Below are positions 1-64,000 of a DNA stretch of 64,000 nt, piece by piece. The translations under genes and the position numbers were made by a program. Below the pieces are notes generated by a model that worked only from the letters and a program-made list of their open reading frames with translations, was not told the DNA's origin and searched no databases. Every line of letters begins with the position of its first letter. The first letter of the stretch is position 1. The stretch comes from Pseudomonas sp. ADAK18 (GTDB lineage Bacteria > Pseudomonadota > Gammaproteobacteria > Pseudomonadales > Pseudomonadaceae), in contig NZ_CP052859.1 in assembly GCF_012935695.1 (NCBI RefSeq), positions 3,079,001 through 3,143,000 on the forward strand. Reading direction: 5' to 3'.

Positions 1-562
<562 letters not shown>

Positions 563-712
563 TTATGCCCACAGACTAAGAGCCCATGCGTTGTCGCTCA
601 ATGACTGAAACTGACAAGTTATTGATCCAAATGTGCAGTGCCCCTTGGCAAGCGAGTTCATGAGCCCTACCCTAGGTGGCGAACCCTGCACCCGGTCCGT
701 TGTCTTTTTCTC

Positions 713-1843
713 ATGCGTAAACTTCTTGCTTTCACCCTCACCATGGCCCTAGTCGCCGCCCTTAGCGCTTATCTGGTCTGGACCCAGGAACGCCCCGTGG
801 GGCATTACCTGTCGGACCTGCGGATCAGCCTCGCGGTCGACGAAGGCACGCCCTCCGATCGCGGCAACCTGCTGGGCATCCAGCCGGAACTGTTTCCCGC
901 CGACTACCAGAGCCTGGAACGCCTGCACCTGAAACTCGCGGCCTACCTGCAAAAGGCCCGGGACCAGGGCTTGCTCAACGACAAGACCATCGTGGTGCTG
1001 CCGGAGCATGTCGGGACCTGGCTGATGGTCAGCGGTGAAAAGAACGAGCTGTACCAAGCCACCAGCCTGAAAGAAGCAATGAACTGGCTGTCGGCCAGTA
1101 ACCCGTTGCTGTTTCTGCGAGCGCTGATCAGCGCCCAGGGTGACAACCGCATTGATGACGCCTACCTACGCATGAAGGCGCCGGCCATGGCCCGGGACTA
1201 TCAGATTCTGTTCGGTGGCCTGGCCAAGGAATTCGGTATCACCCTGGTGGCCGGTTCCATTGCCCTGCCCAACCCCAGCGTCAGCCAGGGTCAATTGCAG
1301 GTCGGCCATGGCCCGCTGTACAACACCAGCCTGGTGTTTGGCCACGATGGGTTACCGTTGGGCCAGCCGCAGCGTCAGCTCTATCCGATCTTCGATGAAC
1401 GAGGCTTTATCGAGCCGGGCGACGAAAACGCCATCAACGTGATCGACACCCCAGCCGGGCGCCTGGGCATCCTGATCGGCAGCGACAGCTGGTACCCGGA
1501 CAATTACCGCAAGCTCAATGAGCAAGGTGCGCAACTGGTGGCAGTACCAGCGTTCGTCATTGGCCGTGATACGTGGGACAAGCCGTGGCGCGGTTTCAAA
1601 AGCGTCTCGACTCCGCCGGAAATCAGCCTCAAGCCCGAAGAACTCAGCGAGGGCGAAGCCTGGCATCGCCTGACCCTGATCAGCCAGCAGCCCATCAGCC
1701 AGGCCACTACCGGCATGAGCGTGTTCCTGCGCGGCCAGTTCTTCGACCAAGGCAGCAGCGGCCAGAGCTTTCTGAACAGCACCGGCAAAGTGTTCGCCGA
1801 CGGCAATGCCCATGGCGCGCGCATGCTGAATGTCTGGTTATAG
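713..1843 (+). CDS. membrane-anchored nitrilase-fold (carbon-nitrogen hydrolase) protein, probable pseudoenzyme
   Basis: The protein has 376 aa, with an N-terminal hydrophobic segment (about residues 5-23) that should anchor or export it, followed by a nitrilase-superfamily fold. The start was placed at MRKLLAF (713) because the upstream extension has no family character and the hydrophobic segment follows directly. The glutamate of the usual Glu-Lys-Cys triad is present in VVLPEH. The lysine site reads QRQLYP, and the nucleophile site, normally a CYD-like motif, reads LIGSDSWYPD, so both Lys and Cys appear to be replaced. Hydrolase activity is therefore doubtful. It ends 3 nt before the AraC gene and is probably co-transcribed with it. 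Substrate unknown. Confidence 0.7.
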   Translation: MRKLLAFTLTMALVAALSAYLVWTQERPVGHYLSDLRISLAVDEGTPSDRGNLLGIQPELFPADYQSLERLHLKLAAYLQKARDQGLLNDKTIVVLPEHVGTWLMVSGEKNELYQATSLKEAMNWLSASNPLLFLRALISAQGDNRIDDAYLRMKAPAMARDYQILFGGLAKEFGITLVAGSIALPNPSVSQGQLQVGHGPLYNTSLVFGHDGLPLGQPQRQLYPIFDERGFIEPGDENAINVIDTPAGRLGILIGSDSWYPDNYRKLNEQGAQLVAVPAFVIGRDTWDKPWRGFKSVSTPPEISLKPEELSEGEAWHRLTLISQQPISQATTGMSVFLRGQFFDQGSSGQSFLNSTGKVFADGNAHGARMLNVWL

Positions 1844-1846
1844 ACC

Positions 1847-2887
1847 ATGAAGCCCGCGCCGATGCGTCTCGGTGATCTGTCGGTGGGCTTCGTCCACACC
1901 TTGGCCGACGCCATCCTCAGCCATGGCCTGGACCCGCAGCCACTGCTGCTGCAATACGGCCTGGACCCCGCTCGACTCGGCGAGGCCGGCGCTCGCTTGT
2001 CGATCCCGCGCTATATGCGCCTGGGCCACGCCGCCATCCAACTGACCGGCGACCCGAGCCTGGGCCTGCGCATGGGCCAGCTCAGCCGTTTGAGCCAAGC
2101 GGGTCTGGCCGGTGTGACGGCGGCTCAGGCGCCTACGGTGCGCGAAGCTGCGCGTACGCTGACGCGCTTCGAAGCGTTGTACGGCTCAAACTATCGCGGC
2201 CAATCCAGCTTTCATGAAGACGTCGACGGCGCCTGGCTGCGTTTCTACTCCATCAGCCCCTATAACGCCTACAACCGCTTCGTGGTGGATTCAATCATCG
2301 CCGGCTGGCTGCACCAGCTGTCGAGCCTGAGCCTGCAACCGGTCCAGGCTGAACGCATCGAGATTGAGTTCACCGCACCGGACTACAGCGAACGCTACAG
2401 CGTGCTGGGGGATTGCCCAATCCAATTTGGCGCCGAGGCCAATCAGTTGCGCCTCAGCCAGAAAACCCTGGCCATGCGCAATCCCGAGCATTGCCCCAGT
2501 ACCTGGCAGTTGCTGTTGCAATTGTGTGAAAGGGAGTTGGAACAGTTGACCCGCACCCGCAGCCTGCGCGAGCGCATTACCCGTTTGCTCGGGCCGATGC
2601 TCAATGGTGGCCGGGAGCCCGACCTGGAAGAAGTGGCGGCACGCTTGAAACTGCCGACCTGGACCTTGCGTCGCAAACTGGCCGAAGAAGGCACTCAGTT
2701 TCGCGCAATTCTCAACGATACCCGCCGCGACCTGGCCATGACCTACATTCGCGACACCGAACTGGCATTTGGTGAAATTGCCTATTTGCTGGGTTTTGCT
2801 TCAGCGGAAGCCTTTCAACGGGCCTTCAAGCGGTGGAACAGCCAGACCCCAGGGGAATTTCGCCGCAGTCAACGGCATTCCGCCTGA
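1847..2887 (+). CDS. AraC-family regulator with Arabinose_bd-type N-terminal domain
   Basis: The protein has 346 aa. The N-terminal two thirds (about residues 20-205) resemble the ligand-sensing domain of the OruR/ArgR-like AraC subgroup (HGLDPQPLL, GDPSLGLRMG). The C-terminal about 100 residues form the double helix-turn-helix, with the family signature in LAFGEIAYLLGFASAEAFQRAFKRW. The ATG follows the nitrilase-fold gene by 3 nt, so the two are translationally linked, and it may control that gene or a nearby one. The effector cannot be told from sequence. Confidence 0.85.
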   Translation: MKPAPMRLGDLSVGFVHTLADAILSHGLDPQPLLLQYGLDPARLGEAGARLSIPRYMRLGHAAIQLTGDPSLGLRMGQLSRLSQAGLAGVTAAQAPTVREAARTLTRFEALYGSNYRGQSSFHEDVDGAWLRFYSISPYNAYNRFVVDSIIAGWLHQLSSLSLQPVQAERIEIEFTAPDYSERYSVLGDCPIQFGAEANQLRLSQKTLAMRNPEHCPSTWQLLLQLCERELEQLTRTRSLRERITRLLGPMLNGGREPDLEEVAARLKLPTWTLRRKLAEEGTQFRAILNDTRRDLAMTYIRDTELAFGEIAYLLGFASAEAFQRAFKRWNSQTPGEFRRSQRHSA

Positions 2888-2894
2888 GGGCTGT

Positions 2895-2981
2895 TTACAG
2901 CTCTGTCGCATCATCGGCCGGATCCAGCGGATCCCATTCAAAAGCCTGGTACTCCAGCAGTTCTTCCTGATAATCGTCCAT
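2895..2981 (-). CDS. small acidic ORF (28 aa)
   Basis: An ATG at 2979-2981 is preceded, at ideal spacing, by an AAGGAG Shine-Dalgarno. It opens a 28-codon frame (MDDYQEELLEYQAFEWDPLD... ending ATEL) with many acidic residues and a stop at 2895-2897. It lies in the convergent gap between the AraC gene and the DUF2242 lipoprotein. The strong ribosome-binding site and the skewed composition suggest it is translated. No function is recognised. Confidence 0.5.
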   Translation of the reverse strand: MDDYQEELLEYQAFEWDPLDPADDATEL

Positions 2982-3137
2982 TGTTGACTCCTTGTTTAAT
3001 CGAAAAGGCATTGTGTAGTGACCTGCACAACCAGCCTAAAGTGCCGTCATGACGAAAAAATGTCCGAGACATGACGTTCCTGCACTTAAAGATTAAACGT
3101 AGCAGCCTTCTTTGGATTTAACAGGGCACATCCCGAC

Positions 3138-3947
3138 TTACTGCGCGGGTGTCGGCAGTGGCGCAATCACCTCTGTCGGCGCGGGCAACGTAGGCGTGGT
3201 TTCAACCGGGGCGGCTGGCGCAGGTGTTTCCTGCGGGGCAATCGGTGCAACTTGCGCCGGTGGCACGACCGGTTGTGACACAGCCGGTGTTACAGGAGCC
3301 AAGGGGGCGGCCGGTACTTCCTTCGGCGCTTCAATCTTATCGGTGGCCGGCGCCACCTTGGGCTCAGGTACACCCAGATCAGCCTTGGGTTTCTCGGGGA
3401 TGTGCTCAGCCTTTTTCACTTCCTGAGGCAGGAAAACGTCCACCAGGGAGAAGTAACGCTCATAAAACTTGGGCGAGGAGACCGTCTCGCTGGCCACCTT
3501 GACCATCGAGTCGTCGGTGGACCCGATCGGCATCGACACCGAACCCAAAACACCCACCCCCAGGCTCGCCGAGTTATTGACCTTCTTCAACGCGTAGCGA
3601 TCCTGCAATGCGTTGGCAAACATGGTCGAATGGTGATCGCCACTGCCATCATCAGCACACACGACGTTGAAACTGATCTGCAAGTGAGTTTCACCGGTCT
3701 GCTGGAAACTCTTGTTGCCGACCACCAGCTTCGGATCGCTGCTGGTGATGATGTAACCCTGGCTCAGCAGCGCACGCCGGGCCGCTTCGCAGGCCGCCGT
3801 GTCACTGACTGGGTAATCACGGGAAAACGTACCGGAATCGTCGAAATTCTCATGTTCATAAATAGCGGTCTTGGGTGACGAACAGCCCGCGGCGCCCGCC
3901 AGCACCAGCGCCAGCCCGAGGCTACGCAAGTGAAATGATGTCAACAT
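3138..3947 (-). CDS. DUF2242 lipoprotein with Pro/Ala-rich tail
   Basis: The protein has 269 aa. The signal sequence ends in a lipobox (LAGAAGC, Cys about residue 22), so it is a lipoprotein. The conserved part (about residues 25-170; FSRDYPVSDTAACEAARRALLSQGY, KSFQQ, then the NALQDRYALKK stretch) matches the Pseudomonas DUF2242 family. The last about 90 residues are a low-complexity Pro/Ala/Val tail, probably a flexible periplasmic linker. It is a single gene with no obvious partner and unknown function. Confidence 0.75.
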   Translation of the reverse strand: MLTSFHLRSLGLALVLAGAAGCSSPKTAIYEHENFDDSGTFSRDYPVSDTAACEAARRALLSQGYIITSSDPKLVVGNKSFQQTGETHLQISFNVVCADDGSGDHHSTMFANALQDRYALKKVNNSASLGVGVLGSVSMPIGSTDDSMVKVASETVSSPKFYERYFSLVDVFLPQEVKKAEHIPEKPKADLGVPEPKVAPATDKIEAPKEVPAAPLAPVTPAVSQPVVPPAQVAPIAPQETPAPAAPVETTPTLPAPTEVIAPLPTPAQ

Positions 3948-4036
3948 TGAAAATCCTGAGGAAAACGGTCAGGGCGGTATTGTGCAACAGAACGTGGCCT
4001 TGGCGTGCGGATTCCTGTCGGTAAAACCCAAGAGAC

Positions 4037-4936
4037 TTATGGGACGGTGTCCGCAGGAAAAAGCCGGTCGCACAGATGGTCGATAAACACCCGTAACTTG
4101 GCTGAGGCATGGCGACTGGATGGCCAGAGCATCCAGAAGCTGCTGCTGTGTTCCAAGTAGGCATCCAGTACCCTTTGCAGCCTGCCCTGCTCCACCGATT
4201 CGCGGACCATGAAGTCCGGCAGGCAGGCAATGCCCAGACCTTCATGGGCAACGTGCATGAGCGACTCAATGGTTGTGGACACGAGAGGTGCACGCAGGGT
4301 CGGCTCTGGTAGACCGGGTTCCGGTCGCAATGGCCAGGCTTCGAGCTTGCCGGTGGCGCAGAACTTGTGGCGCAAGCAGGCGTGGTCGCTCAAGTCCTGA
4401 GGCCGAAGGGGTACGCCATGTTGGGCAAAATAGTCGGGCGAGCCCACCAGCACCAAGCGGTAATGCCCAAGGAGGCGCGCCATCAAGCGCGAATCCTCGG
4501 GCTTGCCAGTACGCACCACAGCGTCAAAACCCTCCTCGATCACATCCACCATGCGGTCGGAAAAGTCCACATCCAGTTCGATATCCGGGTAGGCGCGCAT
4601 AAAGTCAGCCAATACCGGCATCAACAAGCCCCTGACCTGAGGCAGGCTGATGCGCAGCTTACCCCTTGGGGTGGCCGCCGCCTGGGTCAACTCCTGTTCT
4701 GCCGCTTCGACCTCGGCAAGAATGCGTCGGCAGCGTTCCAGAAACAGCGCACCCTCACCCGTCAAGGTGATGCTGCGGGTGCTGCGGTGGAACAACCTGA
4801 CCCCCAGGCGCTCTTCGATGCGCGCGATACTCTTGCCGACCGCCGAAGAAGACACACCCAGCACCCGACCGGCGTCGGTAAAGCTGCGGGTTTCCGCCAC
4901 CAGCACAAACACCGAAATACTGCCCAGACTGTCCAT
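4037..4936 (-). CDS. LysR-family transcriptional regulator
   Basis: The protein has 299 aa, a normal LysR length. The N-terminal winged HTH (MDSLGSISVFVLVAETRSF... SSSAVGKSIARIEERLGVRLFHR) is typical, and a LysR substrate-binding domain fills the rest. The start at 4936 was chosen over an upstream in-frame extension because the HTH begins at this Met. It is divergent from the MFS gene at 5064, and the 127-bp gap should hold both promoters, the usual layout for a LysR regulator and its efflux target. Confidence 0.88.
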   Translation of the reverse strand: MDSLGSISVFVLVAETRSFTDAGRVLGVSSSAVGKSIARIEERLGVRLFHRSTRSITLTGEGALFLERCRRILAEVEAAEQELTQAAATPRGKLRISLPQVRGLLMPVLADFMRAYPDIELDVDFSDRMVDVIEEGFDAVVRTGKPEDSRLMARLLGHYRLVLVGSPDYFAQHGVPLRPQDLSDHACLRHKFCATGKLEAWPLRPEPGLPEPTLRAPLVSTTIESLMHVAHEGLGIACLPDFMVRESVEQGRLQRVLDAYLEHSSSFWMLWPSSRHASAKLRVFIDHLCDRLFPADTVP

Positions 4937-5063
4937 GGTGGCTTTCCAGATTATTGCGGACATAAGCGTCCGATAAGTTCGGAACTTTAGCCTGTTTTTC
5001 TGCCCAGCGCAGCACCCTACTCTGCGGCCTTGCCCTGCCGTATTGACACTGGAGCCGAGAAAC

Positions 5064-6254
5064 ATGAACGACAGCTGCGCACTTGCCGATTCCCCCCCAC
5101 ACGTTCCCGCCAGCCGTGACCGGCTGCCCCTCAGCGGTTTACTGGCACTGGCCACGGCCGGATTCATCACCATCCTCACCGAGGCCATGCCCGCCGGCCT
5201 GCTACCGCAGATGGGTGCCGATCTCGGGGTTTGCGAGGCACTGGTCGGTCAGCTCGTAACGCTATACGCCATCGGCTCATTGCTGGCGGCCATCCCCTTG
5301 ACCATCGCCACCCGTGGCTGGCGCCGGCGACCGTTGCTGCTGATTGCCATCGGTGGCTTTGCTCTGGTCAACAGCATCACGGCGTTTTCCAGCGACTACC
5401 TGCTGACACTGGTGGCCCGTCTGTTTGCGGGCGTCTTCGCCGGCCTGCTCTGGGCGCTACTGGCCGGTTACGCCAGCCGTATGGTGGCACCGCATCTGCA
5501 AGGGCGAGCGATTGCCGTGGCCATGCTGGGTGCCCCGTTGGCGCTGTCCCTTGGGGTACCCGCCGGGACCTTCCTGGGGACAGCAGTGGGATGGCGCTTG
5601 AGTTTCGCAATCATGACCGGGCTAACGATTGTGCTGCTGGCCTGGGTACGCTGGCAGGTACCGGATTTTGCCGGGCAAAGCGTGGAGAAACGTCTCGGGC
5701 TACGCCAAGTACTAACGCTACCAGGGATTCGTCCGGTGTTGTTTGTGACCTTTACCTACGTGCTGGCCCATAACATCCTCTACACCTACATTGCACCTTT
5801 TCTGGTGCCCGCCGGAATCGCAGCCGATATCGACCGGGTGCTGCTGGTGTTTGGCCTGGCCGCACTCTTGAGCATCTGGATTGTTGGAGTGTTGATTGAT
5901 CAACGGCTACGCCAGTTAGTGATCATCAGCTGTGCACTGTTTGCCCTGTCGTCCTTGGCGTTAGCGTTCTGGCTCAGTTCTGCACCCGTGATCTACATGA
6001 CAGTCGCGTTGTGGGGCCTGGCCTTTGGTGGCCTTCCGGCGCTGCTGCAAACGGCACTGGCCAAGTCCGCCGGGGATTCGGCCGATGCGGCGCAGTCGAT
6101 GCTGGTCACCGTGTGGAACCTGGGGATTGCCGGGGGCGGTTTGGCAGGCGGCATATTGTTGCAGGGGATGGGAGTGATTTCATTTCCGTGGGTGGTCGCC
6201 GCGTTGCTGCTGCTAGCGCTGCTCGCCACACTACGGACGAAACACATTCACTGA
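5064..6254 (+). CDS. MFS efflux transporter (DHA1 type, 12 TM)
   Basis: The protein has 396 aa and about 12 hydrophobic segments. It opens with a polar N-terminus, then LLALATAGFITILTEAMPAGLLPQM, the start of the DHA1 sugar-efflux/drug family (AraJ/SotB/YdhP-like). The motif-A-like loop (ATRGWRRRPLLL) lies between TM2 and TM3. The ATG at 5064 has GGAG upstream; a TTG seven codons earlier is less likely. Divergent transcription from the LysR gene suggests LysR-controlled export of a small molecule. Substrate unknown. Confidence 0.85.
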   Translation: MNDSCALADSPPHVPASRDRLPLSGLLALATAGFITILTEAMPAGLLPQMGADLGVCEALVGQLVTLYAIGSLLAAIPLTIATRGWRRRPLLLIAIGGFALVNSITAFSSDYLLTLVARLFAGVFAGLLWALLAGYASRMVAPHLQGRAIAVAMLGAPLALSLGVPAGTFLGTAVGWRLSFAIMTGLTIVLLAWVRWQVPDFAGQSVEKRLGLRQVLTLPGIRPVLFVTFTYVLAHNILYTYIAPFLVPAGIAADIDRVLLVFGLAALLSIWIVGVLIDQRLRQLVIISCALFALSSLALAFWLSSAPVIYMTVALWGLAFGGLPALLQTALAKSAGDSADAAQSMLVTVWNLGIAGGGLAGGILLQGMGVISFPWVVAALLLLALLATLRTKHIH

Positions 6255-6265
6255 ATCGAGCGGAC

Positions 6266-6305
6266 AAAAAAAGCCCCCGGCCTGTTCAGGCCGGGGGCTT
6301 TTTAT
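6266..6305. terminator. bidirectional rho-independent terminator between the MFS gene and ppiD
   Basis: A perfect 13-bp GC-rich stem (AGCCCCCGGCCTG, 6273-6285; loop TT; complement 6288-6300) is flanked by an A-run on the left and a T-run on the right. It can therefore end transcription of both convergent genes. Confidence 0.92.
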
Positions 6306-6322
6306 TCAGGCGACCCGCAACA

Positions 6323-8197
6323 TCAGAACTTCTTGATGTCAGCCTGGGTTTCCAACTGCTTACGATAGGCAGCAAAGTCCTGCTGACCCACACGCGAAGC
6401 GAGGAAGCGGCGGTATTGAGCCTTTTCTTCGTCCGTCGGAGCAGCGGCTTCGTTGACATCGTTCAGGCGCACGATCATCAGGCTACCGTCGGCCAGCGTC
6501 ACGCTGGTGAAGGTGGGCTTGTCCTTGGCCGCAGGCTTAGGCATGCGGAACAGGGCTTGCAGCACTGCTGGATCGATCCCTTCCTGGCCACGGGTGGCCG
6601 CTTCGGTGACTTTCCAGCTCTGACCATCGATCACTTGATTCAACGGAGTCTTGCCATCACGCAAGCTGGCAATCAGTTCATCCGCATGAGCCTTGGCCGC
6701 AGCGATAGCGCGCTCCTTGGTCATTTGCGCACGGATGGCAGTCGCAACGCTTTCCAGCGGCAGCTGAGCAGGCTTCAGGTGCTCTTTGGCACGCAGCACC
6801 ACGATGGTTTCCGGATCCAGGTCGATGGCGGTGCTGTTGGCACCCTCGTCCAGAACTTCCGGGCTGAACGCTGCGGTGACTACCGCACGGTTTGCTGCAA
6901 TGCCATCACCACCGTTACGGCCAAATGGCTGGGAGGTGTGCACGGTCAGCTTCAGGTCCGACGCTGGCTGGGCCAGGTCGGAAGCTTCGAATGCAGCATC
7001 TTCCAGTTGTTTGGTCGCTTCAACGAAACGCTGTTCAACCTGCTGAGTTTTCAGCTCGTGGGTCAGCTTGTCTTTCAGGCTGGCAAACGATGGCACTTGC
7101 GGTGCTTCAACTCCCAACAGCTTGATCAGGTGCCAGCCGAAGGTGGTACGTACCGGCGCCGAGACCTGATCCTTGTTCAAGGCATACAGGGCTGTTTCGA
7201 AGGCAGGGTCATAGACGCCAGGGCCCGCGTAACCGAGGTCACCGCCACTGTTCGCCGAACCTGGATCCTGGGAGAACTCCTTGGCCAAGGCTTCAAAGCT
7301 TTCGCCCTTGGCCAGGCGTGCCTGGATTTCCTCGATCTTGGCCTTGGCTTGCGCCTCGTTCACCTTGTCGTTGACTTCAATCAGAATGTGCGCGGCACGA
7401 CGCTGTTCAGCGAGGTTGGCGGTTTCTTTCTGATACAACGCCTGCAGCTCATCGTCCTTGACCGTGACCTGGTCGAAGAAGGAAGCCTTCTTCAGCTCCA
7501 GGTAGTCGATGACCACCTGGTCGGGGGTCATGAACTCTTTGGCGTGCTGGTCGTAGTAAGCCTTGACCTCGTCGTCGGTGAGTTTCACCGCCGCAGGATC
7601 AGCCTTGATGTTGACGGTGGCGAAATCGCGGGTCTGTTTTTCCAGACGCGCAAATGCCAGGACCTGGGCGTCGGTGACAAAACCACTGCCGGCGATGCCT
7701 GCGCGAACCTGGCCGATCAGCATTTCCTGAGTCAGCATCTGACGGAATTGCAGGCGGCTGTAGCCCAGTTGACGGATCACCTGGTCAAAACGCTCGGCGT
7801 TGAACTGGCCATCAACCTGGAATTCCGGTGTCTGCAGGATCACTTGGTCCAGTGCAGCCTCGGAGAAAGCGAATTTCGAATCGGCGGCGCCTTGCAGCAG
7901 CAGCTTGCGATCGATCAAACCTTTGAGAGCGGCTTCGCGCAGCAGTTTTTCATCCAGCAAGGAAGCATCGAAGTCCTTGCCCAACTGTTGCATCAGTTGA
8001 CGACGTTGCATGTCGACGGCCTGGCTCAGCTCGTTTTGGGTGATTTCTTCACCGTTGACCTTGGCCACGTCCTGCTTGTTGTTGGTCGAAGCCTGAAAAA
8101 TAGCCTCGATACCGGTGAACGCCATCAATGCGACGATGATCCCGATAATGGTCTTGGCAATCCAGCCTTGTGAATTGTCCCTGATATTCTGCAGCAT
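6323..8197 (-). CDS. ppiD: periplasmic peptidyl-prolyl isomerase / chaperone PpiD (SurA-N type)
   Basis: The protein has 624 aa, the usual PpiD size. It has an N-terminal membrane anchor (about residues 15-33, IIGIIVALMAFTGIEAIF), a SurA-like N-terminal chaperone region, one parvulin rotamase domain (about residues 265-365; RRAAHILIEV..., GGDLGYAGPG, FGWHLIKL) and a C-terminal chaperone region. PpiD assists folding of outer-membrane and periplasmic proteins at the Sec exit. The order lon-hupB-ppiD is standard in Pseudomonas. A terminator and a tRNA-like RNA separate it from hupB, so it probably has its own promoter within 8198-8267. Confidence 0.93.
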   Translation of the reverse strand: MLQNIRDNSQGWIAKTIIGIIVALMAFTGIEAIFQASTNNKQDVAKVNGEEITQNELSQAVDMQRRQLMQQLGKDFDASLLDEKLLREAALKGLIDRKLLLQGAADSKFAFSEAALDQVILQTPEFQVDGQFNAERFDQVIRQLGYSRLQFRQMLTQEMLIGQVRAGIAGSGFVTDAQVLAFARLEKQTRDFATVNIKADPAAVKLTDDEVKAYYDQHAKEFMTPDQVVIDYLELKKASFFDQVTVKDDELQALYQKETANLAEQRRAAHILIEVNDKVNEAQAKAKIEEIQARLAKGESFEALAKEFSQDPGSANSGGDLGYAGPGVYDPAFETALYALNKDQVSAPVRTTFGWHLIKLLGVEAPQVPSFASLKDKLTHELKTQQVEQRFVEATKQLEDAAFEASDLAQPASDLKLTVHTSQPFGRNGGDGIAANRAVVTAAFSPEVLDEGANSTAIDLDPETIVVLRAKEHLKPAQLPLESVATAIRAQMTKERAIAAAKAHADELIASLRDGKTPLNQVIDGQSWKVTEAATRGQEGIDPAVLQALFRMPKPAAKDKPTFTSVTLADGSLMIVRLNDVNEAAAPTDEEKAQYRRFLASRVGQQDFAAYRKQLETQADIKKF

Positions 8198-8264
8198 GCG
8201 TCCCCCAGAAACGGTTGAACTTCAAAATTAGGCAACCGTGGAGCGTGGGTAGAGTCCGGATAGA

Positions 8265-8293
8265 AGAAAGGCGCATCCGAGGATGCGCCTTCT
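8265..8293 (-). terminator. rho-independent terminator downstream of the tRNA-like RNA
   Basis: An 11-bp perfect stem (8268-8278 with 8281-8291, 2-nt loop) is followed on the minus strand by TTCTTCTA. It lies 7 nt past the CCA end of the tRNA-like element, so the RNA gene appears to have its own end signal before ppiD. Confidence 0.8.
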
Positions 8294-8299
8294 CGTAAC

Positions 8300-8376
8300 T
8301 GGCGGAGCGGACGGGGGTTTGAACCCAACACCCCCGGCGTGGCGACCCGATGGATACTTGGGTCAACTGCCGCTCC
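8300..8376 (-). ncRNA. tRNA-like RNA (77 nt, acceptor stem plus encoded CCA, irregular arms)
   Basis: Read on the minus strand, a 5' GGAGCGG (8370-8376) pairs perfectly with CCGCTCC, followed by a discriminator G and an encoded CCA (8300-8302). The total length of 77 nt is that of a tRNA. A T-loop-like TTCAAAC is present, but the T-stem has mismatches. A tRNA-style anticodon fold would put GCC (Gly) in a loop without U33. The D arm does not fold normally. A competing fold has two strong hairpins, GACCC/GGGTC and GGGGGT/ACCCCC. A terminator follows at once. It could be a degenerate tRNA, an odd tRNA or a tRNA-mimic small RNA processed from the hupB transcript. Confidence 0.5.
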
Positions 8377-8428
8377 GCTGCCAGGTCAGACCTGCGTCCA
8401 ACCCGGATGGGTAAGGCTTGAACGAAGC

Positions 8429-8701
8429 TTAGTTAACCGCTTCTTTCAGGGCTTTACCGGCTTTGAAGCCTGGCTTTTTGGCAGCGGCGATTTGCAGCGC
8501 CTTGCCGGTCTGTGGGTTACGGCCAGTGCGAGCTGGACGATCGGTCACAGAGAAAGTACCGAAACCAACCAGTACCACGGAGTCGCCGGCCTTGAGAGCG
8601 CCAGTGACGGATTCGATTACTGCGTCCAGCGCACGGCCAGCAGCGGCTTTCGGGATATCAGCAGATGCAGCGATAGCATCAATCAGTTCCGACTTGTTCA
8701 C
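8429..8701 (-). CDS. hupB: DNA-binding protein HU-beta
   Basis: The protein has 90 aa, the exact HU length. The translation [11 protein letters not shown] with a GTG start at 8699-8701 matches the known HU N-terminus. An AAGGGGA Shine-Dalgarno lies upstream. The DNA-binding arm motif GFGTFSV...[12 protein letters not shown] is intact. HU is an abundant nucleoid protein that bends DNA. It lies downstream of lon with 146 bp between them, enough for its own promoter, and upstream of the tRNA-like RNA. Confidence 0.97.
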
Positions 8702-8847
8702 TCTAAGTCCCCTTATATCTATTGAGTATGATTCTAAGTTTTTTGGTGAAAGCAAAAACCAGTGCTGAATGGCCTACAGACACTTAAGAGCCGCTTTATA
8801 ACAAGGGCTCTAAAAAGCTGTCAAGGAAGCCACCAGGCTTAAACGTA

Positions 8848-11244
8848 TTAATGCGTGCTAATTCTTTCCTTAGAGTCAGTCTCGCGTTTTTCATCCTTTG
8901 CAACTATCTCCGGAGCCACATCCGGCAAGGGCTCCGGCGCGTATTGCAGCGCAATTTGCAGGACCTCGTCAATCCATTTAACGGGTTTAATCTGCAGATC
9001 TTGCTTGATGTTGTCAGGAATTTCCTTCAAGTCGCGAACATTCTCTTCAGGAATGATCACCGTCTTGATACCACCACGGTGCGCAGCGAGCAATTTCTCT
9101 TTGAGGCCACCAATGGCCAGCACCTGACCACGCAGGGTAATTTCCCCGGTCATGGCGACATCGGCACGCACCGGAATGCCGGTCAAGGCTGATACCAGTG
9201 CCGTGCACATGCCTACGCCTGCGCTAGGGCCATCTTTGGGAGTCGCCCCTTCCGGCATATGGATGTGGGTATCGCGCTTCTCGTGGAAGTCCACGGGGAT
9301 TCCCAGGCTCTTGGCGCGGCTGCGCACTACGGTCAGCGCGGCGGTGATCGACTCGACCATCACATCGCCGAGGGAACCGGTCTTGATCAGTTGGCCTTTG
9401 CCCGGCACGACAGCCGCTTCGATGGTCAGCAATTCGCCGCCCACCTGAGTCCACGCCAGGCCGGTTACCTGACCGATCTGGTCCTGCTGCTCAGCCAGGC
9501 CATAACGGAATTTACGCACGCCCAGGTAGTGCTCCAGGGAGTCGGCAGTCGCCTTCACCGAGAAACGTTTTTCCAGCGCGTGTTCCTTGACCGCCTTGCG
9601 GCAGATCTTCGCCAACTGACGCTCAAGGCCCCGTACTCCGGCCTCGCGGGTGTAGTAACGAATGATGTCGCGGATCGCCTCGACCTCGAATTCGATCTCG
9701 CCCTTCTTCAGGCCATTGGCCGAAATCTGCTTGGGCGCGAGGTATTTGACCGCGATGTTGATCTTCTCGTCTTCGGTGTAGCCCGGCAGACGAATCACTT
9801 CCATCCGGTCCAGCAACGCTGGCGGAATGTTCATGGAATTGGAGGTGCAAAGGAACATTACGTCGGACAGGTCGTAGTCGACTTCCAGGTAATGGTCGTT
9901 GAAATTGTGGTTCTGCTCGGGGTCGAGCACTTCCAGCAAAGCCGACGCCGGATCGCCACGCATGTCACTGCCCATCTTGTCGATTTCATCGAGCAGGAAC
10001 AGCGGGTTGCGTACGCCCACCTTTGTCATCTTTTGAATCAATCTTCCCGGCATCGAACCGATGTAAGTCCGGCGATGGCCACGAATTTCCGCCTCATCGC
10101 GGACGCCGCCAAGGGCCATGCGTACGAATTTACGGTTTGTTGCGTGGGCAATCGACTCAGCCAGCGAGGTTTTACCCACACCAGGAGGCCCGACCAGGCA
10201 CAACACCGGACCGCGAATCTTCTTCACGCGCTTTTGCACAGCGAGGTATTCGAGGATGCGTTCTTTGACTTCTTCGAGGCCATAGTGATCGGCATCGAGA
10301 ATGTCTTCAGCGCGAGCCAGGTCCAGGCGCACCTTGGTCTGAGCTTTCCACGGCACCTGAACCAACCAGTCGATGTAGGAACGCACCACGGTCGCTTCAG
10401 CCGACATTGGCGACATCTGCTTGAGCTTGTTCAGCTCGGCAGTCGCTTTGGTCAGGGCGTCTTTCGGCAGGCCAGCGGCATCGATGCGCTTCTTCAGCTC
10501 TTCGATTTCGTTGTGGCCTTCTTCGCTGTCACCCAGCTCTTTCTGAATGGCCTTCATTTGCTCATTCAAGTAGTACTCGCGCTGGCTGCGCTCCATTTGC
10601 TTTTTGACGCGGCCGCGAATGCGCTTCTCAACCTGCAGCAGGTCGATTTCGGCATCCAGCAATGCCAGGACGTGCTCGACCCGGGCCGACAAATCGATAA
10701 TTTCGAGGATGTCCTGCTTCTGCTCGATTTTCAGCGCCATGTGCGCGGCCATGGTGTCGACCAGGCGGCTTGGCTCATCAATGCTGTTGAGGGAAGAAAG
10801 GACTTCAGCGGGGACTTTCTTGCCCAGTTGCACATATTGCTCGAACTGGGAAAGCAGGCTGCGAACAAATACTTCGGACTCGCGTTCAGGAGCGTCGACT
10901 TCGTCGATCAGCACCACTTCGGCGCGCAGGTGGCCGTCCACCTCCATGAAGCGTTCGACCGCCCCACGCTGCTCACCTTCAACCAACACCTTGACGGTGC
11001 CATCAGGCAGCTTGAGCAGTTGCAGAACGGTAGCAATAGTACCAACGCGGTACAGGGCATCTTCGCCCGGATCATCGTCGGCAGGATTCTTCTGGGCCAA
11101 CAGCAGGATCTGCTTGTCGCCCGTCATCGCAGCCTCGAGGGCTTCGATAGACTTCTCGCGCCCCACGAACAGCGGGATAACCATGTGCGGATACACAACG
11201 ACATCGCGCAACGGCAGGAGAGGCAATTCAATGGTTGTCTTCAT
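8848..11244 (-). CDS. lon: ATP-dependent protease Lon
   Basis: The protein has 798 aa, full length for bacterial LonA. It has an N-terminal LON substrate domain ([20 protein letters not shown]), an AAA+ module with Walker [10 protein letters not shown] and Walker [10 protein letters not shown], and a C-terminal Ser-Lys protease domain (DGPSAGVGM with the catalytic Ser; [10 protein letters not shown] with the catalytic Lys). The start at 11244 is preceded by GAGGCG and chosen by the family N-terminus. Lon degrades misfolded and regulatory proteins. A sigma-32-type promoter lies about 40 nt upstream and a clpX terminator separates the two genes, so lon is an independent heat-shock unit. Confidence 0.97.
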
Positions 11245-11284
11245 GATTTCGCCTCTATGACAGATGAAAGTAAGCTTGAAACCA

Positions 11285-11313
11285 AGATGGGGGCTGTCTG
11301 CAAAAAAAACAAG
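11285..11313 (-). promoter_or_regulatory. sigma-32 (heat shock) promoter of lon
   Basis: On the minus strand CTTGTT (11308-11313), a 15-nt spacer and CCCCATCT (11285-11292) match the sigma-32 consensus CTTGAA...CCCCATnT well, with a perfect -10 element. It lies just upstream of lon, a classical heat-shock gene. Confidence 0.75.
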
Positions 11314-11341
11314 CTTAATGGCAGCAGTTAAACGCAGTAAA

Positions 11342-11367
11342 AACAAAGGGGCCCTAAGGCCCCTTGT
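11342..11367 (-). terminator. rho-independent terminator of clpX
   Basis: An 8-bp GC-rich stem (11346-11353 with 11358-11365, loop CTAA) is followed on the minus strand by TGTTTTTAC. It lies about 20 nt downstream of the clpX stop and ends the clp operon before the lon promoter. Confidence 0.8.
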
Positions 11368-11388
11368 TCTATTCCGGCAGGACGACGC

Positions 11389-12672
11389 TTACGCGTCAGG
11401 CGCAGCCTTGGCAGCTGGCTCACTGTTTTCATAGATATACAGTGGCTTGGACTTGCCTTCTATAACGCTTTCGTCGATCACCACTTTACTCACCTCGGAT
11501 TGCGAGGGGATTTCATACATGGTGTCGAGCAACACGCCTTCGAGGATCGAACGCAAACCACGGGCGCCCGTCTTGCGCTCCAGTGCCCGCTTGGCCACCG
11601 ATTTGAGCGCGTCAGCACGGAACTCGAGGTCCACACCTTCCATCTCGAACAGCTTGGCGTACTGCTTGGTCAGGGCGTTTTTCGGCTCGGTGAGAATCTG
11701 CATCAACGCAGCCTCATCCAGCTCGTCCAACGTCGCCAGGACCGGCAGACGGCCGACAAATTCCGGGATCAGACCGAACTTGACCAAATCGTCAGGCTCG
11801 ACTTCACGCAGGGATTCACCGACTTTCTTGCCTTCTTCCTTGCTGCGAACTTCTGCACTGAAGCCAATGCCGCCACGGGTGGAACGGTTTTGAATAACCT
11901 TTTCCAGACCGGAGAACGCACCGCCGCAGATGAACAGGATGTTGCGCGTATCAACCTGAAGGAATTCCTGCTGTGGATGCTTGCGGCCGCCTTGTGGCGG
12001 TACGGAAGCAACCGTGCCTTCGATCAGTTTCAACAGCGCTTGCTGCACACCTTCGCCGGAAACATCCCGGGTAATCGAAGGGTTGTCGGACTTGCGCGAA
12101 ATCTTGTCGATTTCATCGATGTAGACAATGCCCATCTGGGCTTTCTCTACGTCGTAATCGCATTTCTGCAGCAGCTTCTGAATAATGTTCTCGACATCTT
12201 CGCCCACGTACCCCGCCTCAGTGAGGGTGGTTGCGTCAGCAATGGTGAAGGGAACGTTCAGCAGGCGAGCCAGGGTTTCTGCAAGCAAGGTTTTACCCGA
12301 ACCTGTAGGACCGATCAGCAAGATGTTACTTTTGCCGAGCTCGACGTCATCATTCTTTTTGTCACGCTGGTTAAGGCGCTTGTAGTGGTTGTACACCGCT
12401 ACGGCCAAAACCTTCTTCGCACGCTCTTGACCAATTACGTACTGGTCAAGGATGCCGCTGATTTCTTTAGGCGAAGGCAATTTATGCGCGCTGCTTTCGG
12501 CCTGGGCTTCCTGCACCTCCTCACGGATGATGTCATTGCACAGGTCGACGCACTCGTCGCAGATAAAGACCGAGGGGCCGGCAATCAATTTGCGTACTTC
12601 ATGCTGGCTTTTGCCACAGAAGGAGCAATAGAGCAGCTTGCCGTTGTCCTCGCCGTTGCGGGTGTCAGTCAT
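11389..12672 (-). CDS. clpX: ClpX, ATPase and specificity subunit of ClpXP
   Basis: The protein has 427 aa. The N-terminal zinc-binding domain has four cysteines (CSFC...CDECVDLC), followed by an AAA+ core with Walker A GPTGSGKT and Walker [11 protein letters not shown], and the ClpP-docking region within the C-terminal half. The start MTDTRNGED at 12672 fits the family. ClpX unfolds tagged proteins and feeds them to ClpP. It lies 112 bp downstream of clpP in the same direction. Confidence 0.97.
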
Positions 12673-12784
12673 TCGTTCGATCCAAATCCGATAGGCTTGC
12701 AACACAAGATGAAGGCTATTGAGGGCTTTTTCAAGCCCACTGGTGATCGGACCCGCCGACCAGCCCTATTTTGAGCTGCTTATA

Positions 12785-13420
12785 TTAAGCAGGGCGCTTT
12801 TCGATCACTGCGTCGATCAACCCGTATTCACGCGCGGCTTCGGCGCTCATGAAATTATCGCGGTTGGTGTCGCGCTCGATCTCTTCCAGGGTATGCCCGC
12901 TATGCTTGGCCATCAGCGTGTTGAGACGCTCACGAATAAAGAGGATTTCCTTGGCATGGATTTCGATATCCGACGCCTGCCCCTGGAAACCGCCCAGTGG
13001 CTGGTGAATCATCACACGCGAGTTCGGCAGGCAGTAACGCTTGCCCTCAGCACCAGCGGTCAGCAGGAAAGCACCCATGCTGCACGCCTGACCGATACAG
13101 GTAGTCGACACGTTTGGCTTGATGAACTGCATGGTGTCGTAGATCGACATGCCCGCTGTCACCGAACCGCCCGGGGAGTTGATGTAGAGATGGATGTCCT
13201 TGTCCGGGTTTTCCGCTTCAAGGAACAGCAGTTGCGCACAGATCAGGTTGGCCATGTAGTCCTCTACCGGACCAACCAGAAAGATCACTCGTTCCTTGAG
13301 AAGGCGCGAGTAGATGTCATAGGCGCGCTCGCCACGAGCAGACTGCTCGACAACCATCGGGACCAAGCCGCCTGCGGCCTGGATATCAGAGTTCTGCTGA
13401 ATATACGAATTACGGAACAT
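12785..13420 (-). CDS. clpP: ClpP protease subunit
   Basis: The protein has 211 aa. The serine-protease triad is visible: Ser in [11 protein letters not shown], His in [10 protein letters not shown], and Asp in the following [10 protein letters not shown] region. The short N-terminus is typical of the ClpP propeptide. It forms the 14-subunit proteolytic chamber of ClpXP/ClpAP. Order tig-clpP-clpX as in other gammaproteobacteria. Confidence 0.97.
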
Positions 13421-13459
13421 GCTCTGCAGTTACTCCCAAATAGTCATGTCTTGAATACG

Positions 13460-13486
13460 CATAAGCCAGCGCGAGGCTGGCTTATG
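13460..13486. other. intercistronic hairpin between tig and clpP
   Basis: Perfect 11-bp stem CATAAGCCAGC / GCTGGCTTATG with a 5-nt loop. No T-run follows on the minus strand, so full termination is uncertain. It may cause partial termination or protect or process the mRNA between tig and clpP. Confidence 0.5.
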
Positions 13487-13512
13487 GGTGTATTTTCGAA
13501 CGAGTTGGACAA

Positions 13513-14823
13513 TCAGTCGGCTTGTGCTGCTTCCGCCGGCTTGACTGCTTCTTCGTAAGAGACCGCTTTATCGGTCACCTTAGCCTTCTGCAGAACAGTA
13601 TCTACAACTTGCTCTTCCAGCACAACCGAACGCACTTCGTTCAGTTGCTGGTCGTTCTTGTAGTACCAAGACACAACCTGCTCAGGCTCTTGGTAAGCCG
13701 AAGCCATTTCCTGAATCATCTCGCGAACGCGGGTTTCGTCAGGCTTGAGGTCGAACTGCTTGACCACTTCCGCCACGATCAGGCCCAGCACTACACGGCG
13801 CTTGGCTTGCTCTTCGAACAGCTCAGCCGGCAGTTGGTCAGGCTTGATGTTGCCGCCGAACTGCTGAACAGCCTGCACGCGCAGACGATCCACTTCGTTG
13901 GACAGCAGGGCCTTAGGCACTTCGATCGGGTTGGCAGCCAGCAGACCGTCCATGACCTGGTTCTTGACCTTGGACTTGATGGCCTGGCGCAGCTCACGCT
14001 CCATGTTCTTGCGAACTTCGGTGCGGAAACCTTCGATACCGGTTTCCTTGATACCGAACTGGGTGAAGAACTCTTCGTTCAACTCAGGCAGCTTAGGCTC
14101 GGAAACGGTGTTGACGGTCACGGTGAACTCGGCGGCTTTGCCAGCCAGGTCCAGGTTCTGATAGTCAGCCGGGAAGGTCAGGTTCAGAACACGTTCTTCG
14201 CCGGCTTTAGCGCCAACCAGACCGTCTTCGAAACCTGGGATCATACGGTTGGAACCCAGCACCAGTTGAGTGCCCTTGGCCGAGCCGCCAGCGAACACTT
14301 CGCCGTCAACCTTGCCAACGAAATCGATGTTCAGCTGGTCTTCGTTCTGGGCAGCGCGATCGGCCACTTCAAAACGAGTGTTCTGCTTGCGCAGGATTTC
14401 CAGCATGTTGTCCAGGTCCGAATCAGCCACGTCAGCGCTCAGGCGCTCGATAGCGATGGAATCGAAACCGGCCACTTCGAATTCAGGGAACACTTCGAAA
14501 ACGGCTACGTATTCCAGATCCTTGCCTGCTTCCAGGGTTTTAGGCTCGATCGAAGGCGAACCAGCCGGGTTCAGCTTTTGCTCGACAACAGCTTCGTAGA
14601 AGGAAGCCTGGATCACGTCACCTACAGCTTCCTGACGTGCATCAGCACCAAAACGGCGCTTGATTTCGCTCATCGGCACTTTGCCTGGACGGAAACCAGC
14701 GATCTTGGCCTTTTGGGCAGTCTGCTGCAGACGCTTGTTGACCTGAGTCTCGATGCGCTCAGCCGGCACGGTGATGCTCATGCGGCGCTCAAGAGCAGAA
14801 GTATTTTCAACAGAAACTTGCAT
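13513..14823 (-). CDS. tig: trigger factor, ribosome-associated chaperone
   Basis: The protein has 436 aa. The N-terminal ribosome-binding domain carries the signature [16 protein letters not shown], followed by the FKBP-type PPIase domain (about residues 150-245; [30 protein letters not shown]) and a helical C-terminal chaperone domain. The start MQVSVENTS at 14823 is the family start, preceded by GAGGAATATCC. It is first in the tig-clpP-clpX array, and a candidate sigma-70 promoter lies about 60 nt upstream. Confidence 0.97.
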
Positions 14824-14884
14824 GGATATTCCTCGTTGCACAGACGTTAGCCGGCCGTTTCCGACCCCAGAATCAAGGGCATGC

Positions 14885-14913
14885 ATTCTAGTGGGTCAAA
14901 CTCAAGAAGTCAC
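14885..14913 (-). promoter_or_regulatory. candidate sigma-70 promoter of tig
   Basis: On the minus strand GTGACT (14908-14913), a 17-nt spacer and TAGAAT (14885-14890). The -10 matches TATAAT at 5 of 6 and the -35 matches TTGACA at 4 of 6. It is correctly placed upstream of tig. Confidence 0.45.
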
Positions 14914-15041
14914 CCTACTGAAAACGGGTAAAAAAGCAGCAGGCAATTTATAGGAGCGAATGCACGAATACACCTCGCCCCGCTAGCAAATACAGTCAAT
15001 CACGCCAAGGCTCTGCGCCAACCCTTCTATATATAGAAGAG

Positions 15042-15221
15042 GTGGTCGATCATCCCCCGGCAGCCGATCTCGCACGCGAGTTCGACGGGCTGGGCAGCAG
15101 CATCGAGAAACATAAATACGACGAAGCGCCCTACCCTTGCGGCCCCAAACCTGTGGCCGCGCTGAACACTCAAACCACTGAAACAAAAACGGCACAGCCC
15201 TTTTCAGATGCTGCGCCGTGA
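15042..15221 (+). pseudogene. possible coding remnant (about 60 codons, no good start)
   Basis: This plus-strand frame has a clear coding look: high G+C at third positions and a balanced protein-like composition (REFDGLGSSIEK, KYDEAPYPCGPKPV), ending at TGA 15219-15221. The frame stays open leftward to about 14985 without ATG. The only near start, GTG at 15042, has no spaced Shine-Dalgarno. An ATG with GGAG upstream at about 14958 is in a different frame and stops after eight codons. This fits the 3' remnant or a frameshifted copy of a small gene. Not recognised. Confidence 0.3.
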
Positions 15222-15367
15222 TCTGCTATTAAATAGCTGCACTGATCCAATATCGCCGGACCCGCTCCAAGCGTTCAAAACCGGCAACGATTCTAACGCC
15301 AAGGCATTGAGAATGCTTGCTTTTTTCTTGGTGCTTTAACACCCGGCCAATCTGGTAAATAGCAGGC

Positions 15368-15406
15368 AAGAAAAAAGGCGCCAGACTGTTAATCTGGCAC
15401 CTTTTC
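15368..15406 (-). terminator. terminator of the tRNA operon
   Basis: On the minus strand, an imperfect GC stem around GGTGCCAGA / TCTGGCGCC (one G-T-type interruption) is followed by TTTTTTCTTG. It lies directly after the last tRNA-His. Confidence 0.75.
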
Positions 15407-15412
15407 AAAATA

Positions 15413-15488
15413 TGGGGTGGACGAAGGGGATCGAACCCTCGACAACGGGAGTCACAATCCCGTGCTCTACCAACTGAGCTACGCCCAC
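15413..15488 (-). tRNA. tRNA-His (GTG), promoter-distal copy
   Basis: Cloverleaf with acceptor GTGGGCG, D arm AGCTCAGTTGGTAGAGC, anticodon loop TTGTGAC with GTG, T arm GAGGGTTCGATCCCCTTC and encoded CCA. A G at -1 (15489) can pair with C73, as needed for tRNA-His. Identical in sequence to the copy at 15761-15836. Confidence 0.97.
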
Positions 15489-15619
15489 CATATTGCTTTT
15501 TTGTGCTGGAGCAGCCTGATGATTGCCCCGCAACAGTTGAACCCGTGATCAAAAAAGCCGCTGATCACTGCTTTTTCAATCTATTCCGTCAAAGCCGACA
15601 GCCCTGACAAAATTGAATT

Positions 15620-15704
15620 TGGTGCGGATGAAGAGACTCGAACTCTTACACCTTGCGGCGCTGGAACCTAAATCCAGTGTGTCTACCAATTCCACCACAT
15701 CCGC
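15620..15704 (-). tRNA. tRNA-Leu (TAG)
   Basis: 85-nt class II tRNA. Acceptor GCGGATG, long variable arm, anticodon loop TTTAGGT giving TAG, T loop TTCGAGT and encoded CCA. It lies between the two tRNA-His copies. Confidence 0.97.
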
Positions 15705-15721
15705 GCGTGAAGCTGTTAAAG

Positions 15722-15758
15722 CAAAGGCGCCAGACTATTAATCTGGCGCCTTTTTAAA
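15722..15758. terminator. terminator-like inverted repeat inside the tRNA operon
   Basis: A nearly perfect 11-bp stem (GGCGCCAGACT... with ...ATCTGGCGCC) is flanked by A and T runs. It is a close copy of the repeat at 15368-15406, and both sit just downstream of a tRNA-His. If active, it would reduce expression of the distal Leu and His tRNAs. Confidence 0.7.
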
Positions 15759-15760
15759 TA

Positions 15761-15836
15761 TGGGGTGGACGAAGGGGATCGAACCCTCGACAACGGGAGT
15801 CACAATCCCGTGCTCTACCAACTGAGCTACGCCCAC
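15761..15836 (-). tRNA. tRNA-His (GTG), promoter-proximal copy
   Basis: Same sequence as the tRNA-His at 15413-15488, including the G at -1 and encoded CCA. Flanking bases and the downstream inverted repeat are shared too, which points to duplication of a tRNA-plus-hairpin unit. Confidence 0.97.
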
Positions 15837-15868
15837 CATATAGCGCTACTTGTGCCAAAGCTGCCTAA

Positions 15869-15945
15869 TGGCGCACCCGGCAGGACTCGAACCTGCGACC
15901 ATCCGCTTAGAAGGCGGATGCTCTATCCAGCTGAGCTACGGGCGC
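15869..15945 (-). tRNA. tRNA-Arg (TCT)
   Basis: 77-nt cloverleaf. Acceptor GCGCCCG, D arm AGCTCAGCTGGATAGAGC, anticodon stem-loop CCGCCTTCTAAGCGG giving TCT, T loop TTCGAGT, encoded CCA. First gene of the tRNA operon. Confidence 0.97.
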
Positions 15946-16064
15946 CTTATTAATCTGTACTCTTGGAGGATTACAAACTAAGTGCTTCCAGTCTTACAGA
16001 ACTAAACGACTATTCTGCTTGACCTTCATAACCAGTGCTAGGCTGTGCCCGACAAGTGCGACGA

Positions 16065-16093
16065 ATAGTATAGGCGACCCTTGAGGTCGTCAA
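16065..16093 (-). promoter_or_regulatory. candidate promoter of the tRNA operon
   Basis: On the minus strand TTGACG (16088-16093), a 17-nt spacer and TACTAT (16065-16070; TATACT overlaps it two bases earlier), about 120 nt upstream of tRNA-Arg. The -35 matches at 5 of 6. Confidence 0.5.
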
Positions 16094-16225
16094 ATCTTTT
16101 TTGAAAAAAATTCATTTTATTTAAGGAGTTAGGGGAATTTGCAGACCAAGCGCCTTTGCCCTCACGCCCTGGCATGCGAGAATGCGTGCTCTTTTCTTCT
16201 CCCTCTCGATGGTTAATCACGCGTA

Positions 16226-17080
16226 ATGACTGCACAACTTATCGACGGCAAATCGATCGCCGCCAGCCTGCGCCAGCAGATCGCCAAACGTGTCGCCGAG
16301 CGTCGCCAGCAAGGCCTGCGCACGCCGGGGCTCGCGGTGATCTTGGTCGGCAGCGATCCCGCCTCTCAGGTTTATGTCTCGCACAAGCGTAAAGACTGTG
16401 AAGAGGTCGGCTTTATTTCCAAGGCCTATGACTTGCCTTCCGATACCACCCAACAGGCCCTCACCGACCTGATTGACAGCCTCAACGACGACCCGAGCAT
16501 CGACGGCATCCTGCTGCAGTTGCCTTTGCCAGAGCATCTGGACGCGTCCAAGTTGCTGGAACGCATCCGCCCGGACAAAGACGTCGACGGCTTCCATCCT
16601 TATAATGTCGGTCGTCTAGCCCAACGTATTCCGCTGCTGCGTCCTTGCACCCCGAAGGGCATCATGACCCTGCTGGAAAGCACCGGCGTTGATCTTTACG
16701 GTCTGGACGCGGTCGTAGTCGGCGCCTCCAACATCGTGGGTCGCCCGATGGCCATGGAGTTGTTGCTGGCCGGTTGCACCGTGACCGTGACCCACCGCTT
16801 CACCAAAGACCTGGCCGGTCATGTTGGCCGCGCCGACCTGGTGGTAGTCGCCGCCGGTAAGCCGGGCCTGGTGAAAGGTGAATGGATCAAGGAAGGCGCC
16901 ATCGTCATTGACGTGGGCATCAATCGCCAGGATGACGGCAAACTGGTGGGCGACGTGGTGTATGAAACCGCCCTGCCTCGCGCCGGCTGGATTACGCCGG
17001 TTCCGGGCGGCGTTGGCCCGATGACCCGTGCCTGCCTATTGGAAAACACGCTGTACGCGGCAGAAACCCTGCACGACTAA
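16226..17080 (+). CDS. folD: bifunctional methylenetetrahydrofolate dehydrogenase / cyclohydrolase FolD
   Basis: The protein has 284 aa, full length. The catalytic region [14 protein letters not shown] carries the active-site Lys, and the C-terminal signature [10 protein letters not shown] is intact. The NADP-binding half includes [17 protein letters not shown]. It interconverts 5,10-methylene- and 10-formyl-tetrahydrofolate for purine and formyl-Met synthesis. Divergent from the tRNA operon, the standard neighbourhood in Pseudomonas. Confidence 0.97.
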
Positions 17081-17096
17081 TAACCAGCCGCTCTGA

Positions 17097-17127
17097 AAAA
17101 GCCCTGCCTTATGGCGGGGCTTTTTAT
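17097..17127 (+). terminator. rho-independent terminator of folD
   Basis: Stem AGCCCTGCC / GGCGGGGCT with loop TTAT (17100-17121), followed by a T-run on the plus strand, 20 nt past the folD stop. Confidence 0.9.
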
Positions 17128-17289
17128 TGGCCGGAGAAAAATCACTTTTTTCTTTGTTTTTAAGGGCTTTCGTCTGGTTTTAGAAGCACATTCGACAATT
17201 TCTGATCCATACTCCTAGAATGTAACGTCATTTGTCAGAAAGTCCGTTGCAGAACGGTATATCCCTACTTTTTTAGCGAGTTCATCCGC

Positions 17290-18228
17290 GTGAAAATTCG
17301 TCTTTCTATCGTCAGCCTATTTTTTGCACTTACAGGCACCTTCGTCAGCGCCAACGTCGACGCCCGCGAAACCACTATGGCCCCCCGAGACACTTCGCAA
17401 CTGCACATTGCCTCCGGCAGTGCGATGTTGGTGGACCTGCAGACCAACAAGGTCATCTACTCCAGCAACCCGGACGTGGTCGTGCCGATTGCTTCGGTGA
17501 GCAAGCTGATGACCGGCTTGATCGTGCTGGAAGCCAAGCAGAACATGGATGAGTACATCGACATCAACATCAACGACACGCCGGAAATGAAAGGCGTGTT
17601 CTCCCGGGTCAAGATCGGCAGCGAAATGCCACGCAAAGAGATGCTGCTGATTGCCCTGATGTCTTCGGAAAACCGTGCCGCCGCCAGCCTCGCCCACCAC
17701 TACCCGGGCGGCTACGCAGCCTTTATTGCAGCGATGAACGCCAAGGCCAAGGCGCTGGGCATGACCAATACCCACTATGTCGAGCCCACCGGCCTGTCGA
17801 TCCATAACGTCTCGACGGCACGTGACTTGAGCAAGTTGCTGGCAGCCGCACGCAAGTACCCAATGCTCAGCGAACTGAGCACCACCAAGGAAAAAACCGT
17901 AGCTTTCCGCAAGCCCAACTACACCTTGGGCTTTTCCAACACCGACCACTTGATCAACCGTGCCAACTGGGACATCAAGCTGACCAAGACCGGCTTTACC
18001 AACCAGGCCGGCCACTGCCTGGTGCTGGTGACAAGCATGGGCAATCGTCCGGTGTCGCTGGTGATCCTCGACGCGTTCGGCAAATTCACGCACTTTGCCG
18101 ATGCCAGCCGCATTCGCAATTGGGTTGAAACCGGCAAGAGCGGCTCAGTGCCAGACGTGGCCCTGCGCTACAAGGCCGACAAGAACTTGAAAAACCGTCA
18201 GGGTGTGGTGCAGACATCCGAGCGCTAA
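17290..18228 (+). CDS. pbpG: D-alanyl-D-alanine endopeptidase (PBP7-like)
   Basis: The protein has 312 aa with an N-terminal signal peptide (about residues 1-25, ending near ANVDA). The three penicillin-binding motifs are present: SVSK (SxxK nucleophile) about residue 70, SEN (SxN) about residue 117, and KTG about residue 236. This order and length fit the low-molecular-weight PBP7/PbpG group that cuts D-Ala-meso-Dap cross-links in murein. The GTG start at 17290 is set by the signal peptide. A terminator follows at once. Confidence 0.9.
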
Positions 18229-18245
18229 AAGGTTTTCGACCACAA

Positions 18246-18277
18246 TAAAAAACGGCGCCCTTGAGCGCCGTTTTTTA
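18246..18277. terminator. bidirectional terminator between pbpG and the C39-like lipoprotein gene
   Basis: 10-bp stem AAAACGGCGC / GCGCCGTTTT (18249-18258 with 18265-18274) with flanking A and T runs. The stop codon of the minus-strand gene lies in its right edge. Confidence 0.9.
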
Positions 18278-18952
18278 TGGCTTCGCGGCCAGCACCTTGA
18301 GTGCCTGGGCCGCAGCCTGCTCCTGCCCCGCCTGGGCCAAAGCATTGGCGGCTTGCTGCCAACGCTGGGTATCCACGTTGGCTGGCAATTGGCTTGGCCG
18401 CTGAACCAGGATCGCCCAATGACCAGCGCTCTCCCACGCGGACTCAAAAGCACTGAAGCCCATCAGCAGCCGTCGATTCATCCCCGAACGCAACAACACC
18501 GTACCTTTCTGCTGGTTGAAGCCCACCAGCACGGCGTAACGCGGCCCGGACCAGAAGCTCGAACCCTCGGTAATCCGCACCATGACCGGATACCCGGCCG
18601 CCACTTGCGTCAATAACGCCGGCAGCTTGGGATCCAGTGGATAGACCAGCAGGCCGTACTCCCGGGCCAGTACCTGCATATTGCGCTCAAGGTCCGCTTC
18701 GGCACCTGGCAAATGCAACGGTTTATCCAGCAACCCCGGTGTAATCACAATGCCTTGTTGGGACAGCATGCTGGCCAAGGCAGAAGGACCACTCAAATAG
18801 GCCTCAGTGCGGAAACCCGCCACGCCATTGAGCTCGACCCGCTCCGGCAGACCCTGGATTTTCGAGGGGTGCCCGGCGCAGGCCGCCAGCCCCAGAACAC
18901 AGGCTGCCAACAGCCAGGAGGTTTTAACGTTCGACCGTAACCGCAACTTCAT
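18275..18952 (-). CDS. lipoprotein with peptidase C39-like domain
   Basis: The protein has 225 aa. Signal peptide with lipobox (LGLAAC, Cys about residue 22). The body resembles the C39-like double-glycine peptidase fold (SGPSALASML at the helix that carries Cys in active enzymes, GYPVMVRITEG, and YAVLVGFNQQ, AGHWAILV near the end). The usual Cys position reads Ser/Pro here, so activity is doubtful. The last 40 residues look helical (TPR-like Ala/Gln repeats). The start at 18952 is chosen because the signal peptide begins there. Confidence 0.65.
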   Translation of the reverse strand: MKLRLRSNVKTSWLLAACVLGLAACAGHPSKIQGLPERVELNGVAGFRTEAYLSGPSALASMLSQQGIVITPGLLDKPLHLPGAEADLERNMQVLAREYGLLVYPLDPKLPALLTQVAAGYPVMVRITEGSSFWSGPRYAVLVGFNQQKGTVLLRSGMNRRLLMGFSAFESAWESAGHWAILVQRPSQLPANVDTQRWQQAANALAQAGQEQAAAQALKVLAAKP

Positions 18953-19156
18953 CACTCTCTTGATCAAATGCCGACGTGGGCGTTGATCATAGGACGCTCT
19001 TGAACCGGGGTATAGCCTTGAACCGCAGTAAATGGCCCGGCATAGAGCAAACAAGTTGGACACACACGACCATTGGTCAATAGCACGCAACGGTACGCTG
19101 GCTAGACTGTCCATAACAGACAGTGTGTGCCCTGCACAGGGCAAAAGGAGGCACTC

Positions 19157-19318
19157 ATGAGCCTGACGACAACGATTTTCCTACTGGTATGCGGCTGGCT
19201 TTCAGTGGCCGGCGCCATGCTGTGGGGTGTACTGCGTGTCACCCGCCGACACCATCATCCACAGGTAAAACCTGCGGCACCCGACAAGTCACACAAACCC
19301 GCCGTGCACCACGCCTGA
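19157..19318 (+). CDS. small single-TM protein with His-rich tail (53 aa)
   Basis: A strong AAAGGAGG Shine-Dalgarno precedes the ATG at 19157. Residues 5-26 form one hydrophobic segment, followed by a basic, His-rich, cytoplasmic-type tail (RRHHHP..., VHHA). It is convergent with the lipoprotein gene, only 7 bp from its stop. Function not recognised. Confidence 0.65.
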   Translation: MSLTTTIFLLVCGWLSVAGAMLWGVLRVTRRHHHPQVKPAAPDKSHKPAVHHA

Positions 19319-19325
19319 CCCGGCC

Positions 19326-19736
19326 TCAACCCGGCATGCAGTTGAAATCCTGGGTGCGCGCCACTTCCTTGCCATGCCCATCCATAAGTTCGGCCCGTAC
19401 GGTGGTACCCAGGCTTGATTCCACCAAGGTGTAATGCTCACCGGCCTTGAAACCCTTGTAGTCGACATGGCCCAGGCAGTCCTGCTGATTGTCGTCACCC
19501 GCCTCTTCTTCAAACAAGGTCACGTCGAGACGATGGGCGCCGGGTTTGACTTCAAAATAACGACCATCATCAATGCGCTTACCGTCCACCCGCTCGGCCA
19601 TCAAGTCGTTGGGCGCTTCCTCTTGCAGGCCAATCCAGGCTTCACTCGGGTCCGGCTGCGGCATTGGGCCTGCGCAGGCCGACAACAGCAGGACCGCACT
19701 CAGGGCCGGGATCAACAACAAGGGTTTCAGAGACAT
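19326..19736 (-). CDS. small lipoprotein
   Basis: The protein has 136 aa. Signal peptide with lipobox (LLLSAC, Cys about residue 20) and a short beta-rich domain (DGRYFEVKPGAHRLDVTLFEE), resembling small outer-membrane lipoproteins that bind surfaces or assist assembly. Two Cys (CLGH and a Cys near the C-terminus) could form a disulfide. The start was placed at MSLKPLL because an upstream Met would spoil the signal peptide. Confidence 0.7.
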   Translation of the reverse strand: MSLKPLLLIPALSAVLLLSACAGPMPQPDPSEAWIGLQEEAPNDLMAERVDGKRIDDGRYFEVKPGAHRLDVTLFEEEAGDDNQQDCLGHVDYKGFKAGEHYTLVESSLGTTVRAELMDGHGKEVARTQDFNCMPG

Positions 19737-19951
19737 GGCAGAACTCCAGAAGGACAATATTGAACGGGCAAAAGGTGCCTCGTCCGAACGGTATCCAGCT
19801 TGTTACTGCCACCATTGTTGAACAAATGAATACATATGAAAGGATCTTCAGGCATTACCTAAAACTTCCTTCACTTAGCTGAAAGGTGCGTGTTAGGTGG
19901 GTCGGGCAAGACTGCCGGGGTTTGCAATCCAACTCCTTTGGAGGTTACGGC

Positions 19952-22900
19952 ATGCTCGGGCTGGTAAAGACCGCACTGCTCAAGCCCTACACGTTTATCG
20001 TGCTGGCGATTTTCATCTGCATCATCGGGCCCATGGCGGCCTTGCGTACCCCCACTGATGTATTTCCCGATATCGGCATCCCGGTGGTGGCGGTGGTTTG
20101 GCAGTACAACGGCCTGTCGCCGGACGCCATGGCCGGCCGGGTGATCTACACCTACGAACGCTCCCTGAGTACCACGGTCAACGACATCGAACACATCGAG
20201 TCTCAGTCGTTGCCAGGCATGGGCATCGTGAAGATCTTCTTCCAGCCCGGCGTCGACATCCGCACCGCCAACGCCCAAGTAACCGCGGTGTCACAAACCG
20301 TACTCAAGCAAATGCCGCCTGGCATTACCCCGCCACTGATCCTTAATTACAGCGCGTCGACGGTGCCAATCCTGCAGATGGCGTTCTCCAGCCCGACGCT
20401 CTCCGAGGCGAAGATCCGCGACCTGGTGCAGAACAATATCCGCCTGCCCCTGAGCGCCCTGCCCGGCCTGGCCATGCCTACCCCCATGGGCGGCAAGCAA
20501 CGCCAGATCACCCTCGACCTCGACCCACAAGCCTTGGCCGCCAAGGGTCTGTCCGCCCAGGACGTGGGCAACGCGCTGGCCTTGCAGAACCAGATCATTC
20601 CCGTGGGCACCGCCAAGCTCGGCCCCAATGAATACACGATCCTGCTCAACAACAGTCCCAAAGCCATTGATGAGCTGAACGACCTGCCGATCAAGACCGT
20701 CGACGGCGCAATCATCACCATCGGCCAAGTGGCTCATGTGCGTGATGGCTCGCCTCCGCAGACCAACATTGTGCGGGTCGACGGCCATCGCGCCGTGCTG
20801 ATGCCGGCGCTGAAAAACGGCAGCATCTCCACGCTGTCGATCATCGACGGCATTCGCCAGATGCTACCGCGTATCAATGAAACCCTGCCGCCGTCGCTGA
20901 AGACTTCGCTGCTGGGTGATGCGTCGGTATTCGTCAAACAGTCGGTGGGCAGCGTTGCCCAGGAAGGCATCATCGCGGCGCTGCTGACCAGTGCGATGAT
21001 CCTGCTGTTCCTCGGCAGCTGGCGCTCAACCTTGATCATCACCGCCTCGATTCCGCTCGCCGTATTGTCGGCCATCGCCCTCTTGGCAGTCAGCGGCCAG
21101 ACCCTCAACGTCATGACCCTCGGCGGACTGGCGCTGGCGGTGGGGATCCTGGTGGACGACGCCACGGTGACCATCGAGAACATCAACTGGCACCTGGAAC
21201 AAGGCAAGACGGTGAAGACCGCGATCCTCGACGGTGCCAAACAGATCGTCGGCCCGGCGTTCGTATCCTTGCTGTGTATCTGCATCGTGTTTGTGCCGAT
21301 GTTCATGCTGCAAGGCATCGCCGGCTACCTGTTCCGGCCGATGGCCCTGGCGGTGATCTTTGCCATGGCCAGTTCGTTCATTCTGTCGCGAACGCTGGTG
21401 CCGACGTTGGCGATGTACCTGCTCAAGCCCCATGCGCCGGAGCAAGGCCAGGGCCACCACCCGGAAGATGAATTCATCAACCATCACGAAGGTGAACAGC
21501 ACAAGCCCCAGCGCCACGCAGCCCTGCAGGCGGTATTGAATTTTCAGCAGGGTTTCGAGCGCCGCTTCTCCAACGTGCGCGATGTTTACCATGGCCTGCT
21601 GACTCTGGCCCTGGGTTATCGCAAGCGCTTTATCGTCGGCTTCCTGGCTTGCGTCCTCGCCTCATTCCTGCTGCTGCCAAGCCTGGGCCAGGACTTTTTC
21701 CCGGCCACTGATGCCGGCGCGCTGGCGATGCATGTACGCCTGCCTTTAGGCACACGGATCGAGGAAAGCGCCGCCGCCTTTGACCGAATCGAAGCGCGAA
21801 TCCGCGAGATTATTCCGGCGGAACAACTGGACACCATCGTCGATAACATCGGGATTCCCTTGAGCGGGATCGACATGGCCTACAGCAGCAGCGGCACTAT
21901 CGGCCCGCAGGACGGCGACATCCAAGTCAGCCTCAAGGCCGACCACAGCCCCACTGCCGACTACGTGAAAAAACTCCGTGAAGCCCTGCCTGAAAGTTTC
22001 CCCGGCAGTCATTTCGCGTTCTTGCCGGCGGACATCAGTAGCCAGATCCTCAACTTCGGCGCACCGGCCCCGTTGGACGTGAAGATTTCCGGGCGCAGTG
22101 ACGAAGAAAACCGTGCCTATGCCCTGGAACTGGAGCGCCGACTGCAGCATGTGCCGGGCATTGCTGACCTGCGCATCCAACAGTCCACCGGCTATCCGTC
22201 GCTGCAAGTCAACGTGGATCGCATGCGCGCCAATGGGCTGGGCATTACCGAGCGCGACGTGACCAACAGCATGGTCGCGTCACTGGCCGGCAGCTCGCAA
22301 ACAGCACCGACCTTCTGGCTCAACCCGGCCAACGGCGTGTCCTATTCGATCGTCGCCGCGACACCGCAATACCGTCTCGACAGCTTGCCGTCACTGGAAG
22401 CCTTGCCGGTCACCGGTGCCGATGGGCAGTCGCAAATCCTCGGCGGCGTAGCAACCATTTCCCGCGTGCAAAGCCCGGCGGTGGTCACCCACTACAACAT
22501 CGAACCGACCCTGGACCTGTACGCCAACGTACAAGGCCGCGACCTCGGCGGCGTCGCCCGTGACGTGCAAAAAATCCTCGATGACACCGCCTCCATGCGC
22601 CCCAAAGGCGCGACCATCAGCCTCCACGGGCAGATCGACGCCCTGCATGAAGCCTTCAACGGTTTGAGCTTCGGCCTGTTGGGCGCAGTGGTGCTGATCT
22701 ACCTGTTGATCGTGGTGAACTTCCAGTCGTGGGTCGACCCGTTTGTGATCATCACCGCCCTTCCTGCAGCGCTCGCCGGGATCGTGTGGATGCTGTTTCT
22801 AAGCGGCACCTCGCTGTCGGTGCCGGCGCTGACGGGGGCCATTCTGTGTATGGGGGTGGCCACCGCCAACTCGATTCTGGTGGTGAGCTTCTGTCGAGAG

Positions 22901-23173
22901 CGTCTGGCCGAACACGGCGATGCCTTGAAGGCCGCGCTGGAGGCCGGCTACACCCGTTTCCGCCCGGTGTGCATGACGGCGCTGGCGATGATCATCGGCA
23001 TGCTGCCCCTGGCCTTGTCCGAGGAGCAGAACGCCCCGCTGGGCCGGGCCGTCATCGGCGGCCTGATCCTCGCCACCACCGCCACCCTGCTGTTTGTTCC
23101 CGTGGTCTTCAGCCTGGTCCACGGTCGCCATCCTACTCGTGCTGTTGCTGGAGAAACCTCACATGTCGTCTGA
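19952..23173 (+). CDS. RND efflux transporter, inner-membrane pump
   Basis: The protein has 1073 aa, AcrB-family size. It has an N-terminal TM1 (LLKPYTFIVLAIFI), PTDVFPDI, a large periplasmic porter domain, a TM2-6 block (about residues 330-480) with LAVGILVDDATVTIENI (the TM4 proton-relay Asp pair), a second periplasmic loop and TM8-12. A His/Glu-rich cytoplasmic loop (about residues 500-540) precedes TM7. It resembles the cluster of multidrug or aromatic-compound exporters. First gene of a tripartite operon; the 5' end carries GGAGG upstream of ATG 19952. No regulator gene adjoins. Substrate unknown. Confidence 0.93.
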   Translation: MLGLVKTALLKPYTFIVLAIFICIIGPMAALRTPTDVFPDIGIPVVAVVWQYNGLSPDAMAGRVIYTYERSLSTTVNDIEHIESQSLPGMGIVKIFFQPGVDIRTANAQVTAVSQTVLKQMPPGITPPLILNYSASTVPILQMAFSSPTLSEAKIRDLVQNNIRLPLSALPGLAMPTPMGGKQRQITLDLDPQALAAKGLSAQDVGNALALQNQIIPVGTAKLGPNEYTILLNNSPKAIDELNDLPIKTVDGAIITIGQVAHVRDGSPPQTNIVRVDGHRAVLMPALKNGSISTLSIIDGIRQMLPRINETLPPSLKTSLLGDASVFVKQSVGSVAQEGIIAALLTSAMILLFLGSWRSTLIITASIPLAVLSAIALLAVSGQTLNVMTLGGLALAVGILVDDATVTIENINWHLEQGKTVKTAILDGAKQIVGPAFVSLLCICIVFVPMFMLQGIAGYLFRPMALAVIFAMASSFILSRTLVPTLAMYLLKPHAPEQGQGHHPEDEFINHHEGEQHKPQRHAALQAVLNFQQGFERRFSNVRDVYHGLLTLALGYRKRFIVGFLACVLASFLLLPSLGQDFFPATDAGALAMHVRLPLGTRIEESAAAFDRIEARIREIIPAEQLDTIVDNIGIPLSGIDMAYSSSGTIGPQDGDIQVSLKADHSPTADYVKKLREALPESFPGSHFAFLPADISSQILNFGAPAPLDVKISGRSDEENRAYALELERRLQHVPGIADLRIQQSTGYPSLQVNVDRMRANGLGITERDVTNSMVASLAGSSQTAPTFWLNPANGVSYSIVAATPQYRLDSLPSLEALPVTGADGQSQILGGVATISRVQSPAVVTHYNIEPTLDLYANVQGRDLGGVARDVQKILDDTASMRPKGATISLHGQIDALHEAFNGLSFGLLGAVVLIYLLIVVNFQSWVDPFVIITALPAALAGIVWMLFLSGTSLSVPALTGAILCMGVATANSILVVSFCRERLAEHGDALKAALEAGYTRFRPVCMTALAMIIGMLPLALSEEQNAPLGRAVIGGLILATTATLLFVPVVFSLVHGRHPTRAVAGETSHVV

Positions 23174-24329
23174 TCACAAACCCTCGCGCAAGCGTCTGAT
23201 GCTCATGGGTGTTGGCGGCCTGACCCTGGCCGCCCTGTTGGTCGCCAACGGCCTGCACGCCCGCACGATGCACGAAAAAGCCGTCACCGCCTGGACCGAA
23301 ACCGCCGCAATACCGCAAGTGATGGTGTTCCAGCCCAAACAAAACGTCGCGGGCGACACCCTGCGTTTGCCCGCGCACCTGGAAGCCTGGAGCAAGGCAC
23401 CGATTCATGCGCGGGTCAGCGGTTACCTGAAGGACTGGAAAGTCGATATCGGCGCCCAGGTCAAAGCCGGACAGGTTCTCGCCGAAATCGACAGCCCCGA
23501 CCTTGACCAGCAAGTGGCACAGACCCACGCCCGGTTGATCCAGGAACAGGCCAATGCACGCCTGGCCGAAACCACCGCAACCCGTTGGCAAAACCTGCTG
23601 GCCAGCCATTCGGTGTCCCGTCAGGAAGCCGATGAAAAAACCTCGAATGCCGCCGCGGCCAAAGCCAATGTCCAGGCCGCCGCAGCTGACTACGCACGGC
23701 TCTCGGCGCTGGAAGACTACAAGACCATCCGCGCGCCCTTCGCCGGCGTCATCACCGCACGCAATACCGATATCGGCCAGTTGATCAAGGCCGACAGCGA
23801 CAGCGATCCGGAACTGTTCGACATCGCCGACACCCATCAACTGCGCCTCTATGTGCCGGTGCCGCAGAACTATGCGGCGGTGATTCACCCTGGGCTTGAG
23901 GCACAACTGACGGTCCCCGAGCATCCCGGCGAACACTTCAACGCACAGTTGATGGGCGACTCCACCGCCATCGACCGACGCTCCGGCACCTTGCTTGCCC
24001 AGTTTGTCGCCGACAATCCCGACGGCCAATTGCTGCCCGGTGACTACGCCGAAGCCACCCTGCCGATTCCGGCGGATACCCATGGCGTCAGCATCCCCGC
24101 CAGCTCGCTGATCTTCCGCGCCGAAGGCACTCAGGTTGCCGTGCTGGATGCGAAGAACCATGTACACCTGCAAGACATCCACATCGGCCTGGACCTGGGC
24201 GAACGCCTGGTGATCGACCAAGGCCTAAAACCTGCCGACCGCGTAGTCGACAACCCACCGGATGCCCTGCGTGAAGGTGACTTCGTGCAACTGGCCGACG
24301 CCGGAGGTGCCCATGCGCCCAAGGCTTAA
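23163..24329 (+). CDS. RND periplasmic adaptor (membrane fusion protein)
   Basis: The protein has 388 aa. It has an N-terminal membrane anchor (about residues 13-30), a barrel-sandwich/lipoyl domain split by a helical hairpin (ARVSGYLKDWKVDIGAQVKAGQVLAEIDSP, then Gln/Ala-rich helix), and a matching second half (IRAPFAGVITARNTDIGQLI). The ATG overlaps the pump stop by 11 nt, so translation is coupled. It links the pump to the outer-membrane channel. Confidence 0.93.
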   Translation: MSSDHKPSRKRLMLMGVGGLTLAALLVANGLHARTMHEKAVTAWTETAAIPQVMVFQPKQNVAGDTLRLPAHLEAWSKAPIHARVSGYLKDWKVDIGAQVKAGQVLAEIDSPDLDQQVAQTHARLIQEQANARLAETTATRWQNLLASHSVSRQEADEKTSNAAAAKANVQAAAADYARLSALEDYKTIRAPFAGVITARNTDIGQLIKADSDSDPELFDIADTHQLRLYVPVPQNYAAVIHPGLEAQLTVPEHPGEHFNAQLMGDSTAIDRRSGTLLAQFVADNPDGQLLPGDYAEATLPIPADTHGVSIPASSLIFRAEGTQVAVLDAKNHVHLQDIHIGLDLGERLVIDQGLKPADRVVDNPPDALREGDFVQLADAGGAHAPKA

Positions 24330-25731
24330 ACCCCTCGCCACGCTGGTGTTGCTGGCGCTGCAAGGCTGCTCGATGGCGCCCACCTACACAGTGCCGGCGA
24401 TTGACCTGCCGGCGCGGTACCGCGAACAGACCAGCGATGGCCCGTGGCACAGCGCGCAACCCGCCGACCAACTGGCGCCACAATGGTGGTTGCTGTATCA
24501 AGACCCGCGCCTGGATGACCTGCAACAACAACTGCTGAAGGTCAACCCTGATTTGGCCGCGGCGCTGGCACATTTCGATGCGTCCCAGGCGTATGCCAGC
24601 CAATTGCATGCTGGATTGTTCCCGCAGATCACTGCCAGTGCGCAGCCGTTGCGCCAGCGCCAGTCGGACAGTCGGCCACTGCGCGGTGATACTCAGCCTT
24701 CGGTGTACAACAGCAACACCGCCGGTTTCTCCCTGAGCTACGACTTGGATCTGTGGGGCAAGATCCGCAACCAGGTAGCGGCCGGTGACGCCCAGGCCCA
24801 GGCGTCCGACGATGACCTGGCGGTGGCACGTCTGAGCCTGCAACATCAACTGGCGACGCTGTATGTGCAGCTTAATGGGCTGGATGCGCAGAGCCGAATT
24901 CTCAGCAAATCCCTGGATGATTTCGGCCAGGCGTTGCAACTGACCCGCAGCCGTTACGAGGGCCAGATCGCCTCGGAACTGGACCTGACTCGCGCGCAAA
25001 GCCAACTGGCCGAAGCCGAGGCGCAACTGGATGATGTGCGTGGTCAGCGCAACCTTACCGAGCATGCGATTGGTGAGTTGGTGGGCGTGTCAGCCAGTGA
25101 CTTCCAACTGCCGCCGAGCCAGCAACTGATCGCACTGCCGGGTATTCCGCAACAGCTGCCAAGTCATCTGCTGCAACGTCGACCCGATATTGCGGCGGCG
25201 GAACGGCGGGTGTTTGCAGCCAACGCCAATATCGGCGTAGCCAAGGCGGCGTGGTACCCGGACTTCAGTTTGACCGGGTTGATTGGCGGGCAAACCCAAG
25301 GCGTCGGCAACTTGTTCTCAGCGGCGAATCGGTACTGGGCGCTGGGGCCGTTGGTCAATCTGCCGATCTTCGACGGTGGACGGTTGAGTGCCAACGAACG
25401 TCAGGCCAAGGCCGAGTTTGAGGAAGCTTCAGCGCATTACCGCAGCCAGGTTTTACGGGCGGTGCGCGAGGTGGAAGATAACCTGGCGCAGTTGCGAGAT
25501 TTGCAGCAGGAAGCGCTGGATGAACAGGCCGCGGCGAATGCAGCGGAGCACACTCAGGCACTGGCGATGAACAGCTATGAAGCGGGTGCGGTGAGTTATC
25601 TGGACGTGGTGACGGCGCAGACGGCGGCGTTGCAGGCGCAGCGTACGTTGCAGGCGGTGCAGACGCGGCAGTTGCAGGCGAGTGTCGGGTTGGTCACGGC
25701 GCTGGGTGGCGGTTGGCAACCTGGCACCTGA
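24313..25731 (+). CDS. RND outer-membrane channel lipoprotein (NodT family)
   Basis: The protein has 472 aa. Signal peptide with lipobox (ALQGC, Cys about residue 20) and the two OEP repeats typical of OprM/NodT-type factors (WWLLYQDPRLDDLQQQLL; the second half with RRPDIAAAERRVFAANANIGVAKAAWYPDFSL and NLPIFDGGRL). It overlaps the adaptor gene by 17 nt. Third and last gene of the efflux operon. Confidence 0.93.
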   Translation: MRPRLKPLATLVLLALQGCSMAPTYTVPAIDLPARYREQTSDGPWHSAQPADQLAPQWWLLYQDPRLDDLQQQLLKVNPDLAAALAHFDASQAYASQLHAGLFPQITASAQPLRQRQSDSRPLRGDTQPSVYNSNTAGFSLSYDLDLWGKIRNQVAAGDAQAQASDDDLAVARLSLQHQLATLYVQLNGLDAQSRILSKSLDDFGQALQLTRSRYEGQIASELDLTRAQSQLAEAEAQLDDVRGQRNLTEHAIGELVGVSASDFQLPPSQQLIALPGIPQQLPSHLLQRRPDIAAAERRVFAANANIGVAKAAWYPDFSLTGLIGGQTQGVGNLFSAANRYWALGPLVNLPIFDGGRLSANERQAKAEFEEASAHYRSQVLRAVREVEDNLAQLRDLQQEALDEQAAANAAEHTQALAMNSYEAGAVSYLDVVTAQTAALQAQRTLQAVQTRQLQASVGLVTALGGGWQPGT

Positions 25732-25808
25732 TACTGCTCTCAGGCCCCCTCAGTTCTAAATGTGAGAAAGAGTTTACTCCCAATAGCGGCGGCGTCCCTT
25801 CTGACCCC

Positions 25809-25893
25809 ATCGGGAGCAAGCCCCCTCCCACATTTTGATTGATGTTCGACATGACAACGCGGTCAACTGTGGGGCGCTTGCTCCCCCTCACAT
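25809..25893. repeat. REP-doublet-like inverted repeat
   Basis: Two inverted copies of a cgggagcaagcc..ctcccaca-type unit, partly degenerate (right arm reads ctgtggggcgcttgctcccc). It lies between the convergent efflux operon and the amidohydrolase gene. Confidence 0.7.
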
Positions 25894-25906
25894 GTTTTAC
25901 TGCATT

Positions 25907-27190
25907 TCAGGCGGCGAGTTTCCCACTGGCAATCGCCGCCGACGCCGCGACCATAGCCCGCAACAACACCGCACACCCCGCCGCCAAATCATCCGGCGCG
26001 GCGTTCTCGATTTCGTTGTGGCTGATACCCCCTTCACACGGCACGAAAATCATCCCCGCTGGACCGAGTTCAGCCACGAAGATCGCGTCATGCCCTGCCC
26101 CGCTGACGATATCCATGTTCGATAGCCCCAAGCCGTTGGCCGCATTGCGCACGGCATCCACGCAGCCTTTGTCAAAGTACAGCGGCGGGAAGTCGGCAGT
26201 CGGAACCATCTCGAATGTGAGCCCGTGTTTGGCGCAGGTGTCGTCGATCACCTTGCGCACCTGGGCAATCATCGAGTCAAGCCGCGCCGGTTCCAGGTGG
26301 CGGAAGTCCAGGGTCATGCGCACTTCGCCGGGGATGACATTGCGTGAGCCGGGATACGCTTGCAGGCAACCGACGGTGCCACAGGCGTGAGGTTGATGCC
26401 CCAGCGCAGCAGCGTTGACCGCCGCGACCACAGCTGCGGCGCCTACCAGGGCATCCTTGCGCAGGTGCATAGGCGTCGGGCCGGCATGGGCTTCCACCCC
26501 GCGCAACTTGAGATCGAACCATTTCTGGCCCAGGGCGCCAAGCACCACGCCGATGGTCTTCTTCTCATCCTCAAGAATCGGCCCCTGTTCGATATGCGCT
26601 TCAAAATACGCGCCCACCTTGTGCCCGCTGACCGGACGTGTGCCGGCATAGCCAATCGCATTCAACGCATCACCGACGGTCACGCCGTCAGCGTCGGTCT
26701 TGGCCAGGGTGTCGGCCAAGGTGAATTTCTCGGCGAACACGCCGGAACCCATCATGCACGGTGGAAAGCGCGAGCCTTCTTCGTTGGTCCACACCACCAC
26801 TTCCAGCGGGGCTTCGGTTTCGATATTGAGGTCGTTGAGGGTGCGCAACACCTCCACGCCGGCCAGCACGCCGAAGCAGCCGTCGAACTTGCCACCGGTG
26901 GGTTGGGTGTCTATGTGGCTGCCGGTCATGACTGGCGGCAACTTGGGATTACGCCCAGGACGGCGGGCGAAGATATTGCCCACGCCATCGATGGTCACGG
27001 TACAGCCTGCCTCTTCGCACCACTTCACAAACAGGTCACGGGCTTGGCGGTCGAGGTCGGTCAGGGCCAGGCGGCAGACACCCCCTTTGGGCGTGGCGCC
27101 GAGTTTGGCCAGTTCCATCAGGGACAGCCACAAACGATCGCGGTTGATGTGCTGATGGGTGGATTGCAGAACGTCTGTGGCAGCGTTCAT
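25907..27190 (-). CDS. N-carbamoyl-beta-alanine / ureido-acid amidohydrolase (M20/HyuC family)
   Basis: The protein has 427 aa, full length for this di-metal amidohydrolase family. The metal-binding motifs GSHIDTQPTGGKFDG and NEEGSRFPP are intact, and a dimerisation region lies in the middle (EAHAGPTPM). In this neighbourhood (NCS1 permease, dihydropyrimidinase, dihydropyrimidine dehydrogenase) the likely reaction is the last step of reductive pyrimidine catabolism, N-carbamoyl-beta-alanine to beta-alanine, CO2 and ammonia. Allantoate or other N-carbamoyl acids are possible alternatives. Confidence 0.88.
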   Translation of the reverse strand: MNAATDVLQSTHQHINRDRLWLSLMELAKLGATPKGGVCRLALTDLDRQARDLFVKWCEEAGCTVTIDGVGNIFARRPGRNPKLPPVMTGSHIDTQPTGGKFDGCFGVLAGVEVLRTLNDLNIETEAPLEVVVWTNEEGSRFPPCMMGSGVFAEKFTLADTLAKTDADGVTVGDALNAIGYAGTRPVSGHKVGAYFEAHIEQGPILEDEKKTIGVVLGALGQKWFDLKLRGVEAHAGPTPMHLRKDALVGAAAVVAAVNAAALGHQPHACGTVGCLQAYPGSRNVIPGEVRMTLDFRHLEPARLDSMIAQVRKVIDDTCAKHGLTFEMVPTADFPPLYFDKGCVDAVRNAANGLGLSNMDIVSGAGHDAIFVAELGPAGMIFVPCEGGISHNEIENAAPDDLAAGCAVLLRAMVAASAAIASGKLAA

Positions 27191-27253
27191 GGGGATCTCC
27201 TCAGGCTGTATTTCTTATGAGTTGATTCAAGTCAAACTGTGCAAACCCGATCA

Positions 27254-27344
27254 AATGTGGGAGCTGGCTTGCCTGCGATGGCATCACCTCGGTGTCACTG
27301 AAATACCGAGCTGCCCGCATCGCAGGAAAGCCAGCTCCCACATT
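27254..27344. repeat. REP-doublet (inverted pair)
   Basis: AATGTGGGAGCTGGCTTGCC with its near-perfect inverted partner about 40 nt to the right. It lies between the permease stop and the amidohydrolase start, both on the minus strand, and could act as a weak transcription stop or mRNA-stability element. Confidence 0.85.
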
Positions 27345-27352
27345 GACCGTGT

Positions 27353-28840
27353 TCACAAGGGTGTTTTCACGGCAACCGGGCTGGCCCCGCGCTTCATGCA
27401 CAGGCCGTAATACAACAACCCGCCCAACGCCGAGCCGGTGAACCAGCCGTAGCTGTAGAACCAGCTGAATGCATCACTGCCCAGCGACAACAACGTCAGC
27501 ACCACCGGTACGCCGAAGGCGATAAAGCCGTACCAGTTCCACGCCGGGTATACGTCGTCGCGGTATAAACCGGCCAGGTCCAGTTGCTGTTTCTTGATGA
27601 TGAAATAATCCACCACCATGATCCCGGCGATCGGCCCTAAGAGGCTTGAATAACCCAGCAGCCAGTTGGAATAGACGGTTTCCAGGCTGACGTTGGAGAC
27701 GATCAGCCCAAGCTTCTTCAGCAGTTCATGCCCCATCAGCGCCAACCCGACCAGGCCGGTGAGAATCACTGCGGTGGTGCGGTTGATCAGCTTGGGCGCG
27801 ATATTCTGGAAGTCGTTGGTGGGCGAGACGATGTTCGCCGCCGTGTTGGTGGACAAGGTGGCGATGATGATCAGTGCCATGGCCACGGCCACCCACACCG
27901 GGCTTTGGATATGACCGATCAGGGTCACGGGATCGGAGACGCTGACGCCCACCAGTTTTACCGAAGCCGCGGTCATGATCACGCCGAGGGCGGCGAACAG
28001 GAACATGGTCAGCGGCAAGCCGAAAATCTGCCCGAGGATCTGGTCTTTCTGGCTTTTGGCGTAGCGGCTGAAGTCAGGAATGTTCAACGACAAGGTGGCC
28101 CAGAAACCGACCATCGCCGTCAACCCGGCCATGAAGTAACTGGTGACGCTGGCACCCTCCGGCCGCTTGGGCGGGATCGCCATCAGTTCCGTCAGGGATA
28201 CGTTGGGCAAGGCCCATACCAGTAGGCCGATACCCACAGCCACCAGCAACGGAGCAGACAGGGTTTCCAGCCATTTGATCGACTCGGCGCCGCGTAACAC
28301 CACCCACAGGTTCAGGGTCCAGAAGACCATGAAACCAATCACTTCACCGGTGCCGCCCAATGACTTCCAGCCCTCGAAAATCGAGCCGAGAAACAAGTGG
28401 ATCGCCAGCCCGCCAAACATGGTCTGGATGCCGAACCAGCCGCACGCCACCAGGGCGCGGATCAGGCACGGCACGTTGGAGCCGATCACCCCGAAGGAGG
28501 AGCGCAACAACACCGGGAACGGAATGCCGTACTTGGTGCCGGCGAAGGCGTTGAGGGTCAGGGGAATAAGCACAACCAGATTGGCCAGCAGGATGGCCAG
28601 CAGCGCTTCCCCCACCGACAAACCGAAATAGGCGGTCAGCACGCCGCCCAGTGTGTAGGTCGGCACGCAGATCGACATGCCGATCCACAGCGCGGTGATG
28701 TGCCACTTGTTCCAGGTTCGTTCGTGCACCTTGGTCGGTGCGATGTCGTGGTTATAACGGGGGCTGTCGAGGACGTCGGGGCCGGCGTCGAGTTCGTACA
28801 GGCCGTCGCGTTCGGTGACTTGCGATCTGTTCTGTTGCAT
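27353..28840 (-). CDS. NCS1-family nucleobase permease
   Basis: The protein has 495 aa with about 12 TM segments. The N-terminal consensus (DVLDSPRYNHDIAPT, WNKWHITALWIG) and ALVACGWFGIQTMFGG are NCS1 signatures (cytosine, uracil, hydantoin, allantoin, thiamine). Set in a pyrimidine-degradation cluster, uracil or a dihydropyrimidine is the likely substrate. It is divergent from the dihydropyrimidinase gene across a 601-bp gap. Confidence 0.9.
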   Translation of the reverse strand: MQQNRSQVTERDGLYELDAGPDVLDSPRYNHDIAPTKVHERTWNKWHITALWIGMSICVPTYTLGGVLTAYFGLSVGEALLAILLANLVVLIPLTLNAFAGTKYGIPFPVLLRSSFGVIGSNVPCLIRALVACGWFGIQTMFGGLAIHLFLGSIFEGWKSLGGTGEVIGFMVFWTLNLWVVLRGAESIKWLETLSAPLLVAVGIGLLVWALPNVSLTELMAIPPKRPEGASVTSYFMAGLTAMVGFWATLSLNIPDFSRYAKSQKDQILGQIFGLPLTMFLFAALGVIMTAASVKLVGVSVSDPVTLIGHIQSPVWVAVAMALIIIATLSTNTAANIVSPTNDFQNIAPKLINRTTAVILTGLVGLALMGHELLKKLGLIVSNVSLETVYSNWLLGYSSLLGPIAGIMVVDYFIIKKQQLDLAGLYRDDVYPAWNWYGFIAFGVPVVLTLLSLGSDAFSWFYSYGWFTGSALGGLLYYGLCMKRGASPVAVKTPL

Positions 28841-30881
<2,041 letters not shown>

Positions 30882-30884
30882 GGC

Positions 30885-30977
30885 CGCCATTCGCGAGCAA
30901 GCCCGCTCCCACATTCGACCGCGTTCATCCCGTTGAAATGGGATCGAATGTGGGAGCGGGCTTGCTCGCGAATGGCG
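30885..30977. repeat. REP-doublet, perfect 34-bp inverted repeat
   Basis: Arms 30885-30918 and 30944-30977 are perfect complements (CGCCATTCGCGAGCAAGCCC... and reverse) around a 25-nt loop. It sits in the 156-bp gap between hydA and pydX. Confidence 0.92.
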
Positions 30978-31037
30978 TCGGCACAAGCGACAAAAATGCC
31001 CGTTAGAGGCAATCCAAAAAACCGTGAGGCCACTACC

Positions 31038-32405
31038 GTGATCCAGACCCTGAACCATCTTCCACACCCCCATGAAGATGCGGCCACCCTCGCCGCCCAT
31101 TTCACCGACCTGGCGCCGCCGCTCAATGCCCGCCAAGCGCAGCTTGAAGCCTCGCGCTGCCTGTATTGCTACGACGCGCCCTGCATCAATGCGTGCCCCA
31201 GCGAGATCGACATTCCATCGTTCATCCGCAATATCCACACCGAAAACGTCCAGGGCGCGGCGCAGAAGATTCTCTCGGCGAATATCCTCGGCGGCAGTTG
31301 CGCCAGGGTGTGCCCGACGGAAATCCTCTGCCAACAAGCCTGTGTGCGTAACAACGCCGAAGAATGCGCCCCCGTGCTGATCGGCCTGTTGCAACGCTAT
31401 GCCGTGGACAACGCGCACTTCAGCGAACACCCGTTCAAGCGCGCCGCATCCACCGGCAAGCGCATCGCCGTGGTAGGTGCTGGCCCTGCCGGATTGTCCT
31501 GCGCCCATCGCAGTGCCTTGCACGGTCATGACGTGGTGATTTTTGAAGCGCGGGAAAAAGCCGGCGGCCTGAATGAATACGGGATCGCCAAATACAAACT
31601 GGTAGACGACTTCGCCCAGAAGGAGCTGGATTTCCTCCTGCAAATCGGCGGCATCGAAATCCGTCACGGCCAACGCCTGGGGGACCACCTGACCCTGAGC
31701 GAACTGCACCAGCAATTCGACGCGGTATTCCTGGGCCTTGGCCTGGCGGCCAGCAAGCAACTGGGCTTGCCTCACGAAGATGCGCCTGGCCTGCTCGCAG
31801 CCACGGACTACATCCGCGAATTGCGCCAGGCCGATGACCTCAGCCAGCTACCGCTGGCCGACCGGTGCATCGTGCTCGGTGCCGGCAATACCGCTATCGA
31901 TATGGCCGTGCAGATGGCCCGCCTCGGTGCCCGTGATGTGAACCTGGTGTACCGCCGTGGCCTCAGTGAAATGGGCGCCACCGCTCACGAGCAGGACATC
32001 GCCAAGGCCAATCAGGTGCGCCTGCTGACCTGGGCGCAGCCCGAAGAAGTGCTGCTGGATGATCAGGGCCGTGTGCGCGGCATGCGCTTTGCCCGCACAC
32101 GGATGGACAACGGCCGACTGCAAGCCACCGGCGAGACCTTTGAACTGGCCGCCGATGCGATTTTCAAGGCCATCGGCCAAGGCTTCGACGACGCAGCGCT
32201 GCACGACCCGTTGGCCCACGAACTGCAACGGGTGGGCGAGCGCATTTTCGTCGACGAACAACTGCGTACCAGCATTCCTGGGGTGTACGCCGGCGGCGAT
32301 TGCGTCAGCCTCGGCCAAGACCTGACCGTCCAAGCGGTTCAGCACGGCAAGCTGGCAGCCGAAGCCATGCACGCCCAACTCATGCTCAATGTGGAGGCTG
32401 CGTAA
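31038..32405 (+). CDS. pydX: dihydropyrimidine dehydrogenase, NAD(P)/FAD small subunit (PydX/PreT type)
   Basis: The protein has 455 aa. The N-terminal Cys-rich domain (ASRCLYCYDAPCINACPSEIDIP, then GSCARVCPTE, CQQACVR) binds Fe-S clusters. FAD binding uses IAVVGAGPAGLSCA and NAD(P) binding uses CIVLGAGNTAIDMA. It is similar to glutamate synthase small subunits and to E. coli PreT. Start set at GTG 31038 because the upstream Met frame contains the REP repeat; GAGG lies 8 nt upstream. It passes electrons from NAD(P)H to PreA. Confidence 0.92.
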   Translation: MIQTLNHLPHPHEDAATLAAHFTDLAPPLNARQAQLEASRCLYCYDAPCINACPSEIDIPSFIRNIHTENVQGAAQKILSANILGGSCARVCPTEILCQQACVRNNAEECAPVLIGLLQRYAVDNAHFSEHPFKRAASTGKRIAVVGAGPAGLSCAHRSALHGHDVVIFEAREKAGGLNEYGIAKYKLVDDFAQKELDFLLQIGGIEIRHGQRLGDHLTLSELHQQFDAVFLGLGLAASKQLGLPHEDAPGLLAATDYIRELRQADDLSQLPLADRCIVLGAGNTAIDMAVQMARLGARDVNLVYRRGLSEMGATAHEQDIAKANQVRLLTWAQPEEVLLDDQGRVRGMRFARTRMDNGRLQATGETFELAADAIFKAIGQGFDDAALHDPLAHELQRVGERIFVDEQLRTSIPGVYAGGDCVSLGQDLTVQAVQHGKLAAEAMHAQLMLNVEAA

Positions 32406-33679
32406 TGGCCGATCTCTCGATTGTCTTCGCCGGTATCAAAGCCCCCAATCCATTCTGGCTGGCCTCCGCGCCGCCCACCGACAAGGCCTACAACGTGGTG
32501 CGTGCCTTCGAGGCAGGCTGGGGTGGCGTGGTCTGGAAAACCCTCGGCGAGGACCCGGCAGCGGTTAACGTCTCGTCGCGCTACTCGGCGCACTTCGGCG
32601 CCAACCGTGAAGTGCTGGGCATCAACAACATCGAGCTGATCACCGACCGTTCCCTGGAGATCAACCTGCGGGAAATCACCCAGGTGAAAAAGGATTGGCC
32701 GGACCGCGCCCTGATCGTGTCGTTGATGGTGCCGTGCGTTGAAGAGTCGTGGAAACACATCCTGCCGCTGGTGGAAGCCACCGGCTGCGATGGTATCGAG
32801 CTGAATTTCGGTTGCCCCCACGGCATGCCGGAACGCGGTATGGGCGCGGCGGTGGGCCAGGTGCCGGAGTATGTGGAACAGGTGACCCGCTGGTGCAAGA
32901 CGTACTGTTCGCTGCCGGTGATCGTCAAGCTCACCCCCAATATCACCGACATCCGCGTCGCGGCGCGTGCGGCCTATCGCGGTGGCGCCGATGCGGTGTC
33001 GCTGATCAACACCATCAATTCCATCACCAGCGTTGACCTGGAGCGTATGGTCGCCCTGCCGATGGTCGGCACCCAAAGCACCCACGGTGGTTACTGCGGT
33101 TCGGCGGTCAAGCCGATTGCCTTGAACATGGTGGCGGAAATCGCCCGTGACCCACAGACACAAGGCCTGCCGATCTGTGGGATTGGTGGGATTGGTAACT
33201 GGCGCGATGCGGCGGAATTCGTGGCCCTGGGCTGCGGCGCGGTGCAGGTGTGCACAGCGGCGATGCTGCATGGTTTTCGGATCGTCGAGGAAATGAAGGA
33301 TGGGCTATCGCGATGGATGGACAGTCAGGGTTACAGCAGCTTGCAGGAATTTTCCGGGCGAGCGGTGGGCAATACCACGGACTGGAAGTACCTGGACATC
33401 AACTATCAGGTGATCGCCAAGATTGATCAGGAGGCGTGTATTGGCTGCGGGCGTTGCCATATTGCCTGTGAAGATACCTCGCACCAGGCGATTGCCAGTT
33501 TGAAGCAGGCGGATGGCACACATAAGTACGAGGTGATCGATGATGAGTGCGTGGGCTGTAACTTGTGCCAGATCACCTGTCCGGTGGCGGATTGCATCGA
33601 GATGGTCGCGGTGGACACCGGCAAACCGTTTTTGAATTGGACGCAGGATCCGAGGAATCCGTACCGGGAAGCCGTGTAG
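32405..33679 (+). CDS. preA: dihydropyrimidine dehydrogenase, catalytic subunit (PydA/PreA type)
   Basis: The protein has 424 aa. FMN-binding TIM barrel (PNPFWLASAPPTDK, NFGCPHGMPERGMGAAVGQ with the family catalytic Cys region) followed by two C-terminal 4Fe-4S motifs (CIGCGRCHIAC and CVGCNLCQITC). It reduces uracil and thymine to dihydro forms. ATG overlaps the pydX stop by 1 nt, so the subunits are translationally coupled. Confidence 0.95.
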   Translation: MADLSIVFAGIKAPNPFWLASAPPTDKAYNVVRAFEAGWGGVVWKTLGEDPAAVNVSSRYSAHFGANREVLGINNIELITDRSLEINLREITQVKKDWPDRALIVSLMVPCVEESWKHILPLVEATGCDGIELNFGCPHGMPERGMGAAVGQVPEYVEQVTRWCKTYCSLPVIVKLTPNITDIRVAARAAYRGGADAVSLINTINSITSVDLERMVALPMVGTQSTHGGYCGSAVKPIALNMVAEIARDPQTQGLPICGIGGIGNWRDAAEFVALGCGAVQVCTAAMLHGFRIVEEMKDGLSRWMDSQGYSSLQEFSGRAVGNTTDWKYLDINYQVIAKIDQEACIGCGRCHIACEDTSHQAIASLKQADGTHKYEVIDDECVGCNLCQITCPVADCIEMVAVDTGKPFLNWTQDPRNPYREAV

Positions 33680-33695
33680 CACCGGGAAAATCGCT

Positions 33696-33779
33696 ATCGC
33701 AGGCAAGCCCGGCTCCCACATTTGATCGGTGTTCGACAGAACACCCCGGTCCACTGTGGGAGCCGGGCTTGCCCGCGAT
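33696..33779. repeat. REP-doublet (inverted pair)
   Basis: ATCGC(A)GGCAAGCCCGGCTCCCACA with its inverted copy, one mismatch, about 30 nt apart. It lies between the convergent preA and TetR stops. Confidence 0.85.
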
Positions 33780-33804
33780 GAGGCCGGGGCAGGCACCAAA
33801 AACC

Positions 33805-34425
33805 TCAAGGTTCCAACCCAATCCCCCGCAAAATCACACTCGTCACCGTCTGCACCGCCCGCTCGAACTGCATGTCCGACAACGGCTGGTGCTCATTCAA
33901 AATCATCACCTGATGATCAAAGTCGGCATAGTGCTGGGTCGACGCCCAAATCATGTACAACAGACTCGACGGTTCCACTGGCAGGATGCGTTTGTCTTCC
34001 ACCCACTGGCGAATCTTCGCTTCCTTCATCTTGGCCCAGTCGTACAGGCTGACGTCCAGAGCCTCACCGAGGGTCGGGGCGCCATGGATGATTTCGTTGG
34101 CCCAGACCTTCGAGCCATAGGGCCGGCTGCGCGAATGCTGCATCTTGGCGCGGATGTAGCTGCTGAGCACCACCCGCGGGTCATCGAACATCTCGAAGCA
34201 CAGCGCGTCCTGCTTCCACACTTCCAGCAGGTCGAACAACACCGCGCTGTACAACTCGCTCTTGGTACTGAAGTAGTAATGCAGGTTGGAGCGCGGCAGT
34301 TGCACTTCTTCGGCAATGTCGGCCATGGCGGTGCTGCCATAGCCCTTTTCAGCGAAAACCTTTTCGGCCGCCAATAGAATCTTTTCGACGTTGACCCGAC
34401 GAATCCCGATCTTGTGATTGCCCAT
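33805..34425 (-). CDS. TetR-family regulator, RutR-like
   Basis: The protein has 206 aa. The N-terminal HTH (KILLAAEKVFAEKGYGSTAMADIAEEV..., LHYYFSTKSELY) is TetR type, and the C-terminal domain resembles the YcdC/RutR group (SSYIRAKMQHSR, WANEIIHGAPTL, LYMIWASTQHYADF). E. coli RutR controls pyrimidine use and responds to uracil or thymine, so control of the adjacent cluster is likely. The start at 34425 excludes an upstream in-frame stretch lacking family character. Confidence 0.88.
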   Translation of the reverse strand: MGNHKIGIRRVNVEKILLAAEKVFAEKGYGSTAMADIAEEVQLPRSNLHYYFSTKSELYSAVLFDLLEVWKQDALCFEMFDDPRVVLSSYIRAKMQHSRSRPYGSKVWANEIIHGAPTLGEALDVSLYDWAKMKEAKIRQWVEDKRILPVEPSSLLYMIWASTQHYADFDHQVMILNEHQPLSDMQFERAVQTVTSVILRGIGLEP

Positions 34426-34631
34426 GAGGGCTCCCTGACAACGATATGCTCCAAGACTACCATCGGCTCTAGATCGCGGCGACACGCTGTGTCGAAACTT
34501 CGTACAACAACCTTTCCCGTGCAAATCGGATTGGTTAGGATCGCCCTGACCGTCGATGGCGAGGGCAAACCCTTTCCCTTGTTGCACATGGCTTTACCGA
34601 ACGACTGACACTCACCTGAAGGTATTGAACA

Positions 34632-34997
34632 ATGTTGATCAAGAAAACCCTGACGACTGTTGCCCTGCTGGCCTCCCTGCTCGGCGCCTCGGCGGCCTTT
34701 GCCCACGCTCACCTGAAAAGCTCGACGCCTGCGGCTGACAGCACCGTCGCGGCCCCCAGTGACCTGCGCCTGACGTTCACCGAAGGCGTCGAAGCCACCT
34801 TCACCAAAGTCTCCCTAAGCAAGGACGGCACCGAAGTGGCGGTCAAGGGCCTGGAAACCCCGGACGCCGACAAAAAAGTCCTGGTAGTGACCCCGGCCGC
34901 GCCGCTGGCCGCCGGTACTTACAAAGTCGAATGGCACGCGGTTTCGGTGGACACCCACAAAAGCGAAGGCAGCTATAGCTTCAAGGTCGGCCAATAA
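34632..34997 (+). CDS. copC: CopC-family periplasmic copper-binding protein
   Basis: The protein has 121 aa. Signal peptide (about 24 residues, ending ASAAFA), then HAHLKSSTPA, the N-terminal His of the mature protein that takes part in Cu(II) binding, and a second His set in WHAVSVDTHK. CopC delivers copper in the periplasm. It is followed 3 nt later by copD. Confidence 0.93.
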   Translation: MLIKKTLTTVALLASLLGASAAFAHAHLKSSTPAADSTVAAPSDLRLTFTEGVEATFTKVSLSKDGTEVAVKGLETPDADKKVLVVTPAAPLAAGTYKVEWHAVSVDTHKSEGSYSFKVGQ

Positions 34998-35000
34998 TCC

Positions 35001-35858
35001 ATGGCAGATCTGTTGGTCCTGTGCCGTTTCCTGCATTTCATCGTCGTGTTGCTGATGTTCGGGGCCTGTGTCTTCAGGCCCACGCTGCTGGGCGCTGAAC
35101 CGCAACCGCTGCTGGACCGACAGTTGAACGCCATCACCCGAGGGCTGGCCTGGCTGGCGCTCGGCTCCGGGGTGGCCTGGCTGCTGCTGATCACCGCCAG
35201 CATGGCGGGCGATTGGTCGGCGGCGCTGCAGTGGCCGACTGTGCAACTGGTGCTGGGCAAGACCTTTTTCGGTCAGGTCTGGACCTGGCATCTGCTGCTG
35301 AACCTGTTGCTGGTGCTCGGCCTGATGACGTCCTGGAGCACCCTGCGCCTGCCATTGAGCGCGCTGCTGTTGGCGACCCTGGCACCGGTGGGGCATGGCG
35401 CCATGCTCGATGGCCTCAGCGGGCAACTGCTGATCCTCAATCAGGTGGTGCATCTGGTGTGTGTCGGTGCCTGGCTCGGCGGTTTGCTGTTGCTGGTATT
35501 GATCCTGCACCAACCTGCACGCTTCGCCCTGGAGCCCATCCTCAAGCGTTTCAGCGGTGTCGGCTACGGCCTGGTGACTGGCTTGCTGGTGACCGGCTTG
35601 ATCAACGTTCGTGTGCTCACGGGGCAGCTCTGGCCAACCCCACTGTTCAGCGGCTTTGCCCTGATTCTGCTGATCAAGGTGATGTTGGTGGGCGCCATGC
35701 TGGTGTTGGCCTTGTTCAACCGACTGCGGATCAAGGACTGCGAGCAACGACTGGGCACCTTGAAAACCAGTGTGGTGCTGGAATGGTTACTGGGTATTGC
35801 AGCGGTAGCTGCGGTTTCCCTGCTCGGCACCTTGCCCCCCATGGTCATGGCCGGCTAG
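35001..35858 (+). CDS. copD: CopD-family inner-membrane copper protein
   Basis: The protein has 285 aa with about eight TM segments. It begins in TM1 (LLVLCRFLHFIVVLLMFGACVF) with the conserved His-containing segment FLHFIV, and GHGAMLDG, VHLVCVGAWLGGLL in the middle. CopD works with CopC in copper uptake or sequestration. It starts 3 nt after copC. Confidence 0.92.
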   Translation: MADLLVLCRFLHFIVVLLMFGACVFRPTLLGAEPQPLLDRQLNAITRGLAWLALGSGVAWLLLITASMAGDWSAALQWPTVQLVLGKTFFGQVWTWHLLLNLLLVLGLMTSWSTLRLPLSALLLATLAPVGHGAMLDGLSGQLLILNQVVHLVCVGAWLGGLLLLVLILHQPARFALEPILKRFSGVGYGLVTGLLVTGLINVRVLTGQLWPTPLFSGFALILLIKVMLVGAMLVLALFNRLRIKDCEQRLGTLKTSVVLEWLLGIAAVAAVSLLGTLPPMVMAG

Positions 35859-36006
35859 AACTGACGTGGCACTCGCCAACGTCATCGCATAACCCTTGAT
35901 CGTTCCCCTCCCAATCTCGCGTTGACAAGCATAGGAAACCCTAACGATACTCCTGCACAGTCGTACGACAACCTACAACGAGCCAAACAACAATAATGGG
36001 CCCTTC

Positions 36007-36831
36007 ATGACTACCACTTCAACCGCCCCTGCTCCTTTCAACCGCCTGCTGCTCACCGGTGCCGCCGGCGGTCTGGGCAAGGTCCTGCGTGAACGCCTGC
36101 GCCCTTACGCCAAGGTGCTGCGCCTGTCGGATATCGCCGATATGGCGCCGGCCACGGATACCCGTGAAGAGGTGTTGGCCTGTGATCTCTCTGACAAGCA
36201 GGCCGTGCATCAACTGGTGGAAGGCGTCGACGCCATCCTGCATTTCGGCGGTGTCTCGGTTGAGCGGCCGTTTGAAGAAGTCCTCGGCGCCAATATCTGC
36301 GGCGTCTTCCATATCTACGAAGCGGCTCGCCGCCACGGCGTAAAGCGGGTGATCTTCGCCAGTTCCAACCATGTCATCGGCTTCTACAAACAGGACGAAA
36401 CCCTCGACGCCCGCTCCCCGCGCCGTCCGGACAGCTACTATGGCCTGTCCAAGTCCTACGGCGAAGACATGGCCAGCTTCTATTTCGATCGTTATGGCAT
36501 CGAGACCGTCAGCATCCGCATCGGCTCTTCGTTCCCCGAGCCACAAAACCGCCGGATGATGAGCACCTGGTTGAGCTTCGACGACCTCACGCAACTGCTG
36601 GAACGCGCGCTGTATACGCGGAACGTTGGCCACACCGTGGTCTACGGCATGTCCGACAACCTCAAGGTCTGGTGGGACAACCGCTTCGCCGCCCATTTGG
36701 GTTTTGCGCCCCGGGACAACTCCGAGGTGTTTCGCAAACAGGTCGAGGCGCAACCGATGCCCGCCGCCGATGACCCCGCTCGGGTCTACCAGGGTGGCGC
36801 CTTCTGTGCCGCCGGCCCGTTCGGCGACTGA
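36007..36831 (+). CDS. udh: uronate dehydrogenase (NAD)
   Basis: The protein has 274 aa. SDR fold with glycine-rich LLTGAAGGLGKVLRE, the SSNHVIGFY substrate region and catalytic YGLSKSYGE (Tyr-xxx-Lys). It matches the Pseudomonas Udh family that oxidises glucuronate and galacturonate to the aldaro-lactones. It opens a plus-strand operon that continues with a lactonase and a TRAP transporter. Confidence 0.92.
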   Translation: MTTTSTAPAPFNRLLLTGAAGGLGKVLRERLRPYAKVLRLSDIADMAPATDTREEVLACDLSDKQAVHQLVEGVDAILHFGGVSVERPFEEVLGANICGVFHIYEAARRHGVKRVIFASSNHVIGFYKQDETLDARSPRRPDSYYGLSKSYGEDMASFYFDRYGIETVSIRIGSSFPEPQNRRMMSTWLSFDDLTQLLERALYTRNVGHTVVYGMSDNLKVWWDNRFAAHLGFAPRDNSEVFRKQVEAQPMPAADDPARVYQGGAFCAAGPFGD

Positions 36832-36861
36832 ACGCACATCAACCCAACGGAATGAGTTGCC

Positions 36862-37737
36862 ATGCCAGCTGAATTGATTGTCGATGCGCGCAACGCGGTG
36901 GGTGAATGCCCCGTCTGGGTCCCCGAGGAAAACGCCCTGTATTGGGTGGACATTCCTAATGGTGGTCTGCAGCGTTGGGACGCTGCCAGAGGCTATGTAC
37001 ACGCCTGGAAAGCCCCGCAAATGCTCGCCTGCATCGCCCGCACCAACAACGGCAATTGGGTGGCGGGCATGCAAACTGGCTTTTTCCAACTGACGCCCCA
37101 CAACGACGGCAGCCTCGACACGACCCCGCTGGCGACCGTCGAACATACCCGCCCGGACATGCGCCTGAACGACGGCCGCTGTGATCGACAAGGTCGATTC
37201 TGGGCCGGCAGCATGGTGCTGGACATGGGCGCCAACGCAGCAGCAGGCGCGCTGTATCGCTACGAAACCGGTAAACTCCCCCACGCTCAGCTGAGCGGTC
37301 TCATCACCCCCAACGGCCTGGCCTTCAGCCCCGATGGAAGGACAATGTACCTCTCGGATTCACACCCGCTGAGCCAGCAAATCTGGGCCTTTGACTACGA
37401 CATCGACAGCGGCACGCCTTCCAACCGGAGGTTGTTCGTCGACATGCGCTCACTGCCCGGCCGGCCCGACGGTGCCGCTGTTGACGTCGAAGGTGGCTAC
37501 TGGATCTGCGGCAATGACGCCGGGCTGATCCACCGTTTTACCCCCAACGGCCGCCTCGACCGTTCCCTCGCCGTACCGGTGAAAAAACCCAGCATGTGTG
37601 CCTTCGGTGGCAGCCGTATGGACACGCTGTTTGTCACCTCGATCCGTGACGACCACAGCGAACACTCCCTGGCCGGCGGCGTATTTGCCCTCAACCCCGG
37701 CGTGCAGGGCCTGCCGGAACCCACGTTCATCCTCTAG
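36862..37737 (+). CDS. SMP-30/gluconolactonase-family aldarolactonase
   Basis: The protein has 291 aa. The six-bladed propeller family shows VGECPVWVPEENALYWVDIPNG at the start, the metal-binding motif RPDMRLNDGRCDRQGRFWAGSM and GLAFSPDGRTMYLSDS. It probably opens the lactone made by Udh (glucarolactone or galactarolactone) to the free aldaric acid. It lies 30 nt after udh. Confidence 0.88.
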   Translation: MPAELIVDARNAVGECPVWVPEENALYWVDIPNGGLQRWDAARGYVHAWKAPQMLACIARTNNGNWVAGMQTGFFQLTPHNDGSLDTTPLATVEHTRPDMRLNDGRCDRQGRFWAGSMVLDMGANAAAGALYRYETGKLPHAQLSGLITPNGLAFSPDGRTMYLSDSHPLSQQIWAFDYDIDSGTPSNRRLFVDMRSLPGRPDGAAVDVEGGYWICGNDAGLIHRFTPNGRLDRSLAVPVKKPSMCAFGGSRMDTLFVTSIRDDHSEHSLAGGVFALNPGVQGLPEPTFIL

Positions 37738-37788
37738 CTGCATCGCTGTGCCTTGAATACAACAATAAAAAGACTGGAGACGTATCCC

Positions 37789-38760
37789 ATGGACTTCAAA
37801 CGCACCCTGCTCGCCGCGGCACTTCCCCTCACCTTCATCCTCAGCAGTGCTGCCCAGGCGCTGGAAATCAAATTCGCCGACATCCACCCCGCCGGTTACC
37901 CCACGGTGGTTGCCGAAGAACAACTGGGCAAAACCCTGGTGGCCGAGAGCAACGGCGGCCTGACCTTCAAAATGTTCGCCGGCGGTGTGCTCGGCTCGGA
38001 AAAGGAAGTGGTAGAACAGGCCCAGGTCGGCGCGATCCAGATGGCCCGGGTCAGCCTCGGCATCGTCGGGCCGGTGGTGCCGGACGTGAACGTGTTCAAT
38101 ATGCCGTTCGTGTTCCGCGACCAGGCGCATATGCGTAAGGTCATCGACGGTAAAATCGGTGATGAAATCCTCGACAAGATCACCCAATCGGAATTCAACC
38201 TGGTGGCCCTGGCCTGGATGGACGGCGGCACCCGCAATATCTACACCAAGAAGCCGGTACGCTCCATCGCCGACCTCAAGGGTATGAAGATTCGCGTGCA
38301 GGGCAATCCAATCTTCATCGAAACCATCAACGCCATGGGTGGCAACGGCATCGCCATGGACACCGGCGAGATCTTCAGCGCCTTGCAGACCGGAGTGATC
38401 GACGGCGCGGAAAATAACCCGCCGACCCTGCTGGAACACAACCACTATCAGAACGCCAAGTTCTACAGCCTCACCGGACACCTGATCCTGCCCGAACCGA
38501 TCGTCATGTCGAAAATCACTTGGGACAAGCTCACACCCGAGCAGCAGGTGCTGGTGAAGAACACCGCCAAGGCCGCCCAGGTCCAGGAGCGCGCGTTGTG
38601 GGATGCCAAGTCCGCCAGCAGCGAAGAAAAGCTCAAGGCGGCCGGCGTCGAGTTCATCACCGTCGACAAAAAACCGTTCTATGAGGCCACGGCTTCGATC
38701 CGCGAGAAATACGGCGCGCCTTACGCCGAGCTGATTCAGCGCATCGAAGCTGTCGAGTAA
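37789..38760 (+). CDS. dctP: TRAP transporter solute-binding protein DctP
   Basis: The protein has 323 aa. Signal peptide (about 24 residues, SSAAQA|LEIKF) and DctP fold; the substrate-anchoring Arg region is in GMKIRVQGNP. Family members in uronate clusters bind glucuronate, galacturonate or aldarates. GGAG lies upstream of ATG 37789. Followed by dctQ and dctM. The gene name is by family; the substrate is inferred from udh. Confidence 0.9.
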   Translation: MDFKRTLLAAALPLTFILSSAAQALEIKFADIHPAGYPTVVAEEQLGKTLVAESNGGLTFKMFAGGVLGSEKEVVEQAQVGAIQMARVSLGIVGPVVPDVNVFNMPFVFRDQAHMRKVIDGKIGDEILDKITQSEFNLVALAWMDGGTRNIYTKKPVRSIADLKGMKIRVQGNPIFIETINAMGGNGIAMDTGEIFSALQTGVIDGAENNPPTLLEHNHYQNAKFYSLTGHLILPEPIVMSKITWDKLTPEQQVLVKNTAKAAQVQERALWDAKSASSEEKLKAAGVEFITVDKKPFYEATASIREKYGAPYAELIQRIEAVE

Positions 38761-38827
38761 CCCTCCCCGCCCTCATGAAAAGGCCCGGCGCGGTGGGTAT
38801 CGACGCGCCCGGTTACGGTGAACCCCA

Positions 38828-39355
38828 ATGAAGAATCGACTGCTGCGCATCAACGATCGGATCTACATGGCCTGCATCTGGATCGCCGGCCTCGCGGTAC
38901 TCGGCGTCGCCCTGATCATTCCCTGGGGCATCTTCGCCCGCTACGTCCTCGGTACCGGCTCCAGTTGGCCGGAACCCACCGCAATCCTGCTGATGCTGGT
39001 GTTCACCTTTGTGGGTGCCGCCGCCAGTTATCGCGCCGGGGCGCACATGTCGGTGGCCATGGTCACTGACCGCCTGCCACCAACCGTACGCCGCCTCGTC
39101 GGCCTATTCTCTCAACTCTTGATGGCGACCATCTGCCTGTTCATGACCCTCTGGGGCACCAAATTGTGCCTGTCCACCTGGAACCAATTCATGAGCGCCA
39201 TGCCCACTCTGCGCGTGGGCATCACCTACATGCCGATCCCGATTGGCGGGTTGCTGACGCTGGTGTTTGTCGTGGAGAAGCTCGTGCTCGGTGATCAGAG
39301 CAATCGGCGGGTGGTGCGTTTCGACCTGGTTGAAGAAAGCGAAGGAGCTGCCTGA
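38828..39355 (+). CDS. dctQ: TRAP transporter small permease DctQ
   Basis: The protein has 175 aa with four TM segments (for example LAVLGVALIIPWGIFARYVLG). The FARYVLGTGSSWPEPTAILLM segment is the DctQ signature. Its TGA stop at 39353-39355 directly abuts the dctM ATG. Confidence 0.92.
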   Translation: MKNRLLRINDRIYMACIWIAGLAVLGVALIIPWGIFARYVLGTGSSWPEPTAILLMLVFTFVGAAASYRAGAHMSVAMVTDRLPPTVRRLVGLFSQLLMATICLFMTLWGTKLCLSTWNQFMSAMPTLRVGITYMPIPIGGLLTLVFVVEKLVLGDQSNRRVVRFDLVEESEGAA

Positions 39356-40636
39356 ATGGACGCCTTGATTCTGCTGGGCAGCTTTATCGCCTTGATCCTG
39401 ATCGGCATGCCGGTGGCCTACGCCCTGGGGCTGTCGGCGCTGATCGGCGCATGGTGGATCGACATTCCATTCCAGGCCCTGATGATTCAGGTAGCCGGCG
39501 GTGTGAACAAGTTTTCGCTGATGGCGATCCCGTTCTTTGTGCTGGCCGGGGCGATCATGGCCGAAGGCGGCATGTCTCGGCGGCTGGTGGCGTTTGCCGG
39601 GGTGCTGGTGGGCTTCGTCCAGGGCGGCCTGTCGCTGGTGAACATCATGGCCTCGACCTTCTTTGGTGCGATCTCCGGTTCGTCAGTGGCCGACACTGCC
39701 TCCGTGGGGTCGGTGCTGATTCCGGAAATGGAACGCCGGGGCTACCCCCGGGAATTCGCCACCGCCGTGACCGTCAGCGGCTCGGTGCAAGCGCTGCTGA
39801 CGCCACCGAGCCACAACTCGGTGCTCTACTCCCTGGCGGCCGGCGGTACCGTTTCCATCGCCTCGCTGTTCATGGCCGGCGTGGTCCCGGGTTTGCTGAT
39901 GAGCGCGTGCCTGATGGTGCTGTGCCTGATCTTCGCGAAAAAGCGCAACTACCCCAAGGGCGAAGTCATCCCCTTGAAACAGGCGCTGAAGATCTGCGCC
40001 GACGCGCTGTGGGGCCTGATGGCGATGGTGATCATCCTCGGTGGGATTCTGTCGGGCATCTTCACCGCCACTGAGTCGGCGGCCATCGCCGTGCTGTGGG
40101 CGTTCTTCGTCACCATGTTCATCTATCGCGATTACAAGTGGAGCGAGTTGCCGAAGTTGATGCATCGCACGGTACGGACCATCTCCATCGTGATGATCCT
40201 GATCGCCTTCGCCGCCAGCTTCGGCTACATCATGACCCTGATGCAGATCCCGTCGAAGATCACCACGCTGTTCCTGACCCTCTCGGACAACCGCTACGTG
40301 ATCCTGATGTGCATCAACGTCATGCTGCTGTTGCTGGGCACGGTGATGGACATGGCGCCGCTGATCCTCATCCTGACGCCGATCCTGCTGCCGGTGGTCC
40401 TCGGCATCGGTGTCGACCCGGTACACTTCGGCATGATCATGCTTGTGAACCTGGGAATTGGCCTGATCACCCCGCCGGTGGGCGCGGTGCTGTTTGTCGG
40501 AGCGGCGGTGGGCAAGGTCAGCATCGAAAAAACCGTCAAGGCCCTGCTGCCGTTTTATGCCGTGCTGTTTCTGGTGCTGATGGCAGTGACCTACATTCCG
40601 GCGCTGTCGCTATGGCTGCCCGGGTTGGTGTTATAA
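39356..40636 (+). CDS. dctM: TRAP transporter large permease DctM
   Basis: The protein has 426 aa with about 12 TM segments. Conserved DctM motifs include FFGAISGSSVADTASVGS and LITPPVGAVLFV. It starts directly after dctQ, forms the Na+-coupled channel with DctQ and takes substrate from DctP. Confidence 0.94.
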   Translation: MDALILLGSFIALILIGMPVAYALGLSALIGAWWIDIPFQALMIQVAGGVNKFSLMAIPFFVLAGAIMAEGGMSRRLVAFAGVLVGFVQGGLSLVNIMASTFFGAISGSSVADTASVGSVLIPEMERRGYPREFATAVTVSGSVQALLTPPSHNSVLYSLAAGGTVSIASLFMAGVVPGLLMSACLMVLCLIFAKKRNYPKGEVIPLKQALKICADALWGLMAMVIILGGILSGIFTATESAAIAVLWAFFVTMFIYRDYKWSELPKLMHRTVRTISIVMILIAFAASFGYIMTLMQIPSKITTLFLTLSDNRYVILMCINVMLLLLGTVMDMAPLILILTPILLPVVLGIGVDPVHFGMIMLVNLGIGLITPPVGAVLFVGAAVGKVSIEKTVKALLPFYAVLFLVLMAVTYIPALSLWLPGLVL

Positions 40637-40642
40637 AAGCCC

Positions 40643-41512
40643 ATGAATCCGACCATGATTGAACTCAAAGATGACCTCACTCACCTGACCCTGGCGCCAG
40701 CGTTGGGCGGGTGCATCGTCAACTGGGCCCTGCGCAGCAACGGTCAACCGTTACTGCGTCACACCGATCAACAGGCCCTGGACAGCGGCCTGCCCGGCAA
40801 GCTTGCCTGCTTTCCCCTGGCGCCCTGGTCGAACCGGATTGCCGCAGGGGGGTTTGATAACCCGGGTGGCTGGCTGGCATTGGCAGCCAATAGCGCCACC
40901 GATCCCCTGCCGATTCATGGCAGCGCCTGGCAGCTGGCGTGGCGCGTAATCAGCCAGACGGAGGACGAGGTGGTATTGCGACTGGACAGCAGCACGCCGT
41001 TCGCTTATCGCGCCGAGCAACGCGTTCAGTTGAAAGACGGCCGGCTGAGTATTGCGCTGCGTGTCACCCACCTGGCAGAACAGGCAGCTTGGCATGGATT
41101 GGGACTGCACCCGTTTTTGCCTCGTACTCAAGCCACTCAGTTGCAAGCCCGCGCCCGACAGGTGTGGTTCAGCGACGCGGCTCACCTGCCGACCCAGCTC
41201 AGCGCGCCGCCCGCTGAATGGGATTTCGGGCAGCCTAATACGCTGCCTGAGGCCTTGGTGAACAATGGCTTTTGCGAATGGGACGGACATTGCCTGATTC
41301 GCCAGCCGGACCTTGGCTATGAACTGCAATGCCAGGCTACGGGGAGTGACGTTTATCTGCTGTACTGCCCGCCGGGAATGGACTTTTTCTGCATTGAACC
41401 GGTGAGTCATCCGGTGAATGCTCATCACCTGCCGGGGCGGCCGGGGCTGAAGCTGCTGGAGCAAGGTCAGTCGACAGAACTGACCTTCACCCTGAAATAC
41501 CAACCCCTGTAA
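40643..41512 (+). CDS. aldose 1-epimerase family protein
   Basis: The protein has 289 aa. Galactose mutarotase fold with CFPLAPWSNRIAAGGF, PIHGSAWQLAW (catalytic His region) and HGLGLHPFLPR. It starts 6 nt after dctM. In this operon it probably interconverts anomers of uronic acids or sugars before Udh. Substrate not proven. Confidence 0.85.
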   Translation: MNPTMIELKDDLTHLTLAPALGGCIVNWALRSNGQPLLRHTDQQALDSGLPGKLACFPLAPWSNRIAAGGFDNPGGWLALAANSATDPLPIHGSAWQLAWRVISQTEDEVVLRLDSSTPFAYRAEQRVQLKDGRLSIALRVTHLAEQAAWHGLGLHPFLPRTQATQLQARARQVWFSDAAHLPTQLSAPPAEWDFGQPNTLPEALVNNGFCEWDGHCLIRQPDLGYELQCQATGSDVYLLYCPPGMDFFCIEPVSHPVNAHHLPGRPGLKLLEQGQSTELTFTLKYQPL

Positions 41513-41525
41513 CACCACAAGACCC

Positions 41526-41615
41526 TGTGGGAGCCGGGCTTGCCCGCGATAGCATCTCCTCAGTGTAACGGGTACACCGAGGCGTCTGCATCGCAGGCAA
41601 GCCAGCTCCCACATT
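41526..41615. repeat. REP-doublet (inverted pair)
   Basis: TGTGGGAGCCGGGCTTGCCC and an inverted copy ending CTCCCACATT, about 50 nt apart. It lies between the convergent epimerase and EmrA-like genes. Confidence 0.85.
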
Positions 41616-41630
41616 TTGATCGGTGTTGTA

Positions 41631-42776
41631 TCAGGGAGGGCTGTTCTTCAGGCGTCCCACCGTATCAATACTCACCACCACCGACAGCCCCGGCCGCAGC
41701 CGCTCAATCTCCTCCTGATCCGGGTCCACGGTAATCCGCACCGGCACCCGCTGGGCGATCTTGACGAAGTTGCCGGTGGCATTGTCCGCCTGCAACAAGC
41801 TGAACTCGGAACCAGTAGCCGGGGAAATGCGCTGCACCGTGCCGTGAAACTTGCGATGGTTCAAGGCATCGACGGTGAAAGTCACTGGCTGGCCGATCTG
41901 CACATTGGCCATCTGGGTTTCTTTCATATTGGCGATCACCCATAGCTGGTTCGGCACCAGGGCCATCAACTGCGCGCCGGAGTTGACGTAAGCCCCCAGG
42001 CGTACGCCAATCTGCCCCAGCTGCCCGTCCCGTGGGGCGATAACCCGGGTGTTCGACAGGTCGATCCTCGCCAGTTCCACCGCTGCATCAGCATTGGCCA
42101 CGGCCGCTTCTAGGGAGCCGCGATTGACGATCACGGTCTGCAAGTCCTGGCGGGCGATTTCCAGGCTGGCCTGAGCTTGGGCCACCGCCGCAATGGTCTG
42201 CGCATTGGCGGCACGGGTCACGTCCAGGTCGCGCTTGGACACTGAGCCATCGCTGATCAGTTCCTCATTACGGCGCAAGTCGGCGGTGCTTTTACGCGCC
42301 TGGGCCTGGCTGTCAGCGAGTGCGGCTTGACGTAACTGAATCGTCGCTTCGGCGCTGTTGCGTTGCTGCACCACATTGGCCAGTGACGCCTTCTGCACGG
42401 CTAATTGTGCCAGCGCCTGGTCCAGGCGCTGCTTATAAATGCGGTCATCCAGGCGTACCAGCAGCTCCCCGGCCTTGACGTACTGGAAGTCCTGCACCGG
42501 CACTTCATACACATAGCCGCTGAGCTGCGGGCCGATGATCGTCACCTGGCCGCGCACCAGGGCGTTTTCAGTGGTTTCCACGTTGCTGCTGAAAGGCGGT
42601 AATTGCCAGGCGTACAACACGATCAACACGCCGACGATGGCAATCGCGGCAAAGCCCAGGGACGAGATGATCCGCACCCGCAGGGAGCGTGGCTCGGTGG
42701 CCGGGATGCTCGGCGGCGCGGTGCCTTCCGGGGTCGCGGCGATGGCGTTGGTGGTTGTAGTGGTTGGTTCGGTCAT
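41631..42776 (-). CDS. EmrA/HlyD-type membrane fusion protein
   Basis: The protein has 381 aa. One N-terminal TM (about residues 35-53, LGFAAIAIVGVLIVLYAW) follows a disordered Thr/Ala-rich cytoplasmic tail. The barrel-sandwich halves (VRGQVTIIGPQLSGYVYEVPV and TRVIAPRDGQLGQIGVRLGAYV) flank a helical hairpin. Its ATG overlaps the stop of the MFS gene by 4 nt (42773-42776), so both are translated together. Confidence 0.9.
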   Translation of the reverse strand: MTEPTTTTTNAIAATPEGTAPPSIPATEPRSLRVRIISSLGFAAIAIVGVLIVLYAWQLPPFSSNVETTENALVRGQVTIIGPQLSGYVYEVPVQDFQYVKAGELLVRLDDRIYKQRLDQALAQLAVQKASLANVVQQRNSAEATIQLRQAALADSQAQARKSTADLRRNEELISDGSVSKRDLDVTRAANAQTIAAVAQAQASLEIARQDLQTVIVNRGSLEAAVANADAAVELARIDLSNTRVIAPRDGQLGQIGVRLGAYVNSGAQLMALVPNQLWVIANMKETQMANVQIGQPVTFTVDALNHRKFHGTVQRISPATGSEFSLLQADNATGNFVKIAQRVPVRITVDPDQEEIERLRPGLSVVVSIDTVGRLKNSPP

Positions 42777-44434
42777 GAAGAAAGTGCACCGCTAGGTTGA
42801 ACAGGAGGTGCTGCACTGGCGGCAGCTTTTTTGGTGGTGCTCATCAGCCACAGGCTACGGATGAAGATCCAGATCATGGTCAGCATGGCGATTATCGCGA
42901 TCAGCATGAACACATCGTTATAGGCCATCACGTTAGCTTCCCGGGTGGCCGCCGTGGCCAGGCTGCGAATGCCCATCAGGTTGCGCAGCTCCGGGTCGGC
43001 GATCACCGAGCCGTAGGCCGAGCCGCCACTCTGCACCCGTGCCGCGACCCGTGGGTCCATCAAGGTCAGGTGTTCGACGATCATGCTGGAATGAAACTTC
43101 TCCCGCACGACCTGGAAGGTGCCCAGCAACGCTGCACCGATCAGGCCGCCGAGGCTCTGGCAAATCCCGAACAGCACCGAAAAGCTCACCAGGTTCCTGG
43201 GGTTGGTCAGCACGTTGCGGGTGCCCAGGACCATGGTCGGGCCAAGAAAGAAGGTGCCACCGAAGCCCAGCAGGAACTGACTGATGTACATGTTCTGCGG
43301 TCGGGTGAGGTTGCTGGAGAAACTGTCGATCACCGAACCCACCGCCATCAGCGCCAGGGAAATGATCAACGGCATAAACAAATGCGCCGGGTTGATGGTC
43401 AGGGCGCTGGTGGCCAGGCCGGCAATCGCTCCCAGCAGCATCACCACGTACAAGGTGCGCATTTGCTCGCTGCTCATGTTCAGCGCCTGGAGGAACCCCA
43501 CCGCGCCAGTGGACTGCTCCGACAGCACCATGCGAATCAGGATCACCGCCAGCGCCAGGCGAATCATCGCCCCGCTGCCCAACCAGCGGGTCATCAGCAT
43601 CGGGTTGCTGCGGTTATGCTCGATGGCCAACCCGGCCATGATCAACACCAGCGAACAGGCCGAAGCGACGCCGATCCACGGCGCCTCCAACCACCAGTCG
43701 ATCTTGCCCAGGGACAGCACCGCGCAAAGCAGGGCCACACCACCGGCAAGCAAGGCGAAGGTCAGGAAGTCGAGCTTTTCAAAGGTCTTGAAGCGGTCAC
43801 CCGGCGGCAGCTTGAGCATGAACACGCAGCCCAGGCAGGTCAGCGCCATGCCCAGTTCGAACAGGTACAAACCACGCCATTCGGCGATTTGCAGCAAATC
43901 CTCGGAAAACATCCGCGCCATCGGCAAGGCCAATTGCGACGTGCCCAGTCCCAACACCAACGCTTTCAACCGCCACTTCGCCGGAAACGCCTGGATCATG
44001 TAATACAAGCCCAAGGAACTGAGGGCCGCACCCACCATGCCGTGGGCGGCCCGCACGGCAATCGCCGAGCTGAGGTCGTTGACGAATAAATGGCCAAAGG
44101 TCACCAGCGCATAAAGCATCAGGAACACTTCGGTAAACGCCCGCAGCCCGAACTGCTGGCGAAACTTCACCAGCAGCAGGTTCATCGAGACGTTGGTCAT
44201 GACATAAGCGGCGGGCAGCCAGGCCATTTCCGCCGTGGTAGCGCCCAAAGCACCTTGCAGGTAAGGCAAGTTGGCAACCACCAAGGCGTTACCGAGGCCA
44301 CCGGTGAGTGCCACTAATATCCCGACCAGTGCATAGGCCCAACGTTTACGCGTGGAATGCAGCGGTGTCGACGGCGAACCGGGCAGGCTCGGCCGTTCAT
44401 GGGGTTGCCAGGCGTGTGGGGTGTATTTGTCCAT
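42773..44434 (-). CDS. EmrB-like MFS (DHA2, 14-TM) transporter
   Basis: The protein has 553 aa with about 14 TM segments. LVGILVALTGGLGNALVVANLPYLQ is TM1, and AEMAWLPAAYVMTNVSMNLLLV is TM2 of the DHA2 family. It forms an EmrAB-type pump with the downstream membrane fusion protein; an outer-membrane partner is not encoded here. Divergent from pvdE. Substrate unknown; drug or siderophore export are possible. Confidence 0.9.
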   Translation of the reverse strand: MDKYTPHAWQPHERPSLPGSPSTPLHSTRKRWAYALVGILVALTGGLGNALVVANLPYLQGALGATTAEMAWLPAAYVMTNVSMNLLLVKFRQQFGLRAFTEVFLMLYALVTFGHLFVNDLSSAIAVRAAHGMVGAALSSLGLYYMIQAFPAKWRLKALVLGLGTSQLALPMARMFSEDLLQIAEWRGLYLFELGMALTCLGCVFMLKLPPGDRFKTFEKLDFLTFALLAGGVALLCAVLSLGKIDWWLEAPWIGVASACSLVLIMAGLAIEHNRSNPMLMTRWLGSGAMIRLALAVILIRMVLSEQSTGAVGFLQALNMSSEQMRTLYVVMLLGAIAGLATSALTINPAHLFMPLIISLALMAVGSVIDSFSSNLTRPQNMYISQFLLGFGGTFFLGPTMVLGTRNVLTNPRNLVSFSVLFGICQSLGGLIGAALLGTFQVVREKFHSSMIVEHLTLMDPRVAARVQSGGSAYGSVIADPELRNLMGIRSLATAATREANVMAYNDVFMLIAIIAMLTMIWIFIRSLWLMSTTKKAAASAAPPVQPSGALSS

Positions 44435-44571
44435 TCAGTGACCTTGATGACCGACTGGACCGCGTATCAGGGCGACGGCGTCCAGGCCGGTAAAACCGTT
44501 ACTCAGGGAGTAGTAAACCTGAGCAGAGTTCATCTTGTCACGGCGGATCTCGGATCCGGCCCCCTCCCTGC

Positions 44572-44595
44572 TAAATAACTCCTCCCTCCACTCGT
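44572..44595 (+). promoter_or_regulatory. PvdS (iron-starvation sigma) promoter of pvdE
   Basis: TAAAT (44572-44576), a 16-nt spacer and CGT (44593-44595) match the IS-box consensus recognised by PvdS. It lies about 130 nt upstream of pvdE. Confidence 0.8.
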
Positions 44596-44722
44596 TCTTT
44601 GGTTAACCGCCTCGATACCCATCGAAGCCTGCACTGTGCGCCCGGCCCACCGTCTATCGCTGACACACGCCGCGCCCTGCATTGCCTTGTGCTCACCCCC
44701 CAGCCTGAAACGGGAGACTTGA

Positions 44723-46372
44723 ATGTCCAGCAAACCTCGCGGCGCCGTCAGCGAACTCTTCGGCCTGCTCAAACCCTTTTGGCCGCTGGTGACGCTGTCG
44801 ATCGCCCTCGGCATGGTCGGCGGCCTCAGCGTCACCGCGCTGCTGGCAACCATCAACAACGCGCTGCACTCCGACAGCGGCCTGACCCAAGCCGTGGTAG
44901 TGCTGTTCGCCGGCCTGTGCCTGTTGGCCCTGGCCAGTTCAATCTTTTCCGACATTGGTACCAACTACGTCGGCCAGCACATCATCGCCAAGCTGCGTCG
45001 GGAGCTGGGAGAAAAGGTGCTGGCCGCGCCCATCGACCAGATCGAACGCTACCGCAGCCACCGGCTGATCCCGGTGCTGACCCACGACGTCGACACCATC
45101 AGTGATTTCGCCTTTGCCTTCGCGCCCCTGGCCATTTCGTTGACCGTGACCCTCGGTTGCCTGGGCTACCTGGCCATGTTGTCGTGGCCGATGTTCCTGA
45201 TGATGCTGGTGGCGATCGTGATCGGCACCGCCGTGCAGTTCATTGCACGCTCCCGGGGCGTGCAGGGCTTCGAGTCGGCCCGTGAGGCCGAAGATGAGTT
45301 GCAGAAAAACTATAGCGCCATCGCCGAAGGAGCCAAGGAACTGCGCATCCACCGTCCGCGCCGCCAGCGCATGTTCGTCAACGGCATCCAGAACACCGCC
45401 AACCGCATCTGCGCCACTCAAATTCGCTCGATCAACACCTTCGTCATCGCCAAGGCCTTTGGCTCGATGCTGTTTTTCGTGGTGATCGGCCTGGCCCTGG
45501 CCATGCAATCGTTCTGGCCCAGCGGTGATAAAACCGTGATGAGCGGTTTCGTGCTGGTGCTGCTGTACATGAAAGGCCCACTGGAACACTTGATCAGCAC
45601 CCTGCCAATCGTCAGCAAGGCGCAGATCGCCTTCCGCCGCATTGCCGAGCTGTCGAAGCAGTTCTCCTCTCCCGAGCCGCACCTGCTACTGAGTGATTCG
45701 GGCGCTGCCGCCCCGGCGGTGCATAGCCTGGAACTGACCGACGTCAGCTACACCTTCCCTCGCGTAGAAGGCTTCGAGCCGTTCCACCTGGGCCCGGTCA
45801 ATCTGCGGATCGAGCAAGGCGATATCACCTTCATCGTCGGCGAAAACGGCTGCGGCAAGACCACCCTGATCAAACTGCTGCTCGGCCTCTACGCCCCGCA
45901 AAAAGGCAGCATCGCGCTCAACGGCCAGGCCATCGTGGCGGCGAACCGCGACGACTATCGCCAACTGTTCACCACCATTTTTGCCGACTACTACCTGTTC
46001 GACGATGTGATCCAGGGCGACAAGCCGATTCCGGCTGATGCCGACCGCTACCTCAAGCGCCTGGAGATCGGCCACAAAGTCACCATCACTGATGGCGTGT
46101 TCAGCACCACCGACCTGTCCACCGGCCAACGCAAGCGCCTGGCCTTGGTCAACGCCTGGCTGGAGGAGCGTCCAGTGCTGGTGTTCGACGAATGGGCCGC
46201 CGACCAGGACCCGACCTTCCGACGCATTTTCTATACCGAGCTGCTGCCCGACCTCAAGCGCCTGGGCAAGACCATCATCGTGATTTCCCACGACGACCGT
46301 TACTTCGATGTGGCCGACCAGATCGTGCGCATGGAAGCCGGCCGCGTCGCCACCGAACTGCAAACCGCGTGA
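44723..46372 (+). CDS. pvdE: cyclic-peptide export ABC transporter PvdE (pyoverdine precursor export)
   Basis: The protein has 549 aa, a fused ABC transporter. Six TM segments (about residues 15-300) precede the ATPase, with Walker A VGENGCGKTT, signature LSTGQRKRLA and Walker B VLVFDEWAADQD. PvdE moves the pyoverdine precursor peptide (ferribactin) from cytoplasm to periplasm. The PvdS box upstream and the fpvA gene downstream confirm the pyoverdine context. Confidence 0.93.
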   Translation: MSSKPRGAVSELFGLLKPFWPLVTLSIALGMVGGLSVTALLATINNALHSDSGLTQAVVVLFAGLCLLALASSIFSDIGTNYVGQHIIAKLRRELGEKVLAAPIDQIERYRSHRLIPVLTHDVDTISDFAFAFAPLAISLTVTLGCLGYLAMLSWPMFLMMLVAIVIGTAVQFIARSRGVQGFESAREAEDELQKNYSAIAEGAKELRIHRPRRQRMFVNGIQNTANRICATQIRSINTFVIAKAFGSMLFFVVIGLALAMQSFWPSGDKTVMSGFVLVLLYMKGPLEHLISTLPIVSKAQIAFRRIAELSKQFSSPEPHLLLSDSGAAAPAVHSLELTDVSYTFPRVEGFEPFHLGPVNLRIEQGDITFIVGENGCGKTTLIKLLLGLYAPQKGSIALNGQAIVAANRDDYRQLFTTIFADYYLFDDVIQGDKPIPADADRYLKRLEIGHKVTITDGVFSTTDLSTGQRKRLALVNAWLEERPVLVFDEWAADQDPTFRRIFYTELLPDLKRLGKTIIVISHDDRYFDVADQIVRMEAGRVATELQTA

Positions 46373-46382
46373 CAGCGCTGAC

Positions 46383-46421
46383 CTGAAAACCGGAGGTGAA
46401 AGTTTTCTTTCCGGTTTTCAG
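46383..46421. other. strong hairpin between pvdE and fpvA
   Basis: Perfect 12-bp stem CTGAAAACCGGA / TCCGGTTTTCAG around a 15-nt loop, starting 11 nt after the pvdE stop. No T-run follows, so it may slow or partly stop transcription, or stabilise mRNA, between the two genes. Confidence 0.6.
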
Positions 46422-46446
46422 GGGGACCAACGTCTTATTGGTACTT

Positions 46447-46465
46447 AATACGAATCACTATCATT
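46447..46465. promoter_or_regulatory. Fur-box-like site upstream of fpvA
   Basis: The 19-bp sequence (46447-46465; minus strand AATGATAGTGATTCGTATT) shows about 13 of 19 matches to the Fur consensus. It lies just before fpvA. No IS-box was found here. Confidence 0.4.
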
Positions 46466-46487
46466 AAATAACGCCACTTAAGAGCCC

Positions 46488-48962
46488 ATGATGTCAGCCA
46501 TTCACACCTTCTCACCGCTCACCAAAGCCCTCAAGATGCGCCGCCTGTTCCAGCCGCGCCTGCTGAGCACCACCCTGGTCCTGGCCCTGCCCTTCGCCGC
46601 ACAGGTGCAAGCGCAGACCTTCAACTTCAACATTCCGGCCCAGCCCTTGGCCAACGCCCTGCAGACCTTCGGCCAACAAGCCAACCTGCAAGTGCTGTAT
46701 AGCCCGGATGATGTGCAGAGCCTGCGCAGCCGCGCGGTGAGCGGTGCGCTGACACCCCAGGCCGGTATCGAACAACTGCTGGCCGGCAGCAAACTGGCCT
46801 ACAGCCTGGAAGGTAATACCCTGACCTTGAGCAGCCGCGGTGCGACCGGCGAGCTGGAATTGGGTGCCACGCGGATTTCCGGCGAAGGCCTGGGCTCGGT
46901 CAGTGAAAACACCGGTTCCTACACCACCGGTTCCACCAGCACCGCGACAAAAATGAACCTGAGCCTGCGGGAAACACCACAGTCCATCAGCGTCATGACT
47001 CGCCAGCGCATCGACGACCAGAGCCTGACCACCGTCAACGACGTGCTGGCACAAACGCCGGGGCTTAACGTGCAGAGTCTGGGCAGTGATCGGTTCTATG
47101 TGTACTCGCGTGGTTATGAGATCGATAACTACCAATACGATGGCATTCCCACCACCGTCTTCTCCCAAACCCAATCGCTGCCCCAGGACCTGATGGACCT
47201 GGCGGTCTACGACCATATTGAAGTGCTGCGTGGTGCCACCGGCCTGCTGACAGGTGCTGGCGATCCGTCCGGCACCATCAACTTCATTCGCAAGCGCCCG
47301 ACTGACACCTTCCAAGGTCACGTCAGTGCAGGTGCGGGCTCATGGGATCGCTACCGCACAGAGGCCGATGTCTCCGGCCCGTTGGTGGACAGTGGCAAGA
47401 TCCGTGGCCGGGCCGTGGCCGCCTATAGCGAAGGCCATAGCTACCTCGATGCGCTGAAACAGGAAAAAACCTCGCTGTACGGTGTCGTGGAAGCCGACCT
47501 GACGGATGACACCCTGCTGACCTTCGGCGTCGACTACCTGCACAACGATCCTAAGGGTTACTCCACCACCGGCATTCCGTTGTTCTATAGCAACGGCAAG
47601 CAAACCAACCTGTCGCGCTCTTTCAACGCCGCCAGCGGTGACAGCACCAACCGTCAGGATGCCACCACCACCTTTGCCAGCATCGAGCAGAAACTCGCTT
47701 ATGACTGGAGCCTGAAGGTTTCGGCCAGCTACATGTACAGCACCCGTGACTATGACTCGCGGATGTTCAGCACTTCCCGTTTCGCCAATGAACAGACCGG
47801 TGCCGGTACGCGCACCGCCATGACGAAGGGTGACGCCACGCAGAAGCAGAAAGGTTTTGACGTGCAGCTCAAAGGGCCCTTCCAGTTGGGAGGACGTGAG
47901 CACGAGTTGATGATGGGCTTCAACTACCAGGACTATGAAAACCATCGTCAAGGCGCAAATCCGCTCAGTGGCGACCGCTCGCCGCTCAACCTTTACACCT
48001 GGAACAACCATACGGTGGAGCCGGTCTACGACGTCCGCGGCTCGTATGACGACGATCGCATAAAGTTCCGTCAGAACGGCACCTATGCCGCCGTTCGCTT
48101 AAAGCCCATGGACGATCTGGCCGTCATCCTCGGCGCACGTGTGAGTAACTACAATTACGACTCCACCCTCGACTTCAAGACCCCGGCACTTGCTCCTTAC
48201 AGCAGCCACGACACCAACAAGACTTCCGGCAAAGTCACGCCTTACGCCGGGGTTGTCTACGACCTCAACGAAAACCACTCGGTGTATGCCAGCTACACCT
48301 CGATCTTCAAGCCACAGACTTACCGCAACCAAAATGGCCAGACCTTGGCGCCACGTGAGGGCGACAACTATGAGCTGGGCCTCAAGAGCGAATACTTCAA
48401 CGGTCGCCTAAACAGCGCCATTGCGGTGTATGAAAGCAAGCAGAACAACCTGGCCACACCGGACGGCACCATCGTCGGTACCGAAACCCCCGCCTCCCGG
48501 GCTGTCGCCGGTGCAAAAACCCGCGGGATTGACATGGAGCTCAGCGGCGAGATCCTGCCGGACTGGAACATGAACGCCAGCTACAACCACAGCGTCACCA
48601 AAGACGCCGACAACGAGCGGATCAACACCTACATCCCGTCCGACATGTTCAAGCTGTGGACCACCTACAAACTGTCCGGCGACCTCGACCGCCTGACCGT
48701 CGGTGGTGGCGTCAACTGGCAAAGCGGTATCCACTTCAGCGCCACCCCTAGCCAGATCGGCAGAACCGTCAAGGCCAAGGAAGATGACGTCGCTGTGTTC
48801 AATCTGATGGCTCGTTATCAGTTGACCAAGCAGTGGTCGGGCACCGTGAACGTCAACAACGTGTTCGACAAGAAATACATCAGCTCGCTGGATACCAACT
48901 TCAACAGCATGTATTACGGCGATCCGCGTAACCTGATGTTTAGTACTCGTTACGATTTCTGA
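46488..48962 (+). CDS. fpvA: TonB-dependent ferripyoverdine receptor
   Basis: The protein has 824 aa. Signal peptide (to about residue 42, FAAQVQA), an N-terminal STN signalling domain (about residues 43-118; FNIPAQPLANALQTFGQQANLQ), a plug domain (RETPQSISVMTRQRIDD) and a 22-strand barrel ending in RYDF with C-terminal Phe. The STN domain marks a signal-transducing receptor of the FpvA type, working with an anti-sigma factor that controls PvdS. Next to pvdE, as expected. Confidence 0.93.
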   Translation: MMSAIHTFSPLTKALKMRRLFQPRLLSTTLVLALPFAAQVQAQTFNFNIPAQPLANALQTFGQQANLQVLYSPDDVQSLRSRAVSGALTPQAGIEQLLAGSKLAYSLEGNTLTLSSRGATGELELGATRISGEGLGSVSENTGSYTTGSTSTATKMNLSLRETPQSISVMTRQRIDDQSLTTVNDVLAQTPGLNVQSLGSDRFYVYSRGYEIDNYQYDGIPTTVFSQTQSLPQDLMDLAVYDHIEVLRGATGLLTGAGDPSGTINFIRKRPTDTFQGHVSAGAGSWDRYRTEADVSGPLVDSGKIRGRAVAAYSEGHSYLDALKQEKTSLYGVVEADLTDDTLLTFGVDYLHNDPKGYSTTGIPLFYSNGKQTNLSRSFNAASGDSTNRQDATTTFASIEQKLAYDWSLKVSASYMYSTRDYDSRMFSTSRFANEQTGAGTRTAMTKGDATQKQKGFDVQLKGPFQLGGREHELMMGFNYQDYENHRQGANPLSGDRSPLNLYTWNNHTVEPVYDVRGSYDDDRIKFRQNGTYAAVRLKPMDDLAVILGARVSNYNYDSTLDFKTPALAPYSSHDTNKTSGKVTPYAGVVYDLNENHSVYASYTSIFKPQTYRNQNGQTLAPREGDNYELGLKSEYFNGRLNSAIAVYESKQNNLATPDGTIVGTETPASRAVAGAKTRGIDMELSGEILPDWNMNASYNHSVTKDADNERINTYIPSDMFKLWTTYKLSGDLDRLTVGGGVNWQSGIHFSATPSQIGRTVKAKEDDVAVFNLMARYQLTKQWSGTVNVNNVFDKKYISSLDTNFNSMYYGDPRNLMFSTRYDF

Positions 48963-48975
48963 TAGCGGCGGTACA

Positions 48976-49015
48976 AAAAACGGCGAATTTGATTTTTCGG
49001 GTTCGCCGTTTTTTA
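48976..49015. terminator. terminator between fpvA and the Rhs immunity genes
   Basis: 13-bp stem AAAAACGGCGAA / TTCGCCGTTTTT (48977-48988 with 49003-49014) with A and T flanks. It can serve fpvA and the convergent minus-strand genes. Confidence 0.85.
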
Positions 49016-49038
49016 TTGTGGTGTTTCATCAGGCGCTA

Positions 49039-49461
49039 TCACCAATCAGACTGGTCTTCCAGGCTGGCTTTTTGGAGGTCGTCTTTCCATCCCTCCTTAG
49101 TCAGTCTGTAGATATCTTCAAAAAAAGCACGCGGATTTTCCATTGTGTCCCAGCCTGAAGGTAACGTGCAGTAGGATTCCGGCTTTTGGATAAGGATCGT
49201 CGAAAAATCGTATGAGTCCTCCTGAAGCGCAGCGCTTAAGATATCAACTAGAGATTTGCGATGCCTATAATTCAAATCAGTACTTTTATCTATTATATAA
49301 GCATTGATCAGAGCCTCTCTATCGCCAGGCTTATTTATATCATATCTTTCAAGATCCTCCCCTAATGATTCCTCGCGATCATAAGTATCGAAAGGCCCCA
49401 GAAAATACTGAAGCTTTGGTTCGTAGTCAGTGCTCAGGAACGGATGCTTTAGCATTGTCAT
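49039..49461 (-). CDS. hypothetical protein, probable immunity of orphan toxin tip
   Basis: The protein has 140 aa and is acidic, with no TM or signal. It overlaps the upstream ORF by 4 nt (ATGA), as toxin-immunity pairs often do. The AT-rich composition (many TTT/AAA codons) contrasts with the surrounding pyoverdine genes. No family recognised. The C-terminal DDLQKASLEDQSDW is Asp-rich, as in many immunity proteins against nucleases. Confidence 0.6.
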   Translation of the reverse strand: MTMLKHPFLSTDYEPKLQYFLGPFDTYDREESLGEDLERYDINKPGDREALINAYIIDKSTDLNYRHRKSLVDILSAALQEDSYDFSTILIQKPESYCTLPSGWDTMENPRAFFEDIYRLTKEGWKDDLQKASLEDQSDW

Positions 49462-49733
49462 TTACTCACAGGGAATGCGGTATAAAGTTTTTTTGTTTCG
49501 CGATCGAATTTCACTATCGCGAAGTTCATATTTTCGTCGAGTATTGGATTGTTAGGGTCTTTTTTGTTGGGTATATATCCTCTACCGCAGCCTTGCATTT
49601 CAATCTTGAGGATAGGGTTGCCGAATTCATCCTCCCCATTGAATGGGTCAAGTTTACGTGCTTCTCGGGTCATAGCCTCGTTTAGAACGTGAAATTGCAT
49701 CGTATAGCTTTTAAATTGCGAACTGAACTTCAT
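49458..49733 (-). CDS. orphan C-terminal toxin fragment (91 aa), hypothetical
   Basis: Its end (MQGCGRGYIPNK, then FAIVKFDRETKKLYTAFP) has the same pattern as the end of the Rhs toxin at 50153 (IGEGYKREG, then TRVILDENGKPITAYTEF): a Gly-rich GxGY turn followed by a beta hairpin and Y-T-A. This suggests the C-terminal half of a related toxin domain, without its N-terminal delivery region. Start at 49733 with a GGGGAT upstream. It is followed at once by its presumed immunity gene. Confidence 0.45.
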   Translation of the reverse strand: MKFSSQFKSYTMQFHVLNEAMTREARKLDPFNGEDEFGNPILKIEMQGCGRGYIPNKKDPNNPILDENMNFAIVKFDRETKKLYTAFPVSK

Positions 49734-49783
49734 GACATCCCCGATACTTAAATAGCAGATTTGAATATGGCTACTCAGTAATT

Positions 49784-50152
49784 TTAATTTTTTGATTCGT
49801 TCTGCATATCCTCGGCATGGTAACGAATAAGGCATCCGAGCAGAATGCGCATGAACTGCCTTTGATCAACTATTTCATCATCGAAGTAAGTATCAAAAAG
49901 ATAAAATACCGAGTCAAAACTGTCGTTCACTTTTAGGAAGTGCTGAAGTGTATCTATATGCCATTGCCTTTCGTCGATCTTGTATGACAGGAATACAGGC
50001 TTGGTTAGCTTATCGAACAGTTCCGAAAGCTCTTTGTCATCGTTAATGTTTTTCGAGACAATGAAGGCTTCTCTTTCAACATCATCTATATTCTCTATGC
50101 AATAGGTGAATAGTAGGCTTCTGGTAATTGAGAGACTTGGTGAAAATTTCAT
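49784..50152 (-). CDS. immunity protein for Rhs C-terminal toxin
   Basis: The protein has 122 aa and is acidic, with no signal or TM, and AT-rich. Its ATG (50150-50152) directly follows the toxin TAA stop (50153-50155), the usual tight toxin-immunity coupling. The sequence (DDVEREAFIVSKN, DTLQHFLKVNDSFDSV) matches no family I recognise. Confidence 0.65.
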   Translation of the reverse strand: MKFSPSLSITRSLLFTYCIENIDDVEREAFIVSKNINDDKELSELFDKLTKPVFLSYKIDERQWHIDTLQHFLKVNDSFDSVFYLFDTYFDDEIVDQRQFMRILLGCLIRYHAEDMQNESKN

Positions 50153-50797
50153 TTAAAACTCCGTGTAAGCGGTAATGGGCTTTCCATTTTCGTCTAAAAT
50201 CACTCTGGTTTTTGTTTGTTTTCCGTATTCAAATCCTTCTCTTTTGTATCCCTCTCCAATGATTTTTCTCATATCTATAGGCTTGCTAGACATCGATAGG
50301 TTAGTCAGCTTGAATATAAGTTGCGCGCGGTAAATCGCGTTTAGTTGGTCTCTGTGGCTTAGGAAGTGTGTAGCCGCGCTCGGTGGTCGAGGCTGCCCGG
50401 CCCTTCTCCCTCTATCAAATGTCTCAATTTCCTTGGTGGTTGGGTTTCTGGCACTCACTACTCGCTCGAGTTGAGACTCTAGCGATGTCTGGGCGCCGTG
50501 CTTTTCCAAGAAATGTGCCCCTGGAGTCGACCGTTCTAGCTCATCCAAACGACGGTAAGCGTTTGCTTCTGCAAGCTCATCAATTCTTGCTTGTCGTTCT
50601 GCTCGTGCCGTTTGCGGGAGAGCAGGCTCTCCATGATCAACACTTTTTGTTGGATCCTGAGCGGTCGCGCCCGGCTTACAAGCGTCACCTCCCGGACACG
50701 TATTCAACCCCAACGGATCCACCCACCCCGTCGGGTTGGGCACGTACTGGTATCCGTTCAGCCCACCCGCCAGTTTCACCGGGTCGGGGGTCAGGTA
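50153..50797 (-). CDS. Rhs C-terminal toxin domain, now out of frame with the Rhs core
   Basis: This frame carries the last Rhs core motif (YLTPDPVKLAGG, QYVPNPTGWVDPLGL) and the toxin tip of about 180 residues. The tip contains a His/Lys/Gly set (FLEKHGAQTSLESQLER, SAATHFLSHRDQLNAI) and IGEGYKREG...ITAYTEF. The pattern suggests a BECR-fold RNase toxin, but the exact family is not identified. A one-base shift at about 50798 separates it from the Rhs shell, so delivery would fail unless a +/- shift restores the frame. Confidence 0.6.
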   Translation of the reverse strand, partial: YLTPDPVKLAGGLNGYQYVPNPTGWVDPLGLNTCPGGDACKPGATAQDPTKSVDHGEPALPQTARAERQARIDELAEANAYRRLDELERSTPGAHFLEKHGAQTSLESQLERVVSARNPTTKEIETFDRGRRAGQPRPPSAATHFLSHRDQLNAIYRAQLIFKLTNLSMSSKPIDMRKIIGEGYKREGFEYGKQTKTRVILDENGKPITAYTEF

Positions 50798-53700
50798 GGT
50801 AGCGATGGCGGTTGTAGTGCAGGCCACTTTCTTGATCGAAGTATTGACCCTGGAAGCGCAGCGGGTTGTTGACGGTGTTGATGTCGAGCCGAGCGATTTG
50901 GCCGTACGCGCGGTAGTGCGCGGACCAGACAATTTCGCCGTCGGGGTTCGTCAGTTCCTGAGGTGTGCCGAGGTGATCAAGTTGGTAGTGGAAGGGTTTT
51001 ACGTTATCCGGCCCGAAGCCTTCCAGCAGTGCTAGCGGCCTAAAGCTATCGGGTTCGTAAACATAGCTGCGGTGCTGCCCGGCGCTGTGTTCGGTGATCA
51101 GCGTATCGCCTTGCCAGAAGAACTCGGTGGTCTTTCCCTCGACGGTTTTGCTAATACGCCGACCAAACGGGTCGTAGCAGTAGCTGGCGGTTTGGCCATC
51201 AGGTTGAATGATGCCGATCAGCCGATGCTGGCAGTCGTAGCGATATTCGGTGACCTGTTGCTGCGCACGTCCTCGCCGTTCGCGGATCAGGTTGCCGAAG
51301 GCGTCGTAGTCGTAATGCCGATCACCTTGTTTCAGCAGGCGATTGCCCACCACCACGGCGGGGCCGACACGGTCTTGCATCAGCAGGTTGCCCGCAGGGT
51401 CATGGGCGAAGCGTTCTTGCTGGTCTTGCGAGTGGTTGGCGCGGGTCAGGCGGTCCAGCGGGTCGTAGTGGTAGTCGTGCTGGCCTTTGCGGGTGTCGAG
51501 CAGGCGGCTCAGGTTGCCGCGTTTGTCGTAGTCGTATTGGCGACGGTAGTGGTGGTGTTCTTGTTGGGTTAAGGCATGGGCATGCAAGCGGCCTTGATCG
51601 TCGTAGTGGTAATGACTGAGCAGTTGGCCTTGCTGGCGCTGGTGTTCACGGCCTGACTTGAACAGGTGTGAGGTGAGGGTTTTGCCATTGAGTTCGACGG
51701 TGGCGAGGTGGCCGCCTTTGTCGCGCTGAAAGTCCAGGCGGTTGTTGTCCGGCAGGCGCAGGTGTTTGAGCTGGCCGCAGTGGTCGTAGCCATAGCGCAG
51801 CGTGCCCCAGCCCTGATGCTCGGCGGTGAGACGGCTCTGAAGGTCGTATTCGTAGTTGAGGGACCAGTGGCCGTCGTCGGCGCTGAGGAGATTGCCGAGG
51901 CGGTCGTAGGTGTAATCGACAGCGCTGCCGTCGGGCAGGGTTTTTCGTACCAGGCGACCGGCGTAGTCTCGCGCGTAGCCGGTAACTAACTGACTGCCGT
52001 CATCGCCGTATTCCGTTTTCTCCAGCAGATGGCCGTTGAGGTCGTAGGCGTAGGCCGTGCGCCGTCCGTCAAACCCGGTCTCCTGCTGGATCAGGCCATT
52101 GGCGTGATAGGCAAGTTGATAGGTTTCGCCGGCCTCGTTTTCGATCTGGGTCAGCAGCAACCGGGTGTTGTCGTAGCGGTACTTGAGCTGGGTGCCATCC
52201 GGGTTGATACGACGACTGATCAGGTGCAGCCCGTCTGCGTACTCGTAGTGTGTAACGCGGCCCAGCTCATCCCGTTCGGCAGTGATTTTTCCGTAGGGGT
52301 TGTAGCTGTAAGCGCGGGTGGCACCGCCCGGTAGCACCACCTGAATTAACCGCCCAACGTCGTCCCGTTGATATTGGGTCAGCGCGCCGTGTTCATCCTC
52401 ACGGGCAATCTGGCGGCCGAGGTCGTCGTAGCGATAACGCCGCGTACTGCCGTTGGGTAACTTTTCCTCGACCAATTGGCCGAAGTCATTCCAGCTCAGG
52501 CGCTGGCAGCTGTGGTCCGGGTACCAGACTTCCGTCAGTTGACCGCGTTTGTTGTAGAGGTAGTCGGTAACAAATCCATCAGGATCCGTCTTGCGGGTGA
52601 TATCGCCCTGATCATTACGCTGGTATTTCCAGACCGCTTCACCACGCCGCACAACCCGTACGAACCCGTTGTCATGCTCGTAAGACGTCGGCTCATCGTC
52701 CCCCGGAAACAGTGCAATCAAGCGTCCGGCTTCGTCGTACTGATACGCCGTCACCGTCCCCTGCGGGTCCTGCTCGACGGTCAGCCGGCCTTTGTCGTCG
52801 TAGGACTTGAAGTGCTGCGCGCCGTCCGGATCAATCCGCTGTACCAGCCGCGCGCGCTGGTCGTGGACGTAAACTTCCTGACTGCCGTCAGCGTTGTGGA
52901 CGGTGACGCTGCCGTTGTCATCCCAGGCATAGCGCGTGTCCATTTGCGAAAAGCTGGCCCAGTGCCGGACGCACCTCGCCGCCTTGCCAGAGCGTTCCCA
53001 CGTCCAAAAGAAACTCGCCCCACCAGCCAGTTCCCGTTCCAGGATTACCTGCTGATCGTCGTAGCGATACCGCTCGCTTTCGCCTACTGCATTGGTCGCT
53101 TCAAGCAACCGCCAGGCGTCGTCATAGCGGTAGGAAACAACGTTTTGTTCGGTAACCCAGACGAACTCCTGATCGCCTTCGGCGCGAAACACCTGATAGT
53201 CGACGGCGACGATATGGCTGCGGTCATAGCGCAACAGCAGTGCCCGGCCAGCACCGTTGTCCAGGCGTTGGATACGTCCTAGAACATCGCGGGAAATACG
53301 CAGGTGGTTGTCATACGCGTCGCTGATCGAGACCAGCAGCCCGTCGCGGAAATGGTAAAAACGCGAGGCTTGGGCCAATACCAGTTCATCTGGCAAAGCG
53401 CCCAGATAAATCGCCGCTTCGGCCAGGCTGTTGCTGATCGCTGGCCGTGAAACGGTGGGCAACGGAAACGTGGTGCTGCGGTTCTCGTGGTCGGTCCACA
53501 CCACCGACTCACCATGCACCGACAAGCGATGAGCCAGCGAATGGCTCCAACCCAGCCCCAACCCGCAATCGATTTCCACAGCACTGGTGCGATACAGCCG
53601 TGTCCAGGCAAACGGTAAAAAACCGTCTAGCTCGCCATCGGTGAGGGTCAGCAGTTCCTCACCGGTGACCATCGATACCGGGCAGCCGTTAGTCGCGGTT

Positions 53701-54965
53701 TTATCGGCGCTGGCGCTCGCATCACCCTTTGGATTTTTCGAAGCAACCGGCACATCATCAACGTGCTCTTGCCTGACCAACGTCGTCCTGGGCTTCTTGT
53801 TAACCCGTACCAGCGGCACCGGGTTCGGCACTTCATGCACCCCGGCCTTCAGCGGCACACTCGGGACTACCTTGATCGGCGTCGCCGGGCTACTGAGCAG
53901 CAACGGCTTGACCCGTTCGGCATGCTGTTCCAGTCGAACTCCACCAAACTGCTTGGCGATCTGCTCCAGCCACTGCCGCGCACGCTGTGACTTGACCCTG
54001 CTCAGCACCTGGGTGCCCAGTCGTATCACCACCCCCATGCCGCCGGTGGCGCAGACCAGCAACAGGTTGATCAGCACTTCGGCACTGATTTCTCCGAGTA
54101 ACTCGTTCATGTACGGCGGCGGCAGCATCCGCATCCAACTGACCATCGCCGACAGATAAACGAACAGCAGCGGCTCATCACTGAGCACCAGCAAACCAGT
54201 GGCAATCGCCTCGCTGCTCAGCGCCAGCAATTCATCCAGCTCAGCTTGGGAGAGGTATTGCAGCAACTTTTCGCTGTTGGGTTTGAGGTCCGCCAGCCAC
54301 TCATACAACTGCGAAATGCTGTCCCAAAGGGCGTGCAGCGCCTTTTCAAACCCTTGTGCATAGGCCTGATGCAGCGTGATGTAACGCTCGAGAAAGTTGG
54401 CCTCGGAGTAGTGCTTCCACAGCGGTTCAAACGTGCTAACCCACTCACTGCGTAACCAGCCTTCCAACGGTTCGATCACCGACTGATAGGAGGCATACAG
54501 CGCCTTGACCTGCTCCTTGGAAACGTTGGGGTAAAAGCTCACCCGATACGGCTGGCCGCGAGTGCATTCGGTGACTTCAAGAATGCCGCTGGGGCCGATG
54601 GTTTTATGAATCGGCTCGCCGAGCGGACCACCCGTCGGATCGACCTTTTGCAGCATCACCGGCGTATTGCCGATGGGCACAAATCGCGCACTCTGGAACA
54701 TATGCACCAGGGTCAACGAACCGCTGGCCGGGCACATCGCGACGGTGCTGCTGGGGAGGATGGAGCGGTTGATGGGCGCTACAAGCGCGACTTCATCGCC
54801 GACCTTGAACACCTGCTCGACATACAGCGCCGAGAAGCTCCAGAAGCTCTCGGCCCAACGCTCGTAGGTGTTAAGGCATTGCCGGAAATCGCCAAGAACG
54901 GACTCGACGTCACGTGTCTTCGAGTCCATGGCCGCCAGGACCATAAAGCCAATGGCGGAATTCAA
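50153..54965 (-). pseudogene. rhs: Rhs-family polymorphic toxin, frameshifted at the core/tip junction
   Basis: The main frame runs from TTG 54965 (GGGG 7 nt upstream; ATG alternatives at 54944 and 54929) to 50685. Layout: N-terminal region (about residues 1-400) with a hydrophobic stretch at about 255-320; DUF6531-type entry CPVSMVTGEELLTLTDGELDG near residue 420; then about 20 YD repeats (YRYDDLGR-type) to about residue 1390. After RHRY the codons read CTA CCT... instead of the expected YDPxxGRYLTPDP. The frame is lost, leaving an unrelated 38-residue tail. The toxin continues in the other frame. Either the gene is broken or the window carries a sequencing error. Confidence 0.75.
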
Positions 54966-55108
54966 GAGGTAGCCCCGTAGGACAGGGCATGAGTAGGAAA
55001 AAACATCGGCGGTCCCTCGCGCTGTGTGATCAGGCGAGAGACTTTGCAGAGGTTCTTAAGCGCGGGGAGTAGAGGTTATCTGGCGGCCAGGTAGGAGGTT
55101 TCGGCAAG

Positions 55109-56074
55109 TTACCTGCGGGCGTTCGCCACCAGCCACTGCAACGCCCGCCGATAAATATCATCCACCGACTCAACGATGCCGGACATACGCAAGAAGTCGT
55201 GGGACAAGCCGTGCTCCACCGTCAACAGCACCGGCGTACCGCTCAACTTCAGTGCCTCGGCATATGCCATTCCCTCATCGAACAACGGATCATATTCCGC
55301 CAGGCTGATATAGGCCGGCGCCTGCACGGCAGTTTGCCCACTCAGCAACGGTGAGGCACGCCAGTCCTGGCGCTCGACGGCAGACCCGGCGTAATGCTGG
55401 TAGAACCACTCCAAGGTTTCGGTCTCTAGTAAATAGCCTTCGGCATAGGTGCGATGGGAGGCGCGTTGCACGCTCATGTCGGTCACCGGGTAGAACAGCA
55501 ACTGCGCCTGGGGTTTCAGGGCGATGTCCGCCGGATGATTGGCCGCTGTGATCGCCAGGACTGCCGCCAAGGTGGCCCCCGCACTGTCACCGGCCACCAC
55601 CAGCCGTTGTGGGTCCAGATGCAACAGTTCGGCCTGTTCTTTCAAGGCTGCCACGCTGTCCAGGGCGTCATGCACCGCCGTAGGAAACGGGAATTCCGGC
55701 GCCAAACGATAGGCTGGCGCCAGTACCGCAAACTCGCCGCTCAATGCCAAGCGTCGGCACACCGAATCATGAGAGTCCAGACTGCCGACCACGTAGCCGC
55801 CACCGTGGAAGTAGAGGATGGTCGGCAGCACTTGATCGGCCGTCGACGCCAGCCGATAGAGACGCGCTTCCAACACGTCGCCATCGCGAGTCGCTAATTG
55901 CAGCGCCTGCACCTCGACGGCACCCGGTGGATTGGGGTCGAGGATTTGCGAGGAGCGTTCAAAATCGGCACGGGCCTGTGCAACGGGCAAGGTGTGCATA
56001 GGTTGGCTTTTGCCGGTCAGGCGACCAAATTCCGCCAGTTCCAGAAACGCCGACAAGTCGGGATGTACAGGCAT
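55109..56074 (-). CDS. alpha/beta hydrolase, HSL (hormone-sensitive lipase) type
   Basis: The protein has 321 aa. Oxyanion motif HGGGYVVGS, nucleophile GDSAGA (Ser), Asp in EYDPLFDEG and His in HGLSHDF. Start at 56074 (MPVHPDLS) fits the family; an earlier Met is unlikely. It lies 58 bp after the NRPS gene in the same direction and may be co-transcribed. A role in pyoverdine chain or acyl editing is possible, but general esterase activity is the safe call. Confidence 0.85.
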   Translation of the reverse strand: MPVHPDLSAFLELAEFGRLTGKSQPMHTLPVAQARADFERSSQILDPNPPGAVEVQALQLATRDGDVLEARLYRLASTADQVLPTILYFHGGGYVVGSLDSHDSVCRRLALSGEFAVLAPAYRLAPEFPFPTAVHDALDSVAALKEQAELLHLDPQRLVVAGDSAGATLAAVLAITAANHPADIALKPQAQLLFYPVTDMSVQRASHRTYAEGYLLETETLEWFYQHYAGSAVERQDWRASPLLSGQTAVQAPAYISLAEYDPLFDEGMAYAEALKLSGTPVLLTVEHGLSHDFLRMSGIVESVDDIYRRALQWLVANARR

Positions 56075-56132
56075 GGGAGTATCCAATTCAAAAAGGGCAA
56101 CTGGGCAGTGCCAGGTGGCACTGCCCGTTAGT

Positions 56133-59100
56133 TCAGCCGGCAACCGGCGCCGGTGTGTGCAGCCGCTGGTGCAACTGCTTGAGCAACTGCGGGTGCTTGA
56201 TGATTGCGTAGTGATCGGCGGCGATACGCGCGCTCTCCTCCACCGTCAGTCCAGCCTCGCGAGCCTTGATCGACTCCACTGACAGCTCGCCGCGCCACCA
56301 GCACACAGCTTCGCTGGCAATCCTCGGCAACTCGACCTGGCGGCGAGACAAGGCCTTGAGCTTGAGGCCGACCTGGAAGGCCCGGGCCGACTCCTCCACA
56401 CCAAAGGTCGCGCCTGAAGACGGGTAACTCGCGGCAAGCGCCGCAAACTGCTCGGTCAGTGCCGCCAGGTTCGGCTCGATCACCGGCAACTGGCTCTCAA
56501 CAAACCCTGCATCGACCATCAACCCCAGGGTCTGGCTGAGGAACACCGGCAAGCCTTCGCGCCAATCGTCGTCCTCCAGCAGCGCCGAGGTCGCCGGAAT
56601 AAAACTGTCTACCAGGCTGAGGAAACTGACCTGCTGGCCCTGCTTCTCCAATTCGCTGGCCACCAGCACCGCCAGAGCGCCGCCCAATGACCAGCCCAGC
56701 AGTCGGTACGGGCCTTGTGCCTGTTTTTGGCGGATGTATTGCGCGTAGTCGATGGCCATGGACGCCAGGGAGTCATCTTCCCAATCGCGGTCCAGCAGCA
56801 TCCGGCATTGCAGGCCGTACACGCTGCACTGCCCGTCCAGTTGCCGGGCCAGGGGCTCATAGTCGAACACCGTGCCAAAGCCGGCGTGCAGGCAGAACAG
56901 CGGCGCAGTGCCCAGCACCTGGCTATTGAGCAACAGCAGCGGATCGAGATCGGCTTCCTGCTGTTCATCGAACCCGGACAATTGGGCGATGGTCGGCTTG
57001 GCCAGCATGTCCCGTAGCTTCAGTTCAAACCCTGGCATAGCCTGGCTGCGGACCTTGCTCAGGACCTTGAGGGTACGCAGCGAATCGCCGCCCAACTCAA
57101 AGAAGTTATCCGTGACGCCAACCTGCTCGATCTCCAGCACTTCTTGCCAGATGGTCGCCAGCATCTGCTCCAGTGGATTGCGCGGTGCGATGTAGACCTG
57201 ACCCTTGAAGTCCGGATCCGGTAAAGCCTTGCGATCAACCTTGCCACTGGGATTCAACGGCATGGCCTGCAACGCCACGATCTGCGACGGCACCATGTAA
57301 TCCGGCAACTGGCTGCCCAGGGCCTGGCGCAGGTGCTCGCTCAAGCCAGAATGGGCGTCGGCGACCACGTAACCGATCAACTGCTTGCCCGAGGCACTGT
57401 CTCGCGCTACCACCACGGCGTCGCGCACCGATGGCAGCGTGCGCAGGCGGGCTTCGATTTCACCCAGCTCGATGCGGAAACCGCGAATTTTCACTTGATG
57501 ATCCAGACGGCCAAGGTAGTCGAACACCCCATCTGGACGGCGACGCACCAGGTCACCTGAGCGATACAAGCGCCCGCCCGTCTCGAACGGGCTGGCGACA
57601 AAGCGCTCGGCCGTCAGCCCGGCGCGCTGGTGATACCCTCGCGCCAGGCCTTCGCCACCGATATACAACTCGCCGGCCACGCCATCTGGCAGCGGGTTGA
57701 GCTGATCATCCAGCACGTACAAGGTGCGATTGCCCACCTGCACCCCAATCGGCGCATACACGGCCTCGCAGCGCTGGTCCAGGTCAGCGGTCCAGAGCAG
57801 TGGCGTGACCACGGTTTCGGTCGGCCCGTAGCCGTTGGTGATCCAGGTTGGACGCAAGGCGCGTTTGACCTGTTCAAAGGTCTCGTCGGCCACCGCGTCA
57901 CCGCCAAAGCAATACACCCGCACCGCAGGCGGCGCTTCGTCCTGGCTTTCGGCGTAGTCGGCCAGTTGCTTGAGGTAGGCCGGCGGGAAACAGGCGATGT
58001 TGATGGCCTGGCGATGCAGCACCTGCCAGGTTTCTTCCGGGGTCCACAGGGTGTCGTCCCGCAGCACCAGACAACCGCCAGCCAGCAAAGTGGTCAGCCA
58101 ACGTTCCTGTGCACCGTCGAAGGCGAAGGACATGAACAGCAACTCGCGGGTATCGCAGTCCATTTCATAGCGCCGGGCAATCGCCTGGCAATGCATATTC
58201 AACGGGCCACGGGGCACCGCCACGCCCTTGGGCTTGCCGGTGGAACCCGAGGTGTAAATCAGGTAGGCAAGATGATCGGCATCGATGTTCAGGCCTGGGC
58301 GGCTGTCGGGATAGGCCTGCAAGTCCAGGTGATCGATGTCCAGCACGTTGTCGATGGCGGGTAAACGCTCGCGCAACTCGTCACGGGTCACCAGCACAGC
58401 CATCGCCGAATCCTCGACGATCCATTCCAGGCGCTCGCGCGGATAGTCGATGTCCAGCGGCACATACACACCGCCGGCTTTGAGTACCGCATAGAGGGTA
58501 ACGATCATGTCGGTGGAGCGATTCAACGCCACGCCGACCCGTACTTCCGGCCCCACGCCACGCTCACGCAATAGATGGGCGAAACGGTTGGCCTGTTGCT
58601 CAAGGGCACGGTAGCTCAGTTGTTGGTCGCCACAGATTACCGCCAGCGCCTCGGGCTGATGCTCGACATGGGCTTCGATTCGCTCCAGCAACGAAGGCGA
58701 CGCAGGTTGCACAGCCTGCAACGGATTGCTTGCAACCAAGTGCTGGCGCTGCTCGGCAGTGAGCATGCACAGGCGGCCGGTGGAACCACCGGTGTCGTCC
58801 AGCATCGCTTCCAGCAAGGCTTCAAAGCTGCCGCGAATACGCGCCACGGCGTCTTGCGAGAAGCGGTTACGCAGGTACAGAAACTCGATGCCCAAGGTTT
58901 CGGTAAGGTTCACCGCCAAGTCCATGGCGTAGTTGGTCACATCGCGCCCGGTGGCCTCGCCGAACTGCAAGGCGCCCTGACGCATTTCCTGCAAGCGGTC
59001 ATCCACCGGGTAGTTTTCAAACACGATGATGCTGTCGAACATCGCCCGCCCGCTTTGGCCGGCCCAACGCTGGATGTCGGCCAGGGACGCGTGTTCGTAG

Positions 59101-62100
59101 TCCCGCGCATCCAGGTTGAAGGCCTGCAATTGCGCCAGCCACTCGCCCAGGGGTTGATCCGGCCGTGGCGTCTGCACGATCGGCAAAGTGTTGATGAACA
59201 GCCCGAGGATCTCGTCAGCCTGGGGCAAACTGGCCGGGCGCCCGGCGACGGTGGCACCGAAGCACACCGTTTCCTGGCCGGTGTAGCGCTGCAACAGCAG
59301 CAGCCAGGCCGCCTGAATCAACGTGTTGGGCGTGACCCGCCAGTGTTGCGCCCGCTCACGCAGGCGGCGGGTGCGGGTTTCGTCCCACTTGAGATAGAGC
59401 GCGTCGTGGCCGCCGGGTTGGGTTTGCGGGCGCGGAAAGACGTTGCCGGCCAATTCGGTGGCGCCGTTCAAACCGCTGAGTTGGCCGCGCCAGAATGCTT
59501 CCAGGGCGGTGCTGCCCTGACGCTGCAACCAGGCGATGTAATCCTGGTAACGGCTCTGCTTCGCGGTGGCTTGGCCGTTGTAGGCATTGAACACTTCGCC
59601 CAACAACCGCGAGCTGCTCCAGCCGTCCATAAGGATGTGGTGGCGGGTCCAGATCAGGTGGCAGCGCGCATCGTCCAGCCACACCAGGGTGACTCGCATC
59701 AGCGGCGCCTGGAGCATGTCGAAGCCTTCGCGGCAATCGGCGCTGATCAGCTCGGCCAGGTCATCGAGGCCGACTTCACGCTGGCGCCAATCGACAATAC
59801 GCACCGCCGACGGCGCCTGTTTGCTGACAATCTGCAACGGCTCGGCCAGCTCGCTGGCGGTCCAGAAACCGGTGCGCAGGATGTCGTGACACTGTTGCAC
59901 TTGATCCCAAGCCGTTGCGAAGCGCTGCACGTCAAGGCCTTGCACCGGCACGCAGGTCTGGTTGATGTACAGGTCGCCCTCGCCCGCTTCCAGGCTGTGA
60001 TACAGCATGCCTTGCTGCATCGGCGACAACGGGTAGATATCCAGCACGTTGCCGGCGGGCAGTGGCAGATCGTCGAGTTGGGCCCGAGTCAGGCGCGCCA
60101 GCGGGAAATCCGCCGGGGTCAGTCCACCGTTGCCGGGGGTGACGCAATGTTCAACCACGGCCTGCAATTCGCGGGCGTAGTCCTGGGCCAGGTGCTCGAT
60201 GGCAGTGGCGTCGAACATCTCGCGACTGAAGGTCCAGCCGACACTCAACACGCCGCCGTACACCTGGCCGTTCAAGGTCAGCCAGTTACTCAGCGGTGCA
60301 TCATCACTGCGCTCGCTGCCGCTGGCTTCGGTGGACGGTGAAAACAGCGCGCCCTGATTCTGATCGAAACTGCCGTCGAACTGGCCCAGGTAGTTGAAGG
60401 TGATGCATGGCAGTGGCTGCGTTCCCAACCGCTGCCGATCCTGCGGGCTGCCCAGGTAACGCAACGCACCAAAACCGATGCCTTTGTTGGGCACGGCACG
60501 CAGTTGTTCCTTGATGGTTTTGATACTGGCCTGCAAGGTCGTGCCGGGCGTCAGGCTGACCGGGAATTTGTTGGTGTACCAACCGACGGTGCGGGTCAGG
60601 TCCAGGTCGTCGAACAGGTCTTCACGGCCATGGCCTTCCAGCATCAGGCCCATGCTCGGCTGACCGGTCCAGCCGCAAATGACTCGGCTCAGGGCCGTCA
60701 GCAGCAGTTCATTGCTTTGTGTGCGATACGCCGCTGGGGCTTGTTGTAGTAATTGGCGGGTGGTGTGTGCATCCAGTGTGGTGGAGACTGTGACCGCTTC
60801 GCGCATCAAGGCCACCGGTACCTCACGGCGCCCCGGTAAATGCTGATGGGCCGGGCTCAGTTGCGCCTGCCAGTAGGCGACTTCCGCTTGCAAACCACCG
60901 TCCGCTGCCAGGGCATGCAGGCGCTCGCTCCAGTCCTTGAAGGCACTGGTCTTGGCCGGCAGGCGCAAGGGTTGAGTGTTGCTCGCGGCGTCGTAGGCGG
61001 TTTGCAGGTCTTCAAAGAGAATGCGCCAGGACACCCCGTCCACCACCAGGTGATGCACCACCAGCAACAGGCGCTGCTGGCCGTCGGGATGGTCCAGCAA
61101 CACAGCGCGAAGCAGCGGGCCTTGGCTCAGGTCGAGGCTGGCCTGGGCACGTTGATAGATCTCCAGGCAGTGCGCTTCGCTTTGCGCGACCTCCTGCCAG
61201 AGCAGGGGATTGGTGTGTTCAGTCCCACGATGCTGAGCGGTCCAGCCGTCGGCACCTTCGACAAAACCCAGGCGCAGCGCATCATGATGAATGACCAGCG
61301 CCTGCAATGCTTGTTCAAGGGTCGCGGGCTCAAGGGCCCGGCTGGGCACCAGCAGTACCGACTGGTTCCAGTGATGACGCTCGGGAATCGGCGTGTCGAA
61401 AAACATCTGCTGAATCGGCAACAGGCGCAGCTCGCCGCTGACCGGTCCCTGATCGGCCTGGCTGGCTGCCTCGCCCATCTGCGCGACACTGGCCAGGCCT
61501 TGCACAGTCTGGTGTTCGAACAGGTCGCGAGGGGTGAAACGAATGCCTGCCTGACGGGCGCGGCTGACCACCTGGATCGAGATGATCGAGTCGCCGCCCA
61601 GTTCAAAGAAGTTGTCCTGAGCGCCAATCGGTTCGCGCCGCAGGACGTCTTCCCAGATGGCCGCGATACGTTGCGCCAACTCGCCCTGCGGCGCCAGGTA
61701 CGCAGGTACCACATCCGCGCCCGGCGCTGGCAGCGCTTTGCGGTCGAGTTTGCCGTTAGCGGTCAGCGGCAACTGGTCCAACACCTGCAAATGGCTTGGT
61801 ATCAGGTAGGCCGGCAAGCGCTCACGCAGTTGTGCCAGCAAGGCTGGGGCCTGTTCGGTAGTCACGACGTAAGCCCACAACTGCGGGCCGCTCCCTACCA
61901 CTACTGCTGCATCCAGCACGTTAGGCAGGCTGCGCAAACAGGCCGCGACTTCGCCCGGTTCAACGCGGAAACCGCGAATTTTCACTTGGTCGTCGATACG
62001 TCCCAGGTACTCAAAAGCTTCTTCTACCAGGCGCACGCCGTCGCCACTGCGATACAGCCGCTCGCCACGGGTGGAAAAAGGATCGGGTACAAAGCGCTCA

Positions 62101-64000
62101 GCCGTGAGGCCCGGCTGATGCAGGTAACCCGTAGCGAGGCCAGCGCCACCGATATACAGCTGCCCGGCCGTTTCAGCACCGAGGCGTTGGAGGCTGGCGT
62201 CCAGCACTTCAACCCGGCTGTTGGCCAACGGCACGCCCAGAGGCAAACGCCCGTCGGTTTCCAACACAGTGGCGAGCACGCCCACGGTGGTTTCGGTCGG
62301 GCCGTAGTGGTTCATGATCCGGCACTGCGGCGCCAGTTGTTGCACACGTTCGCGCAGGCTTGGCGGGCAGGCTTCACCGCCGAGGATCAGCAGCTTTTTC
62401 GGCAGCACGCTGGCCGCATCGTCGGCGCTGAGCAAGGCATTGAGGTGCGAGGGCACGATCTTCAGTACATCCACCACCTGGGCGGTCATGTACTGCGCCA
62501 TGCCGTTGGCGTCCATCGCCAAATCCTGGGCGATCAGGTACAGCGTGCGCCCGGAACACAGGGCGCCAAACAGCATGGTGTGGCCCAGGTCAGCGGCCAC
62601 GGTGGAGATCATCGCCATGCTGCTGCCGCAGTCTTCAGGCAAGCGTTGCAACAGGCCCTGAACATAATTGGCCAATGCGCCATGGCTGATCATCACGCCC
62701 TTGGCCGCACCGGTGGAGCCGGAGGTGTAGATGACGTAGGCGGTTTGCCCCGCCAACAGCGGCGCGGGTACCGAAACCTCAGGCGCCGCTGCCTGAGTAT
62801 CATTGATGCACAGCACGGCGATTTCATCGCTCAGTTGCAAACCCGGCAGCTGGCGGGAGTCGGTCAACAGCAACGCGGCCCGACTGTCGTGCAACAGCTC
62901 GCGTAAGCGTTGGGCGGCGGTGTCCGGTGCCAGCGGCAAATACCCCGCGCCGACCTTGAACGCAGCCAGGATCGCCACCGCTAATTCCACCGAGCGCTCC
63001 AGCACCACGCCCACCAGCGCATTCGGCCCTACTCCGGCCTGACGCATGCGGTCGGCCAGACGCTCGGCTTCCAGGTCCAGTTGCCGATAGCTCAAGCTAC
63101 GCTCGCCATCCACCACGGCCAGCACGTAGGGCACCCGCGCCACCTGCTGGGCAAACAGCTCAAGCACATTGTTCACGGCAAATTCGCGATGTTCGCCAGT
63201 GCCCGCCAGCACCACACGCTGTTGATCCAGGGCCGTCACCACCGGCAGGTCTTCAATGCGCAGCTGTGCATTCAGCGCAATCGCCTCCAGCACTCGCTGC
63301 CACTGGCTGGCCAGTTGTTCAAGGGTGGTGACGTCGAACACCTCGCTGCCATAGATGAAACTGGCATCAATGCCATTGGCATGCTCAAGGGTGTTGAGGG
63401 TCAGGTCGAACTTGGCGCTGCACACCTCGCTCACCACAGGCTCCACGCTCAGGCCGTCCGCCAGCGAGCGCACCTGGCTCGGTGCATCGTGCTGATGGTT
63501 GAACATTACCTGGAACAGCGGCGAATGACTCAGGCTGCGCTCCGGCTGCAAAGCGTCCACCAGTTGCTCGAACGGCAGGTCCTGGAAGGTCTGGGCCTTG
63601 AGCGCGGTGTCGCGCATCTGCAGCAGCAAATCACTGAAGCGCTGCTCGCCGCTGACCTGGCCCTTGAGCACTTGGGTGTTGACGAAAAAGCCGATCAGGC
63701 GCTCGGTTTCAATCCGGGTACGGTTGGCCACTGGCACGCCGACACGGATGTCATCCAGCCCGCTGAGGCGATGCAATAGCGCCTGGAAACTCGCTAGCAA
63801 CAACACAAACAGGGTCACGCCTTCACGCGTTGCCAATGCCTTGAGCTGCTCGCTCAAGGCACCGCCCAGGGTCAGGTTCAGGCTCGCGCCTTGATGGCTG
63901 CGCTGTGGCCCGGGCACACGTTGCCCCGGCAGTTGCAGCTTGACCGGCGTCTCGGCCAGGTGCTCGACCCAATACGCCAATTGCCGCTCGCGCTCGCCAT
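56133..64000 (-). CDS. pvdD: pyoverdine nonribosomal peptide synthetase, terminal modules (partial at 5')
   Basis: About 2620 residues in the window; the start lies beyond it. Domain order on the gene: partial C, A1, T1 (FELGGDSIISI, about 61600), E (HHLVVDGVSWR, about 61040), C2 (HHILMDGWSS, about 59625), A2, T2 (FELGGDSLRTL, about 57090), TE (GWSLGG, about 56687; His in ADHYAII). Binding-pocket residues read by eye: A1 D-L-T-K-I-G-H-V (Asp-type), so with E a D-Asp residue; A2 D-G-E-C-C-G-G-V (no certain match, an ornithine-type substrate is likely). The TE makes this the last enzyme of the assembly line, as for PvdD. The alignment by eye may shift a position. Confidence 0.85.
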   Translation of the reverse strand, partial: GERERQLAYWVEHLAETPVKLQLPGQRVPGPQRSHQGASLNLTLGGALSEQLKALATREGVTLFVLLLASFQALLHRLSGLDDIRVGVPVANRTRIETERLIGFFVNTQVLKGQVSGEQRFSDLLLQMRDTALKAQTFQDLPFEQLVDALQPERSLSHSPLFQVMFNHQHDAPSQVRSLADGLSVEPVVSEVCSAKFDLTLNTLEHANGIDASFIYGSEVFDVTTLEQLASQWQRVLEAIALNAQLRIEDLPVVTALDQQRVVLAGTGEHREFAVNNVLELFAQQVARVPYVLAVVDGERSLSYRQLDLEAERLADRMRQAGVGPNALVGVVLERSVELAVAILAAFKVGAGYLPLAPDTAAQRLRELLHDSRAALLLTDSRQLPGLQLSDEIAVLCINDTQAAAPEVSVPAPLLAGQTAYVIYTSGSTGAAKGVMISHGALANYVQGLLQRLPEDCGSSMAMISTVAADLGHTMLFGALCSGRTLYLIAQDLAMDANGMAQYMTAQVVDVLKIVPSHLNALLSADDAASVLPKKLLILGGEACPPSLRERVQQLAPQCRIMNHYGPTETTVGVLATVLETDGRLPLGVPLANSRVEVLDASLQRLGAETAGQLYIGGAGLATGYLHQPGLTAERFVPDPFSTRGERLYRSGDGVRLVEEAFEYLGRIDDQVKIRGFRVEPGEVAACLRSLPNVLDAAVVVGSGPQLWAYVVTTEQAPALLAQLRERLPAYLIPSHLQVLDQLPLTANGKLDRKALPAPGADVVPAYLAPQGELAQRIAAIWEDVLRREPIGAQDNFFELGGDSIISIQVVSRARQAGIRFTPRDLFEHQTVQGLASVAQMGEAASQADQGPVSGELRLLPIQQMFFDTPIPERHHWNQSVLLVPSRALEPATLEQALQALVIHHDALRLGFVEGADGWTAQHRGTEHTNPLLWQEVAQSEAHCLEIYQRAQASLDLSQGPLLRAVLLDHPDGQQRLLLVVHHLVVDGVSWRILFEDLQTAYDAASNTQPLRLPAKTSAFKDWSERLHALAADGGLQAEVAYWQAQLSPAHQHLPGRREVPVALMREAVTVSTTLDAHTTRQLLQQAPAAYRTQSNELLLTALSRVICGWTGQPSMGLMLEGHGREDLFDDLDLTRTVGWYTNKFPVSLTPGTTLQASIKTIKEQLRAVPNKGIGFGALRYLGSPQDRQRLGTQPLPCITFNYLGQFDGSFDQNQGALFSPSTEASGSERSDDAPLSNWLTLNGQVYGGVLSVGWTFSREMFDATAIEHLAQDYARELQAVVEHCVTPGNGGLTPADFPLARLTRAQLDDLPLPAGNVLDIYPLSPMQQGMLYHSLEAGEGDLYINQTCVPVQGLDVQRFATAWDQVQQCHDILRTGFWTASELAEPLQIVSKQAPSAVRIVDWRQREVGLDDLAELISADCREGFDMLQAPLMRVTLVWLDDARCHLIWTRHHILMDGWSSSRLLGEVFNAYNGQATAKQSRYQDYIAWLQRQGSTALEAFWRGQLSGLNGATELAGNVFPRPQTQPGGHDALYLKWDETRTRRLRERAQHWRVTPNTLIQAAWLLLLQRYTGQETVCFGATVAGRPASLPQADEILGLFINTLPIVQTPRPDQPLGEWLAQLQAFNLDARDYEHASLADIQRWAGQSGRAMFDSIIVFENYPVDDRLQEMRQGALQFGEATGRDVTNYAMDLAVNLTETLGIEFLYLRNRFSQDAVARIRGSFEALLEAMLDDTGGSTGRLCMLTAEQRQHLVASNPLQAVQPASPSLLERIEAHVEHQPEALAVICGDQQLSYRALEQQANRFAHLLRERGVGPEVRVGVALNRSTDMIVTLYAVLKAGGVYVPLDIDYPRERLEWIVEDSAMAVLVTRDELRERLPAIDNVLDIDHLDLQAYPDSRPGLNIDADHLAYLIYTSGSTGKPKGVAVPRGPLNMHCQAIARRYEMDCDTRELLFMSFAFDGAQERWLTTLLAGGCLVLRDDTLWTPEETWQVLHRQAINIACFPPAYLKQLADYAESQDEAPPAVRVYCFGGDAVADETFEQVKRALRPTWITNGYGPTETVVTPLLWTADLDQRCEAVYAPIGVQVGNRTLYVLDDQLNPLPDGVAGELYIGGEGLARGYHQRAGLTAERFVASPFETGGRLYRSGDLVRRRPDGVFDYLGRLDHQVKIRGFRIELGEIEARLRTLPSVRDAVVVARDSASGKQLIGYVVADAHSGLSEHLRQALGSQLPDYMVPSQIVALQAMPLNPSGKVDRKALPDPDFKGQVYIAPRNPLEQMLATIWQEVLEIEQVGVTDNFFELGGDSLRTLKVLSKVRSQAMPGFELKLRDMLAKPTIAQLSGFDEQQEADLDPLLLLNSQVLGTAPLFCLHAGFGTVFDYEPLARQLDGQCSVYGLQCRMLLDRDWEDDSLASMAIDYAQYIRQKQAQGPYRLLGWSLGGALAVLVASELEKQGQQVSFLSLVDSFIPATSALLEDDDWREGLPVFLSQTLGLMVDAGFVESQLPVIEPNLAALTEQFAALAASYPSSGATFGVEESARAFQVGLKLKALSRRQVELPRIASEAVCWWRGELSVESIKAREAGLTVEESARIAADHYAIIKHPQLLKQLHQRLHTPAPVAG

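Follow-up and report, generated by a model that had tools for sequence, protein, structure and literature searches.

The 64,000-nt stretch of Pseudomonas sp. ADAK18 analyzed here (hereafter "the window") includes hupB and ppiD, read in succession on the minus strand and separated by a gap that contains a leader hairpin, a 77-nt tRNA-like element, and a terminator-like hairpin (Table 1). The last of these is labeled a terminator because of its strong fold, U-rich tail, and conservation, a simple terminator scan having failed to list it. It begins 5 nt after the CCA in the minimum-energy fold, where the sequence-only reading of this stretch had given 7 nt. Between the CCA end and the ppiD start (positions 8198-8302), a span that takes in the terminator, most alignment columns are at least 80% conserved across 170 sequences, unpaired spacer included, with the loop of an inverted repeat in the ppiD leader as the main exception. 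By eye, the hupB side of the gap is less conserved. A promoter scan returned 0 sites in 8150 to 8800, but since it likewise missed the hupB and ppiD promoters, this says little.

Table 1 Features of the hupB-ppiD region, in window coordinates.
Feature	Coordinates	Strand	Basis
hupB coding sequence, GTG start, 90 aa; upstream gene	8429..8701	minus	Sequence; hupB end located in 306 of 310 loci tried
Leader hairpin H1, CCGGGTTGGAC-GCAG-GTCTGACCTGG, 11 bp, between hupB stop and element	8381..8406	minus	Fold; 98.7% of cells paired (64 sequences)
Outer stem, 5' strand (9 bp), GCGGAGCGG: acceptor plus two leader bases	8370..8378	minus	Fold and pairing tests
Relic of hupB-linked tRNA-Asp(GUC) gene, 77 nt including CCA	8300..8376	minus	Intact tRNA-Asp in same slot of relatives; locus-specific G2:C71
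Inner hairpin 1, GACCC/GGGTC, 11-nt loop	8344..8364	minus	99.7% of cells paired; both-side changes 0
Inner hairpin 2, CGGGGGT/ACCCCCG, 11-nt loop; weakest helix	8312..8336	minus	91.3% of cells paired; both-side changes 0
Outer stem, 3' strand (9 bp), CCGCTCCGC: acceptor 3' strand, discriminator G, and first C of CCA	8302..8310	minus	Fold and pairing tests
Terminator-like hairpin with U-rich tail	8262..8294	minus	Fold z -5.4; kept across 170 sequences
ppiD start (first 150 aa; start codon at 8197); downstream gene	7748..8197	minus	Sequence

Read from 8376 to 8300, the element has the form GGAGCGG...CCGCTCC-G-CCA, and a perfect 7-bp acceptor stem, a discriminator G, an encoded CCA, and a length of 77 nt are all present as first described. 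The acceptor stem and CCA end are those of a tRNA, while the features required for decoding have been lost: the D arm and U33 are absent, as had also been claimed, and the T arm is rearranged. In its minimum-energy fold the 77-mer forms the acceptor stem and two hairpins (-35.1 kcal/mol, z -2.3, with 3 of 200 shuffles equally good). The three-way structure originally presented as a competing fold thus exists, but as the favored one and not as a mere competitor. When the leader is included, the stem extends to 9 bp and an 11-bp hairpin forms at 8406-8381, the fold of leader plus element reaching z -3.7. The tRNA-like element is real, and its matches across the genus (see below) make it more than a chance resemblance. 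Its exact length is an incidental detail: among members of the window's clade the element measures 71-78 nt, and the window holds one base more than its nearest relatives.

ARAGORN and Rfam, the latter among the checks proposed with the original description, did not recognize a cloverleaf. Neither ARAGORN nor the Rfam tRNA family (RF00005) called a tRNA at 8300-8376, nor did one appear at E up to 10, and no Rfam family reached its gathering score at the window locus. A known Rfam small RNA was discarded as a candidate, the lone low match being to SpF59, an unrelated family, at E = 3, which looks like chance. Scanning the loci of 40 relatives against Rfam yielded a single match, a tRNA in L041. 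Origin from a phage or plasmid was also rejected (0 matches in either collection at E 1e-5), as was an island integration site: no insertion was seen among the hupB-ppiD gaps listed, within a scope of up to 700 nt beyond hupB that a large insertion could escape, the check having failed in 4 of 310 loci (L144, L202, L221, and L225). The intact acceptor, discriminator, and CCA would be compatible with a non-canonical tRNA of anticodon GCC that is still charged and used. We regard this as extremely improbable given the missing ARAGORN and Rfam calls, the absent D arm and U33, the replaced T arm, a would-be anticodon that varies in some close relatives of the window, and the intact tRNA-Asp copies elsewhere in the genome.

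To place the element in a wider context, we turned to the same gap in other genomes. A 161-bp query searched against the genus found matches in 396 of 398 genomes, the two misses being incomplete assemblies (77% and 86%), and in distant genomes the match may rest largely on the terminator and ppiD-leader block. We examined 174 gaps in total, a non-random set weighted to the window's lineage and made up of the window, 29 near relatives, 80 further genus-search matches, 60 loci found through PpiD, and four further Pseudomonadaceae loci. An intact 77-nt tRNA-Asp(GUC), identified by exact sequence, occupies the same slot before the same terminator in 11 of these gaps and is lacking from the other 163. 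Intact examples include P. borbori (L171), P. segetis (L232), and P. farris (L135), and relics occur in P. fluorescens, P. koreensis, P. poae, and P. lundensis, these names being drawn from a pattern search that required an exact 3' acceptor strand and covered the matches listed only. Across 306 gaps, a set containing some genomes twice, ARAGORN called Asp(GTC) in 34 and other anticodons in 13, some of them degenerate. Beyond the family, 16 loci from elsewhere in the order were covered, and in 6 of them (5 family codes) ARAGORN detected a tRNA-Asp in the hupB-ppiD slot, so an intact hupB-linked tRNA-Asp is most likely the ancestral state.

The second base pair of the acceptor stem identifies which tRNA-Asp gene gave rise to the element. 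Further tRNA-Asp matches besides the hupB locus were found in all 30 genomes searched. G2:C71 is present in 11 of 11 intact hupB-linked copies fetched, as against C2:G71 in every tRNA-Asp read across the 19 of 19 other fetched loci. The element in the window has G2:C71 whereas a tRNA-Asp read elsewhere in the same genome has C2:G71, which indicates descent from the hupB-linked gene and not from another tRNA-Asp. Positions 2:71 also rule out both a copy made from the other tRNA-Asp genes and an acceptor maintained through conversion with them, while the interior of some intact copies was possibly restored by conversion. From these comparisons we conclude that the element is a relic of the hupB-linked tRNA-Asp(GUC) gene, which makes the initial suggestion of a decayed tRNA both correct and specific. 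The relic shares its slot, G2:C71 acceptor stem, and CCA with the intact genes of P. borbori, P. segetis, and P. farris, but in the window's clade about one third of the interior differs, the arms are rearranged, and the whole is unrecognized as a tRNA.

This loss appears to have occurred repeatedly in Pseudomonas. On a 132-row tree built from the end of hupB and the start of ppiD, the intact and relic states change seven times, and at least four of these changes are forced by branches with at least 95% support. A faster 258-row tree gives 14 changes, or 9 when loci from other families are excluded; many forks in the trees are weak. If the intact gene is ancestral, most of these changes should be losses, with some interiors perhaps restored by conversion. 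Many of the Pseudomonas sampled no longer have the tRNA, yet its outer stem is frequently still there as a hairpin before the hupB terminator, whether preserved or re-formed through matched changes.

Within the window's clade, the two ends of the relic are much better preserved than its middle. Relative to intact tRNA-Asp, the acceptor strands of the 59 clade members, a group defined by sequence pattern that includes one outlier (L047), are 99.3% and 98.5% identical and the interior 65%, in best-fit alignments that flatter the interior. GCCA is whole in 58 of the 59. The sequence-only reading had made its case depend on stems being conserved in close relatives, and they are: in an alignment of 64 relatives, the set that also underlies the percentages for the inner and leader hairpins in Table 1, pairing holds in 99.6% of the acceptor cells. 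Shuffles never reach the observed changed cells, paired cells, or covariation score (0 of 500), whereas pairs with both-side change show no excess (486 of 500 shuffles reach the observed number), and the only such change falls in leader hairpin H1 (one pair, 11 cells), with 0 in the helices of the relic across the 64 aligned sequences.

The covariation evidence comes from deeper lineages. In some, the interior has been reduced to a short loop, yet in most cases the strand located equally far before the terminator continues to find a partner upstream. Taken together over 41 representatives, outer-stem pairing of each locus with its own partner strand amounted to 683.5 versus 559 +/- 19, above all 20,000 permutations, and on a second measure 0 of 20,000 permutations reached the own sum (48 representatives). 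Single loci are weaker than the sum, with a median share of equally pairing swaps of 0.13 in one test (8 of the 41 representatives over 0.5) and 0.39 in a second (48 representatives). L022 and L044, out of register in the fixed-position test, were left in, and the pairing tests ignore relatedness.

To guard against collecting look-alikes alone, loci were also sampled through PpiD: among 80 genomes, chiefly ones whose DNA match was weak or unlisted, 74 had a PpiD match, and 60 of those gaps were fetched. At least 8 of 9 outer-stem pairs form in 42 of these 60 loci, compared to a mean of 11.2 and a maximum of 19 when the upstream sequence is shuffled, and all nine form in 23 loci (shuffled mean 0.9, maximum 5). 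With the strand shifted by -6 to +12 nt, 5 to 21 loci remained at 8 of 9 or better and 0 to 3 at 9 of 9. Whole-gap folds gave a similar picture: in 44 of the 60 loci, seven or more of the 9 bases had partners upstream, against a mean of 29.5 and a maximum of 35 in 20 swapped-tail permutations. The outer stem is not always required, however, since 18 of the 60 loci fall short of 8 pairs and 16 miss 7 of 9 in the folds.

Individual loci illustrate how pairing is kept. In L262, GCGGAGCGG/CCGCTCCGC is replaced by GCGTGACGG/CCGTCACGC, i.e., three consecutive double changes, and L261 and L267 display further double changes in stems formed by their folds. L280 and L304 were rejected as additional cases, their whole-gap folds not forming the stem. 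More generally, the 3' strand is altered in 34 distinct cases among the PpiD-found loci, and 24 of these still reach at least 8 of 9 pairs. Compensatory changes, which the sequence-only reading had proposed to look for in many Pseudomonas gaps, are thus seen across lineages, albeit uncorrected for relatedness, and pairing kept through matched changes in this way would be characteristic of a structured 3'-UTR element.

These data also bear on whether the relic is a plain pseudogene, i.e., a decaying tRNA-Asp copy whose ends survive by lag or by adjacency to the conserved terminator and ppiD-leader block. Spacer and terminator are at least 80% conserved in almost every column of the 170 sequences, and the 3' acceptor strand and CCA could simply be carried along; simple decay would also fit the 18 PpiD-found loci in which the outer stem is absent or weak and the relic helices free of both-side change in the window's clade. 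Adjacency does not extend to the 5' strand, however, which lies outside the conserved block, and the pairing retained by most altered 3' strands and the permutation result (0 of 20,000) also speak against mere decay. We consider a plain pseudogene rather unlikely.

The sequence-only reading had also raised a mimic processed by RNase P and a stable small RNA. In this alternative, RNase P or RNase E would release a discrete, stable species of ~76 nt, or a longer small RNA derived from the hupB 3' UTR, that a ProQ- or Hfq-type chaperone might bind. The strong fold of leader plus element and the near-invariant GCCA of the window's clade are in line with such a product, and a precedent may exist in Bacillus cereus, where the pseudo-tRNA tRNA-Other has been proposed as a tRNA-like structural element within a larger regulatory RNA (PMC3399842, available part). 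On the other hand, the discriminator and the first C of CCA are tied up with leader bases in the 9-bp stem, which covers the region of the would-be RNase P cut and should disfavor cleavage at +1. In addition, the interior varies greatly in sequence from lineage to lineage. Of the 45 most decayed relics, 7 have GCCA whole and 38 do not; this and the extended stem weigh mildly against the idea that an RNase P or CCA role is being maintained. A discrete small RNA thus remains unlikely in our assessment.

The explanation we favor, with a probability of roughly 0.72 for the whole, is that a former tRNA-Asp gene became a structural hairpin within the hupB 3' UTR. It builds on the observed homology, locus-specific descent, repeated loss, and excess of outer-stem pairing. 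The ancestor would have carried a tRNA-Asp(GUC) gene between hupB and ppiD, before the terminator. In Pseudomonas, this copy would have been redundant because other tRNA-Asp genes exist, and its tRNA function would have been lost in several lineages, including that of the window. The acceptor stem, extended to 9 bp by two leader bases, would often have been kept or rebuilt while the interior diverged, rearranged, or shrank. Presumably transcribed together with hupB, the relic stem would then form one hairpin of the hupB mRNA 3' UTR alongside the leader hairpin and the terminator, shielding or defining the 3' end of the message, and it probably serves stability, protection, or processing of that end. 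The retained unit accordingly looks like a hairpin at a fixed position in the hupB 3' UTR, and not like a tRNA. A broader version of this proposal, a genus-wide conversion of a tRNA gene into an mRNA 3'-UTR module, in which the body was lost repeatedly, the acceptor stem was captured as a covarying hairpin needed by the hupB message, and a graded series leads from intact tRNA to bare hairpin, is possible but tentative, and we hold it to be short of probable.

In stabilizing hairpins and intrinsic terminators of mRNA 3' UTRs, pairing rather than sequence is kept just upstream of the transcript end. The relic hairpin resembles these in the pairing kept and differs in its descent from a tRNA acceptor stem. 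Among the systems compared, and judging from the available part of the source, the nearest functional precedent is the B. cereus tRNA-Other, likewise a former tRNA in a structural role, but one that flanks a pathogenicity island and has a Trp anticodon, whereas the Pseudomonas relic follows hupB and retains mainly its outer stem across lineages (PMC3399842). Predicted pseudo-tRNAs are also on record in the same genus: a study of mature tRNAs in P. fluorescens SBW25 names one likely case, Cys-GCA-2 (PMC7661048), and the P. simiae 2-36 genome note reports one whose type and place are not given (PMC4319604). Unlike the relic, the former is of Cys type and the latter untyped, and neither is linked to hupB in the parts of these sources available. 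The SBW25 study names the public data set GSE144791, and its authors state that they screened de novo contigs built from unused reads for tRNA reads in substantial numbers. Among the open-licence papers listed by the literature searches, no title or abstract opening dealt with a tRNA or relic between hupB and ppiD, and neither hup nor ppiD comes up in the available part of PMC5870498.

It is easy to write pseudo-tRNAs off as debris, but the part retained here looks defined by pairing, not sequence, and a single locus presents intact, half-decayed, and hairpin-only states across the sampled species of one genus. If the proposed function holds, the locus would provide a concrete route from tRNA gene to mRNA structure and a caution against reading a tRNA-like function into every tRNA-like end with CCA. 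Control of the hupB 3' end in Pseudomonas also becomes directly testable here.

Several further observations were made along the way. Some hupB-linked relics called by ARAGORN have altered anticodons, including Tyr GTA, Asn GTT, and others of Ala, Thr, and Arg type (L143, L148, L151, L184, L194, L049, L084, L119, and L125), and annotation pipelines might list extra tRNAs at such loci. Elsewhere in the window, ARAGORN and Rfam both identify an ordinary tRNA cluster (His, Leu, His, Arg) at 15413-15945 on the minus strand. Finally, the inverted repeat of the ppiD leader, ACGGTTG...CAACCGT (8211-8239, minus strand), lies shortly before the ppiD start; by eye, the relatives L297 and L298 preserve its pairing with changed letters, which suggests a ppiD 5'-UTR hairpin.
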